In this document: positions 1-64,000 of the stretch, piece after piece
Position numbering within the stretch: position 1 is the first letter of the stretch
How the letters are laid out: each line of letters starts with the position of its first letter
Assembly: GCF_036711975.1 (NCBI RefSeq)
Contig: NC_091967.1
Span: 4,960,001-5,024,000 of the forward strand
Reading direction: 5' to 3'
DNA: 64,000 bases
Origin: Onthophagus taurus
Lineage: Eukaryota > Arthropoda > Insecta > Coleoptera > Scarabaeidae
Notes under the pieces: generated by a model
The model's input: the letters and a program-made list of their open reading frames with translations, nothing else
What the model was told of the DNA's origin: nothing
The model's database searches: none
Made by a program: the position numbers and the translations under genes

Positions 1-115
1 ATTGTGGCAAAGCTCAACAATTGGATTCAGACAGCACAGAATAGAATCGAATGGACCAGAATAGGGGAGGCCTATGTCCAACAAGGCTTGATGATAATAA
101 TCATAATAACTTGAT
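1..115 (+). repeat. RTE-like LINE, 3' end fragment
   Basis: The plus strand reads WTRIGEAYVQQG and then stutters into an (ATA)n run at about 92-110. The phrase 'GGCCTATGTCCAACAAGG' followed by a short microsatellite is the usual 3' end of RTE/BovB-type non-LTR retrotransposons in insects. Only the last few dozen codons lie in the window; the rest is upstream of base 1. Confidence 0.5.
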
Positions 116-149
116 CTAATCTAAATTACGACAGATTTGTCTTCGATTT

Positions 150-335
150 TATAAATACCTACTCGTCAGGTATTTACCCAGCGCCCATTACTGATAACAG
201 GTAATTGATCATCTAGACGGTTTTGTTGTTTATTGAGTTTGTTTTTAATACAGTAGGATTATCTAATTAATTTTTAGGATTATTTCAAGTTTAAGTACAG
301 TGAAATTCACCTAACTCAAATCGCTAAGAAAAAAA
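150..335. repeat. Dispersed repeat, three copies in the window
   Basis: The stretch with 'TTTATAAATACCTAC' and 'CCCAGCGCCCAT' recurs at 15310-15340 plus 16373-16395, where it is split by a transposon insertion. The part from 'GATAACAGGTAATTGAT' to 'ACTCAAATCGCTAAG' recurs in inverted orientation at about 9975-10085. No coding capacity is seen. It is probably an old non-autonomous element of unknown class. Confidence 0.55.
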
Positions 336-339
336 AGGT

Positions 340-512
340 TCGCCGTGCGTCTGAAGACGCACGGCTAAACCCGAAACTTTCTAGTTGTAGATCTAGTGTT
401 AATTCTAATTTTAGTTCAATAAAAACATGGAACATAGTGATATCCTATGTTAACTAGCGCTATCTACCACTGTCATTAGAACTAACATTAGACCTACAAC
501 CAGAAACATTCA
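340..512. repeat. CTAG-rich hairpin MITE, copy 1
   Basis: Contains the palindrome GTGCGTCTGAAGACGCAC, the motif 'GGCTAAACCCGAAAC', and then inverted arms 'CTAGTTGTAGATCTAGTGTT' / 'AACATTAGACCTACAACCAG'. The same family, consensus 'TTCTAGTTCTAGGTCTAGTG' with the inverted partner, occurs seven more times in the window. It is non-coding and can fold back on itself. Confidence 0.6.
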
Positions 513-1406
513 GACATGTTACATTTTATGTGGGACAAAGTAAGTAGGTACGCCCTGTATATTGCATTTTAAGTGAAATGTTGGCAACACCCGTGCGACA
601 ATAGCAACAAACCTCCCAGCAACAAACTTTTACTCGTAATTTCTTATCTACTTTCTTAGCTGATATCTTCCTTATAATTAGGGATAGCGAAAAACTAAAT
701 GCACCACTTGAAATCTAAAAACTGCTAAATTCACACGTTTTAGCCATTCTTAAACCTTGTTCGGGTCGATAACTTTCTTATATGAGCAGGAAAAAACTCT
801 AGAACCATATCTATCTTATTGAAAATTTTCTGCTCTTTCTAATGGTGTCTTTTAATAGCAATTATACACTTTAATTTAACAACAATTATTAATTAAAGTT
901 ATACGGGATGGTCAGAAATGTGCGTCAAATTTCCGTATATCAAAAAGTTTATTTTTTTAAATGGCAACTCTACTTTTTTCTCTCACCACCGTATTATATG
1001 CTGAAAAATCAGGAGACTTTGTGATTACATCCCATACTAGTAGAGTTACTAGTAAACATACTAGTAGACTTTAAATTTAGTTACTTTATTGTAGACATTA
1101 AAATGCGCACACCCAATATCCGCAAAAGATTTGAGGAAACCTTAACTGGAAAGACATGTTTAAATTTAAGACCCAACTCAATTCCAACGCCAGTTATTCC
1201 AACAAGATGGCGCGCCACCACACCTCAAGAAGCTACTAAATCAGTTTTTGACAAACAGGGAATTGTTAAAAATTATTGGTTACCATAGTTACTCATGGCT
1301 ACTGCTATTTTTATCATTTATATAAATTTGAAATAATTAAAGTTTAAACTAATTTTTCTCGAAAATTTTCTTATGTAACCAATATCTATATATTGAATGT
1401 ACTGTA

Positions 1407-1805
1407 CTCTGTTTTTAAACCAGGAGGAGTGTTTTAAATTTGTCACCAGATTGACCTTGCACGTGATTGGGTGAATGCGAAGAAGGTTCACACACAGGCA
1501 ATTTTGAATTTTGATTTTGAAGGTTAGGTAATTGATAATTCGACAGTTTCGTGTCATTATTGTATATTTTGTGTTCTTAAACCCTTTTTTATTATATTTT
1601 GAAATAAATACACTCATAACTTCAATGTTAATTTGTATGTATAGTGTTGACGATAACAAACGAAAATAAATACAATAATAAGTAAAGAAATAAATAATAA
1701 TTATTAATTTAAATTTACCGCCAAAATATCTAGTGATATTTTCTGGTGATTTTTTCCAGTGTAAATCTGACTTTCGCGTTTACTCCTTCTGGTTTAAAAA
1801 CAGAG
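1407..1805. mobile_element. 399-bp MITE with TA target duplication
   Basis: The ends are inverted repeats: CTCTGTTTTTAAACCAGGAG on the left and the matching 'CTGGTTTAAAAACAGAG' on the right, flanked by TA on both sides (1405-1406, 1806-1807). This suits a Tc1/mariner-type non-autonomous element. There is no coding frame of note. A second copy with only its right end lies at 2436-2780. Confidence 0.65.
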
Positions 1806-1807
1806 TA

Positions 1808-1903
1808 TAGTTCTAGTGCAAGTGTTAGTTCTAGTTTGAATTGTTATTCAGCGCTAAGTTGTATATTTTTAAGTTTCGGGTTTAGCCCTGTGTCTTCAGA
1901 CGC
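1808..1903. repeat. CTAG-rich hairpin MITE, copy 2 (partial)
   Basis: 'TTAGTTCTAGTTTGAATTG' is followed by 'TTTCGGGTTTAGCCCTGTG' and 'TCTTCAGACGC', matching the family described at 340-512. It lies directly between the MITE at 1407 and the tandem array at 1904. Confidence 0.5.
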
Positions 1904-2430
1904 TGAATGTTAGGTAAGGTTAGTTTTGTTTACAAACATTAATTATACCATGAAGTATTCTTTGGCAATTAGTAATGGCAATTATAGCGTGAAGTTTTCT
2001 TTTGTAATGTTAATTATAGCGTGAAGGAATGTGAAGTAAGGTTAGTTTTGTTTACAAACATTAATTATACCATGAAGTATTCTTTGGCAATTAGTAATGG
2101 CAATTATAGCGTGAAGTTTTCTTTTGTAATGTCAATTATAGCGTGAAGGAATGTTCGGTAAGGTTAGTTTTGTTTACAAACATTAATTATACCTTGAAGT
2201 TTTCTTTGGCAATTTGTAATGGCAATTATAGCGTGAAGTTTTCTTTTGTAATGTCAATTATAGCGTGAAGGAATGTTAGGTAAGGTTAGTTTTGTTTACA
2301 AACATTAATTATACCATGAAGTTTTCTTTGGCAATTATAGCGTGAAGTTTTCTTTTGTAATGTCAATTATAGCGTGAAGGAATGTTAGGTAAGGTTAGTT
2401 TTGTTTACAAACATTTATTATACCTTGAAG
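1904..2430 (+). repeat. Tandem repeat, about 110-125 bp unit, four to five copies
   Basis: Each unit holds 'AAGGTTAGTTTTGTTTACAA', 'ACATTAATTATACC', and one or two 'GCGTGAAGTTTTCTTTTG' segments, and closes with 'AGCGTGAAGGAATGTTAGG'. A second array of the same unit is at 14080-14560. The right edge runs into the MITE copy at 2436, replacing its left end. Confidence 0.7.
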
Positions 2431-2435
2431 TTTTG

Positions 2436-2780
2436 TCACCAGATTAACCTTGCACGTGATTGGTTGAATGCGAGGAAGGTTCACACACAGGCAATTTTGA
2501 ATTTGAAGGTTAGGTTATTGACAATTCGACAGTTTCGTGTCATTATTGTAAATTTTGTGTTCTTTATTATATTTTGAAATAAATACACTCATAACTTCAA
2601 TGTTAATTTGTATGTTTAGTGTTGACGATAACAAACGAAAATAAATACAATAATAAGTAAATAAATAAATAATAATTATTAATTTAAATTTACCGCCAAA
2701 CTATCTAATGATATTTTCTGGTGATTTTTCCTAGTGTAAATCTGACTTTCGCGTTTACTCCTCCTGGTTTAAAAACAGAG
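2436..2780. mobile_element. Second copy of the 399-bp MITE, left end missing
   Basis: Nearly identical to 1437-1805, from 'TTTGTCACCAGATT' to the right terminal repeat 'GGTTTAAAAACAGAG', then TA. The left terminal repeat is absent; the tandem array abuts instead. Confidence 0.6.
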
Positions 2781-3810
2781 TATAGATTCAGAAAAAAATC
2801 TTCTTTTGTATTCCGTAATAAAAATGGGGGATTGCCATTTGAAAAAAATATCGATTGCGTCATAACTCGTTAAACCGTTTAACGGGCAAATTATTTTTTT
2901 GTTTTTAGAAACGATTTAGTTATGGTAATGCAACTATTTGACCTTATTGACAAGTAGTCTCTATAAAAGCCGCTAACCGTTAAAGGGTTAAAAATGAGGG
3001 AACAATTTTGAAATCTATACCAAAAAATTGCACAAAAGTTAAATCTTTAGACCGATTTCAGGGATTTTTCCATAAATCGTTTATAATGATTTTCACTCAG
3101 GTCGTCGTGACAGACTCTGTCACAAATGGGAGTTAACTAGAAACAGAAAAATCCACAACGTTAGTAGTTTTTGGCACAAAACGTGTTTGTGCAAGCGCGC
3201 GATCGTCGCGTGTTATACACCACTAGAAAGAGCAGGAAATTTTCGATAAGATAGATATGGTTCTAGAGTTTTCTTCTGCTCATATAAGAAAGTTGTTTAG
3301 AGGAATAGTACTTAAGCGTTTCTGCTTGTAGGGATGGAAATTAAGGGTGATTTAAGCATGACGCCGATAGATATTGACCGACGAAAACCCGGATTAAGAT
3401 AGCTGAAGGAGCGCCCTTTCTGACTGTGATAACAGTTTTTTAAAATTCGGTTTCGTAACAATTGCAAAAGGCCTTGAAGTTTGGTAATTTTGAGCTATTT
3501 TAAGTACAGCGCGGTGTTCTTCATTTTTTATTCATCTTAATATCAACTTATCGGCAGACGAAATCATCCCGATTTTAGATAGAGAAAGATTCAAGCTTTC
3601 AAGTGGTGCATTTAGTTTTTCGCTATCCCTAATTATAAGGAAGATATCAGCTAAGAAAGTAAATAGGAAATTACGGGTAAAAGTTTGTTGCTGGGAGGTT
3701 TGTTGCTATCGTCGCACGGGTGTTGGCAACTGTAAAGATGGCTATCAACATTTTACGTTTTATATCAAACTCATAAACTGCCAAAATAACTGATGTTTGT
3801 AGTGACCAAC

Positions 3811-4075
3811 CTTTGATTATATATAATATGGATTGAGCTAACTGAATATATCTACTAACAAAAATGTTGCTCAAGGTGAATAGACGCAGATGGAAAGCGA
3901 TAATGTGAAAGTGTAACAAAGATAGATATATTATATGTCAGTACGCTTCTATATCTATCTCACTTCTATCAGTACACCCATTATATGGCAGTACGCTTCT
4001 ATGTCTATCTCGGTTCGATCACCTTGCACAAGCTATCTCTCTCGTTGGCTCAATCCATATTATATATAATCAAAG
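3811..4075. mobile_element. 265-bp MITE with 28-bp inverted ends and 8-bp target duplication
   Basis: The left end (3811-3838, beginning CTTTGATTATATATAATATG) is the reverse complement of the right end (4048-4075). It is flanked by TGACCAAC (3803-3810) and TGACCAAT (4076-4083), an 8-bp duplication with one mismatch. Eight-base duplications fit hAT- or P-type mobilisation. There is no coding frame. Internal direct repeats around 'CAGTACGCTTCTAT' occur twice. Confidence 0.75.
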
Positions 4076-4083
4076 TGACCAAT

Positions 4084-4720
4084 GTTTCATAATAATTTAA
4101 AAACGGAATAAAATTCAATGTCTCTACAATGTTGTTATTAAGCCATGTTTTTGTTCAAGGTAATAAGATTCCTGCAATGCTTGGGTTTTCACAATTCATT
4201 TTTGCAATGATTTATGCGTTAACTTCGCGCTGATTCATTATTGCGGTAGCCCCACATTGTGGTCTTATGTTAAAGTTATTATATCTATTTAATTATTGTT
4301 TATTTATTCCCCTTTTTATTTTATCTAGTTTGTCTCATCGTTCTGTAAGCTGTATGTTTGATTGCCTATCTCTCCAAATTACTCGAATCGAAATAAATAA
4401 TCCTTCAAATTCAAATCTGAGTTGATACGCTTCTCAAATAATGAGTCATTAAATTCTAAATTATTGAAAATAAAGATACATAATTTTTATTATAAGAGAA
4501 AAATATATGAGGATTATATTTATCCACTAGAAATTTACAATTGAACAATTACATCGATATAAAGATGTTTTTAAAAATTTTCCAAAACACAATTGATTAT
4601 TTATTGCACATGTTTTTGATCACTTTTATTTACGGCACGTTCGAAAAACTTGTTATCAGTGCGTTACTCGTGCGCACTTGTAAAACGAATGAAATTGTGA
4701 AGACTCGGCGACGATGCATT
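4084..4720. other. Gene-free flank upstream of the deaminase gene
   Basis: AT-rich sequence without recognisable repeats or coding frames. It presumably holds the upstream control region of the adjacent adenosine deaminase gene. Confidence 0.4.
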
Positions 4721-4723
4721 TTT

Positions 4724-4755
4724 TATATATGTTCGCATTGTCGCACGTTTCAGTC
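4724..4755 (+). promoter_or_regulatory. TATA box and arthropod initiator of the deaminase gene
   Basis: TATATAT at 4724-4730 is followed by TCAGTC at 4750-4755, a match to the arthropod initiator TCAGTY. The TATA box begins 28 bp upstream of the initiator A, the normal spacing. This predicts a 5' leader of about 27 nt before the ATG at 4779. Confidence 0.6.
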
Positions 4756-4778
4756 CTTTGCGATCCGTTGATCGATCG

Positions 4779-6335
4779 ATGTTAGCAAAGAATCAAAAGA
4801 TGTGGTCGAAGTGTTATCAAGGTGTGATGATCACCGTTTTAATTGGTTTAACCGTAACGATATTCTTTGTCGCCGGTGCGGACGTCGACGATTATTGGGC
4901 CAAGAGGGACGAATTTATTAAACAAGAAGAAAGCAGAATGGTTGGTAATAAAATTGAGCTCAATGAAATTGAAAAAATCGTCAACGGGATTTTAATGGAA
5001 TATAAATGGAAAGAATTTGATGAAGGATTTGAGAATCCGAAATCTTTTATACCCGCTAATCATATATTTGAGACGTTAGATCGTATAGAAAAATCCGATG
5101 TATTTCAATTCATTCAAAAATTACCTAAAGGCTCTATGTTACACGGACATGACACCGCGTTAGTTTCTGGGGATTTTTTGTATCAATTAACTTATAAGCC
5201 GGATTTATTTGCGTGTTATGTTGGTGCGAATATTAATTTAAAATTCTTCAAAGAACCCGTTACTGATTCAACTTGCGATTGGAAACCGATTGCTTCGATG
5301 AGAGAATCCGACCCGAATTTCGATGAAGATTTAAAATCACAACTTACGTTAATCACGCCAGATTTTCGCACGAAACACACGGATATAAACACAGTTTGGA
5401 GTCTTTTTATGGACATTTTTATGTTGATCGATCCCTTAGTTTGTTACAAACCTGTTTTTGAAGAATATTTTTACCAAGTTCTTCAAGAATTATACAACGA
5501 TAACGTTATGTACTTGGAATTTAGGAGTACTTTACCCGAAGTTTATGATTTAGATGGTAACATTTACGGCTCCGTTGAAGTAGCCGGGATTTATAAGCAA
5601 ACTTTAGACGCATTTATGGAGTCCCATCCCGATTTTATTGGGGCTAAGCTTATTTATGCTCCAGTACGAAAAGTCGATAACGACACTATGAATAATTATA
5701 TCGATATAGCTAACGAATTAGCTGAGAAATATCCGACATTTTTAGCCGGGTTTGATTTGGTTGGGCAAGAAGATTTAGGGAACCCCCTAATCGAGTTTAT
5801 AAATCAATTATTAAACAAGGATATGTCATTTTATTTCCACGCCGGGGAAACTAATTGGTATGGAAGTAGTACTGATTTAAATCTTGTTGATGCGGTGCTT
5901 TTGGGGACGAAACGAATCGGACATGGTTATGCTGTTTTGAAACACCCCGATGTCGCCGATAAAGTTAAACGGGACGGGATAGCTTTAGAAATATCCCCCA
6001 TATCTAATCAAGTTTTGATGCTGATTAGCGATTTAAGAAATCACCCCGGAAATTATTTGATTGCGAATGATTATCCGGTTGTTATAACGAACGATGATCC
6101 AAGCTTTTGGGGTACGAAAGCTTTAAGTCACGATTGGTACATGGCGTTTATGGGGATGACGAGTAGAAACGCGGATTTAAGATTTTTAAAACAAATCGCT
6201 CTTAATTCTATTGAGTACAGCTCGATTTCTGATAAAAACGCTGCTTTCGCCGAATGGGAAAAGCGTTGGAATCACTTCCTCACTACAATCATCGAAAATA
6301 AAATACGCACATTCCCAAAAGTTTTTGTACATTAA
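4779..6335 (+). CDS. Adenosine deaminase-related growth factor (ADA2/ADGF family)
   Basis: Zinc-dependent extracellular deaminase converting adenosine to inosine; ADGFs control extracellular adenosine and cell growth. The 518-residue product is of family length and intronless. I start at the first ATG (4779); the frame extends upstream only through a TTG. An N-terminal hydrophobic stretch (about residues 14-32) is a signal peptide or anchor. Zinc and catalytic motifs are intact: HGH at 122-124, FHAGET with His354 and Glu357, IGHG with His382, and NDDPSFWG with Asp439/440. The two Cys of the receptor-binding insert (FACY, STCDW) are also present. AATAAA follows at 6340. A TATA-Inr core promoter precedes it. 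Which ADGF paralogue this is cannot be told from the sequence alone. Confidence 0.95.
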   Translation: MLAKNQKMWSKCYQGVMITVLIGLTVTIFFVAGADVDDYWAKRDEFIKQEESRMVGNKIELNEIEKIVNGILMEYKWKEFDEGFENPKSFIPANHIFETLDRIEKSDVFQFIQKLPKGSMLHGHDTALVSGDFLYQLTYKPDLFACYVGANINLKFFKEPVTDSTCDWKPIASMRESDPNFDEDLKSQLTLITPDFRTKHTDINTVWSLFMDIFMLIDPLVCYKPVFEEYFYQVLQELYNDNVMYLEFRSTLPEVYDLDGNIYGSVEVAGIYKQTLDAFMESHPDFIGAKLIYAPVRKVDNDTMNNYIDIANELAEKYPTFLAGFDLVGQEDLGNPLIEFINQLLNKDMSFYFHAGETNWYGSSTDLNLVDAVLLGTKRIGHGYAVLKHPDVADKVKRDGIALEISPISNQVLMLISDLRNHPGNYLIANDYPVVITNDDPSFWGTKALSHDWYMAFMGMTSRNADLRFLKQIALNSIEYSSISDKNAAFAEWEKRWNHFLTTIIENKIRTFPKVFVH

Positions 6336-6606
6336 TCGAAATAAATAAAAAAAAATTTTTTTATTGAATTTATGTTCCAATTCCCACAACCCATAAAGTA
6401 TTTGCATTTATAAAATTTTTATCTAAACTAAACATCGTTATCAAGAAATATGTCGATAACATTTTCGTTATTAAATTTTTGATTAAAATATTTTAATAAT
6501 TACATGGATTACTAATACTTTTCATGACCTCAATTTGTTTTTTTTATAAATGCCAATTTATGACATCAATATTTATCAAAAATCATTAAATTATAGTAGA
6601 TTAAAA

Positions 6607-7284
6607 ATGAAATCATATCAACTTCCCATTTTAACGCCATCTCCGGAAGACGTCGAAAGCAACGTTCGAACGAAGACGTTCAAAAAGAACCAAAAAACCG
6701 CGGCTTATTTAGCCGTTGGGATAATTTTAATAACGATTGCTTTAATGGTAATTGGCAGATCGATCAGTTTATATCTTTATCAACACGGCCACAACGAAGA
6801 TCGATTAATTTGTGCGTTACGTAACGTTAAAAATATGAAAAATATGATGTTAACGGTAAATAAAAACTCATCCACTAACTCTGGGAAATACCACATTGAT
6901 CGCAATGTTAAATACATTCATGATTTTGATAAGAATATTACGATTATTATCGATATGTCGAAGAAGAAATGTTTTTTTATGGAAACGAATTTTACGATTA
7001 ACTTTCCCACCAAGTTCGTTGATTTGATGGAAAATATCGGGAGTTTACTCGGTGTTAAAAAGAATATCACGAAACATGTTATGCAAGGGATTATTCCATC
7101 ACATAAAAATATGGATTTATTGGATCAAAATGATCTCGGCGATTGTATAGATAATAATTTTCTTATTTATTTTTTGGAGAAAGCGAATGATCTTGAACTT
7201 GGTGATGTAAAAGCGGAAAAATATTCCGACGTTTTGGGGCTAATACAACAAGAAATATACGTTGTTAATATGGATAGTTTGTAA
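6607..7284 (+). CDS. BRICHOS-domain type II membrane protein, ITM2/BRI-like
   Basis: 225 residues from the ATG at 6607, which has AAA before it; an in-frame ATG at 6550 would add 19 residues and cannot be excluded. A short cytoplasmic tail is followed by one membrane segment (about 32-57) and an extracellular part. The pattern IHDF..N.T...D...KKC followed by N.TI..P..F..LM.N matches the BRICHOS domain of ITM2/BRI proteins, and the second domain Cys is in LGDC. BRICHOS domains act as built-in chaperones against aggregation. The protein lacks the typical ITM2 C-terminal Cys-rich peptide, so it may be a divergent insect paralogue. It is intronless and 271 bp downstream of the deaminase, same strand. 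Confidence 0.7.
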   Translation: MKSYQLPILTPSPEDVESNVRTKTFKKNQKTAAYLAVGIILITIALMVIGRSISLYLYQHGHNEDRLICALRNVKNMKNMMLTVNKNSSTNSGKYHIDRNVKYIHDFDKNITIIIDMSKKKCFFMETNFTINFPTKFVDLMENIGSLLGVKKNITKHVMQGIIPSHKNMDLLDQNDLGDCIDNNFLIYFLEKANDLELGDVKAEKYSDVLGLIQQEIYVVNMDSL

Positions 7285-7444
7285 ACCAAGATTCTAAGAT
7301 GTTTGTTACTTTATAATTGACATTTATAATATTTAAATTAATAAACAGTTTGTGAAATAATAATAATCGAGATCTTCTGTATAAATGTAAAATCGAAATT
7401 TGCTATTAAATTGTAACCAACTTTACAATAATTTGTCAAGTTAC

Positions 7445-7602
7445 AGAAAGCCGTCTTTAGATTTAGATTCTAGTTCTAGGTTTAATGTTAGTTCTATTTC
7501 AGTAAAAATAGACAACAATTTAACACTTAGCAACAATTAAAACTAGAACTAACACTAGACCTAGAACTAGAAAGTTTCGGGTTTAGCCGTGCGTCTTCAG
7601 AT
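7445..7602. repeat. CTAG-rich hairpin MITE, copy 3 (most complete)
   Basis: Arms 'TTCTAGTTCTAGGTTTAATG' and 'ACTAGACCTAGAACTAGAAA' are inverted and enclose about 60 bp. 'GGGTTTAGCCGTGCGTC' follows. This copy shows the family layout best. Confidence 0.65.
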
Positions 7603-8700
7603 TTAAAATGTCAACCTCAATTTTAACATATTTGTAATCTTCATTAAAAATCCTTTAAAATGAGTACAAACACGACATATTTACCTACAATATTAATGAA
7701 GTTATGGTCAACTTTCAGTTACAAATGTCAACGTCAATTTTGACATATTTGTAATTATCGTGAAAAATCCTTTAAAATGAGCCCAAACATGATACGTTTA
7801 ATTCCAATATTAGTCGAGATATAAGCAACTTCCAGTTTGAAATGTCAATTTTGACAAATTCTTAATTTTTATAAAATGTCTTAAAATTTATCACAAAAAC
7901 AAAAATAAAATTAAAGGAAAATAAAAATTAAGGTTGGTATTAATATTTAATAATTAAATTGCTATCTTCATTGTTGCTAACTTCGGGTTTTACATTTTTT
8001 TATTCAAACTTTTTTGTTTTTTGAGATAAGTGCGTCATGTTTGGACTCATTTTAAAGGTTTTTTTTAATAAAGAATACATCATGAAGTTGTCCATTTGTC
8101 TATTATATGATAACTAACTTCAGATTTAAAATGTCAACCTCAATTTTGACATATTTGTGGAAGAACGATAGGAATTATCGAACATCACCTTTTGTTCATA
8201 AATTTATATAATATGTAATTTTTATTTTTTTTATACTTCACGAATATGTATGCTGATTTTTGTGAACAATAAACTTGTTTATTATTGTTATTATATTTGT
8301 AATATTCATTCAAAATCCTTTAAAATGAGTATAAACACGACATATTTATCTTCAATATTAATGAAGTTTAATTCCAATATTATTCGAGATATAAGCGACT
8401 TCCGATTTGAAATGTCAATGTCATTTTGACATATTTTTAATTTTTATAAAATGTCTTAATATTTGTCACAAAAACAAAAATATAATAAAAAAAATAAAAA
8501 ATTAAGGTTGGTATTAATATTTAAAAATTAAATTGCTATCTTCATTGTTGCTAACTTCGGGTTTAACGTTTTTTATACTAACTTTTTTGTTTTTTGAAAT
8601 AAGTGCGTCATCTTTGCACTCATTTTAAAGGTTTTTTAATGAAGATGACAAATATGTCAAAATTGACGTTGACGTTTCAAACCGGAAGTGATGATTCGAA
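7603..8700. repeat. Decayed 120-bp repeat cluster, both orientations
   Basis: Units built on 'TGTCAATTTTGACATATTTG', 'AATCCTTTAAAATGAG' and 'CGAGATATAAGC' occur at 7605-7730, 7731-7850 and 8300-8450, and in inverted form at 8035-8130 and 8595-8680. Copies are diverged. The core TGTCAAAATTGACA is palindromic. No coding frame is present. Confidence 0.55.
8159..8292 (+). mobile_element. Short retroposed insertion with 8-bp target duplication
   Basis: A 134-bp segment interrupts a copy of the 120-bp repeat and is flanked by ATATTTGT at 8151-8158 and 8293-8300. Its 3' end has AATAAA followed by a TTATTATTG tail. This suits a SINE or a 5'-truncated LINE; no tRNA-like A/B boxes were seen, so the class is open. 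Confidence 0.55.
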
Positions 8701-8775
8701 CTTTTTGGTTTTTTGAGATAAAAGATTACGAATATAATAATAAAATTAAAGTTGACATTGACAACGGAAAGTTTT

Positions 8776-8872
8776 TTTCACGACTAAACCCGACTGTTTC
8801 TAGTTCTAGGTCTAGTGTTAGTTCTAGTTTTAATTGTTATTTAACCCTAAATTCTTGTACATTTTAATTGAT
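8776..8872. repeat. CTAG-rich hairpin MITE, copy 4 (partial)
   Basis: 'CTAAACCCGACTGTTTCTAG' followed by 'TTCTAGGTCTAGTGTTAGTT'; only one arm of the family consensus is present. Confidence 0.5.
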
Positions 8873-8897
8873 CTAAAAAAAATATTTTTTTTTGATT

Positions 8898-9352
8898 TAA
8901 TCCACTTACCTTGCTTATAATTTCATCCATTTACCCATTTTAAATGAAATACAACCTTTAAATCCAATTAATTATGTGTTTTTCATTAAAAAAACTTAAA
9001 TTCAACGTCAATTTTGACAAGCAACTGCAATATTTGGATCTTAATCACCATGGTAACCGAGTCAAGTTGGATAACCTTAAATAATAAAATTTTATTCCGA
9101 TTTTTTTATCAATTCTAACCTAATTTTTATTATTTTAATTATTAAAAATATTTTTTTTTTATTTAATCCACTTACCTGGTTTATAATACCCTAGATAAAC
9201 CAATTTTGAGTTAAATACAGCCTTTTAAACCAATTAAATAAGATTTTTTCCTTAAAAAAACTTAAATTTAATTTCAATTTTGACAAGCACCTGCAATATT
9301 TGGATCTTAATCACCATGGTAACCGAGTCAAGTTGGATAACCTAACAATAAT
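8898..9352 (+). repeat. Direct duplication, about 265 bp offset
   Basis: The block from 'TTTAATCCACTTACC' to 'CACCATGGTAACCGAGTCAA' occurs at 8898-9085 and again at 9160-9345. The last 50 bases are nearly identical and the rest is diverged. Function unknown. Confidence 0.6.
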
Positions 9353-9359
9353 AAAATTA

Positions 9360-9960
9360 TAACCGTTAATATTGCGCTTTATATTTTAATATTTTTTTGA
9401 ATCCACGACTTCATCCGCTCGTTATAGGCAATATAAAACATGCAAAAATGTATAACCGAGATTTTTAACATTGTTGGGATAGGACATTTGACAGGACCTA
9501 AAACCTCTTTATAGAGTGAGTGCTCGTCTTTGCTGTAATTTATTCTTTGGAAAATTCGACATATAGAAGTTCGAATTAGGGGAATTTCACTGTTATTTAT
9601 TGCAAAACAATATTAGAGGATAATTCTTTAACATAATTCAAAGTTAAAATTTTTAGGGTTTCTGTTGGTATTACCTAAAGTCCCTATGAAATTTTGACAT
9701 TTTTGGTAACTATTTATTTTTGAATACGATTTTTACAAAGTACAAATTTACTGTAAAAACATGCTATAAACTAATGAAAGTAAAGAATGGAATTGTCTTA
9801 TCGAAGAACCCGAAACATTCTAGTTCTAGGTCTAGTGTTATTGAGTAGTAGATTGTTGTATATTTTTATTGAAGTATTTGAAAGGTTAAATATACGTATT
9901 AGAAAAGTACATTTCTAATTCTTTTCTTTAGAGCTGAAATTCAACTAATTTTTCTTTAAC
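9360..9960. other. Gene-free repeat remnants
   Basis: Mostly unrecognised AT-rich sequence. Around 9645-9710, 'TTTCTGTTGGTATTACCTA' matches the complement of a segment at 39360-39420. A short fragment of the CTAG family is at 9808-9870. Confidence 0.4.
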
Positions 9961-9974
9961 TCGAAGTATTCTTC

Positions 9975-10085
9975 CACTCCCTTAGCGATTCGAGTTACTT
10001 AGAAATAATCCTAAAAATTAATCAGATAATCTTACTTTATTAAAAATCAACTCAATAAGTAACAAAAATAATCAATCACCTGTTA
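9975..10085 (-). repeat. Inverted copy of the repeat at 195-330
   Basis: Reads as the reverse complement of 195-330, including 'CTTAGCGATTCGAGTTACTT' against 'ACTCAAATCGCTAAG' and 'CAATCACCTGTTAT' against 'GATAACAGGTAATTGAT'. Confidence 0.5.
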
Positions 10086-10353
10086 TACATTTTTTTATTG
10101 ATATCATTTTAAAATATTTCGAGGACATCAAAACAATTCCAATCAATTATCTTGAATAATAATAAATATGGTGCAATAAAAGGAAATCAATAAAAATGAA
10201 AACCTTCCTGATAATGAACTTTTAAGGAATTAATACAATATAAAAATAGTTTTCAAGATTTTTAGATACAATCTTTATTCAATTAATAAAAATCTCCATC
10301 TAACTTAATAATATAATTCAGTAATTATTAATTAATTAATTTGTTATTATCTA

Positions 10354-10950
10354 TTAATCATTATTATTTGGATTATAATTTTCTGGGACAATTTTAGCAA
10401 CTTTACGCGATTGTTTAATTAACGTTTTAGGGCATTGCATCTCAGTCCAAGAAATTGGAACCATGGAATGTCCAGCTTCCGAATGAGCAATAACAACACC
10501 TAATTCATTCTCCGCTGTTGATAATTGATAAGTATGACTTTCGGTGATCGGTAAAACCCGTGCTAAAATAATATCGCCCGGTCGAAAACATTTATACATC
10601 TCAATCCGATCCTTTTCGGTTGCTCTAACGTCCTCTTTTCGCAAAATACCGCGATACGGCCGATTTAAAACCACCTCACCGATACACTTTATTAAACATT
10701 TACAAAACTGTTGTGTTACAATGTTTATTTGGGCCGTTACGACGTCTCCTTGAGTAGGAATTAATGTTTGTTCTCCAATACTGTGTACTTCTACGATATT
10801 TACCCCGTTTTTTGTGATTATTTTTACTACTCCGGTTAAATTCGAATATATGTAACCGTGTCTTTCGTACGTACCGTTACCGTTCACGTGGGTTTTATCT
10901 AATAGGCATAATCGGTGTCCTGGGATACATATTAGCGGCTTTTCGTCCAT
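10354..10950 (-). CDS. Csl4: Exosome complex component CSL4 (EXOSC1)
   Basis: One of the three S1/KH cap subunits of the RNA exosome, which degrades and trims RNA in nucleus and cytoplasm. 198 residues from the ATG at 10950; the frame upstream begins with a GTG and is not used. The N-terminal lobe has ICIPGHRLC and the GTYERHGYIYSNL block. The S1-like core follows, then the highly conserved RGILRKEDVRATEKDRIEMY and TTAENELGVV-type segments (here STAENELGVVIAHSEAG) and the zinc-ribbon region with MVPISWTEMQCP. Only one of the classical ribbon Cys is evident, as in other metazoan forms. Single exon. TTTATT at 10274 supplies a polyadenylation signal on the minus strand. Divergent with UBE2J1, 526 bp away. 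Confidence 0.95.
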   Translation of the reverse strand: MDEKPLICIPGHRLCLLDKTHVNGNGTYERHGYIYSNLTGVVKIITKNGVNIVEVHSIGEQTLIPTQGDVVTAQINIVTQQFCKCLIKCIGEVVLNRPYRGILRKEDVRATEKDRIEMYKCFRPGDIILARVLPITESHTYQLSTAENELGVVIAHSEAGHSMVPISWTEMQCPKTLIKQSRKVAKIVPENYNPNNND

Positions 10951-11476
10951 TATTATTGAAAATTTAAAATAATCACGTTTCACATAACCTCAAATCATCT
11001 TTTAACAGTTTGAAACGTCAAATGTCAATCAATGATTTTACAATGTTGTGTTAGATGGTGCTTTAAAAATGGTAGTGTGGATTGTTTTGATTGGTTGAGT
11101 AAATAGTGCATCTTTTTCTAATAGACTTTTTCTTACATCTATATTACATAATTAAAATAAATTTATTTATTGATAATAAAATAAAACCTATTTTTGGTGA
11201 TTTTGTGTAATTACCATGCATATAATGATTTTTTTTCGAAAAATTTAAAAGAATTAATTTAGTGTTTACAAAAACTTTTTTAACCTTGAAATGTCAAAAT
11301 TTACAACAATTAACTGTCAAGTGCGTGTCTTGTTTGTTTATTGTAAAGTACTTCACTTTGGGTAGTTATATTCATTGCGAACGACACGTCAGTTGAATAA
11401 TAAAAAGAAACGATTTTCGTTCCTTTTGTAATCCAAAATTCAAGTTTTCTTCGTAAATATTAACAGGAAAAGTATT
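10951..11476. promoter_or_regulatory. Shared intergenic region of the divergent CSL4/UBE2J1 pair
   Basis: The only sequence between the two start codons. No TATA box sits at a convincing place. TCAGTT at 11389-11394 could be an initiator for the plus-strand gene. The motif 'TTTGACGTTTC' near 11010 is one of several TGTCAAA-type repeats. Confidence 0.35.
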
Positions 11477-12490
11477 ATGGATTCATTACAAACCAAATAT
11501 AACTTAAAAAGTCCGGGTAAGTAAACTTAGCAATTACTGCATTAATTTTTATCATTAACATATTTCAAAATAACTTATTTCAACAATAATTTAGGTGTTA
11601 AACGCCTTATGCGAGAGGCAATGGAATTAGCTGAAGCAACAGAAGAATACCACGCTTGTCCATTAGAAGACAACCTTTTTGAATGGCATTTTACAGTCAG
11701 GGGACCACCGAGTACTGAATTCGATGGTGGTTTATACCACGGAAGAATTTTATTACCCACCCAATACCCAATGCAACCACCAAATATAATTTTATTAACA
11801 GTAATCTTAAAATATAATCTCAACAATAAATTAATTCAATTTAATTTGTAGCCAAATGGTCGATTTGAAACTAACAAGAAAATTTGTTTGTCAATATCTG
11901 GTTATCACCCAGAAAGTTGGCAACCATCCTGGTCTATACGTACAGCTTTATTAGCTTTAATTGCATTTATGCCAACTCCAGCAGCTGGTACTGTAGGTTC
12001 CTTAGATTACACTGCTGAAGAACGTAAGGTGTTGGCAAAAAAATCGCAAAATTGGGAATGCCATATTTGTGGGCGTATACAAGATAAACTTGTAACTGGT
12101 AAATCTGTAGGGAGAACATTGTTATCCACAGAAGAATCGACCTTACTTAAACAAATCGCGTTAAAAGGTGAAGAGGAAAGTAATCGACCAGTAAAGACAG
12201 AAAAGGATAATAATGATTTAGAATTACAAAATGGTGTTGATGGACTTAGACAAAGAGGAAGTGGTACATTAAACCAACCTGGTTCTCTTGAAGTCGTTCA
12301 AGAAAGTTTACCAGATGTTTTGCTTCAAGCTTCCATTCAAAGATCTAATAGGTAAATTAGATTTAAATTTTTTATATTAATTAATTATTAACTCAATTTT
12401 TTTTGCAGAGATAGAATGTGGTCTGCTGTTGTATGGGCAATTATTTCAACAATTACCTTATTAATTATTCGAAGATTTTTCTTTTTGTAA
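11477..12490 (+). CDS. UBE2J1: Ubiquitin-conjugating enzyme E2 J1 (UBC6 family)
   Basis: ER membrane E2 that charges ubiquitin for ER-associated degradation. Exons 11477-11516, 11595-11800, 11852-12351, 12409-12490 give 275 residues; all introns are GT-AG and phases agree. Exon 1 codes MDSLQTKYNLKSPG. The UBC fold covers about 8-165, with HFTVRGPPSTEFDGG and, around the active site, NKKICLSISGYHPESW with Cys94. The UBC6-type HPESWQPSW signature replaces the HPN of ordinary E2s. A Cys pair (WECHIC) and a charged linker follow. The last exon codes a tail anchor (about 253-270, ending RRFFFL), placing the enzyme on the ER with its domain in the cytosol. AATAAA lies near 12526. Confidence 0.96.
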
Positions 12491-12499
12491 TACATACAT

Positions 12500-13800
12500 C
12501 AGTTTTTTTTGTTACTGTACATATTAAATAAATATAGTAAGCATTGTTTATTGTAGTAGAATATTTCTAATTATTAATAATTGTTTGTAGTTGTTTTCTA
12601 TATGTGTATTATTAAAATACAAATAAACTATAATAAAGCAATAAATTTTTTTTAATAGGTTACATCAGTTTTGTGTTAACATGTAGATTTCTTATGCAAT
12701 GGTATTTATTATTTTTGATTAATTGTTTGGCAATAGTGCTTTCAATACCCTACCAAAATCTTAATACCAATTTTTGGTATTCCTATTATTTTAAAATCAT
12801 GATACAAGTCCAAATTGAAACAATAAAAAAATAGTGGTAAATAAACATTTATTTCTAATATAATAAGAATATGTAACATATATGTTATAATAAATAACAA
12901 TGGAACAAAAAATAAAATAAATCTATGCAGATTTAAAATTAATTAAAGGTTGTAAAGAATTTCAATTTGGTCTCTATTCAATATCTTTCCCCGATTTAAT
13001 CACTCTCGTCTGTTTTAATAATATAAATATAACACATTCCAATTAAACCTCAGTATTCTTTCTAAAGTCTATGAGTCCGACCCGTCGTGATAAGCATGAT
13101 GCCCAGTTCCTTTTTACTTGTCTCACCCGTCCTAGTGGCGTCTCACTACCCACATACACACCCCAGTAAACAAATTTGCGTTTCAGAAACATTTCTGATA
13201 CATATTATTGAAACATGAAATGTTTCTTGTTAACTAAAATAAAATTCTTATTTGTAAACAAATTAAACATAAACATTCTAATAATTTATGTAGGTCATTT
13301 AAATATAAAGTTAAATTTAAGCCATATTAGTGGTATTTTTGATTTTTTTATCTCTGTTTATGTTTGAATAACCTAAAGAAATTTTTCTTCTCAAACGAGA
13401 TTGTTTCAATTAAAACACATATATTTGTGATGTTTCCGCAGAGATCCCCAGCTTCTTCAGACTACAAGTAAAGAACACCTATTTAACATTTTTTTTATCT
13501 TACAATTAGTTATAAGAGTAGGTTATAGGATATAGGTTATCTTAGTTGTAAAATTCTTTTTATAAAGAAAAACCACAAAAGATGTACTACACTTTTTTCT
13601 TGATAAAAAGAATATTACAACATGTGGTCTCACTTATAGCAATAAGATTTTTAAAAAATAAATAGGTATTCTTACTTGTAGAATAATTTAATATAATAAT
13701 TTAATTTGAGATGAGAATTTTTTTATGATTGTTCAAGATTAAGAAATTTTACTAAAATTTGAATAACTTACATAAAAGTACAAAACAACATATACATACA
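12500..13800. other. Gene-free stretch
   Basis: AT-rich. The segment 12730-12785 ('AAAATCTTAATACC') resembles 23815-23850, so a small repeat family is present. No coding frame or RNA gene was recognised. A more GC-balanced patch at 13060-13170 is unlike its surroundings but has no identifiable function. Confidence 0.35.
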
Positions 13801-13920
13801 TACAGGTGGTCCATTTAACGTGAGACAAAATCTAAATAATTTTTTTATTCAAATAGTTTTTAATATTGTTTATTTATAAAAAAATGATTAAACTATACTA
13901 TTAATCAACAAGTATAAAAT

Positions 13921-14070
13921 TTATAATAAATGTTCAAATATCTCCCCACCCACTTCAATATATTTATTAACCCTTCTACGAAAACTTTCTTTACATCTTA
14001 AAAGGTTTTCTTGGATACTATTTCTGCATGCATTTCTTATCCGCTTTTTCATGTTTTCTGGCGTAGTCAC
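13921..14070 (-). pseudogene. IS630/Tc1-mariner transposase, C-terminal fragment
   Basis: The minus strand reads TPENMKKRIRNACRNSIQ, then VNKYIEVGGEIFEHLL and stop. This is the usual C-terminus of insect IS630-type transposases whose N-terminus is a DUF4817-like helix-turn-helix. The catalytic domain is missing. The outer end may be 'AGGTGGTCCATTTAACGTG' at about 13805. The tandem array at 14071 replaces the rest of the gene. Confidence 0.6.
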
Positions 14071-14560
14071 GATCGGGAATGTTACGTAAGGTTAGTTCTG
14101 TTTACAAACATTAATTATAGCGTGAAGTTTTCTTTAGTAATTAGTAATGCCAATCATAGCGTGAAGTTTTCTTTTGAAATGCCAATTAAACCGTGAAGGA
14201 ATGTTACTTAAGGTTAGTTCTGTTTACAAACATTAATTATAGCGTGAAGTTTTCTTTTGAAATGCCAATTAAACCGTGAAGGAATGTTAGGTAAGGTTAG
14301 TTCTGTTTACAAACATTAATTATAGCGTGAAGTTTTCTTTTGAAATGCCAATTAAACCGTGAAGGAATGTTAGGTAAGGTTAGTTCTGTTTACAAACATT
14401 AATTATAGCGTGAAGTTTTCTTTAGTGATTAGTAATGCCAATCATAGCGTGAATTTTTCTTTTGAAATGCCAATTAAACCGTGAAGGAATGTTACGTAAG
14501 GTTAGTTTTGTTTACAAACATTAATTATAGCGTGAAGTTTTCTTTAGTAATTAGTAAAGT
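14071..14560 (+). repeat. Second array of the 1904-2430 tandem repeat
   Basis: Four to five units of 'AAGGTTAGTTCTGTTTACAA' with 'GCGTGAAGTTTTCTTTTG' and 'CCAATTAAACCGTGAAGG'. Units are either about 70 bp or a longer about 130-bp form that carries one extra 'TTTAGTAATTAGTAATGCC' module. Same family as 1904-2430 but with array-specific changes, such as TTCTG for TTTTG. Confidence 0.7.
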
Positions 14561-14569
14561 CGATTATCG

Positions 14570-15250
14570 ATACACCAAACTTATTTATAACATCTACAAG
14601 AATGCTAATACTATGACGGTAAAATTGCATGAAAATACTGACTGAATACCCATTGGGCGTGAGGTAAGACAAGGCGATACAATATTGAACCCAAATTGTT
14701 CATTACAGTCCTGGAGAGTGCATTTAAACAACTAGATTGGACCCAAAAAGGCGTAAACATTAATGGTAAATACTTAAGTAATTTGCGCTACGCGGATGAT
14801 ATAGTTCTTATTTTGGATAGCCTTGGAGAGATAAAACCCATGCTGAACGACTTACAGGAGATGTGTGCAAGAGTCGGGTTAAATATCAACGTGGAGAAAT
14901 CAAAATTTATGACAAATCTTGTTCCCAACACAACATCAACATTGGGGATAATGAGATTGAGAGGTTTGACAGCTATGTATATCTTGGCCATGATTCGCGT
15001 ATCGAGAGATAATCAAACAAGCAAACTAAGCAGAAGAATCACACTCGCATAAGCAGCCTACGGGAAACTTAGAGACATCTTCAAGAGCGTACTTCCGGTT
15101 ATGACATACGGCTCCAAAGCTTGAACATTAACGGTGGCCACTGCCAGGAGGCTCAAAGTAACGCAAACAAAGATGGAGAGGTCGATGCTGGGTGTAACCC
15201 AGAGGGACCACATACGAAATGAAGACCACGAAGAAGAACTGGCGTAAATA
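14570..15250 (+). mobile_element. RTE-clade LINE, reverse transcriptase fragment (broken)
   Basis: In pieces, the plus strand shows LESAFKQLDW, the polymerase core LRYADDIVLI (about 14786-14815), the thumb segment LNINVEKSKFM, and, after in-frame stops, KVTQTKMERSMLGVT and RDHIRNED. These are characteristic of RTE/BovB reverse transcriptases. At least two stops and a frameshift break it. The 5' part with the endonuclease and the 3' tail are missing. Confidence 0.75.
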
Positions 15251-15341
15251 AATAAACATTGTGACAAAACTCAAGTGGAACTGAGTATTACTCTGGGTCG
15301 GGGTAAATACCCATTTTATAAATACCTACCCGCCGGGTATA

Positions 15342-16372
15342 CAGTGTGTCCCCGGATAGGTGAAACGACTCTTATAAAAGATAAAATTTTTTCGATATTA
15401 ATTGTCATCTTTTGGGGTTTAGCCCTGCTTGATTAACGACTAATTTTGAACATATTATCAATTATTAAAAAACAAGTGAGCCTTGACAGTGAAAGAAAAA
15501 CTCTTTTTGTGGCAGGTAAAGTACCTTTTCTGTTTACAGTACGTGAAAGTGTTACTAAGAAGTTTTGTTCAGAATGAAAAACTATGGGCATATGCAAATT
15601 TTCGGATTGATCGGCCTACTTTGAAAAAATCCATATCAAACAATTTTATTTCTAACAAAGACTGCCATGGAAAAACAAAATTGCTTTCCTGTCACTGCTA
15701 ATCTCTCAAACTGTAATTTAGTAAACTTAAAGTGTTTTTTAAACAGAATGTTAACATTACAAGAAAAAGTTTACGCGATTCAGTGTTATGGAACCAGGAA
15801 AAAACCGATTATTGCTTTATTTTGTGAAAAATTTTCAAATACTGCAATTAAAAGAAGTACTTGTTGGCGTTTAATCAAAAGATTTCTTACAGCAGTAAGT
15901 ATTCACTCTAAGAAAAAAAAATTATGATGAAACTGATTAACTATGATCAACTGTTTTCCTTTGTGGGCGAACACACACTTAATTTCTTGTGAACATTTTC
16001 AGAACGGTTAGTTTATTTCTCCCTAATAATCTGAATCTCAAAACAAAAAGTCTTAATAAGGTACTATTGACGAAAATAATAAACAATAGGTTTTATCAAA
16101 GGTGGCTGATGAAAATTTGCATATGGCCATAACTTTTCATTCTGAATAAAACTTCTTAGTAACATTTTACCATACTGTAAACAGAAAAGGTACTTTACCT
16201 GACACACAAGAAGTTTTAGCTTCAGTATCAACACTCACTTGTTTTTTAAAATTTGAAAATATGTTCAAAATTTGTCTTTAATCAAGCAGGCCTGAACCCC
16301 AAAAGATGACAGTTAATATCGAAAAAAATTTACATTTTATAAGAGTCGTTTCACCTATCCGGGGACACACTG
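15342..16372. mobile_element. 1,031-bp long-TIR DNA transposon with TA target duplication
   Basis: Begins CAGTGTGTCCCCGGATAGGT and ends with the complement. The inverted ends extend about 280 bp with some divergence. TA flanks both sides (15340-15341, 16373-16374). Between the arms is the frame 15667-15927 in which LTLQEKVYAIQCYGT and STCWRLIKRF look like the DUF4817 helix-turn-helix of IS630-type transposases. No catalytic domain remains, so this is a non-autonomous deletion derivative. It sits within a copy of the dispersed repeat seen intact at 150-200. Confidence 0.75.
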
Positions 16373-16394
16373 TATACCCAGCGCCCATCACTGT

Positions 16395-16750
16395 AAGAAA
16401 CACAGAGCAGCGGTAGTTTCGTCATTCAGGGAAGATCGAAATTTGATCGACCACAGAAAAAGACCTTTCTGATTCCACGCTTGTTGGTACAATTGATCCA
16501 TCGTTTTCAAATCTGTTCCATTGGTACCAGTTTTTTCAAAAATCGTCATTTCTTCTCTTATTTTTTATTCGTAGGTACAGTTGTTATTGGTGTTAGTGCT
16601 TCATCTAAAGCTGCCTGCAATCGTCTTTGCAAAATATCTCACATGGACATCGCGAACTGAACGAATCCTAACTTATTATAGTTTCATTATGAGATGTTGT
16701 TTTTGAGGAAGCCTCTTTTCAGTTAAATTTGAACATATACCATCGTCAAA
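16395..16750 (-). pseudogene. hAT transposase, C-terminal fragment
   Basis: The minus strand contains RRLQAALDEALTPITT, then SVESERSFSVVDQ and, in another frame, KFRSSLNDETTAAL. This is the hATC dimerisation region (usual form TSxxSERxFS...RSSL). It is short and frameshifted, with no identifiable ends. Confidence 0.6.
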
Positions 16751-16944
16751 CTCTTGTAATATCTTTTAAAATTGCAGTTTTAGACAAGCGTTGAGAAAAT
16801 ATATCTTTGTCAACTTGCGTTCCCTTTTGAAGTATCTGTGACATATCTGTTCGATGGTATAAAATACGTACCTTTAGTTGCCTTATTAATTTTTAGAATC
16901 TCTGCTCATAAATCGTCCGGGATCCCGGCATTTTGAATCACGGA

Positions 16945-17170
16945 ATCATAGTTCTAGTGACAGTGCAAGTGTAAAACTAGAACTAACACTATACCTAGAA
17001 CTAGAATCATTTGGGTTTAGCCGCACGTCTCTAAAGACGGCTAGAGTACAGTGCTAGAGTAAAACTAGAACTAACACTAGAGACGCACGTCGAAACTTTC
17101 TAGTTCGTCTCTTAAGACGGCTAAACCCGAATGTTTCTAGTTCTAGATGTAATGTTAGTTCTAGAGCTAG
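16945..17170. repeat. CTAG-rich hairpin MITEs, copies in tandem
   Basis: At least two family members are joined: 'AACACTATACCTAGAACTAG' with 'GGGTTTAGCCGCACGTC', then 'CTAGAACTAACACTAGAG' and 'TTCTAGTTCTAGATGTAATG'. They abut the 3' tail of the LINE at 17173. Confidence 0.6.
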
Positions 17171-17172
17171 TG

Positions 17173-20170
17173 TTAATAATAATAATAAGTAATTCTTGCT
17201 AACCAATACGGCACATTCCAGAATATAAATTTCATACAAGGTAGGTATTTTATATAGTCTTTTAAGTAACTTCTACAGCTATCAGTATTTTTTAGACCAA
17301 AGATTGCTCTTACATACTTCTTCTGTAGTATGAAGATTCTATCTATACCAATACCACGGCCTCAAAAAACAACTTTAGCAAGGAATGAACATATGCATAA
17401 TAGGCATTTAATGCTGCTTCAATACCAGCTGATCTGGAAATACTCCGAATAGTATATGAGAAATGACTGATCTTGCCACCTAGGGAATTAATATAATTGG
17501 TCTAAGACAGTCCAGGATCCATTTTCCAACCCACAAACGAAATCTCTTCAACACTGAAGCCTTGATTTGGTCAGAGCATAAGTGATAGTTAACAATTTTC
17601 GTTTTTTTTTGTACTTAATTTTATGTTGTTCGCTTCAAACCAATCCGCAAGTTTATTCAGATCCATAGTAACTGATTTTCGGATTTCATAATCAGTGCTA
17701 CACCTCGCCACGGTCGTTGTGTCATCCGCAAACATTATCGTAATGTTGTACGTGGTAAGTCATTCCATATAGGAGGAACAATAGAGGACCCAATATGGAA
17801 CCCTGAGGTACTCCCAGCTTGACTTCCCTCCAAGCTGCTCTTATTTCTGTTCCCTGTTAGCAACTACACATTGTAACCTCTCTGATAGATAAGATTTCAT
17901 TCATGAGAAGTTAACACCTCTAAAGCCAAGTCTCTCCAACTTGGTCAAAAGGATTGAATATTGTTGTTTATACAAACACATTAACAAAAAATAAAATCTT
18001 CGAGTACTCGTTCATTTTAATGTGAAGGTTGCGCTTGAGTTTGTTCAATCAATTTCTCCCATCGTGAATCCGTTTTTGCAATTTTAAGTATTAAATCGTT
18101 TTCCAAATTTAAGCGATTTCTTAGTTTACTTTTTATTTTTGCCATTGATGAAAATGACAACTCGCACAAGTACGAGGTAGAAAATGGAATCAAACACTTC
18201 AAAGCCTCGGTTGTTAATTCCGGGTATTGTTTTTCTTTTTAACCAAAAGGTATCCAAATTTTCAGACTTGAATTTCAAGTGTAACATCCCATCGGCAGAT
18301 AATTCCAGCAGATTCTCTTTGAGCTTAGTTGCTAAATTTGCTTCATTTATAGCTGCATTTAAAAACGGATTTAAGATGCATCTTTGCCCAGTGTTAATCG
18401 ATATCTCTTGCACTGAGAAGTAATGACACAACTCTTTCTTCAAATTATCTAACACCATTTTCATACCAGATATATATGAGTTAATGTTTATCTCGCTTCC
18501 GACTTCTTCAATGAAAGACTGTGTCGACGAAAATGAATCAAAGTTGTTTTGATTTATAGATGATGACCACAATTCAATTTTTTTATAAAGCTATGGAGTT
18601 TGTCTTTTGCTGTAATGACATTTTCATCCCGCCCTTGAAGACTTTTATTCAAGTTGTTTAAATGCTCAAATAAGTCGGAAAGAAAAGCCAATTTCAAAAG
18701 GAATTCAGGGTCAGAAATGAATTCAGAGTAATGTGACTTGGCTTGTTGTAAATATACTAATAGTTCAGCGCGAAGTTCCATAACTCTGGTCAGTACTTTG
18801 CCTTTTGATAACTACCTAAACTCTGTGTGGTAAAGCAAATTGCGGTGTAGTGCCCCCATATCTTCACAAATGATTCGAAACAATCGAGTCTGCAACGCTT
18901 TTCCTTTGATAGAATTTACAATGTTAATAATAATATTTAGAACTTGACTGTATTCTTGTGGCAAGGTTTTGGCTGCAAGAGCTTGGCGATGGAGAAAGCA
19001 GTGCATCCAACAAGCGTTTGGCATTTGTTCTTTCAGTCTAGCAATAAATCCACTCTTCGCACCAGTCATGGCTTTTGCTCTGTCACTACAAATAGCAATG
19101 CATTGTTGTGCCCAATCGATATTCATATCTGGCCTAGCTTCAACGAACATGTCATGCAAGAACTGACCTGTAGCATTTTTGGGAAGTGCCTTGCAAAATA
19201 GTATTTCTTCCATCAATATTTCATTGGATTCAAAACGCACAAAGCTACTCACTGCGCACAACCCGCAATATCAGTTGATTCATCAAATTGTAAGGACACA
19301 AAAGAACTTTTCTTTATTTTTTCTATGACTTGATCACGAACGTCAGTCGCCATATTGCTTATCCTGCGTTGAATAGTATTGTCAGAGAGAGGTATACTTT
19401 TGAGCTTTTCGACCTCTTGTTTGCCAAACATAATTTCTGCTATATCTAAAGCCGCTGGCAAAATCAAATTTTCGGCAATACTGTGAGGTTTTCCTGCTTT
19501 AGCCACACGAAAAGCTACTCGATAACTAGCGAGTAACTTTCTCATTTAGGTTGGACATTTGTCCTATAGCAGTTTTTTGATGTTCAAGACCTTTTAGTTT
19601 TCGCTCAAAAAATTCCACGGGTTTATTTTTTCATTAGGATGTTTTGTGTTTAGGTGGCGTACCAACTTCGATGGTTTCATGCTTTCTCTTGACAAAATTT
19701 CAAAGCAAATTACACACTGCGGTTTATTCTCAATCACAGTAAACCCAAATTTCAAATAATTGTCGTCATAAATAACGACAACTATTGTCGTAAATTTTTG
19801 TATGGATTAAATATTTTTAACATACATGAAAAAAAGGGGGGGGGTCGCGAAATATTTTTTGTTACTAGGGGGGTCGTGTCATGAAAAAGGTTGAAAAACA
19901 CTAACGTATACTATCAAAGGCTTTTGTAAGATCTATGAACAATGTTGTTGTGGTCTGTTTTTCATTTAATCCCAAGGTAATATTTTCCAACAGTTGAAAC
20001 ATCGCAAGTTCGGATCTTGTCTTCTAATAAATTTTTGCAAGATTCGATATGACTGTTATTGGACGATAGTTATCATAGCAGGACTTGCCTCCTTTTTTAT
20101 AGATTGGGATTATTACTATCTTTTTCAACTCAGCTGTAGTTTTAATTCTTATTAGCGATACATTGTTGTA
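17173..20170 (-). mobile_element. Jockey-superclade LINE, interrupted by a hAT element
   Basis: The minus strand codes reverse transcriptase in order. On the 5' side (19905-20170) are ELKKIVIIPIYKKGGKSC and YDNYRPITVIS, then DLTKAFDSI. On the 3' side (17173-17960) are ILLTKLERLGFRG, a TMFADDTTT-type core (FADDTT near 17725) and WGRGIGIDRIFILQKK with YLKDYIKYLP. A (TAA)n tail is at 17173-17186. Several stops and frameshifts break it. The middle is occupied by an inserted hAT element, and the two halves join sensibly at FDSI / YSILLT. Confidence 0.75.
17965..19904 (-). mobile_element. hAT transposon, ZBED5/SCAND3-like transposase (broken)
   Basis: In order on the minus strand: a BED-finger remnant (CVICFEILSRESMKPSKL, RHLNTKHP) near 19650-19740; MRKLLASYRVAFRVAKAGKP and VSLQFDESTDIAGCAQ (19250-19545); ARPDMNIDWAQQCIAICSD and MPNACWMHCFLHRQALA (18812-19261); then the hATC end with CELSFSSMAKIKSKLRNR and a stop at 18017. 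Four frame changes break about 500 codons. The right end reads TAGTGTTTTTCAACC in complement, near the CAGTGTTTTTCAACC typical of this subfamily. The left end is too worn to define exactly. Confidence 0.8.
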
Positions 20171-20242
20171 TATTTTTATTAAACTAAAACTAACACTAGA
20201 CCTAAAACTAGAAATATTCGAGTTTAGCTGCGCGTCTGAAGA
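20160..20242. repeat. CTAG-rich hairpin MITE, copy (partial)
   Basis: 'TTGTTGTATATTTTTATT' then 'CTAACACTAGACCTAAAACT' and 'CGAGTTTAGCTGCGCGTC'. The leading phrase recurs with other copies at about 1857 and 9843, so it belongs to the element. Confidence 0.5.
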
Positions 20243-20244
20243 AT

Positions 20245-20583
20245 TTCCGGAATAGTTTCATAATTAGCAAATATACTTACCTGTTTTGGGTCAACAAAAT
20301 TTAATAAAAAATTCTTTTATTTTCATTTTTAATTTAATATAAAAAGAATCACAATGCAAATAAAAAAAGTGCCTACCGCATATTAACGGAAAACTAAAGT
20401 AAAACCTATAAAAAAAAATAAAAACTCATTCATAACAAACATTTAACGATTAAAAGAATACTTATAGCCTTACTCAAATTGGTAACACAAACACAAAAGA
20501 ATATTTTGTTTTAACAATTTGTTTTAATACAACTTAAAACTAAATTAAAGATTCTTATTAAAGTATTTAATATTGAAACCAAT
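20245..20583. other. 3' flank of the tejas/TDRD5-like gene
   Basis: AT-rich non-coding sequence that probably includes the 3' UTR of the minus-strand gene ending at 20584. No other feature was recognised. Confidence 0.4.
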
Positions 20584-23500
20584 TTAATCAGATCCATCAT
20601 TGTTATTTGTAAAATAACAGTCAATTTCTTTAAGAAAAATATCATGTTCTGGCTTTATCGAAACGTTTCCATATATAGCCCTAAACACCTCTCTTATTTG
20701 ATTAACAGGAAAAATATCGATTTTATTACAGCTGCTTGTAATTATGTTATTGGTTAACATATCAGCTTTTAAATCAGAGGGGATTTCATCCAACAAAATA
20801 TTGTCTATATTAATTAAAACGGGAGCAGTCGCGATCGCGCGCCGAACTATTTCAAGAGGAAACGAATTTAAAAGTTCTTTTCGAAATTCTTGAAGTATCA
20901 AATATTTATCATCGCTATCAGTGACGATGTGTAAAGATGCCGATCCAAAATCTAATCAAAAATTAGGTTCTTTAAAAAGCATTTTTTAATTCTTAAATAA
21001 ATACTTACCATGAAAAGTAATTTTTATTTCATTTTCTAATGCTGATTGATACTCATCATTAGTTGCATTTAAAATATTTAAACTCTTAATGGGACTTTCA
21101 ATCATCTTTTCGTCAATTTCATTATTGGATGATTTCGTTATGGTGTTTTGATTTAAATCATCAAAATTAGATTCTGTTGAAATCTTTTCTGGAATCATTT
21201 CTGTCAAATTTTTTTCATTATCATCCTCATCGTTTAAATTTCGTTTATTCACGTTTTGTTGATTCAAATCTTTAAGATTGGATTCCATTGATTTGAAAGA
21301 ATTTGTAATTTGTTCTACACAAGAATTTTCAATCAAATTTTTTTCGTTTTCTTCGACCTTTATGGTTTGGACAACTACATTATTTGAAGCTTCAAGATCT
21401 AAATTTTTAGAAGTTTTATTTTCTTCAACTTCTTTTGGTGTTTTACTTTCATTTGAATCTTTAACTTTCAATTCTGATGAATTAAAAGAATTTACAGCCT
21501 CTTTGCTTTTTTTGTTTTTATTAAGATTTAAATTCTTTTCAGGTGACTGAGGATTTTCACTTCTATCTCTTTCACCTCCTATTTCAGGTATCATATTAAG
21601 ATTTACATTCTTTTCAGGTTCTTTTTCAACCAAATTATCTATTTTATCATATCTAATCTCAGGATTTTCACTTCTATCTCTTTCACCTCCTATTTCAGGT
21701 ATCATATTAAGATTTACATTCTTTTCAGGTTCTTTTTCAACCAAATTATCTATTTTATCATATCTAATCTCAGGATTTTCGCTTCTATCTCTTTCACCTC
21801 CTATTTCAGGTGTTATCTTAATTTCATCATTTTGGTATTCGCACTTTCTTATATTGATATTTTCTTTTGGTCGATTTATAACAGATGGTGGATTTGGTGA
21901 ACAATTATAATTAACAACGTTGTGATACTGTTGATAATTTGGTGGATAAAAGTTAAAATGTTGAGGTTGTTGTGAATTCATATGATCAATAGGGTATGGT
22001 GGATTGTAATAATTTAAAGGTGGCATCATCGTTGGTGGTTGATTTAGATGTGGTGGAATATAATTGTGATAAAAAGGTTGATGCTTCATCATCTTACAAG
22101 CATGCATAGTGGAAAGAAACATTAAATAAGTTAGGTTAGGATCAACACCAAAGCTATTTTGAGGCAAATTGCGAAAACCAGGTGGTGGTCTTAACGAATT
22201 TCTATTTTCCAAAGTACTAATGAAATGTTCAGGAACACTTCCAATTGATGGGGCAATTAATTCATTTTCAATAATTTCTGTATTATTTTCTGAATCATTT
22301 TTAATACTTTCTGAATCCTTTTCAACAATTTCTAAATTATTCCCATTAATAATTTCGTCATCACTTGAATTACTATCTTCAGTTTTAGATTCAACATTCT
22401 CAATCTTCTTAAAATACTTCGGAAATATTCTGTCATAACTAAAATTGCATGCCTGAAGGTGTAACATGGCAGTATAAGTTAAAGTTGTACCCGTTTCGAA
22501 TTCTTCATGCGTCGGATATAAATAAACATTGGGTACAGTTGGTGTGCAATCGTTCGATGATTTTTCGTTGGGTTCCTAGAATTTTAATGAACGAAAAGCT
22601 CCTGATAAAAATAGCCTTTCTATTTTCGTTGAATTTACAAGCATGGTATACAAGTTAAAGTATTAATTAAAAATTTAATCAAATTAAGATTTTAAATTTA
22701 AAAACTTTTTGAGTTTTTTTTCAAGATTTATAATAACGTCGTTTGATACAGGAGCTTTTTGATCGATTTCTGGAGTATTTGAAGGAGTGGAAGACTTACT
22801 GACCTCATTGAAAAATGTTGCTAATTGTTCCTGGATTAAGAGGTCATTTATGAAAAGGTCACGGCCAGGCGTTGATGTATCCACGACAATTAAATCAAGA
22901 ATCATATCCTAAAAAATTAATATTATTAAATAAAAAGAAAAAGAAATGGTTAATTACATTTTCGTCTATGTCGTAAATCTGTGCAACTAAACTTTTGTGG
23001 CGAACTAACTGCAAAAACCTGCTAGACGCTTGTTGAGGCCACAATTCATCCTTAACAGTGGGTTGTATCCCATATAATCTAGCCCTAATCGCTTGTGCGG
23101 GGAAATTAACAAAATCCACAGTCAAATAACAAACAGTTTTAACTCGAACAACAGCAATCGTCCCATAATCAACGTAAAACACTTTTATATCACCATCCAT
23201 TTTCTTTGAGCAATCAACAACTTTAGCACGATGATATTCCCCATCAAAGATGCTCGCGAGGTACATCCCTTCACGTATCGCGTAATATGGAATGTAATAT
23301 TTATCTTTATTAGCGCGATAAAATATCCTAAAAAGCGAAGATATAATAAAAACGTAATTTTTACTAATTTAGTAAATTACTGCATATTATCCATAAGCCG
23401 ATTAAGATTATCTGAATGTTGTCGAAGATGTATCCAAAATTTGCTTGGATCATAAACTTCCGCTACTTCAATATCAATAAAATCTTGCAATGAAACGTCG

Positions 23501-26500
23501 GTTTCAATCCATTGTCGAATTATATTTGCATCATATACAACATCACTTAATAATTGTTTCATGTGGAACTCTAGCAGAACATCCTATAATTGTAAAATAA
23601 GTAAAGGTTGTGAAATTCAGTATTGATTTAAAAATGAAACAATGAAAGCGATCCCTGGGTAAGTGAGAAACCTCTATAACCAAGATCTAATCACCTTTTT
23701 AGTGAAAATCACCTCTTTATCTAGGCTAATTTTAACCTGTATAACTGGGATCATTTTTCCCCATTCTAGCCTCAATAAGTAGGAGTTGTTCCACTTTAAT
23801 ATACAGCTTGCAATACCGGATCAAAATCTTAATACCGGTATTACTATAAAAAAGTTTACTCACTAAATTACAATCACTAGATATATCTAATTGTAAGATT
23901 TTTTTCCCCTCTGCGGCGTCACCTCTACTAACAACAGGTTAATTCCTACTATATCTTTAGATTGGCAATAAAGCATAAGATACAGAATCTGAGAAGATAA
24001 TCAAAAAATGGAAAGATATTAGGAATCTGTACAAAGTACCTATAAACTTAAAGATCTGCATAACATTATTGTTTTGTTGTCTTTCACTTGGTCCAAAGGT
24101 TCAACTTCACTGCCGCGTCAAAAAATGAAATTACACTTCATCATTTAAAGCTCTGTGGAATTCTTTCGAATTCTTGCTTTGGAATTTTCCGGAAAGGTGC
24201 AGATTCAAGAAAGAAACTTTAACATAATGGCTCTTGGTAGTTTGTCAGACTTATCATAATACTGTTATACTTGGTGGGACACTCCACGAATCAAATTGAC
24301 CTGAAACACCATTATGGAGTAAAAACTCCAAAAATAGTTGTATGCAGAGAGTATTTTATTGTTGGCTAGGCATGACAAATTTATTGAACATTAAGTACAT
24401 TAAGTTGTCGTCATCAAGGGTTGAGTCTTTGTTATCTTCAAGATTCTGTCAGAGTGCAAAATGATATTTCTTGTAGTCAAAATGAGGTCACCCATTTCTA
24501 TTACGGAATATGAACGACGACTTTTTTCTGAATCTAGTACAATCAATATTAATATTGGTTACTTAAGAAAATTTTCGAGAAAAATTATCTTAAAGTTTCA
24601 TGATTTTCCATTTACTTGAGATAGCAAAATAGCAGTAGCTATGCGTAACCATGGCAACCAACTGTTTCAAATGTCAAAAATTAATCATTGTCTTAATAAA
24701 ATATCTAAAACAACTGGTTGCCATGGTTACGCATGGCTACTGCTATTTTTCTACCTCAAATGAATGGAAAATCAGGAAACTTTAAGGCAATTTTTCTCGA
24801 AAATTTTCTTATTCAGTTAATATTAATTTTGGCTGTACCAAATTCAGAAAAAAATCCTCTTTCATATTCCGTAATAAAAATGGGGGATTGCTATTTGAAA
24901 AAAATTGGGATGACGTCATAACTAGCTTAAAAATGGCGGAAAAAATTGTAAAAAATTTAAATCCTTAAACAAAAAATAAAGAAGTTATAGGCAAAAAACG
25001 AAAAAGTCATTTTTTTGTTCTTCGGCCATATTTTAAAAACTAAAACGGTTAGATCCAAAAACTTAGTTGAAAAATGATGAGCTCTAAAATATGCAACTTT
25101 GCCTTTATTTAACCATTTCTGTATCTCTTATGGTTTCTGAGATCCAATGGTGGGGGTCGAATTTCAATTACCCTGTATACAAAAGAAGCCCTCATCACTG
25201 AAAACAGGCTGGAAAATCAAGCTGATGCAATCTCAAGGATTGTGAACTTCCAGATCACAGATAAGCGAAGAGTATGATATCTCCATCGCAAAACAAAACC
25301 TAAGAGGTTTTATGCTTCAGCAAAGGGGATTAAAGGACACTCTCTTCCACATTGGACAAGTTGAGGATCAAACTTGTCGACTTTGCAACGTCGAGTCAGA
25401 AACGGCTGAACATATACTGTGTAATTGCGTCGCACCTACCGGCATAAAGGAACAAGACCTTGGAGCAATACTAAGGTTCATTAAGGACCTACATTTGCCC
25501 TAAACTTTTGGAGGGCTAAAGTTACAATAGATCTTATAGGTCGCTACCGACGAATTTTAGTAGACGCAAATAAACTTTTAGGTGAATCGTCCAAAGTACA
25601 CGGAAAACTTAAATGGCTACCAGAGTTTCCAATTTTGGAAGATTGCTTTACAAAATGGATAGAGCAGTGTAACTCACAAAATATATCTATAAATTTAATG
25701 GCAACAGTTTAAAAGAAAAGGTCTTAGATTTTGCAAAAAAATTAAATCTTAAAGGTTTTGTGAGAAGAAGGTTATAAAGAGAGGAATGATTTGACATTCA
25801 AAAAAATCTATGAATAACACGGTTTGTAATGCTTGGATTAACGATTCATCTGAAATTCCAAGGAAATATGAACCGAAAAACATTTTTAATGCCGACGAGA
25901 CTAGATTATGTTTAAAATGTCTTCCTGACAAAACTATTTATTTCAAAAACTACGATTGTCATGATAACAAAAACAGCAAAGAACGAGTAACATTATAGAC
26001 AGGACTGAAAAATACCATTACTTTGGATTAGAAAATCAAAGAAACCAAGATGTTTCCAAAATATTAAGACACTACCAATAAATTACAAAAATAACAAAAA
26101 CTTGTCGATAACTTCCATTATCTTTCGGGATTAGTTATTGGATTTAGACAAGAAAATGAGTCATCAAAACAATGCGAACAATGGATGACTGTTACTGAAA
26201 GATGTGAAGATCAGACTACTGCATGGAATTTCATAATCATGGACAATGGTTTAATTATTTGCGGAAATCAAAATGATGACGACATTTTGGAACTTTATCT
26301 TAATGAAAACTTGGATCAAGATGAACAAGATGTTGAAGAATAAGAAGTACAAAATCTTGTAATAAACATAGAAGACAATTAAAAAAAAACAATTGCATAT
26401 AACCAATTATTTTCTCTAATTAATAAAATGTTTGTTTTAGTTTAAATGAAATTGATTGTTTCATTTCTTTTTGATTCCAGAAAAAAACCTCTGTATATAG

Positions 26501-28165
26501 GATTAAGATTTTCATAACAGGGACACCTCTATAAGTGAGATTTTAAAGTTGTTCTCAAGAGATCCCACTTATCCAGGTTCGACTGTATATGGAACGATTT
26601 CGTTTTAAATCGCCAAGGTAGCTTGAGAAAAATCATCAAGTTTGGAGGACTCGCCCACAAGTGACCTTGGCAATTTGAGAAAGATACTGGATTTGATATA
26701 TAAACACAATTATTACCATTAGAAAATTCCTATACCATTTCAGAAGAAATTTAGCATTGTAATTATGACCTTAAACTAAATTAAATTAATTTGACCACTC
26801 CCATTTTTCAATTTTTAAATCAATACTAATTAATACTTATAAATATACATCATGTTTTTAAATACAATGATATCTCAGATAATTTTGAAAATGGTTAAAT
26901 AAAACTACCTTTAATATTCATCAATATATGATGAATTTAAACATTTTAATCCATTTTCAAAATGTTTAATATCTGGGACACACCATATAGAAGTAATTAT
27001 TACCTCAATACCATCAGGTAATGGTGGATCTTTATTTTGATGTGTCTTCTCCCAATTAATATCGTCAAATTGTTTTTCTTCAATGTCTTTTTCATCCTTT
27101 TCAGGTCCATGTTCAAGTTTTAAATTTAATTCTTTATCATAAATTTGAAAACTTCCATCTTTTAAATGTTTAAAAGCAAAAATTGTTTTAAAATCTAAAC
27201 AAAAATGTGTAATCGATTTGTAGCCATAATCGCTATAATTTAAGTTGTGCTTAAATTTTTTTTTATATAGCTCAATTAATTTACTACTATGTAAACCTTC
27301 GGGATGATTACTAATTAATTCTTTTAATCGATTCTGAATGTAATATGGTACATTATTCTTTAACACTGTAGAGTTATTTTTGTTGTTGTAACTTTTTGGT
27401 ATTACACCTCTAGATGTTAAAGAAATTGGGTTAACTGCATTGGAAATTTTTTCTCCAACCATTGAAGGATTTTGATTATTTTGAGATGTTGATGGAACAT
27501 TTTCAAATATTTTGTGAGGTTGCCGTAGACTTTGATTTAACAAACTAGGAATATGTTGTACATTTGATGTGATATTATTTTGTAGTGTTGATGAGACATT
27601 TGGAATATTATTATCTGGGGTTTTTCTTAAATGAAATTCTTCCGAACGTCTCCTTTGAACAAATGGAACTGATTTTTGAATTTGTGGACTTTGATAAGTA
27701 AAAATGGGCTGATGATTACTAAAATTAACCCTAGGATTTTGAATTGATAATCTTGGCTTTCTTTTTGGAGGTCTTTGTTTACGAATTAAACTGTCTATGT
27801 GCGCAGATTTTTGACTTATCATTAAGCAAAGCTCTGCATCATAACCTCTACCATTAACCTAAAAATAACAATCCATTAAATACAAAGTTGTAAACACCAT
27901 AACAAAAATACTTACTGTTAAACAATGTGGTATTGAGTGCAAATACGACTCAAGACTGCAATATCCTAATTCACTAAACGGGATTCGATATCCATTTAAC
28001 TCCTTAAATTGTCGGTCTAAATCTCTGATGGTCATCCGAAGTGGATTTGAGGTTAGAACGCTTGATATAAGTGCCTCTGTCTCTGCAGCTTTACTTTTAA
28101 TGTCATCCTACAAAATATGTTTTATTATATTCTTTAATGATACACTAATATTTTTATCATACCAT
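20584..28165 (-). CDS. tej: Tejas/TDRD5 homologue: LOTUS-LOTUS-Tudor germline protein
   Basis: Germ-granule protein of the piRNA pathway; LOTUS domains bind Vasa-type helicases and RNA, Tudor domains read methyl-arginine. Exons, 5' to 3': 28163-28165 (ATG only), 27916-28107, 27004-27858, 23381-23583, 22958-23327, 22804-22908, 21009-22575, 20584-20951. Phases agree throughout and give 1,220 residues. LOTUS 1 is at about 8-88 (TIRDLDRQFKELNGYRIPFS, LGYCSLESYLHSIP), LOTUS 2 at about 235-305 (RLKELISNHPEGLHSSKLIE). The Tudor domain is at about 382-500 (DPSKFWIHLR, YRAKVV-type EYHRAKVV, VFYVDYGT). The tail is charged and has three near-perfect 37-residue repeats. The donor of exon 6 (GTCAGT) is the weakest call: read-through there stops at 22684 and would give a shorter Tejas-sized protein. 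Intron 4 is 3.4 kb and full of transposons. Confidence 0.85.
21550..21830 (-). repeat. In-frame 111-bp coding tandem repeat in the tejas tail
   Basis: Two complete 37-codon units and part of a third, nearly identical at the DNA level (starts 21550, 21661, 21772). Each encodes PEIGGERDRSENPEIRYDKI followed by a Glu/Lys-rich stretch. The near identity points to recent duplication, so copy number may vary between individuals. Confidence 0.85.
24480..25165. mobile_element. Fold-back element with about 190-bp opposed arms
   Basis: 'TAGCTATGCGTAACCATGGC' at about 24636 pairs with 'GCCATGGTTACGCATGGCTA' at about 24719, and the pairing continues outward ('TTTCTCGAAAATTTTCTTA' on one side, 'AAGAAAATTTTCGAGAAA' on the other; 'TTACGGAATATGAA' against 'TTCATATTCCGTAA'). 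The outer end reads AATTACCCTGTATA. A split copy is at 1270-2880. Non-coding. Confidence 0.65.
25200..25510 (+). mobile_element. LINE C-terminal fragment with zinc knuckle
   Basis: The plus-strand frame 25312-25503 reads LKDTLFHIGQVEDQTCRLCN, then ETAEHILCNC. This is the CxxC...H..C motif at the C-terminus of LINE polyproteins of the R1/LOA/Jockey type. The rest of the element is absent. Confidence 0.6.
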
Positions 28166-28445
28166 TTCGTTGTATTTTATTTCAATAATGCTATAAATGG
28201 GAAATAACGTGATTGAGACAAATTTGAAGGAAATAATAAAAACCGGCTCCAAGATGGAAAGGAATGAAGTTAGTTAAGGAAAGAAAAACAAGGTCAATAA
28301 GTGCTACCAACCTATATTCCAAGTTTTTGGTTTAAATTGAACAAAAATTTATTTTGCTTTATTTAATTTTAGAAAAATGAAAACAAATAATTTTAGAATA
28401 TAAAATAAATATGACAATAAAAATTATATTTGAATTAATATTCTA

Positions 28446-29242
28446 TTACATAGATTTTTTCAACTTAGAAGATTTAAAATTTAACACAACAGTTTCACCA
28501 TTTGATGAAGGTAGCTTTTTTAATATTTTTTGTATTTGTTCTTGAGAAATATTGCAACCGGGATCTTTACGAACCGTCACTTTAATTCTTTTATTATTAT
28601 TACAAACGTTCGGATGTGTTTGTTCTATTTTAGTTTGAGATGGTTTTAGCATAACCACATTTAAAATTTTTGGTTTTAAATTTCCATTATTTGTATTAGT
28701 TAATATTTCCTTTTTATAATCACCTTGATTTTCTAATTTTTTAGGACCAGTTTCTTGGTTAACATCTAATTTATCCATAATGTCATTGGTATCATTGAAT
28801 AAATCCTCAGAAAAAAAATCCTTTTCAAATTGTTCCATATCAAAGTCCTCTTCAAATTCATTTGTTGTTGCACTTCCTGTAGTATCACATGTATTTTCAA
28901 ATTCACTAAAGATTTTGTCTAGAAACTCATTGGAATCGATGGAAAAATCATCTGAAATGTTGGGATCATTATATTCCGATGGATCTGTGTTTAATGTTTT
29001 TAATTTTTCCGTGTCTTTTGGTATTTCTTTCCAAGATCTGTTTATTTCTACCCAATTATGCCCTTTTGGATAACTACAACTTTTATCTTCACACAAATAC
29101 ACAGCTTTTGTGAGATTTATTTGATATAGAATTAATTTATTATTTTTACTAAGTGATGTACAAACTGGACAGTGTATTGGAGGTTTCTAAAAATTGACGA
29201 ATTATTATTAGTTTATTGAATTAAATTTTTCTTTCTTACCAT
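28446..29242 (-). CDS. Small acidic zinc-finger protein, USPL1 N-terminus-like
   Basis: Exon 1 contributes only the ATG (29240-29242), followed directly by GTAAGA. Exon 2 is 28446-29186. The product has 247 residues. The N-terminus, KPPIHCPVCTSLSKNN... then NLTKAVYLCEDKSCSYPKGH, carries CPxC and LCxxxxCxYPxG, the pattern I know from the N-terminal zinc finger of SUMO isopeptidase USPL1. No cysteine protease domain follows. Instead there is an acidic middle (many D/E, FEEDFDMEQFEKDFF) and a basic C-terminus. It may be a nuclear or Cajal-body protein related to USPL1, but that is inference; otherwise uncharacterised. It lies 280 bp upstream of the tejas-like gene on the same strand and shares its unusual start-codon exon. 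Confidence 0.6.
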
Positions 29243-29299
29243 TTTTATAGAAAGTATATCTAATTATAACCAAAAATTGATTGAGGTTATGTAAATGTC

Positions 29300-30990
29300 A
29301 AATAAATTGTTGATTGTTGGTAAGGTAGGTTTTGACAAATTCAAATTATAAAGTTTATAAAAATAGTTATTTTACAAATTTATAAATAGAATATGATTCA
29401 TTAAACATAAAAGAGGTTTAAGTATGTAACTCATAATATGTGAGTTATGCGAATGTTAAATGTTTTTTTTTTCGTATGAGGTCATCAGATATTGGTTATG
29501 ACAAGTTATAAATAATACATTCTTCTACGAAAACTTAATTTATTATTATTTCTAAGTTAAAAAGAACTTGATAATTTACATTATTTTAAACTGACTCTCA
29601 AATCAATAATAGCCTGTTTCATTTACCAATAAACCACCCAACCCACTCATCATCATCACCGTCAATTACATTAACATCCTGTAACTATCGGATTTCAACA
29701 GGACACCATCATTGTCATTCTCCACCCACTTATTATTACCTATTACCTAAAAAATTACCCAACAATATTCTTTGACAATCAAATGATTTTGAAAGAAGGA
29801 GGTTTTCGAAGGAAAGCTTTCATTCGACAAAGCTTCGCGTCGCTTTTCAATATTGTAGACTTTATAGATGTGCATACGGTTGCACATCAACGTAACGATA
29901 TAGACCAAGGACACTTACGTAATCGCAACTACTACTTTAAAACTTTTTTTCTCCCATTATTGCATTTGCGTGCAATATTGTGAGGTAACAGTGCCCGTAG
30001 ATTTTTGTCTACTGTTACGGTCATCTTCAGTACTTATTTGAAGCTGATAAAACGAGAGGTGATTTATGGAGTTGGAACGGTGATTTCCTCCAGTTGATGT
30101 AGAACAGTTTGGCGGGTTGGGTTGGAGACGAAAGTGGCGAAAATTAGTTTTTTGAATTTTTCTTTTAGTTAGGCGGAGTTGGAATATGAGTGTGGTGAAA
30201 TGCTGGTCAATTTAATTATGATGATTTTAGTGTTTGTCAATGAAGATGTAGTAGGTGAGGATAAATTTTATAATATGCGTATAAAATTGACGCAATGTTA
30301 TTAATTAATATTGCGTCAATCAAGATTTAATTAAATTATCGAGATTAGTATATACATAATATATACATACATTTTAAATCAGTTGGCAATTATATTTATG
30401 GATTACTCAAGTTGATTAATTTCGATTTCCAAGTTATGATTCTTACTAATTAGAGCAGTGTTATCTGCATACATTGCTATAGATGCACTAGTTTCCAGTA
30501 TATCAGATGTTAAATAGAACAGAACTCAAGACGCTGTCAAGACGGACACCAGCTCTAATACATTTAGTTTCTAAATTTGGTTACTTCAGCTCCTGATTTT
30601 CCAATGCTGGATTGCACAATTGTATCAATGTTTTGGAAGGAAATAAGGACGGTTTACTTTTTCATTGTAATTTCATTATTGTAATAATGACTGGTATGTG
30701 GTTAGAGTTAAGCTCTGTGAGTATAGTTAGATTTAGCAGTCTTAGCAGGCTGATAATCACTGCTGTACGGATAATATGCGTAGTCTTCTGAAGCGTCTAT
30801 CTGGAATATGTTATGGTTCTATTCGCGTGCAGTACTAATAAAGGTCTTGACTGCTGCGCCACAATATGATGACTTGTCTGAGGTTGATATAATATTAATC
30901 GCTGCGATCAAAATATCTATAACTTCAGTTAATAAAGCCTGATTGCGGCCTAGGCGTCACAATATGATGATTAATGTAATGTTAAGCAAA
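29300..30990. other. Gene-free spacer
   Basis: Contains the LINE fragment at 30395-30575. The remainder has scattered short open frames without recognisable similarity and no RNA gene that I can support. Confidence 0.35.
30395..30575 (-). mobile_element. Jockey-type LINE reverse transcriptase fragment
   Basis: The minus strand gives RAGVRLDSVLSSVLFNI, near the usual RAGVPQGSVLSPVLFNIYTSD, then after a frame change TSDILETSASIAMYADNTAL, equivalent to the YADDTA polymerase core. The second catalytic Asp is Asn. It is clearly decayed. Confidence 0.65.
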
Positions 30991-31258
30991 ACATCAGCTT
31001 GGTAACCAAAATATTTATAATTATTTGGTTTTGTCCTTTTTTTATTGTGCAAGTCAAAACCGTTATAGTAACTTCATTCCTTTTAATTCAACAAAAACAA
31101 ACATTATCTTTTGACCTTGTCTCATTATTTCCATTAAAGTTCCATTTATTTTTCCCCAACTCACTAACAATAAAAGTTAATTAACATAAATAATTAACTA
31201 CAGGACATTTCATTCATGTTTTATTATTTCAAAATATCAATAAATCAATTTCTTTTAG

Positions 31259-33683
31259 TTGCTCAAATATCAAACTGCCCAAAAGAAAATGTAAACTTCG
31301 AAAAAGTGATAGGATTAAGACCACCGAATATCAAACCGTTATTGCTCTTCAGAGATCCAAATAAATTGCCGGTTACGCTGCAATGCTTGCGGAAATGCGG
31401 CGACATTGATGATTGTCAAGGTTTTATCTTGAACTACCAGAACCAAACGTGTTATTGGTACAGGGAAAAAATTTATGCGTCCGAAGAATATGATAGTATT
31501 AGTGATTCGCATGTTGCTTGGTTTTTAAAAACTTGCTTAAAAGGTTCCTGATAATAATACATTTTGATCGTCGTAAAATAGAATCTGTTTCAGTTGAAAA
31601 TTGTAATAAATCTTGGATATTTGAACGTGCCCCGGGTGCTACATTAGTTGGGAATGATGCAAAAAGAATTCCTTCAATAATATCACGACAACAATGTCAA
31701 CAGTTATGTTTAAATGAAACTGCTTTTCATTGTCGTTCTGCAAAGTTTTTGGTTGGACGTCCGAATCAAACGGAAGTTATTGGTAGATGTATTTTAAGTG
31801 ATACAGATCGAATTTTGTCGGCTAGTTCGTTTAGAGCGTCAAGATCCGATGAAGAATATTATGGAAATCAATGTTCTTTATGTAAGTTTTATGTATAAAG
31901 TTTTTATGATTAACAAAGTTTAATTTTAGCAAATAAAGAAGATTTTTGTTCTTTTGAAGAATATTTTAACAAAACTTTAACTCACACAGATTTACAAATA
32001 AATGGAATTACTAAAAAAGAGTGTGAAGATAAATGTTTAAACACTGAAGAATTCGTTTGTAGGGGGTACAGTTTTATTGAAAAATCGAATGTTTGTTTGT
32101 TACATAGTGAAGATAGCAAAATAAGAGGACCAAAATTGTTAGAAAAAAATGAATCGGGGAATTATTATGAAAAAGCACCGTGTTTAAATAGTATAACTTC
32201 TTATTTATCTCTTTAATAAATAAAATTAATTCTTTGTTGTAGTTTCTGTTCAATGTACCGATAAAAACATGATTATTCGATATCGGCCAAAAAATAGATT
32301 TGATGGGAGACTTTATACAACTGGACATTTTGATGACCCTGAATGTAATGTAAAAGGACATGGATTAGAAGAAATAAAGTTAACCGTTCCTTTAAAAATA
32401 GGCGTTTGTGGAATAATTAAAGCTAAAAATGATTTGAATAGGTAAAATATATTAAAAATTAATTCATAATTGATTTTTTTAATTCAATTTTTAGTACGCT
32501 TTTATCCACCACAATGATAGTTCAATTTAATTCTTTGGTTCAAACTCAAGCGGATCGTGTAGTTAGAATTGGATGTATTTATGGAAATTCAACGAAAGTT
32601 GTAGTTGGAACCGGAGTTAATTTTACAACGTAATTAATTACTTAATTAATTACTTTTGTAATGATTAAATTATTTATGCAGGGAATACCCCGGTTCTGGA
32701 TCAGTGGAAACTTTAATAAACTCAACAAACTCACCTCACGTTACAATGAGAATTGTTGACGCAGAAACTAAACAAGAATTAAGTGAATCTTTGGTTGGTC
32801 AAGAATTAGAATTGATTATTGAAGCGGAAACATCACAAGGCAATTTATTTATTACTATTAATTTACTATAACTTTACAAATTAAAAAATTGATATTTTTT
32901 TAGAATATGATATTTCTGCTAATCATTTAGTAGCGATGAGTGATAATCTTCAAGATTTAATCCCGTTAATAGACGACAGAGGATGTCCAACAAATCTTCA
33001 AGTATTTCCAGCCCTTATTAAAACAAGGGATGGAAATACAACAAGATTAACCGCAAAATTTCAAGCATTTAAATTCACAACGTCGCCGATTATAAGATTT
33101 AGTGTTGTTGTACAATTTTGTAATGGAGAATGTCCAGGGGTAAATCTTTGTAGTGATACAATTTTTTAATTAACCAAATTTAATTAATAGGTTGATTGTG
33201 GAGATATTGCAAGGATAAGAACAAAACGGGAAACTGCTTCTTCTAAAGTTCAAAATTTATCAAAGAATTCTTATGAAATTATTGGTAAACAAATGACTGA
33301 AGTTCCATTACAATTAAATTTAACAGTTAAAGGGGACCCAAAAGATAAATATCTTTATGATGCTGCCCACCAATTAATTATATCAGATATTGGTATGAAC
33401 TTTAATTAATTAAACATTAAGCAACGATTTTATTGTTTTTTTAGAACTTGGGGCAGCTTGTTTAGATGGTTATATGATAACGATATTTATAATTCTTTGG
33501 ATTTTATTAATAATAATAATAGTGGCTATATCATTTTGTATAACGAAACGTTATAAATTACATTATGAAAAGAAATACATGCAAATGACCATGCAAGAAA
33601 TAAACAGAAATTTCGAACTTGGCCACAGTAATTTGGATAACAAAAAAGTTCGATTTTCCAATCAGGACATAGAATATAGTTAA
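31259..33683 (+). CDS. PAN/apple and ZP domain transmembrane protein (apical matrix; first exon not found)
   Basis: Exons 31259-31543, 31594-31881, 31930-32190, 32243-32441, 32495-32629, 32682-32839, 32904-33139, 33191-33392, 33445-33683 keep one frame for about 667 residues. The first visible exon begins in phase 1, so a signal-peptide exon lies upstream and is not identified. Three Cys-rich PAN domains (CLRKCGDIDDCQGF; CQQLCLNETAFHC; CEDKCLNTEEFVCRGYSF) precede a ZP domain starting at VQCTDKNMIIRY. A furin-like site RTKR follows the ZP domain, then one membrane helix (YMITIFIILWILLIIIIV) and a short tail. This is the layout of Drosophila Trynity/Neyo/Nyobe/Morpheyus, which shape the apical cuticle matrix. 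Two introns are odd: the donor after 31543 is a weak GTTCCT and the one after 32839 is GC. Confidence 0.85.
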
Positions 33684-33755
33684 AAAAATCTTATTACAAT
33701 TTGTGATATTTTAATATTTACATTAACTACAGTGTTTATAAATTAATACTAAACG

Positions 33756-34039
33756 CTATCTTCCTGGTATTTCGTCATATTGTACTTTTTTAGCTTCTTT
33801 GGTAAAATCAATTTGTTGTTGTAATAAATAGAGATTTTCCGTTTTTCGTCTTTGTTGTCTTTCAATATCTTTTATTACGCCCACATGAAGTCTTTCTCTA
33901 ATAAATTAATAATAAATAACCAAAATATTTTAATAAATAACACCTACCTGTCAAATTGTTGCTTATAGTGGACATAACCTATAATCCCTACGGAAATTAA
34001 ACAAGCTGTACCTAATGTAAATTTTGATGTCAACGACAT
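33756..34039 (-). CDS. PET117: Cytochrome c oxidase assembly protein PET117
   Basis: Mitochondrial inner-membrane factor needed for complex IV assembly, acting with heme A synthase (COX15). Exons 33948-34039 and 33756-33897 give 77 residues. The N-terminus has one hydrophobic segment (LTSKFTLGTACLISVGIIGY) ending in VHYKQQFDRERLHVGVIKD, and the helix IERQQRRKTENLYLLQQQID follows; both are hallmarks of PET117. Intron 49 nt, phase 2. It is tail to tail with the ZP gene, 72 bp apart. Confidence 0.93.
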
Positions 34040-34104
34040 TTCGTGGTTTAATTAAGTTATTTTTATATTAATTAAACTTATTTAATTCGGCATATACAAA
34101 TAAC

Positions 34105-34806
34105 TTGTTAAATTTATTAAAATTTAAGATATCTTATATTTGACAATTATTTGACAATTGACAGTTCAAACAAATAAACTGTTTTATTTTAAAATTATTT
34201 TAATTTGTTATTTTTATAGCGTTATATTTACATAAATAATCATAAATAAAATATTAGGATATATTTTAACAATAAATTAGGTTTACATAAAGTGTTACTA
34301 TTAAACATTGAGAAATGAAATACCCTAGCATTACTTTCATCAATTTATTAAAATGTTTATTTGATATTTGCTGAATGTGGGTGAGAAATAAGCTAAAATA
34401 ACCTTGATATGCAACAATAAAACCAGAAATGGTAAAGAATCATATAATGATATTGTTAAATTTATTAAAATTTAAGATATCTTATATTTGACAACTATTT
34501 GACAATTGACAGTTCAAACAAATAAACTGTTTTATTTTTAACTTATTTTAATTTTTTATTTTTATAGCGTTATATTTACATAAATAATCCTAAATAAAAT
34601 ATTACGATATATTTTAATAATAAATTAGTTTTAAATAAATTGTTACTATTAAACATTGAGAAATAAAATACCCTAGCATTACTTTCATCAGCATAGTTTA
34701 TTAAAATGTTTATTTGATATTTTGTTGAATGTGGGTGAAAAATAAGATAAAATAACTTTGATATGCAACAATAAAACCATAAATGATAAAGAATCATATA
34801 ATGATA
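34105..34806. repeat. 348-bp tandem duplication upstream of PET117
   Basis: 34105-34452 and 34453-34806 are about 93-95% alike over their length, from 'TTGTTAAATTTATT' to 'GAATCATATAATGATATT'. No coding frame. The first copy begins 66 bp upstream of the PET117 start codon and the second ends 33 bp before the start codon of the DHHC-like gene, so the duplication fills the whole space between two divergent genes. Confidence 0.8.
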
Positions 34807-34838
34807 TTGGAATAAATCATAAATGAGGTTGTAATTCA

Positions 34839-35940
34839 ATGAGTCCGGAAAGTAATAACTACTTATGTTGTTGTGAATATATCGATCAAAATAACCAGAT
34901 TAATCACATCCTGGCATGTTGCTGTGATTGTCAAGATTTTGATGAAGGAATGGAAAGGTGAAACTTCTTTTTAACTCAATTATTCACTTATTTGTTGTAA
35001 TTTTTTGTAGTCTTATAACCGGTCATGGCTTTCCTCAGCACAACAAACAAAACTGCTTTTCCGCCTGTACTGATCGCCTAAGACTACCTTGGATAGGAGG
35101 AGCAAAGCGAATATCACCGGAAATAATCTTATCTATAATTTTTATACCACTTTTTTTATTAATAGCAACAAATGGAATAGTATGGACCATTCTTGCAGCC
35201 ATCGCCTTAGTCCTGTTATTAATATGCATGAAACTTTTTACTCAAAACTGTTGTACCAACTTTTTTCAAGTTTGGATCAACACTTCTTTTATCATACTTT
35301 ATTTAGTGTTTGAGTTAGTTGTGATACCATTCCTTGAAATACTTTTAGAAGAGAATATAGCATTGACTATTGTCATTTTGCTTGGTTGTTATTGGTTTTG
35401 GAAGGCGAAAAAATGCTGTGTTATAGATAATTCTGGTTGGCATTGTGTTGGGTGCCAAAAAATGGTTCCTATTAATAGCACCCATAGTTTGTGGTAAAAA
35501 AAATAAATTAAAAACATATTTATTAATCTAATACACTTTTAATTTAAAGGTTGGGTTATTGTATAGGTGATTATAACATAAAATATTACATAATGGGTTT
35601 ATTTGCAATGGTTTCTTCTCTTTTATATGGATGTAATCTTACTTTAACTACGGTGTGCCATCCATTTTTATTTTATGGGTCGGTTTTACTACCTGATGAT
35701 TGTTCGTATGCTTATGATTTATTTGAGTGAGTTCAAAAACATTTGTGTAGATTAAATTTTACACTATCACTTATCTTTTTTTTGTATAGGCTTGCTTTAT
35801 CATTTGTATCGGGGTTGTATGGACTTGGATTAGCAACATTTTTTTCTATAATGTTACTGCATCAAATGGTGGAAGTTATGGTGGATAATGTTTGTAAAAG
35901 GAGACGGTTTCGAAAGACTGCAGCAAATACCCTGGCATAA
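34839..35940 (+). CDS. ZDHHC23-like palmitoyltransferase homologue with STHS in place of DHHC
   Basis: Exons 34839-34957, 35011-35493, 35550-35726, 35790-35940; phases agree; 309 residues. The N-terminus (NYLCCCEYIDQNNQINH, ACCCDCQDFDEGMER) and RLRLPWIGGAKRIS are distinctive of the ZDHHC23 group. Four hydrophobic segments precede the Cys-rich domain and two follow it, as expected. The domain itself is reduced: WHCVGCQKMVPINSTHSLW followed by LGYCIGDYN and YY. Family members have PRDHHCxW here, so the acyl-accepting Cys is Ser and the DHHC reads STHS; the upstream CxxC pair is also lost. Splice sites and frame are intact, so this looks like an expressed pseudoenzyme rather than a dead gene. 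Known ZDHHC23 palmitoylates membrane channels and binds nNOS; this protein probably cannot transfer acyl groups. Confidence 0.85.
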
Positions 35941-36450
35941 AGTATTATTATAATATACATATTTATTCATAATTACTTTTTTATATTAATTTCATATGGT
36001 AAACATGCAATGTAGGTATCCATGTGATTTAAAACGCAATATATTTTTATTATGAAATAAAATCTTATATAACTATTGTTTATATAATTTCTGTTACATT
36101 TCAAAATAATGGGAAGATTCAAACAACATTCAAAACTAACCTAACTTTCGTGTTACAAAGTGCCAGTAATATATTTATAAAATTCCAAAGAGGTACCGCT
36201 TTTATTAAATGATACTGAATAATTAAGATATCAAAAAATCACTCTTATCTTGTTTATTTATTATATTTTTTATAATTAAGCTTTATTTTGACAAGTAAAC
36301 ATAACCTTAAAAAATGGAGTGACTTTTGACATTGCATGTCAAAAATTAACCTGTCAACCGGATTTTTTGTACTTTTCTTGACTTTTATTAAATAAATAAA
36401 AATTATATTTTGTATCACTTTATTTCGAATCATTAATTTTGTATTTCTAT
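35941..36450. other. Intergenic, convergent gene ends
   Basis: Lies between the plus-strand DHHC-like gene and the minus-strand small secreted gene; it presumably contains both 3' UTRs. AATAAA occurs at 36056. Nothing else recognised. Confidence 0.4.
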
Positions 36451-36759
36451 TCATACATCCACCGTTTTAATATCAAACCCCATATTTCCTTCATTTTTTA
36501 GCTCGATATTATCTGATTTGGAGTCATTAATCCGTTTTCTCATTCCGGGCATCATGTGGGCTAAAAAATTAAGAACATCGAAGCGTAATTGTACTTCTTC
36601 GTCATCTAACTTTGAGCGAGTTTGATCGACGTCACCATCACCTAAAGCAAACAACTTGAAAAGAAAGAATAAAATCATGATTAATTTAAGGTATTTTACC
36701 GTTGTTTGGTATAAAAACGAAATAATAACTAAAAAGAAAATAAGTTTGTAATTAAACAT
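36451..36759 (-). CDS. Small secreted protein, paralogue of the neighbour at 36956
   Basis: Exons 36700-36759 and 36451-36654, 87 residues. The 45-nt intron is a multiple of three without a stop, so read-through would also be open, but the GTAAAA donor, pyrimidine tract and matching position in the neighbour favour splicing. MFNYKLIFFLVIISFLYQTT is a signal peptide. The mature part is charged and has no Cys: DEEVQLRFDVLNFLAHMMPG, ending in MGFDIKTVDV. No known domain was recognised. It is divergent (head to head, 196 bp) from a gene of the same layout and similar sequence. Function unknown. Confidence 0.65.
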   Translation of the reverse strand: MFNYKLIFFLVIISFLYQTTVKYLKLIMILFFLFKLFALGDGDVDQTRSKLDDEEVQLRFDVLNFLAHMMPGMRKRINDSKSDNIELKNEGNMGFDIKTVDV

Positions 36760-36955
36760 GTTGTTGTAGTGGGTATTTGGTCGAAATTGATATTGAGGAA
36801 AAAGTTTCAAGAAAAAAAATCGGTTTTTGCTTCATTAAGAACAATGGATTATGAACAAATTGATCTTAATGATGGAAAAAATTGATTTTTAAAAGATTTT
36901 ACGACTCCTAAGTATTATAAAGCTCAAAAAACAAGATTTTTTTTACTTTAGAAAA

Positions 36956-37262
36956 ATGTGGAAAATTTTCATCGTGTTAATAACATCCTACATAATCGCA
37001 AACGTTGTGAGTAACATCACTAAGCCTTATTTAATTTCTATTATTTAGTTGGTTTTAATTTTTATTTAACCATTTAAAGATTTGTGATGAAGATGCGGAT
37101 AACGAAGTTGCATTGCGAGCTGTCGATGTCTTGGCAAAATTGTTTGGAGTCACTTACAGCCATAAAGATCAGAACAAGGATAACGTCGGAATCGTTAATA
37201 ATGCAAATTTAGATATCGATGTTGTTAAAAGAGTTAGGAAAGTGAAAATAACTGATAAATAA
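36956..37262 (+). CDS. Small secreted protein, paralogue of the neighbour at 36759
   Basis: Exons 36956-37006 and 37080-37262, 77 residues, phase 0 intron of 73 nt. Signal peptide MWKIFIVLITSYIIANV ends at the intron, as in the neighbour. The mature part ICDEDADNEVALRAVDVLAK then NLDIDVVKRVRKVKI aligns with the neighbour (DxEVxLRxxDVL and DI..V). TATAAAG at 36916-36922 is 40 bp before the ATG. The product is of unknown function; its basic C-terminus and small size would allow a peptide role, but there is no clear processing layout. Confidence 0.65.
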
Positions 37263-37329
37263 AGTTAAAACGAGAACTAAATTCCTTTTATTTTTTTTCC
37301 AATTTAACACCTACATCTCTTTTGGGGTT

Positions 37330-37964
37330 GTTTTCCAACGCTTAAAACGCATGTGGGCGGAAGTTGAGGGTGTAGTGGGGGTGAATACCTCGAACAAAAC
37401 TCCGTTAAAAGCTCAAAGCTCGCACTTGCAGCCTTGTCGTTGCCTAAACATCACCGCAGATCGCACAGATCTGATCAGGTAAAACTTAATTAATTATCTC
37501 TTTGTGTTTTAATTTTTTTCTGTTGAATTTTTAGCATGTTAACTTGTTGGTTATTGATAGTTTTGCTATCAATTTCTAACGCTGTATTACCATCGAGTGT
37601 TTCTTCTAAAGATGCTTGGCAAAGACCTGGTTGTCATAAAGTAGGTTAGTTAAAAAAATTTTTTTTTTAGTTAAATATTTCTTTTATTAATTATTTTTTT
37701 TTAGGTCATACGAGAAAAATTCGAATCCCTGGTTGTGTTGAATTCGAAATGATTACCAATGCTTGTCGTGGTTATTGTGAAAGTTGGGCGATTCCTTCAG
37801 GACCTAAAGCAAGTCCAACCCAACCCATTACTTCCGTCGGGCAGTGTTGTAACATTATGGAATCGGAACCTTTGGAAGCAGTTGTTAGATGTCTCGATGG
37901 ATACAAGAAGTTAACTTTTAAATCGGCTGCTAGTTGCTCTTGTTACCATTGCAAAAAAGATTAA
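37330..37964 (+). CDS. GPA2: Glycoprotein hormone alpha 2 (thyrostimulin alpha)
   Basis: Secreted cystine-knot hormone subunit that pairs with GPB5 and acts on an LGR1-type receptor; linked to water balance in insects. A non-coding first exon (about 37330-37478, donor GTAAAA) precedes coding exons 37536-37644 and 37705-37964; the start is the ATG at 37536 and the product is 122 residues. Signal peptide MLTCWLLIVLLSISNAV. The hallmarks are CHKVGHTRKIRIPGC, TNACRGYCESWAIPS, VGQCCNIME and the C-terminal SCSCYHCKKD, giving the ten Cys of the knot. The gene is tail to tail with GPB5. AATAAA near 37994. Confidence 0.96.
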
Positions 37965-37994
37965 CATGAATCCTAATTATGTATCGAGCAAGGT

Positions 37995-38765
37995 AATAAA
38001 AGAACAAAAAAAAATGTGATTTTATTATCTTAAAATAAACTAAAAATCGACTTGCATTCATTAATTTAATTATATAACTTGTAAATATTATACTGACTGA
38101 CTGAAAAAAAATTATATATATTGTGTATATTTATTGTGTAATAAATTGTTTATTTATATAAAAAAATATTGGTTTTTATTTTAATCAATTTGTTGATAAA
38201 GTATTATTAAGAGAAATTATTTCTTTTTTGATGATTTGGTTAAAAAGGATTACAAAGACGAATTATTGGAAAGATAATGCGAGTATAATCACATTCATAT
38301 CAGGTTATTTCCCGAAGGGTACGTTTCCCTTTGTCGCACCCCGAATACATCTTTTAATTAATTCTTTAGTCAACACGCACCCAAAGGATATTCATTAAAA
38401 TGCCATTTTTCAAAATATGGTAATCTTTACACGCGCATTTCTGATTAATCAGTGAAAAACACATCTTTTCTAGAAAAAGAATTGATTTTCTAGATGCTGG
38501 TGTCATATCGAGCTTTTACTGTTGATTTTATTTTAATTGGCCAAAAAATCGCCCTCTGATTGTGATAAAATTCAAAACCCGTAGAGTAAGGAATATATAA
38601 CTACAGATGTAGAGATAAGTTTAAAGTATCATAATAACGAGGTTATGATCTCCTCAATAAATTTGCTTGAAAATGTTTTTTATTTCATTATGCTATCTCA
38701 AATCGTTCGTGATATAGATATAATCTTCTAGATCTTCTTAGATATAACCTAGAAAAGTGCAAGAA
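37995..38765. other. Gene-free, GPA2 3' flank
   Basis: AT-rich. The segment 38610-38700 ('CTCAATAAATTTGCTTGAAA', 'CAAATCGTTCGTGATAT') resembles one monomer of the satellite at 48120-51590, so a lone satellite unit lies here. Confidence 0.45.
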
Positions 38766-38769
38766 AAGG

Positions 38770-39100
38770 ACCGTCGGGCCGCTTAAAAGCAATTCAGATC
38801 TACACGTGTGACTCTGCACTGATCAGAGAATGTACCAGCAATCTGAAAGAACTCGCTAGGGGTAATGATGTTACTCTATAGTGGGTTCTAGGTCACAAAG
38901 ACATTGAGGGCAATGAAAAGGCAGACAAGCTGGCCAAAGAACGCCGTTCATTGGACCCCAACCTGGCTGTGGACTACAAAAAAGCCACTTAAGGCAATCA
39001 ATAGTTGGGATGCCTCAAAGGTAACCTTATGGTGAAAATAACTTCCAGAGAGAGGGGCCGCTCCCTTCAGCCTGACAGCAATGATAATAATAATAAGCTT
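38770..39100 (+). mobile_element. LINE RNase H fragment with 3' tail
   Basis: The plus strand reads IYTCDSALISQCTSNLKELA, then WVLGHKDIEGNEKADKLAKE, the last part of an RNase H domain (GHxxIxGNExAD). In-frame stops are present. It ends in a (ATA)n tail at about 39085-39097. The RNase H suggests an R1/I/LOA-type LINE. Confidence 0.65.
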
Positions 39101-40639
39101 CTATTTAAAAAAAAATTTTTTCTATAACATCTGTCAAATTACTGTCAAGTTGGTAATGATTGTTGAATTTTGCTGTATCAAGTTTTGAAATCAATTTATG
39201 TCACTTTGACGTTTAACTTTCAATTCACTTTTATATTTTTATAATTATACTTAAATAATTAAAATTTGCTTCTTACTTAAAAATTAATGTATTCGTTTTT
39301 TAACCTCAATTATTTATTAATCGAAAATCTTATTAGAAATTAGAAAACGTTCATAAATTTTATAGGGACCCTAGGTAATACCAACAGAAACTCAAAAAAT
39401 TTGACCTTGACAGGTGTCAAAATACTTTTACCATTATTTTTTTGTACGAAAAATGTAAAATTTAAAGAAGATCTAAAACAATATTAATTGAGTTAAGGTA
39501 AAACTTTGTTTATAACTGTGCTAGGTATTATATTTTACTTCAAAATTAATTTCAAGTTACAAGTTTTTTGTATAAATTTTTAAATTTAATTTCATCGTCA
39601 ATTTTTATAAGATTAAAAACAGGTTGATAAGTAGAGCTTTACAAATTTTGAATATTTAGTGCATTATACCACAAAAAGATTGTCAGTGACGCAGTCTTAA
39701 TATATGCTAAGACACGAAAGGAAGATCGCTAGCATTATCAGGAACAAACTGGAAAAGATCCTTGCCCATAAAACGGGTCATTAACTAACCTACGCCAGAG
39801 GAGGAGGTTTCTTACGCTTGAGGGAGCAATTTACGATAGGTTCGGGGACTCTTTTCCACGGAATTACATCGAAACTACACCCCACCATTTGATATTTCAA
39901 GTTATTGTCTTATATTATCAAGTTATTGTCGTGTAACCTTTTTATTGATCCCATTTGAATACTTAGAAAGTAAACATTGAAAAAAGCATCATTTCTTGGA
40001 AATTTTTGAATTAATGAAGTTGATTAGATAATGAATTGACATCTTGACTTCAAAACCCTTTCATTATGTAGGTGTTAATCGTTGCTTACTGTATAATAAA
40101 GGGATTCTTGAATTTGCATCAACGCCGATGTCGGGCGATGAATTTTAATCTGTTCTAGAAAACAACGCGAATAAAGTATCGCAAATTTCCGAGAAAATCG
40201 CCTGGAAGCTCTAGCGAATTTGTGGAATATTCAACAGTAATTTATTGTTTTTACTTAGGATGTAACGTGTTTTATCATTTTAGTAAAGTTATTGAATAAA
40301 GCAATTTTATTCTTAACTCAAGACTATTACGAGTTGTGTTTATATTGATTGAATTAAACAAAGAATTTTTTTTATCTCACGAGTTAACGTCAAATCGTTA
40401 CTTCCTTTACAACATCCCTTTTAATTTCCCTGTGAAAACATTAGCTTACCTTTTTTACAAGCTATTTGCTTCACTCACATAAAACGAAAATTGTTTTACC
40501 TACCTCTTTATTTAACCTGTAATAAACAAGATTCAGGGTAAAATAAATAAAAAAATAAATTGCCTCATTCATAGTATATTTTTAAATATTTTTAAGAAAT
40601 AAATACACACAATAACATTTTTAATTAACATTTATCATT
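39100..40639. other. Gene-free spacer and GPB5 3' flank
   Basis: 39360-39420 matches the complement of 9645-9710. Bases 40520-40600 hold several AATAAA/TTTATT runs that can serve GPB5 on the minus strand. Nothing else recognised. Confidence 0.4.
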
Positions 40640-43600
40640 TTATTGGCGAATCCCAAATCCTAAACGATCCGGATGAGATCGATTCGCTCGATATCTAACT
40701 CCCTCACAACTTGTGTCAGATGAAGAACACAGTTGACACCGACAGCTCGCAGCTTCTAAATACTCGTATCTTGCCGTTGATGGTAAAGCATCTTCATCGC
40801 AATCTCTTAAAAACGCAACCGATTTAGTTCTTGCGTAGTGCACACAAACTGGATGTGATGATTTTTTAAAAGGAAAACGATAATCTGAAATCTAAAAGAA
40901 ATGTTTTTAACCTTTCAACACTAGTCTAAAGAGTTAGGTTTAGAGAGAATTACCTCTAAATTTAGAACTAGAAACATTCGGGTTTAAACCCAAATGTTTC
41001 TAGTTCTAGGTCTAGTATTAGTTCTAGTGCAAGTATTAATTCTAGTTTTAATGCTATTGTTAGATCTAGTTTTAGTTGTTTCGCAAATATCTGACTTTCC
41101 AGGAAGGTTAAATCTAATAATTATTAATCAAAAAATTGTTTTAAATCCTTGTAAAAACAATGAATATTAAATAAGAAAGTTGGGAGTCTTCGACTTTTTT
41201 TCCTTTCGCGGTTATAATCTAAAGTTGTGGAGGATGAGGTTTGCATAAATGAGAAAACAATTTGATGCACCGTTACCTGGAGACGTGTCCTCTTTCCGGA
41301 AAAGTTTTATTTTCGTGGAAAATTGGGACATAAATTAAAAATTGTATTTTAGAAAATTGCCGTTAATTGCAATTTTAAAAAAATCTGTTTACAACGCGAA
41401 AACAAACAGTAATGAAACGAAATCAAAACAGACCGAAAGCGGAACGGTGCTTTTATAATTAAATAAGAAAAAAAATTTAATTTGTGGTTTTAAAATTGTC
41501 TCTGGAGGGAATTACCTTTTATCGTTTATTTGTCTTTTTACCATATTACGAGCTAAAGCTTATTCACTGTTTGAACTTTGCGGAAGATAATTTTAATTAA
41601 TTCTTTCCGATTTATGAAAGCTAACTGAAATAATTTAATTTTAAAAAAAATTTTCTACATTAAACAGTTCTCTATAGAACACTTTTTAGAATCCTCTCCT
41701 TTTTCCACGTTCGCCTAATTAATTAGTTAAAGTAATTATCTACTCATCTAATTCAAACTTATCTTTCCCTTAAATCCACCCCCCCTATTTAACACTTTAT
41801 TCATTTCATTCAATTTTGCGTTTTGACCCGATTCCCGAAGAAAGCTTTCGTCCCGGATTAAAATGGAAACTTTACACATCTAAACCCGCACAAGATCGCT
41901 TTTACAATTATCGCAAAACCTGTATTAAACCTCCACAAAACTCTACGAGATCGATTAAAATCCGCATTAAGTCTGTACCTATCCTGTATCCTTCTATCTT
42001 TGAGGTATTTACTTTTAATTTATACTTGTCGATTAATTAAGAAAGGAATTTTGAATGTTAAGAAAAAAATTTTAAATGAATTTTCTTACATTAAATACTA
42101 ATTAAGTTTGTAATAAAATCCTTAAAGATTAATATCTTTGTGTGTGACATCTATGATTGCGGTTGAAATCAAAAAATCGTAGGCTTCAAATTTGAATTTG
42201 TGAAGATATGATCTTTCTCTTCAATTTGCTATTGAATGCTTTTTATCACATATTGATATACCAATTAGTTCATGAGATATGATTTATTAAAAATTGACAT
42301 CTCACAATACAACATCTACAATTGTGGTTAAATTAAAAAAATCATATGTCCGAAATTTGAAGTTTCGAAGAAATGATTTTTGTTACATAAAATAGCAATT
42401 AAATTTGCTATAAAATCCTTATTATCTCACGTCGATATCTCAATTAGTTCCTGAGATATAATTTGTTAAAGATTAATATCTTTGTGTGTGACATCTATGA
42501 TTGCGTTTGAAATCAAAAAATCGTAAGTTTGAAATTTGAATTTGTGAAGATATGGTGTTGAGCACATTAATTGCAAATTAAATTTGCTATTGAATGCTTT
42601 TTATCACATGCTGATATCTCAATTAGTTTCTGAGATATGATGCATTAAAGATTGACATCTCTCAATACAACATCTACGATTGTGATCACATTAATAAAAT
42701 CAAATCTCCGAAATTTGATGTTTTGAAGAAATGATTTTTGTTACATAAAATAGCAATTAAATTTGCTATAAAATCCTTATTATCTCACGTCGATATCTCA
42801 ATTAGTTCCTGAGATATAATTTATTAAAGATTAATATCTTTGTGTGTGACATCTATGATTGCGTTTGAAATCAAAAAATCGTAGGTTTGAAATTTGAATT
42901 TGTGAAGATATGGTCTTGGGCACACTAATTGCAAATTAAATTTGCTATTGAATGCTTTTTATCACATGCTGATATCCCAATTAGTTCCTGAGATTTGATT
43001 CATTAAAAATTGACATCTCTCAACACAACATCTACGATTGTGGTTAAATTAAAAAAATCATATCTCCGAAATTTGAAGTTTTGAAGAAATGATTTTTGTT
43101 ACATAAAATAGCAATTAAATTTGCTATAAAATCCTTATTATGTCATGTCGATATCTCAATTAGTTCCTGAGATATAATTTATTAAAGATTAACATCTTTG
43201 TGTGTGACATCTATGATTGCGTTTGAAATTAAAAAATCGTAAGTTTGAAATTTGAATTTGTGAAAATATGGTTTTGAGCACATTAATTGCAAATTAAATT
43301 TGCTATTGAACGCTTTTTATCACATGCTGATATCTCAATTAGTTCCTGAGATATGATTCATTAAAAATTGACATCTTTTAATACAACATCTACGATTGTG
43401 ATTAAATTAAAAAAATCATATCTTCGAAATTTGAAGTTTTGAAGAAATGACTTTTGTTACATAAAATAGCAATTAAATTTGCTATAAAATCCTTATTATC
43501 TTACGCAGATATCTCAATTAGTTCCTGAGATATAATTTATTAAAGATTAATATCTTTGTGTGTGACATCTATGATTGCGTTTGAAATAAAAAAATCGTAG

Positions 43601-46600
43601 GTTTAAAATTTGAATTTGTGAAGATATGGTGTTGAGCACATTAATTGCAAATTAAATTTGCTATTGAATGCTTTTTATCACATGCTGATATCTCAATTAG
43701 TTTCTGAGATATGATGCATTAAAAATTGACATCTCTCAATATAACATCTACGATTGTGATTACATTAAAAAAATCATATCTCCGAAATTTGATGTTTTGA
43801 AGAAATGATTTTTGTTACATAAAATAGCAATTAAACTTGCTATAAACTCCTTATTATCTCACGTAGATATCTCAATTAGTTCCTGAGATATAATTTATTA
43901 AAAATTAATATCTCTGTGTGTGACATCTATGCTAGCGTTTGAAATCAAAAAATCGTAGGTTTGAAATTTGAATTTGTGAGAATATGGTTTTGAGCACATT
44001 AATTGCAAATTAAATTTGCTATTGAACGCTTTTTATCACATGCTGATATCTCAATTAGTTCCTGAGATATGATTCATTAAAAATTGACATCTTTTAATAC
44101 AACATCTACGATTGTGGTTAAATTAAAAAAAATCATATCTCCGAAATTGGAAGTTTTGAAGAAATGATTTTTGTTACATAAAATAGCAATTAAATTTGCT
44201 ATAAAATTCTTATTATCTCACGTCGATATCTCAATTAGTTCCTGAGATATAATTTATTAAAGATTAATATCTTTGTGTGTGACATCTATGATTGTGTTTG
44301 AAATCAAAAAATCGTAGGTTTGAAATTTGAATTTGTGAAAATATGGTTTTGAGTACATTAATTGCAAATTAAATTTGCTATTGAATGCTTTTTATCACAT
44401 GCTGATATCTCAATTAGTTCCTGAGATATGATTCATTAAAAATTGACATCTTTTAATACAACATCTACGATTGTGGTTAAATTAAAAAAATCATATCTCC
44501 GAAATTTGAAGTTTTGAAGAAATGATTTTTGTTACATAAAATAGCAATTAAATTTGCTATAAAATCCTTATTATCTCACGTCGATATCTCAATTAGTTCC
44601 TGAGATATAATTTGTTAAAGATTAATATCTTTGTGTGTGACATCTATGATTGCGTTTGAAATCAAAAAATCGTAGGCTTCAAATTTGAATTTGTGAAGAT
44701 ATGATTTCGAGCATATTAATTGCAAATTTAATTTGCTATTGAATGCTTTTTATCACATTTTGATATCTCAATTAGTTCATGGGATATGATTTATTAAAAA
44801 TTGACATCTCACAATACAACATCTACGATTGTGGTTAAATTAAAAAAATCATATCTCCGAAATTTGAAGTTTTGAAGAAATGATTTTTGTTACATAAAAT
44901 AGCAATTAAATTTGCTATAAAATCCTTATTATCTCACGTCAATATCTCAATTAGTTCCTGAGATATAATTTATTAAAAATTAATATCTCTGTGTGTGACA
45001 TCTATGATTGCGTTTGAAATTAAAAAATCGTAAGTTTGAAATTTGAATTTGTGAAGATATGGTGTTGAGCACATTAATTGCAAATTAAATTTGCTATTGA
45101 ATGCTTTTTATCACATGCTGATATCTCAATTAGTTTCTGAGATATGATGCATTAAAAATTGACATCTCTCAATACAACATCTACGATTGTGATTACATTA
45201 AAAAAATCATATCTCCGAAATTTGATGTTTTGAAGAAATGATTTTTGTTACATAAAATAGCAATTAAATTTGCTATAAAATCCTTAATATCTCACGCCGA
45301 TATCTCAATTAGTTCCTGAGATATAATTTATTAAAGATTAATATCTTTGTGTGTGACATCTATGATTGCGTTTGAAATCAAAAAATCGTAGGTTTGAAAT
45401 TTCAATTTGTGAAGAGATGGTGTTGAGCACATTAATTGCAAATTAAATTTGCTATTGAATGCTTTTTATCACATGCTGATATCTCAATTAGTTCCTGAGA
45501 TAAGATTCATTAAAAATTGACATCTTTTAACACAAAATCTACGATTGTGATTAAATTAAAAAAATCATATCTCCGAAATTTGAAGTTTTGAAGAAATGAT
45601 TTTTGTTACATAAAATAGCAATTAAATTAGCTATAAAATCCTTATTATGTCACGTCGATATCTCAAATAGTTCCTGAGATATAATTTATTAAAGATTAAT
45701 ATTTTTGTGTGTGACATCTATGACTGCGTTAGAAATCAAAAAAATCATAGGTTTGAAATTTGAATTTGTGAAGATATGGTGTTGAGCACATTAATTGCAA
45801 ATTAAATTTGCTATTGAATGCTTTTTATCACATGCTGATATCTCAATTAGTTTCTGAGATATGATGCATTAAAAATTGACATCTCTCAATACAACATCTA
45901 CGATTGTGATTAAATTAAAAAAATCATATCTCCTAAATTTGATGTTTTGGAGAAATGACTTTTGTTACATAAAATAGTAATTAAATTTGCTATAAAATCC
46001 TTATTATCTCACGCCGATATCTCAATTAGTTCCTGAGATATAATTTATTAAAGATTAATATCTTTGTGTGTGACATCTATGATTGCGTTTGAAATCAAAA
46101 AATCGTAGGCTTCAAATTTAAATTTGTGAAGATATGATATTAATTGCAAATTAAATTTGCTATTGAATGCTTTTTACATCATGACGATATCTCAATTAGT
46201 TCCTGAGATATAATTTATTAAAAATTGACGTTTTACAGCACAATGCAATTTTGCAAGATTTCCAAAAATTGTGATGAAGAATCATGATGATACACTTTAT
46301 TTAAGAGTAAATAACAAACGTAGAAAATAAATCTCGGTTTATAAGATTTAATATATAGCTTTCTATGGACTATACAATTAAAGAATATACACCGATAGTC
46401 GTAACACGTTCTCATAAAAGTGTCGAATATTAAAAGAGATTTAAACGTACAGCACGAATCGTTGCTTCACTTTATTGGTTATACACTAAAAAGTGAAATA
46501 AAAAAATTGTTTCGCATTCCCACTTTATTATTTTAAATTAAATTTGTTATGTTAAGAATAAATTTATTCTTTCAAAAATGTATTTTTTATTTTATGCTGA

Positions 46601-47121
46601 TTACATTTTTAAATTATTTTTCATTTTTGGAGATATCGATCAAATGTTGTGTTTGAATTGCCATATTTGAATAATGACGAGATTAAAAGACAAATATTAA
46701 ATTAGGTCAATTTATCTCCAAAATTGATAGAGTACGATTGGTTTATTTTAACCCATTAAACGATTTATCAAATAACCCAAACTCTTTTTATAAATATATT
46801 AAATTAAAGATTTCTTTTTTAAACGTTTCATTTTTTAAAGTTAAACTTAAAAATTCTTAAATAACTTTGTCTCTGTCTCATTAAAAAGTATATTTAACTA
46901 CTTACTTCGTTAGAATCGCACCTTCCCCAACACGCCCAAACTCTTAGAGTGTCCCTGCATTGCCTTCCATTAACATCCATTTGACTAACTTTGTAAGTAT
47001 ACGATCTCCTGTGACACTGTAACGTGTCCACTGGGTCCATACTTTCCAAATCGGCATCAATAACGCTAAGTTCTTGCGCGGCGATGCAAGTGAAAGAAAG
47101 TAATAATACCCAAAGAACCAT
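40640..47121 (-). CDS. GPB5: Glycoprotein hormone beta 5 (thyrostimulin beta)
   Basis: Beta-type cystine-knot partner of GPA2. Coding exons 46906-47121 and 40640-40891 with a 6.0-kb phase-0 intron give 155 residues. The start is the ATG at 47121 (the frame upstream opens only with TTG). A probable non-coding exon upstream has its donor at 47202, and the acceptor lies just before the ATG exon. Signal peptide VLWVLLLSFTCIAA. The Cys pattern is LQCHRRSYTYKV, GRQCRDTLRVWACWGRCDS in exon 2 and SSHPVCVHY, LRDCDED, AASCRCQLC, SSDTSCEGVRYR in exon 3, all typical of GPB5. The intron contains a 4.1-kb satellite and a CTAG hairpin element. Expression is likely to depend on correct splicing across that array. 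Confidence 0.95.
40930..41090. repeat. CTAG-rich hairpin MITE in the GPB5 intron
   Basis: 'TAGAACTAGAAACATTCGGG' is followed at once by 'CCCAAATGTTTCTAGTTC' and 'TAGGTCTAGTATTAGTTC'. The two arms are directly back to back, so the unit could form a tight hairpin. Confidence 0.6.
41100..42105. other. GPB5 intron, unique part
   Basis: AT-rich intron sequence. A 74-codon open frame at 41816-42040 has no recognisable similarity and is on the opposite strand to GPB5; see the rejected items. Confidence 0.4.
42106..46230. repeat. Satellite array A: 358-bp higher-order unit, about 11.5 copies
   Basis: The marker 'TTTGTGTGTGACATCTATGA' recurs at about 42481, 42839, 43197, 43555, 43913, 44272, 44630, 44988, 45346, 45704 and 46063, that is every 358-359 bp. 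Each unit is two diverged half-units of about 179 bp: one with 'GACATCTATGATTGCGTTTG', the other with 'CAACATCTACGATTGTG'. Both halves end in the near-palindrome 'ATCTCAATTAGTTCCTGAGA'. The array is free of genes and lies within the large GPB5 intron. Confidence 0.92.
46240..46900. other. GPB5 intron, remainder after the satellite
   Basis: AT-rich, no coding frames or repeats recognised. It ends at the GPB5 exon 2 donor (46900-46905). Confidence 0.4.
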
Positions 47122-47129
47122 TTTTCTTT

Positions 47130-48115
47130 TCAAACCTTTAAAAATGATTTATTTACCCAACAAATTTAAACATTAATCATTTTAATAAAGTTAAAGTTAG
47201 TTACCTTTGGGAATATTTTTTTAAATTTTCTTCTGGTTTGATTTCTTTGTAGCTTCTTGTATGTTCTTTTTTTTGTTGGTTTTGCTTTCTTTTTTTTTCA
47301 GTATGTTGTACGTTCTCGATGGGTGTTAAGATCTTTGGCAAAACTCGCGCGTTTCCATCGCGATTATACGGTGAGTGAAGAGACGCGCAAGCGCCGCGAT
47401 GCCAACAGGTGGAGTCACATAAAGTTTTTTTGCATTTCGAATACATTTACCCTACCTGTTGGTAGCACATTTCACGGAATTAATTCAGGTCGTGGGGGTG
47501 TAAATCCATTGCGTGTTGCTGATGATTCCGAGATTTTTGGTGATTAATATTAGTTAGAATTCCTTGAGCTGAAAAATTTTCTGTAATTACCATGCAGGTA
47601 ATTGTACTGCATCCAACAGAGAATTCAAAATTGATATACACACGGTTTTCCAATTTTAACGAGGTAAACAAACACAATCGAAGTGATGAAACTACAATTT
47701 CAAAACTCTAACGAAAATAGAAACATTTCCTTTAATTGGATTCTTAATTAGAACAGTTTGTCACTTGTTGAAATTATACACAAACTTTAACTAAAAAATT
47801 TATTTGAACAGTTTCACATTTTTTCTAAAAACTTTTTATATCAAGTTATTAAAGTCATAACAGCTGCGTACAATTCAATTTATCTTGGTGCAAACGTACA
47901 GGAAATTCCATCCAGTAAAGCTGCACTTTAGGGTAATTGAAAAATATTGGATGCTACAAAAATGTACGAGTGTAACTTTTAACTTTTACCGCGGCGGTTA
48001 CAAGTTGATTTTCTTTATTTGTTGTGTTTGTTTTTGTTTGTTGTTAGATCGAAACCAATGTAATGCCAACACGGTTTATCGGGGATGTAAGCTATACCCT
48101 TCCGGGTAAAGAGAA
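47130..48115. other. GPB5 upstream region
   Basis: Contains the likely non-coding GPB5 exon just above the donor at 47202 and its promoter, which I cannot place. The patch 47320-47420 has higher GC. Short open frames here show no similarity. Confidence 0.4.
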
Positions 48116-48119
48116 TTCC

Positions 48120-51100
48120 GAAAGCTTTTATCGATCGACTCAAAAAGTATAGGTATCAGTAAGACCTAACAAACAGAGTTAGATTTAAAAAATCATAATG
48201 GAATATAAGAAATTATTTATGGCACATTAACTCTTCATCAAATTTGCTTCAAAATGTTCTTAATTTCGTGATGATATCTTAATTCGTTCTTGAGATATGA
48301 GCTTTTAAAATTAACATTTTATACTTCTAACAAGCAAATATGCAGAGTTGAATTTAAAAATGTCACAACAACGATGTTTATGGAAAATAAGAAATAATTT
48401 ATGGCACATTAAATCTTCATCAAATTTGCTTCAAAATGTTCTTTATTTCATGATGATATCTCAATTCGTTCTTGAGATACGATTTTTTAAAATTAACATT
48501 TTATACTTATAACATAACAATCAAATATACAGAGTTGGATTTAAAATGTCATAACAACGATGTTTATGGAAAATAAGAAATTATTTATGGCACATTAAAT
48601 CTTCATCAAATTTGCTTCAAAATGTTCTTTATTTCATGATGGTATCTCAATTCGTTCTTGAGATATGAGCTTTTAAAATTAACATTTTATACTTATAACA
48701 ATCAAATATGCACAGTTGGATTTAAAATGTCATAACAACGATGTTTATGGAAAATAAGAAATTATTTATGGCACATTAAATCTTCATCAAATCAGCTTCA
48801 AAATGTTCTTTATTTCACAATAATATCTCAAATCGTTCTTGAGATACGATTTTTTAAAATAAATATTTTATACTTATAACAATCGAATGTGCAGAGTTGG
48901 ATTTAAAAATGTTAAAACAACGATGTTTATGGAAAATAAGAAATTATTTATGGCACATTAAATCTTCACCAAATTTGCTTCAAAATGTTTTTAATTTCAT
49001 GATGATATCTCAATTCGTTCTTGAGATACGATTTTTTAAAATTAACATTTTATGCTTATAACAATCAAATATGCACAGTTGGATTTAAAATGTCATAACA
49101 ACGATGTTTATGGAAAATAAGAAATTATTTATGGCACATTAAATCTTCATCAAATTTGCTTCAAAATGTTCTTTATTTTATGATGATATCTCAATTCGTT
49201 CTTGAGATATGAGCTTTTAAAATTAACATTTTATACTTATAACAATCAAATATGCAGAGTTGGATTTAAAATGTCATAACAACGATATTTATGGAAAATA
49301 AGAAATTATTTATGGCACATTAAATCTTCATCAAATTTGCTTCAAAATGTTCTTTATTTCATGATGGTATCTCAATTCGTTCTTGAGATATGAGCTTTTA
49401 AAATTAACATTTTATACTTATAACAATCAAATATGCACAGTTGGATTTAAAATGTCATAACAACGATGTTTATGGAAAATAAGAAATTATTTATGGCACA
49501 TTAAATCTTCATCAAATCAGCTTCAAAATGTTCTTTATTTCACGATAATATCTCAAATCGTTCTTGAGATACGATTTTTTAAAATAAATATTTTATACTT
49601 ATAACAATCGAATGTGCAGAGTTGGATTTAAAAATGTTAAAACAACGATGTTTATGGAAAATAAGAAATTATTTATGGCACATTAAATCTTCACCAAATT
49701 TGCTTCAAAATGTTTTTAATTTCATGATGATATCTCAATTCGTTCTTGAGATACGATTTTTTAAAATTAACATTTTATGCTTATAACAATCAAATATGCA
49801 GAGTAGGATTTAAAAAAGTCATAACAACGATGTTTATGGAAAATAAGAAATTATTTATGGCACATTAAGTCTTCATCAAATTTGCTTCAAAATGTTCTTT
49901 ATTTCATGATGATATCTCAAATCGTTCTTGAGATACGATTTTTTAAAATTAATATTTTATACTTATAACAATCGAATGTGCAGAGTTGGATTTAAAAATG
50001 TTATAACAACGATGTTTATGGAAAATAAGAAATTATTTATGGCACATTAAATCTTCATCAAATTTGCTTCAAAATGTTTTTAATTTCATGATGATATCTC
50101 AATTCGTTCTTGAGATACGATTTTTTAAAATTAACATTTTATGCTTATAACAATCAAATATGCAGAGTAGGATTTAAAAAAGTCATAACAACGATGTTTA
50201 TGGAAAATAAGAAATTATTTATGGCACATTAAGTCTTCATCAAATTTGCTTCAAAATGTTCTTTATTTCATGATGATATCTCAAATCGTTCTTGAGATAC
50301 GATTTTTTAAAATTAATATTTTATACTTATAACAATCGAATGTGCAGAGTTGGATTTAAAAATGTTATAACAACGATGTTTATGGAAAATAAGAAATTAT
50401 TTATGGCACATTAAATCTTCATCAAATTTGCTTCAAAATGTTTTTAATTTCATGATGATATCTCAATTCGTTCTTGAGATACGATTTTTTAAAATTAACA
50501 TTTTATGCTTATAACAATCAAATATGCAGAGTAGGATTTAAAAAAGTCATAACAACGATGTTTATGGAAAATTAGAAATTATTTATGGCACATTAAGTCT
50601 TCATCAAATTTGCTTCAAAATGTTCTTTATTTCATGATGATATCTCAAATCGTTCTTGAGATACGATTTTTTAAAATTAATATTTTATACTTATAACAAT
50701 CGAATGTGCAGAGTTGGATTTAAAAATGTTATAACAACGATGTTTATGGAAAATAAGAAATTATTTATGGCACATTAAATCTTCATCAAATTTGCTTCAA
50801 AATGTTCTTTATTTCATGATGGTATCTCAATTCGTTCTTGAGATATGAGCTTTTAAAATTAACATTTTATACTTATAACAATCAAATATGCACAGTTGGA
50901 TTTAAAATGTCATAACAACGATGTTTATGGAAAATAAGAAATTATTTATGGCACATTAAATCTTCATCAAATCAGCTTTAAAATGTTCTTTATTTCACGA
51001 TAATATCTCAAATCGTTCTTGAGATACGATTTTTTAAATTAAATATTTTATACTTATAACAATCGAATGTGCAGAGTTGGATTTAAAAATGTTAAAACAA

Positions 51101-51590
51101 CGATGTTTATGGAAAATAAGAAATTATTTATGGCACATTAAATCTTCACCAAATTTGCTTCAAAATGTTCTTTATTTCATGATGATATCTCAATTCGTTC
51201 TTGAGATACGATTTTTTAAAATTAACCTTTTATGCTTATAACAATCAAATATGCAGAGTTGGATTTAAAATGTCTAACAACGATGTTTATGGCAAATAAG
51301 AAATTATTTATGGCACATTAAATCTTCACCAAATTTGCTTCAAAATGTTCTTTATTTCATGATGATATCTCAATTCGTTCTTGAGATACGATTTTTTAAA
51401 ATTAACATTTTATATTTATAACAATCAAATATGCAGAGTTGAATTAAAAAAATCATAACAACGATGTTTATGGAAAATAAGAAATAATTTATGGCACATT
51501 AAATCTCCATCAAATTTGCTTTAACCTGCTTTTCATTTCATAACAATACCTCAATTAGTTTTTGAGATACGTGAGGATTAATGTATAAGG
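48120..51590. repeat. Satellite array B: about 181-bp monomer, about 19 copies
   Basis: Each monomer has 'CAACGATGTTTATGGAAAAT', 'TTTATGGCACATTAAATC', 'TTTGCTTCAAAATGTTC' and 'ATCTCAATTCGTTCTTGAGA'. Successive units are 179-183 bp. In the middle (about 49800-50750) an alternating two-monomer pattern repeats every 361-362 bp almost without change, a local higher-order structure. The conserved 20-base box corresponds to 'ATCTCAATTAGTTCCTGAGA' of array A. A single related unit is near 38610-38700. Confidence 0.92.
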
Positions 51591-51599
51591 TTATGTAAG

Positions 51600-53130
51600 G
51601 TTGCGTACGCATGTGCAACCATAAAATACAATTTCCAATTAGTTTGTGCTTTTAATGGTTCGAACGGTCAGACTGGTAGAATATAACTTTAAATTTATAA
51701 AGCTGTAAACATGAAATAAAAAAAATTGATTTTCATTTTAGTTCGGTTCAGGAAGAGATTATTGCGTTAGTTTTATTAATAAATGCATTTAATAAAAAAA
51801 CAATTTCCTCAACTTGTAAATTAGTCTTAAAATAGGAACGTGTTATGAAAATCAAAGCTACTAATATCTTGAAGAGCGTCATATATAATAAGTAAAATTG
51901 TGTCAAAATACATTTAGCCTTATTTAAACAGCAGTTTTAGAAGAAATTGCTCACTCAGTTATAACTGATGGTGCTTTAGATTAAATTTGATGCTGTTTCC
52001 AGTGAAGATGACTAAATTCTAAATGTAGTTGACAATTCACAGAGCCTATAGAATTTAATGCCAAATAGGGACTCTTCTGGGACACAGACTGTTAGAAAGT
52101 CTTCACAGTTCTGTGACTTAATAGTGCCAAAAGATGGAGTTACAAGTAATTTATTGGTAGTCCAAAATCATTTCTGTAGTGCTTGTCCATCATACCCTGA
52201 AATATTATTACGCCCAGAAGTACCTAAATGTCATTCTGTCACTTGAAGCTCACCCACTTCTTGACCGGATACTGCAGCTTGCATAAGCACATGTTTCCAT
52301 GGAGCCAGCTTCATGTTCTACATGAAGATTTCATGTTCTACATGAAGCTGGCGAATATATCTCTCTGTAGAGGGTGTGAAATGGAAGACGAGACGATAAT
52401 CCAGGATCAAGGACCTGGATTTTCTTTCTGCCTTTTCTATATTAACGTTCATTAAAACCTTGGGTTGGCTTTCTGACCACCAGTCCTAGTCCACTTCAAT
52501 GATTGTGATTTTGATTAAATTTGCTGTTTCCAGTGTAGATGACTAAATTCTAAATTTAGTTGACAATTCACAGAGCCTATAGGATTTAATTCTCTCTTCT
52601 GGGACACAGGCCCGTTAAAAAGTCTTCGCAGTACTGTAACTTAACAGTGTCAAAAGATGGAGTCATCTTTTCTTAGTCATCTTCTAGTTTCTGTATCTTA
52701 AAAACTTGCATTACAAGTACCGGGTTATTCTTTTTTGTATAATTCAACATTTTTATAGTTATAATTAAAAATAACTTAAAAGATAACTCATATTGATTAA
52801 ATTTCTTTGTTGAAAAACTATTTGAAATAAAATTTAAGTTTATCGTATCCAATAACGATGTAAAAACATGGAGAAAATTGTTGAGAAGTTATTACATGGG
52901 ATGTTTGTGTGTAGAAATTAAAAAATAACGTCGAAATGTTTACCACATCACTCCTTGGACAGCAATTGATTTCAAATGAGAAGAAAAGTCATTGGTTTCT
53001 AAGTAAATGATTACAATAAATGTGATAATACGATTGTTTCTTTATAATAATTAATTAAGTAGTTGGAGTAAAATCTACATAGATGTCGGTGAATTTTTTA
53101 CCGATGTTTATCCGGACAATGTCAGAAGAC
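51600..53130. other. Gene-free spacer with a direct duplication
   Basis: 51985-52140 and 52508-52665 are about 90% alike ('TGCTGTTTCCAGTG', 'GTTGACAATTCACAGAGCCT', 'GTCTTC.CAGT', 'CAAAAGATGGAGT'). The copies are direct, about 525 bp apart. The origin is unknown; no coding domain was recognised. A shorter 'TTCATGTTCTACATGAAG' hairpin pair is at 52310-52350. Confidence 0.5.
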
Positions 53131-53321
53131 ACGTAAATGTCACATTGACATTCTCCGGTCAAACTCCAGTCAAAATTACACGCATATACCCAAATGTCCG
53201 TCCTTTTACATCGGCCTCTACGACCCGCATCCCGGAGACGTTGAAGCCGAAGAGGCGTTTGGTGGTGAGTCCTTTTAAAGACGCTTCCGTTGGGCGTTTC
53301 GACGCTCCGCACGGACGCTTA

Positions 53322-53334
53322 GTTGCCCGGCAAC
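53322..53334. promoter_or_regulatory. X-box-like RFX site upstream of KLHL10
   Basis: GTTGCCCGGCAAC is a near-perfect inverted repeat (GTTGCC, one base, GGCAAC) and fits the RFX X-box pattern GTNRCC-N0-3-RGYAAC. It lies 155 bp before the KLHL10 start codon in a GC-richer promoter region. Confidence 0.5.
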
Positions 53335-53488
53335 AATTCTTTTTTTCTCTAGTCAAATTATCAAATTTGACTTTTAGAATCCATCTCCTAACACCTCACC
53401 ATTACTAAATTACCCGTGAAGAAGTTGACGACAAATCCCTTAGTATTAAGTTATGTATCGGTGAACGAAACTGGCCGATCTTGGTGAG

Positions 53489-55903
53489 ATGACCGAATCG
53501 GAGGAATCCGAGAAACTTACCATTGGCGGTGGACGGCGTATGAGCGTTCAGGCCATGCAGTCGCTCTACGAGCTGCAGGAGAATAATCAGCTTTGCGACG
53601 CCACAATTTTGCTGGAAGATGGTACCAGCATTCCGGTACATAGGGCCATATTATGCGCCTGCAGTACATATTTTAAGTAAATTTTACTTTCAATTCAAGA
53701 ATTATTTTATTATTAAACCATTTTTAGGGCACTATTTACAACTACATTACATGGAAAAAATAAAACAAACGTTTTACTTCCCGGCGTTTCCTCCGAAATG
53801 ATGCACGCCCTTCTCTCCTATATTTACCTAAGAAAACTGAACGTAAACGAAGATAATGTCTACAAATTATTAACAACAGCCGATTATTTGAGTATCCTCG
53901 GAGTTTTAGAGATATGTTGCGATTTCCTTGAATACAAACTAAATCCAACGAATGCAATAGGAATTATGTTATTCGCGAGATCGCACTTTTGTCGAAAACT
54001 GGCAGAATCGGCTTGGAAATATATAATGCGTTTTTTCGTTCAAATCGCAAGCCAAAGCAACGAATTACTTGGCTTAAGTTTAAATGATTTACAAGAAATT
54101 ATCAACGATGACGAGTTAAACGTGAAAAGTGAAGAAACCGTTTGGGAAGTTATTTTAAAATGGATTAACCACGATCCGGAAGATCGCAAAAAACACATTG
54201 TTTCTCTTATGAAATGTATCAGATTAGGTTTATTGGATACACAATTTTTCTTAGAACACGTTAAAGATCACCCATATGTAACGAGTTGCGAAGAGAGTAG
54301 ACCCATGATAATTGAAACATTAAAATTCTTATATGATTTAGAAACGATTTCTCATCGCGACGGCGAAGTACCAACTCCAGAAATAGCAAGACCAAGAGTT
54401 CCACACGAGGTGTGAATTAAAACCTTTCTTACTCTACCCATTTAATATTTTTTTTAAATTAAATTGATAGGTTTTATTCGCTATTGGTGGATGGAGCGGT
54501 GGTTCTCCAACAAATTACATGGAAACTTACGACACCCGAGCCGATCGTTGGGTAAAAGTTGAAGAAGTCGATCCTATGGGACCCAGAGCTTATCATGGAA
54601 CTGCCGTTGTCGACTTTAACATTTACGTAATCGGTGGATTCGATGGAATGGACTATTTCAATTCTTGTAGGTGCTTTGATGCCGTGAATAAAATTTGGAA
54701 GGAAGTTGCTCCGATGCACGCAAGACGTTGTTATGTTAGTACGGCTGTTTTAAACGATCTCATTTATGCAATGGGTGGATATGATGGCCATCATCGACAG
54801 AATACCGCTGAAAAGTATAATCCGAAAACAAATCAATGGAGTTTAATTGCACCCATGAATATGCAAAGGTCTGATGCAAGTGCTTGTACACTTAATGGTA
54901 AGAAAATTCTATTTCAATAAAATTAATCTTTATATGTTAAAGCTAGGAATTTCTCCACCATGCATATTTAATAATAATAACTTGTACCGGACCACGTTGT
55001 ACAAGTTCAATGTTATTTAAGTTCAAAGTTATCAAAGATAACTAAAGTTTTACCTATTTATTTCCGGAATAATCTAATTACTTAAACTTTGGTTAAATCA
55101 CCATTAAAGTAAAAGATCTTCAGCTTCACTCTTTTAGCCTCAGCTTCCTATTGCATCTCAAATCGTACTTTATTATTATTTTTTTGTTTTTAGGAAAAAT
55201 TTATATAACAGGTGGTTTTAATGGTCAAGAATGCATGCATTCGGCAGAAGTATACGACGCAGCTATAAATCAATGGTCATTAATAAATCCGATGCGTTCC
55301 CGAAGATCTGGAGTATCTTGCATAGCATACCATGGACATATATACGTAGTGGGCGGTTTTAACGGTATTTCGCGAATGTGTAGCGGTGAAAAGTTCAATC
55401 CGGCGACGAATACTTGGTCGCAGATTCCCGACATGTACAACCCGAGAAGTAATTTTGCGATTGAAGTAATCGACGATATGATCTTTGTTATTGGCGGTTT
55501 TAACGGGGTAACGACGATTTACCACGTTGAATGTTACGATGAAAAAACGAACGAATGGTACGAAGCGACCGACATGAACATCTACAGATCGGCTTTATCG
55601 GCTTGCGTAATAAGCGGCCTACCGAATGTGCGAGATTACATTCATAAGCATCGGGAGAAATTGATGGAGGAGAAGAGGCAGAAGATGATTGCTTTGGAAG
55701 CGCAGAGAGAGGCCGCTTTGAACAATAACGACGCGCTTCAGGTGCAACAGGCCCAGGTACAAAATGCGCAAAACTTACAGCAGCTAAATATGTTGCAGCA
55801 GCTAAATGCCAATTTGCACAACAATAATCCAGCGTTGCCGGCCAATCCACATCCGCAACCGATGGACGTCGTCGAGGACGTCGAACCAGCTCAAGATCAA
55901 TAA
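53489..55903 (+). CDS. KLHL10: Kelch-like protein 10 (BTB-BACK-Kelch, CUL3 adaptor)
   Basis: Substrate adaptor of a CUL3 ubiquitin ligase; Drosophila and mammalian Klhl10 act in late spermatogenesis (caspase regulation, sperm individualisation). Exons 53489-53676, 53728-54409, 54471-54897, 55194-55903; phases agree; 668 residues. BTB at about 28-140 (LCDATILLEDGTSIPVHRAI), BACK at about 145-250 (RKLAESAWKYIMRFF), then six Kelch blades from residue 291 (VLFAIGGWSGG, YVIGGFDGMDYFNS, YAMGGYDGHHRQNT, YITGGFNGQECMHS, YVVGGFNGISRM, FVIGGFNGVTTIY). The C-terminal tail (about 590-668) is rich in Gln/Asn and charged, and is longer than in the mammalian protein. An X-box-like site precedes it. AATAAA near 55917. 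Confidence 0.95.
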
Positions 55904-55924
55904 TAAAAAATAATTAAATTAATA

Positions 55925-56490
55925 ATAAATAAAAATAGTGCTTTTAAAAATCTTCTTTCAAGGAAAAAGGCATGAACACTTTAATGATTAGACTGAGTAC
56001 TTAAATAAAACGATGCAAAAATTAAAAAGGGAGAAATGAAGGGGTTTGAAGAGTGAAAAATCTTTGGGTGGTACCAAAATTAAAACATCTAATATAAGCT
56101 GGACGAAGAACTTTTTTGTTAATGACACGTCGCTGTGGCGCATTGATTTCCCCTATATTGCTTAGTATTAAGGATTTTTAAATAGAAATTTAAATAATAA
56201 TAGCCACAAATCAACCAAGCACCTTGTCTTTCAGCGGTTATGTATACATTAATATATAATGTAAATATACACATTTACTTTTACATAATGTATATGAAAT
56301 AGAATAAATAAAAGTTTATTATTGCCATGTTTAATATTCATCTAATTTTACATCATTTACATAATTGTTTTTGAATTTGTGATCTTTATGAATCTATGAA
56401 CTTATTTATTAGAAATCACTATCTGATATCTTCACTATCTAATGGCTTAGATATTAATGAACAGTTTAGTTTAGCCTTCAACAAATTATC
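55925..56490. other. KLHL10 3' flank
   Basis: Probable 3' UTR and spacer. Several AATAAA signals, the last near 56303. No repeats recognised until the LINE fragment at 56498. Confidence 0.4.
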
Positions 56491-56497
56491 TCGAGCC

Positions 56498-56890
56498 CAA
56501 CTCGTGTCACCGTCTCCTCCGCCACATTTATTGACTTTGTGCTTTTAAATGTAGATGCTCCTGTTCTTGAATCGAGTGTGACAACTATACATAACATTGC
56601 TGATCACTCACTTGTGTTTGTTGCCTTGTCTTTTGATTTGCATCGTTCTACAATTAAAAGCATTACTTATAGAGACTTCAGAAACTTTAACTCTGAACTT
56701 TTTCTGGATCAGCTGAGTGCACCTCCTTGGCAGGAACTTTTGCAGCTGTCGAATATTAACGATAAAGTTGATTTTTTTAATTGTCAACTTTATTCTTTGT
56801 CCTTTTTAATCTTTATGCACCTATCAAGACATCGGTTCTACATAAGCATTAAAAATAAGTGTAGTTATCTTGGTTATTATTATAGATGGA
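56498..56890 (+). mobile_element. LINE endonuclease/linker fragment
   Basis: The plus-strand frame reads PTRVTVSSATFIDFVLLN, then IHNIADHSLVFVALSF, YRDFRNFNSELFLDQL and NINDKVDFFN. The DHSLV block is the end of an APE-type endonuclease and the rest is the linker before the reverse transcriptase in Jockey/CR1-like LINEs. The element is cut off by the MITE at about 56890. Confidence 0.65.
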
Positions 56891-58400
56891 CTTTTTTACA
56901 GAAAATTTCATGACGAAGCAGACGAAGTCAAAAAAACAATTTTTTCGGTTTTAGATTTTGACATATTATGACAATTTTCGTTTTTTTAAATGGAAACAAC
57001 CACTGATTATTCGCTTACTAAATTCGTTATTTTTTTCTGATTACAAAAATATAGGGTTTTACAGGTCTATTTCTTATTGTTTTAAAATAAAGCTAAAAAT
57101 AAACTTTTCTTTAAGTGTCATCAAAGAAATTAAATTTACAGTTTCCTGTAAATTATAACTAAAAATTAAAAAAACATATTTCTGATATTTGAAACAAACA
57201 CATTTGTTGAACTATTTAATTTATATTTGATTTACACAAAAGTTGGAATAGTTGGATTTCACATTTTTTATTAATATTTAATATTATTATTAAATGACTT
57301 AATAAATTATTGATAGATGGCGTTCACATATTTTTTTATTTTATTTAATTCAAATAAACATAGCAACATTTGTTTGTATTCAAAAATTTTCTGAAGTGTT
57401 AAATTAAAAATCCTGTTTTTTAAGATGGATTACGAAAATTACGAAGAGTTTAACATGTTAGAATGTTTATGTTTATTAGAAAATAAAGTAAATTTTATAT
57501 AAATTTTTAGTCGAATAATTTTTAGTTATAGTATCGTAATTTACAGGAAACTGTAGATTTAATTTTTTTGACGACACTAAAAACCTTATTTTTAGCATTA
57601 TTCTAAAACAATAAGAAATAGACCTATCTAACCCCATATTTTTGTAATCAGAAAAAAATAACGAATTTAATAAGCGAATAATCAGGGGTTGTTTCCATTT
57701 AAAAAAACGAAAATTGTCATAATATCTCAAAATCTAAAACCGAAAAAATTTTTTTGACTACTTCATCAAATTCTCTGTAAAAAAGTGTCCATATAATGTC
57801 TAAGTTATAATACTCCACTTACAATAATAACCAAGATAATTGCACTTGTTGGGTTTACGATATTTTCAATTTTGGCCTCTAGGGGAAAAACAAAAGACGA
57901 TAGCGCTTTGAGGTTTTTGGCATTAGCAGTTTCCCGAAAAACGAGATCATGACATGTAAGCTACTTTTTTTCTAACTCTTATAGTTTCCGAGATAGAAAA
58001 AAAATAAAAAAAAACAATACAATTACAATTCTCGCTTTTTTAAATGGCAACATCCACTGATTATTCGATTATTAAATTCGTTATTTGTTTCTGATTACAA
58101 AAATATAGGGTTCTACCGGTCTATTTCTTATTGTTTTAGAATAAAGCTAAAAATAAACTTTTTTTTTAGTGTGTCAAAGAAATTAAATTTACAGTTTCCT
58201 GTAAATTACGGTAATATAACTAAAAATTAAAAAAGCATATTTCTCCAATTCAAAACAATGCAATCCATTAAATATTTCCGTATTAACAGTTGATGTAATA
58301 AACATAATTATTTGTTTTTAAATACTAGAAAAATAATACCCCATAATTTACAGGAAACTGTAAATTTTATTTCTTCGACGACACTAGATTTTAGCGGTGC
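56890..58400. repeat. Cluster of palindromic MITEs, both orientations
   Basis: Copies at 56890-57160 (+), 57530-57900 (-), 57955-58220 (+) and a short one at 58340-58400 (-). Each carries 'TTTTTTAAATGGAAACAACC', 'TTATTTTTTTCTGATTACAA' and the small hairpin TTTACAGTTTCCTGTAAA at its inner edge. The 57165-57530 segment between two opposed copies recurs inverted at 61330-61640 and holds a short ATG frame beginning MDYENYEEFNML. Confidence 0.7.
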
Positions 58401-58409
58401 TTGAAATTT

Positions 58410-59040
58410 TATAAAAAAGAGATGTTTTTTTATTAAGAAAGGTATATTCGACGAATTTTCATCATAATTATTTAGTTCCTGTAGCGGAGTTTCGATATAT
58501 TGGTGGAGTTTCAAAGACCTGCGGGTTTTAACATAATAAATTATTATTATTATCACGAATTTTATGAAACCTTGAAAATTTTGTATTGGCGTTGCACTTG
58601 GGGTTGGTGCTGGGATGGGTTTTTAATGTAATTTCATCTAAGACTTTCGAGGGCAAATGAAAACATACTTTCCTTTGTTCAATTAATTTTTTTTTTTGTA
58701 TTACCCTTCTTTTTTTAAAGTATAATATGGGGTTAATAAATATTATTATTATTTTGTGATTTATTATAAATTAAATAAAAAAATCAATGTTTTTTCTAAG
58801 TCTAATTTATTTACAAATTTATGTACATTGATTTTAATATACATTGATCTTAATACCTTTCCTCGTCTTAAGACCTACACTATTATACATTCAAATAAAT
58901 ACAGAAAATTAATAAACATGAAGGCACAGTACATCGTTATACACAACGTAAACGACATAAAATCGGCTCGATTCTGCGTGTCCTTGCAATCTACATTAAT
59001 CGCACGTCACTGAACACACCATCAGGTAACTCCTAAACAT
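58410..59040. other. SLC25 gene 3' flank
   Basis: AT-rich with a (TTA)n run at about 58740-58755. Probably holds the 3' UTR of the carrier gene on the minus strand. No other feature. Confidence 0.35.
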
Positions 59041-59047
59041 TAACATC

Positions 59048-62000
59048 TCAAGCAACGACGGGTTCTTGCGTTTGCATGTTATAGACGACCGTTGAATACA
59101 AAACGCCGCCATCCCACAGCGTATTATCCTTGTGTTCAATCACCAGATCGTCATTCAAGACTCTCATCGTCCACGTCACGACCGTGAAACAAGCCGCGTT
59201 TACGGGGAAAGCTCTTATAATCGCCGGCATCAACCCGCGAAATAAAGATCTATAACCGCCTTGTTCAACGGTTTTTTTTAAACAATCCATTGAATTTTTG
59301 TACTCGTTTATGCCGTTCATTCCGTCGATTTGCATTCTTGATTTTATCACATCGATCGGATACGAAATGATCCAAGAGATAACGCCGGCCGTACCTCCGG
59401 CTAAAATCATCGTCGGCGTTGAGGTGATTCCATCTTCCATTCGTGATAAATATTCGTAAGAAGCAAAATAAGAACCGAACGCTGGGATTTCCCTCATTAC
59501 CGTGATGTTTAACCCGCGAAAAACGCCTTTAAAACCTTCCGATTCAAAAATTTTTTTTATACACTGAGTAGCACTAACATTTCCTAAAATTTGTGCTCTA
59601 GATTTAGCTAATTCAACCGGCCCAGTTAGAATACTTTGGCAAAATCCAGCCATTCCACCGGCGATGAAATGAGAAAAAATGCTGTTATCTTGACTTATGT
59701 ATCTTTGCGTGATACCGTAAACTCCGAAAATTATCGCGTTTATTCCCGATACTCCAACAAGGGGACTACTCATCCCTCGATAAAGACCTTTAAATCCATC
59801 TTTTATGATTATTCCACGAAGACATTTATAAGTTGTGTTGTATTTTGATGTCGGAGATTGAACTTGTAAGTGAACTTTGACTGTATCTAAAGGATGACCT
59901 ACGATTACCCCAGCACAACCTAAAATTAAAAATAATTGATTTATTAATTTGAAGCATCTTAAAATTAATCTTAAACAATAAGGATTTTATTGTAATATAC
60001 ACTATCGTTAAGTCCAAACTTGTTTACGACCGATTTATCTTGTTTTCCACTCATTTTCATTGAAAAATATTAATTATTGTTTTAAATAAAAACGATATAA
60101 CCTCAAATGAGTTGTTTATGATGAAGGTTGTCAATTTTACGGTACCAATTAAACAAAATAAAGATACTAAATTTGAGAAAACTTCTAATTGTAAGATTTG
60201 AGATTATGTTGAAAGTCAATTAACATAAAAATAAATAATATAATTAATATATGATATAAAAATGTAATTAATTTGAATTAATTAAAAAAAATTATTTAAA
60301 CTTAGTGACATTTAATCATTTCCAATACCAACCTCACGATTTTTAATTTTTAGTTGTAATTTACAGGAAACTGTAAATTTAATTTCTTTGACGACACTAA
60401 AAAAAAGTTTATTTTTAGCTTTATTCTCAAATAATAAGAAATAGACCTATCTAACTCCGTATTTTTGTAATCAGAAAAAAATAACGAATTTAATAAGCGA
60501 ATAATCCATTTAAAAAAACGAAAATTGTTATAATATCTTAAAATCTAAAACTAAAAAATTTTTTTTGACTACGTCATCAAATTCTCTGTAAAAAAGTGTC
60601 CATATAATGTCTTAGTTATAATACTCCACCTATAATAATAACCAAGATAATTGCACTTGCTGGTTTTACGATATTTTCAATTTTGGCCTCTAGGGGAAAA
60701 ACAAAAGACGATAGCGCTTTGAGGTTTTTGGCATTAGCAGTTTCTCGAAAAATGAGATAATGACATGTAAGCTACTTTTTTTCTAACTCTTATAGTTTCT
60801 GAGATAGCCTATTCGGACATCGAATTTGAACCACCCTGTACAGGCTATCTCAGAAACTATAAGAGTTATAAAAAAAGTAGCTTACATGTCATGATCTCGT
60901 TTTTCGAGAAACTATTAATGCCGAAAACCTCAAAGCGCTATCGTCTTTTGTTTTTCCCCTAGAGGCCAAAATTGAAAATATCGTAAAACCAGCAACTGCA
61001 ATTATCTTGCTTATTATTATAGGTGGAGTATTATAACTAAGACATTATATGGACACTTTTTTACAGAGAATTTGATGATGTAGACAAAAAATTTTTTTCG
61101 GTTTTAGATTTTGAGATATCATGACAATTTTCATTTTTTTAAATGGAAACAACCACTGATTATTCGCTTATTATATTCTTTATTTTTTTCTAATTACAAA
61201 AATATAGGGTTCGAAAGGTCTATTTCTTATTGTTTTAGAATAAAGCTAAAAACAAACTTTTTTTATAAAATTTCCATCTAGTGTCGTCGACGAAATTAAA
61301 TTTACAGTTTCCTGTAAATTACGGTACTATAACTAAAAATTATTCTACTAAAAATTTATATAAAATTTACTTTATTTTCTAATATGTAACATTCTAACAT
61401 GTTAAACTTTTCGTAATTTTCGTAATCCATCTTAAAAAACAGGATTTTTAAAGTGACACTTCAGAAAATATTTGAATACAAACAAGCGCCATCTATCAAT
61501 AATTTATTAAGTCATTTAAGAATAATATTAAATATTAATAAAAAATGTGAAATAATGCAATCTATTCCAACTTTTGTATAATTACATATATAAATTAAAT
61601 AGTTCAACAAATATATTTGTTTCAAATACCAGAAATATGTTTTTTTAATTTTTAATTATAGTACCGTAATTTACAGGAAACTGTAAATTTAATTTCTTGG
61701 AAGACACTAAAAGAAAAGTTAATTTTTTGCTTTATTCTAAAACAATAACAAATAGACCTGCTAAACCCTATATTTTTGTAATCAGAAAAAAATAACGAAT
61801 TTATTAAGCGAATAATCAGTGGTTGTTTCCATTTAAAAAAACGAACATTGTGATAATATCTCAAAATCTAAAACCGAAAAAATTTTTTTGACTACGTCAT
61901 CAAATTCTCTGTAAAAAAGTGTCCATATAATGTCTTAGTTATAATACTCCAGCTATAATAATAACCAAGATAATTGCGCTTGCTGGTTGTACGATATTTT

Positions 62001-62539
62001 CAATTTTAGCCTCTAGCGGAAAAAGAAAAGACGATAGCGCTATGAGGTTTTCGGCATTAGCAGTTTCTCGAAAAACGAGATCATGACATGTAAGCTACTT
62101 TTTTTCTAACTCTTATAGTTTCCGAGTTAGCCTATTCGGACATCGAATTTGAACCACCCTGTACATCACAAGGTGAAAAAAGTCGATATGGTTAAGAGCC
62201 AGTTATTTAGAAAAAAATCATGGTACTCGAGAAAGCTTGGAAAGTTTATTACAAAGAGCGGTAGCTCATTGCTCAAAGAGCGAAGTTAATTATATTAGCT
62301 AGTCCAAGCTAACTCAAACAGCGAAGAAATTTGGTTGGCAGCCATAAAATTAGAATCAAAAAATCACGAATTAGCAAAAGCTCAGGGTTCATCTCTAACT
62401 CCTAAGAGTTATGATGAAAAGTTCTAAATTAGAGTGCTTTTGATCTCTTATTCGAGATAAATAAATTGAAGTGTATGTATATATTTAGATCAATTTTAAT
62501 TTTAATCTTACCTCCTAAACAACCAGCTATAAAATCCAT
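59048..62539 (-). CDS. Mitochondrial carrier, SLC25A29/A45/A47/A48-like
   Basis: Inner-membrane solute carrier of the subgroup that includes carriers for basic amino acids and carnitine-like substrates. Exons 62512-62539 (MDFIAGCLG plus one base) and 59048-59919, phase 1; 299 residues, normal for the family. Three Solcar repeats carry the signatures [11 protein letters not shown] (about 18-28), [11 protein letters not shown] (about 109-119) and [12 protein letters not shown] (about 195-206), each with the Gx3-type Arg/Lys-rich ends ([24 protein letters not shown]). Repeat two has Glu in place of the signature Asp, as in this subgroup. The 2.6-kb intron is largely palindromic MITEs. The transported substrate cannot be read from the sequence. 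Confidence 0.9.
60355..61345. repeat. About 990-bp near-perfect palindrome of two opposed MITEs
   Basis: Left arm 60355-60838 and right arm about 60838-61345 are reverse complements, with centre at 'CCACCCTGTACAGGCTATCT'. Examples: 'GACGATAGCGCTTTGAGG' left against 'CCTCAAAGCGCTATCGTC' right; 'TTTACAGGAAACTGTAAA' near the left outer end with its partner near 61300. It lies in the SLC25 intron. Confidence 0.8.
61640..62165 (-). repeat. Single full-length copy of the palindromic-family MITE
   Basis: Runs from 'CCGTAATTTACAGGAAACTG' to 'GAACCACCCTGTAC', the same two ends as the arms of the 60355-61345 palindrome. This shows the unit length is about 500-525 bp. Confidence 0.7.
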
Positions 62540-62559
62540 TGTCACCTATCGTCTTCACC

Positions 62560-64000
62560 GTACAATTCAAGAAAACGTATACTTAAAATAGTTATACTAC
62601 AATCCATGTATCTAAAATTAAAAAAAAAATATTTAAAAAATAACTAATAATTTCTTATTTAAAGTTTTTTTAACTTTGATTTAATTACATCACTGTGTTC
62701 CATGATTATTGATATTCCTTTAAACGTACTTAAATGAAAGTAAGTCTTGACAATGAATGATAAAGTTTTCGTAAAAACCAGTAAGAAAAGGTATTTATTT
62801 AGTAGTTAGACTATTGATTATTTTTTAAACGACTCTTAATGTTTATTCGAGTTTTTCTTAAAAAAGGGATTTCTTACAAATTAGAAGAAACAAATATTTG
62901 GTTTAAAACTAAAAAAAATTTTAAGAGAAAAAAACCAAAATTAATAAAAGTACCGCATTATGAAACACGCGCCGATAAGAATTTGATTATCAAAGACCTA
63001 TTGACTTTTCCACGTATAAAATAAAGATTTAAAAATTTCCGAGTTTTATATGTAATTAAATCAAAATTTGATTAGTAACAGTATTTTAATTAATAAATAA
63101 TGACGAAATTAATAAGTTTACTTTTTGATTGACAATTTCTGTAAACGTTTCTCCACACGAGAGGTTGTTTTGAATATTAATTTAAGATTATGTATCGATT
63201 CGTTTATTATTGTTATTCGCACGAGACCTTAAACTTTATAAACAAAAACGATGAACTTTTAATATTGTTTTCTTACGTATATTAATATAATATATACTAA
63301 TTATGTACATTATATTATTTTAATCTAATAATTTTAGTAGAACTTAATCAACTAAATTAAATAAAATTACCTTTAAAAATAAAATTATGAATAAATCGAT
63401 GAAATTTGGTCACAAGAACGACACAGACTGAAGTGTCCAGTCTAAATTCTTTCTTATTTGGGGATAAGGGGTATCAGAATCACGCACTCATGAGGCGGTA
63501 TTCTCTTAGCAAATAGCAATGTCATAGGTCACACCGTTATCTATTTAAAATGATGATAGTCGAATTTTGATGTAAAACCAACAAGGAAGACTGTTTTTTC
63601 TTAAACGGATAATGTTGGTGATAGAAACGAGAAAAAGCTATTATTATAATTTTACTCAAAATACTCCGTTTAGTCTCGATTTAGTTAGGGTAAATTAGGA
63701 AAGAAGACTTTGGAACCGATGGTGCAACAAATTATTTGGATAAAGTTATTTTTCTGTTAAAAAGATTGAACTGTTGAAATATACTTAACATTTCTCGTGT
63801 TACATATATTATTTATAATAGATTATTCTAATAAATATGTAATTTTATGCGCATAAAATTACGCACGATGTAATTTTTGTGATTATACAGAAAACTACGT
63901 CAATTTGATCAAAACCAATATTGAATGATAACTTTAAATTGCGTTTTAAAGTCTCATACAACATATGCATAAATTTAATAAAGTTTTTAATTGCGATTTC
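62560..64000. other. Gene-free end of the window
   Basis: AT-rich. One 61-codon frame at 62839-63024 is Lys-rich and begins at ATG, but has no recognisable domain and no supporting context. No repeats or RNA genes recognised. Confidence 0.35.

Follow-up and report, generated by a model that had tools for sequence, protein, structure and literature searches.

The zDHHC proteins are described in PMC10622425 as sharing little sequence outside the cysteine-rich domain, and in DHHC20, according to the same source, His154, polarised by Asp153, takes the proton from Cys156, and His155 is a zinc ligand. The His and the Cys of the HC pair bind different zinc ions (PMC8227752). The mammalian members predicted to cross the membrane six times are given as zDHHC13, 17 and 23 only, with ankyrin repeats borne by the first two (PMC8059564). 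Little was found in the literature on inactive members of the family beyond Drosophila GABPI (CG17257), in which the Cys of the DHHC motif is replaced by Ser and activity is considered unlikely (PMC4192757). GABPI is reported to be a six-pass protein without palmitoyltransferase activity, which is needed by the glycolipid-making beta-1,4-N-acetylgalactosaminyltransferase B for activity and in which luminal loops of 12 and 35 amino acids are both required; it is said there to have no mammalian homologs (PMC6258472). It is further described as non-enzymatic, without ankyrin repeats and with a broad range of interactors, and has been counted as palmitoylated in S2R+ cells (PMC9374236). No paper joining ZDHHC23 with GABPI/CG17257 was found in the literature search.

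The DNA analysed here (the window) is a stretch of 64,000 nucleotides from the scarab beetle Onthophagus taurus (NC_091967.1, positions 4,960,001 to 5,024,000), in which four exons at 34839-35940 can be spliced to an uninterrupted frame of 309 codons and a stop. The features of this gene, numbered from the first letter of the window, are as follows:

34839 to 34957, plus strand: exon 1, with the start codon and the Cys-rich N-terminal motif LCCCEYID...NH...CCCDCQDFDEG
34958 to 35010, plus strand: intron 1 (53 bp, GT-AG, phase 2)
35011 to 35493, plus strand: exon 2, with the DRLRLPW...GAK motif, hydrophobic segments 1-4 and the first part of the cysteine-rich domain
35438 to 35455, plus strand: WHCVGC, the retained HCxxC of the cysteine-rich domain
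35477 to 35488, plus strand: STHS at the DHHC position (residues 196-199)
35494 to 35549, plus strand: intron 2 (56 bp, GT-AG, phase 2)
35550 to 35726, plus strand: exon 3, with the retained Cys205, Gly207 and Asn210, hydrophobic segment 5 and a presumed luminal loop
35727 to 35789, plus strand: intron 3 (63 bp, GT-AG, phase 2)
35790 to 35940, plus strand: exon 4, with hydrophobic segment 6, a short basic C-terminus and the stop codon
36056 to 36061, plus strand: AATAAA, a possible polyadenylation signal read from the sequence

All three introns have GT...AG ends and the exons join in frame, with the common phase 2 derived from the exon lengths, in agreement with the intact splice phases claimed in an earlier note on this DNA. 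Signs of a pseudogene, in the form of a broken frame or broken splice sites, are absent from the spliced gene. Six hydrophobic segments had likewise been proposed; five of these exceed the threshold of the hydropathy scan, with the same count obtained on each of two scales, while the sixth (about residues 155-171) is placed only on visual inspection and on its alignment with human TM4.

With 36.8 bits, the spliced protein passes the curated cut-off of the Pfam DHHC profile (PF01529; 28.7 bits). Human ZDHHC23, for which an assumed sequence of this single species was used, gives a local score of 282, against a maximum of 59 among 300 shuffles. BlastP comparison with the assumed sequence, run without composition adjustment or masking, gives two stretches, one of 94.0 bits in the N-terminal half (55/168 residues identical) and one of 57.4 bits in the half with the domain (35/128 identical). 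Overall 96/305 residues are identical to the assumed human sequence, including 20/30 in the N-terminal Cys motif (residues 9-38), 9/12 in DRLRxPW..GAK and 13/41 in the cysteine-rich domain. The two best-conserved parts, the Cys-rich N-terminal motif and DRLRxPW..GAK, lie at 34839-35107. Compared with the usual DHHC pattern, the order of conservation is inverted, with the N-terminal motifs above the cysteine-rich domain. When the genome was searched with the same assumed sequence, the N-terminus of human ZDHHC23 matched this locus alone (62% over 34 amino acids, residues 21-54; E 9.1e-8), which bears out the earlier recognition of family-specific N-terminal motifs. Residues 69-162 of the human protein also match this locus (29%; E 0.0012), its domain matches other DHHC genes (31-63% identity) and not this one at E<=10, and its residues 79-132 have a weak hit (E 2.64) on another contig. 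The two proteins share the N-terminal Cys motif, DRLRxPW..GAK and the order of the hydrophobic segments, and differ in that human ZDHHC23, which is a palmitoyltransferase, has a canonical DHHC cysteine-rich domain, a long linker ahead of it and a longer C-terminus. Six membrane passes without ankyrin repeats point to the ZDHHC23 type, since zDHHC13 and 17 have ankyrins according to PMC8059564.

The decapeptide VPINSTHSLW is present in the spliced protein, and its STHS, which the earlier note had placed where DHHC is expected, does fall there in gap-free alignments to both DHHC20 and the assumed human ZDHHC23 sequence. DHHC20 chains are the only ones listed in the comparison with solved structures (four distinct sequences at E<=10, best E 0.00078; PDB 7khm, 6bmm, 6bml and 6bmn), and they match residues 172-279 of the window protein. 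The aligned 7khm chain has Ser for the catalytic Cys and the 6bmm and 6bml chains have Cys; DHHC20 is a canonical enzyme, unlike the window protein. Because the stretch from WHC to Asn aligns without gaps to the DHHC20 core, STHS is assigned to the DHHC position. A deletion of the motif, which was the first reading by eye, was dropped on account of this alignment and the corresponding one with human ZDHHC23.

Nine canonical cores were used to define the expected residues, eight from the same genome and one from the assumed human ZDHHC23 sequence. The eight are the places with an unbroken core among 24 matches to the DHHC profile; the other 16 comprise the window gene itself, some places with a core cut by an intron, and the rest, which lack a pattern match. 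Eleven columns are invariant in these nine cores. Seven of them are unchanged in the window protein (H, C, C, the motif's second His, C, G and N), and four are lost, namely the third Cys of the core and the motif's Asp, first His and Cys. In STHS the catalytic Asp, His and Cys are thus replaced by S, T and S and the zinc-binding His is retained, leaving none of the catalytic Cys, Asp and first His required by an active DHHC palmitoyltransferase. The loss of residues is selective, hitting the catalytic positions. The upstream Cys pair, which had also been described as gone, is indeed missing as a CxxC, but a CC dipeptide stands close to that place, so that one upstream Cys may survive. The remaining zinc ligands and their division between the two sites are partly presumed; on this assignment all four ligands of the second site are retained, and the first CCHC site is without at least two of its ligands. 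The chance that all four second-site ligands would be retained, computed post hoc, is 0.024 with 5/10 scored positions kept, or 0.045 when one upstream Cys is counted (6/11 kept). Neither a DPG nor a TTxE motif was seen in the window protein, which is a weak test because the assumed human ZDHHC23 sequence itself has NPG and VTER there.

By description, GABPI of Drosophila comes closest among known proteins. The likeness is drawn from published accounts rather than from sequence, and includes membership of the DHHC family, Ser in place of the catalytic Cys, six membrane passes (presumed for the window protein) and the absence of ankyrins. The two would differ in that STHS also replaces the Asp and first His; GABPI is labelled DHHS in a legend (PMC9374236). 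Hydropathy gives the window protein one short loop and one of ~27 amino acids, the latter between segments 5 and 6, compared to 35 amino acids for the longest luminal loop described for GABPI, a point that weighs against the likeness. On the simplest account the window gene would be an insect GABPI, with the two genes as putative orthologues. The published statement on mammalian homologs (PMC6258472) conflicts with a link to ZDHHC23, unless that statement was too narrow.

A genome search with the window protein returned the four exons of the gene itself and a weak match (E 2.22) within another DHHC gene, and the DHHC profile finds its 24 places at E<=10, 13 of them above the cut-off. No second copy or close paralogue was found among the best candidates scored, and none of the genome DHHC frames read is a canonical ZDHHC23 with DHHC. 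A pattern search for orthologues covered prokaryotic and viral contigs (48 and 56 matches, respectively, none confirmed) and is uninformative on insects. A search for telomere repeats, as a sign of beetle origin, was likewise uninformative: six units of TCAGG had no match, and six units of TTAGG had two overlapping matches at a single place, against ten for the reversed control. The view of the locus as a maintained pseudoenzyme of the ZDHHC23 type, put forward in the earlier note, is supported within the limits of a single genome, because the frame is intact, the composition is that of coding DNA, the catalytic loss is selective and no second copy was found.

The protein is probably a DHHC protein of the ZDHHC23 lineage that has stopped transferring acyl groups and whose gene has been retained for a role other than catalysis, in all likelihood that of a pilot of the GABPI type. 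The presumed six-pass membrane protein may then associate with a beta-1,4-N-acetylgalactosaminyltransferase, helping this putative client to reach the Golgi and supporting its activity on glycolipids. A GABPI-like pilot is preferred over a decoy for DHHC enzymes since the closest known protein, GABPI, is a glycosyltransferase helper. The galactosyltransferase profile matches 12 places in the genome, which by score belong to several families, and at least three genes of the beta-1,4-galactosyltransferase family are present, one GalT7 and two nearer to B4GALT1. Among the three best places, the one closest to GalT7 scores 348.9 bits and those closest to B4GALT1 score 226.1 and 104.0 bits, the last being one exon. 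The two B4GALT1-like genes are candidate clients, which may be of type A or B.

The earlier note had suggested that the protein may serve true DHHC enzymes, or the targets of these, as chaperone, scaffold or decoy. An explanation of this kind, in which a ZDHHC23-derived pseudoenzyme was inactivated independently of GABPI, is considered unlikely. It would account for the intact frame, the match to the DHHC profile and the replaced catalytic residues; transferase-independent roles are reported for several zDHHCs (PMC11167447), and GABPI itself has many interactors and is suggested to be a substrate presenter (PMC9374236). The only published inactive DHHC protein found with such a topology nevertheless serves a glycosyltransferase (PMC6258472), and the role of scaffold or decoy is accordingly judged less likely than that of a Golgi glycosyltransferase pilot, the role published for GABPI. 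Early decay of the gene, with catalysis recently lost and the remainder still unbroken, is distinctly improbable: several normally invariant positions are changed and yet there are no stops or frameshifts. The G+C content at the three codon positions (39, 35.5 and 28.7%) also exceeds the 20.9% of the introns and flanks, which are largely noncoding although a short PET117-like gene is included. This background composition was used in a simulation of neutral drift, which started from the present sequence, tracked nine domain positions and stopped once four had changed, the number observed; the tracking did not include the first Cys pair because it aligns with a gap. With indels uncounted, only 0.5% of 2000 runs reached this point free of stops, and the median number of stops was 10. 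This outcome speaks against decay of the whole gene, although so simple a model is no substitute for dN/dS.

It is very unlikely that the protein has diverged and yet remains an active acyltransferase, whether by using another nucleophile or by taking DHHC from another exon. Yeast Akr1 is a transferase despite missing six zinc ligands (PMC8227752) and zDHHC13 functions with DQHC (PMC8059564), but both retain the catalytic Cys, whereas the window protein has lost it together with the Asp and first His. An alternative exon bearing DHHC, which the earlier note had named as evidence that would speak against its reading, was rejected: the introns are just 53-63 bp long, and a DHHC-type motif with Cys is absent from the six-frame motif scan of the window, where only DHHL and DHHT occur by chance (minus strand, 22190 and 4832, respectively), without DHHC context. 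An artefact of the assembly is scarcely credible; only a single assembly is available, but the many separate in-frame changes, with flanks and splice sites intact, are unlike a few base errors.

The reading of the protein as a GABPI-type pilot may be extended, if only speculatively, to the proposal that GABPI is the insect ZDHHC23, and that its Cys-rich N-terminus and six-pass frame already served in non-catalytic piloting before catalysis was lost. Were piloting older than that loss, vertebrate ZDHHC23, with its DHHC, may pilot a Golgi enzyme too. We consider this extension doubtful, and it runs counter to the statement in PMC6258472 that mammals have no homologs of GABPI. If true, the preferred reading would provide a second case of an inactive DHHC protein, one that has lost its catalytic residues and retains a single presumed zinc site, and would mean that the DHHC family can be converted into a membrane helper protein, with the conserved Cys-rich N-terminus indicated as a part that works without catalysis. 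It would also link GABPI to ZDHHC23, which would be the more interesting part if a tree confirmed it.

The neighbours of Drosophila GABPI, as given in PMC4321029, were not recognised among the named genes of the window in a non-systematic comparison, which weighs against the GABPI reading. A PET117-like gene (about 33755-34039, minus strand; Pfam 92.3 bits) lies upstream of the gene at 34839-35940 and is divergent to it. Between the two, a tandem duplication of ~355 bp at 34105-34809 ends 30 bp ahead of the start codon; its copies share 93.3% identity over 357 aligned columns, with 18 mismatches and two gap openings, and a DNA search with 34100-34838 listed no further place in the genome. Two cystine-knot matches, each barely above the cut-off, occur near each other at 37536-37964 (plus strand) and 40643-40891 (minus strand), and are presumed to represent thyrostimulin GPA2 and GPB5. 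Tudor and LOTUS domain matches are found at 22898-27858 on the minus strand, and may belong to a single TDRD5/7-like gene.
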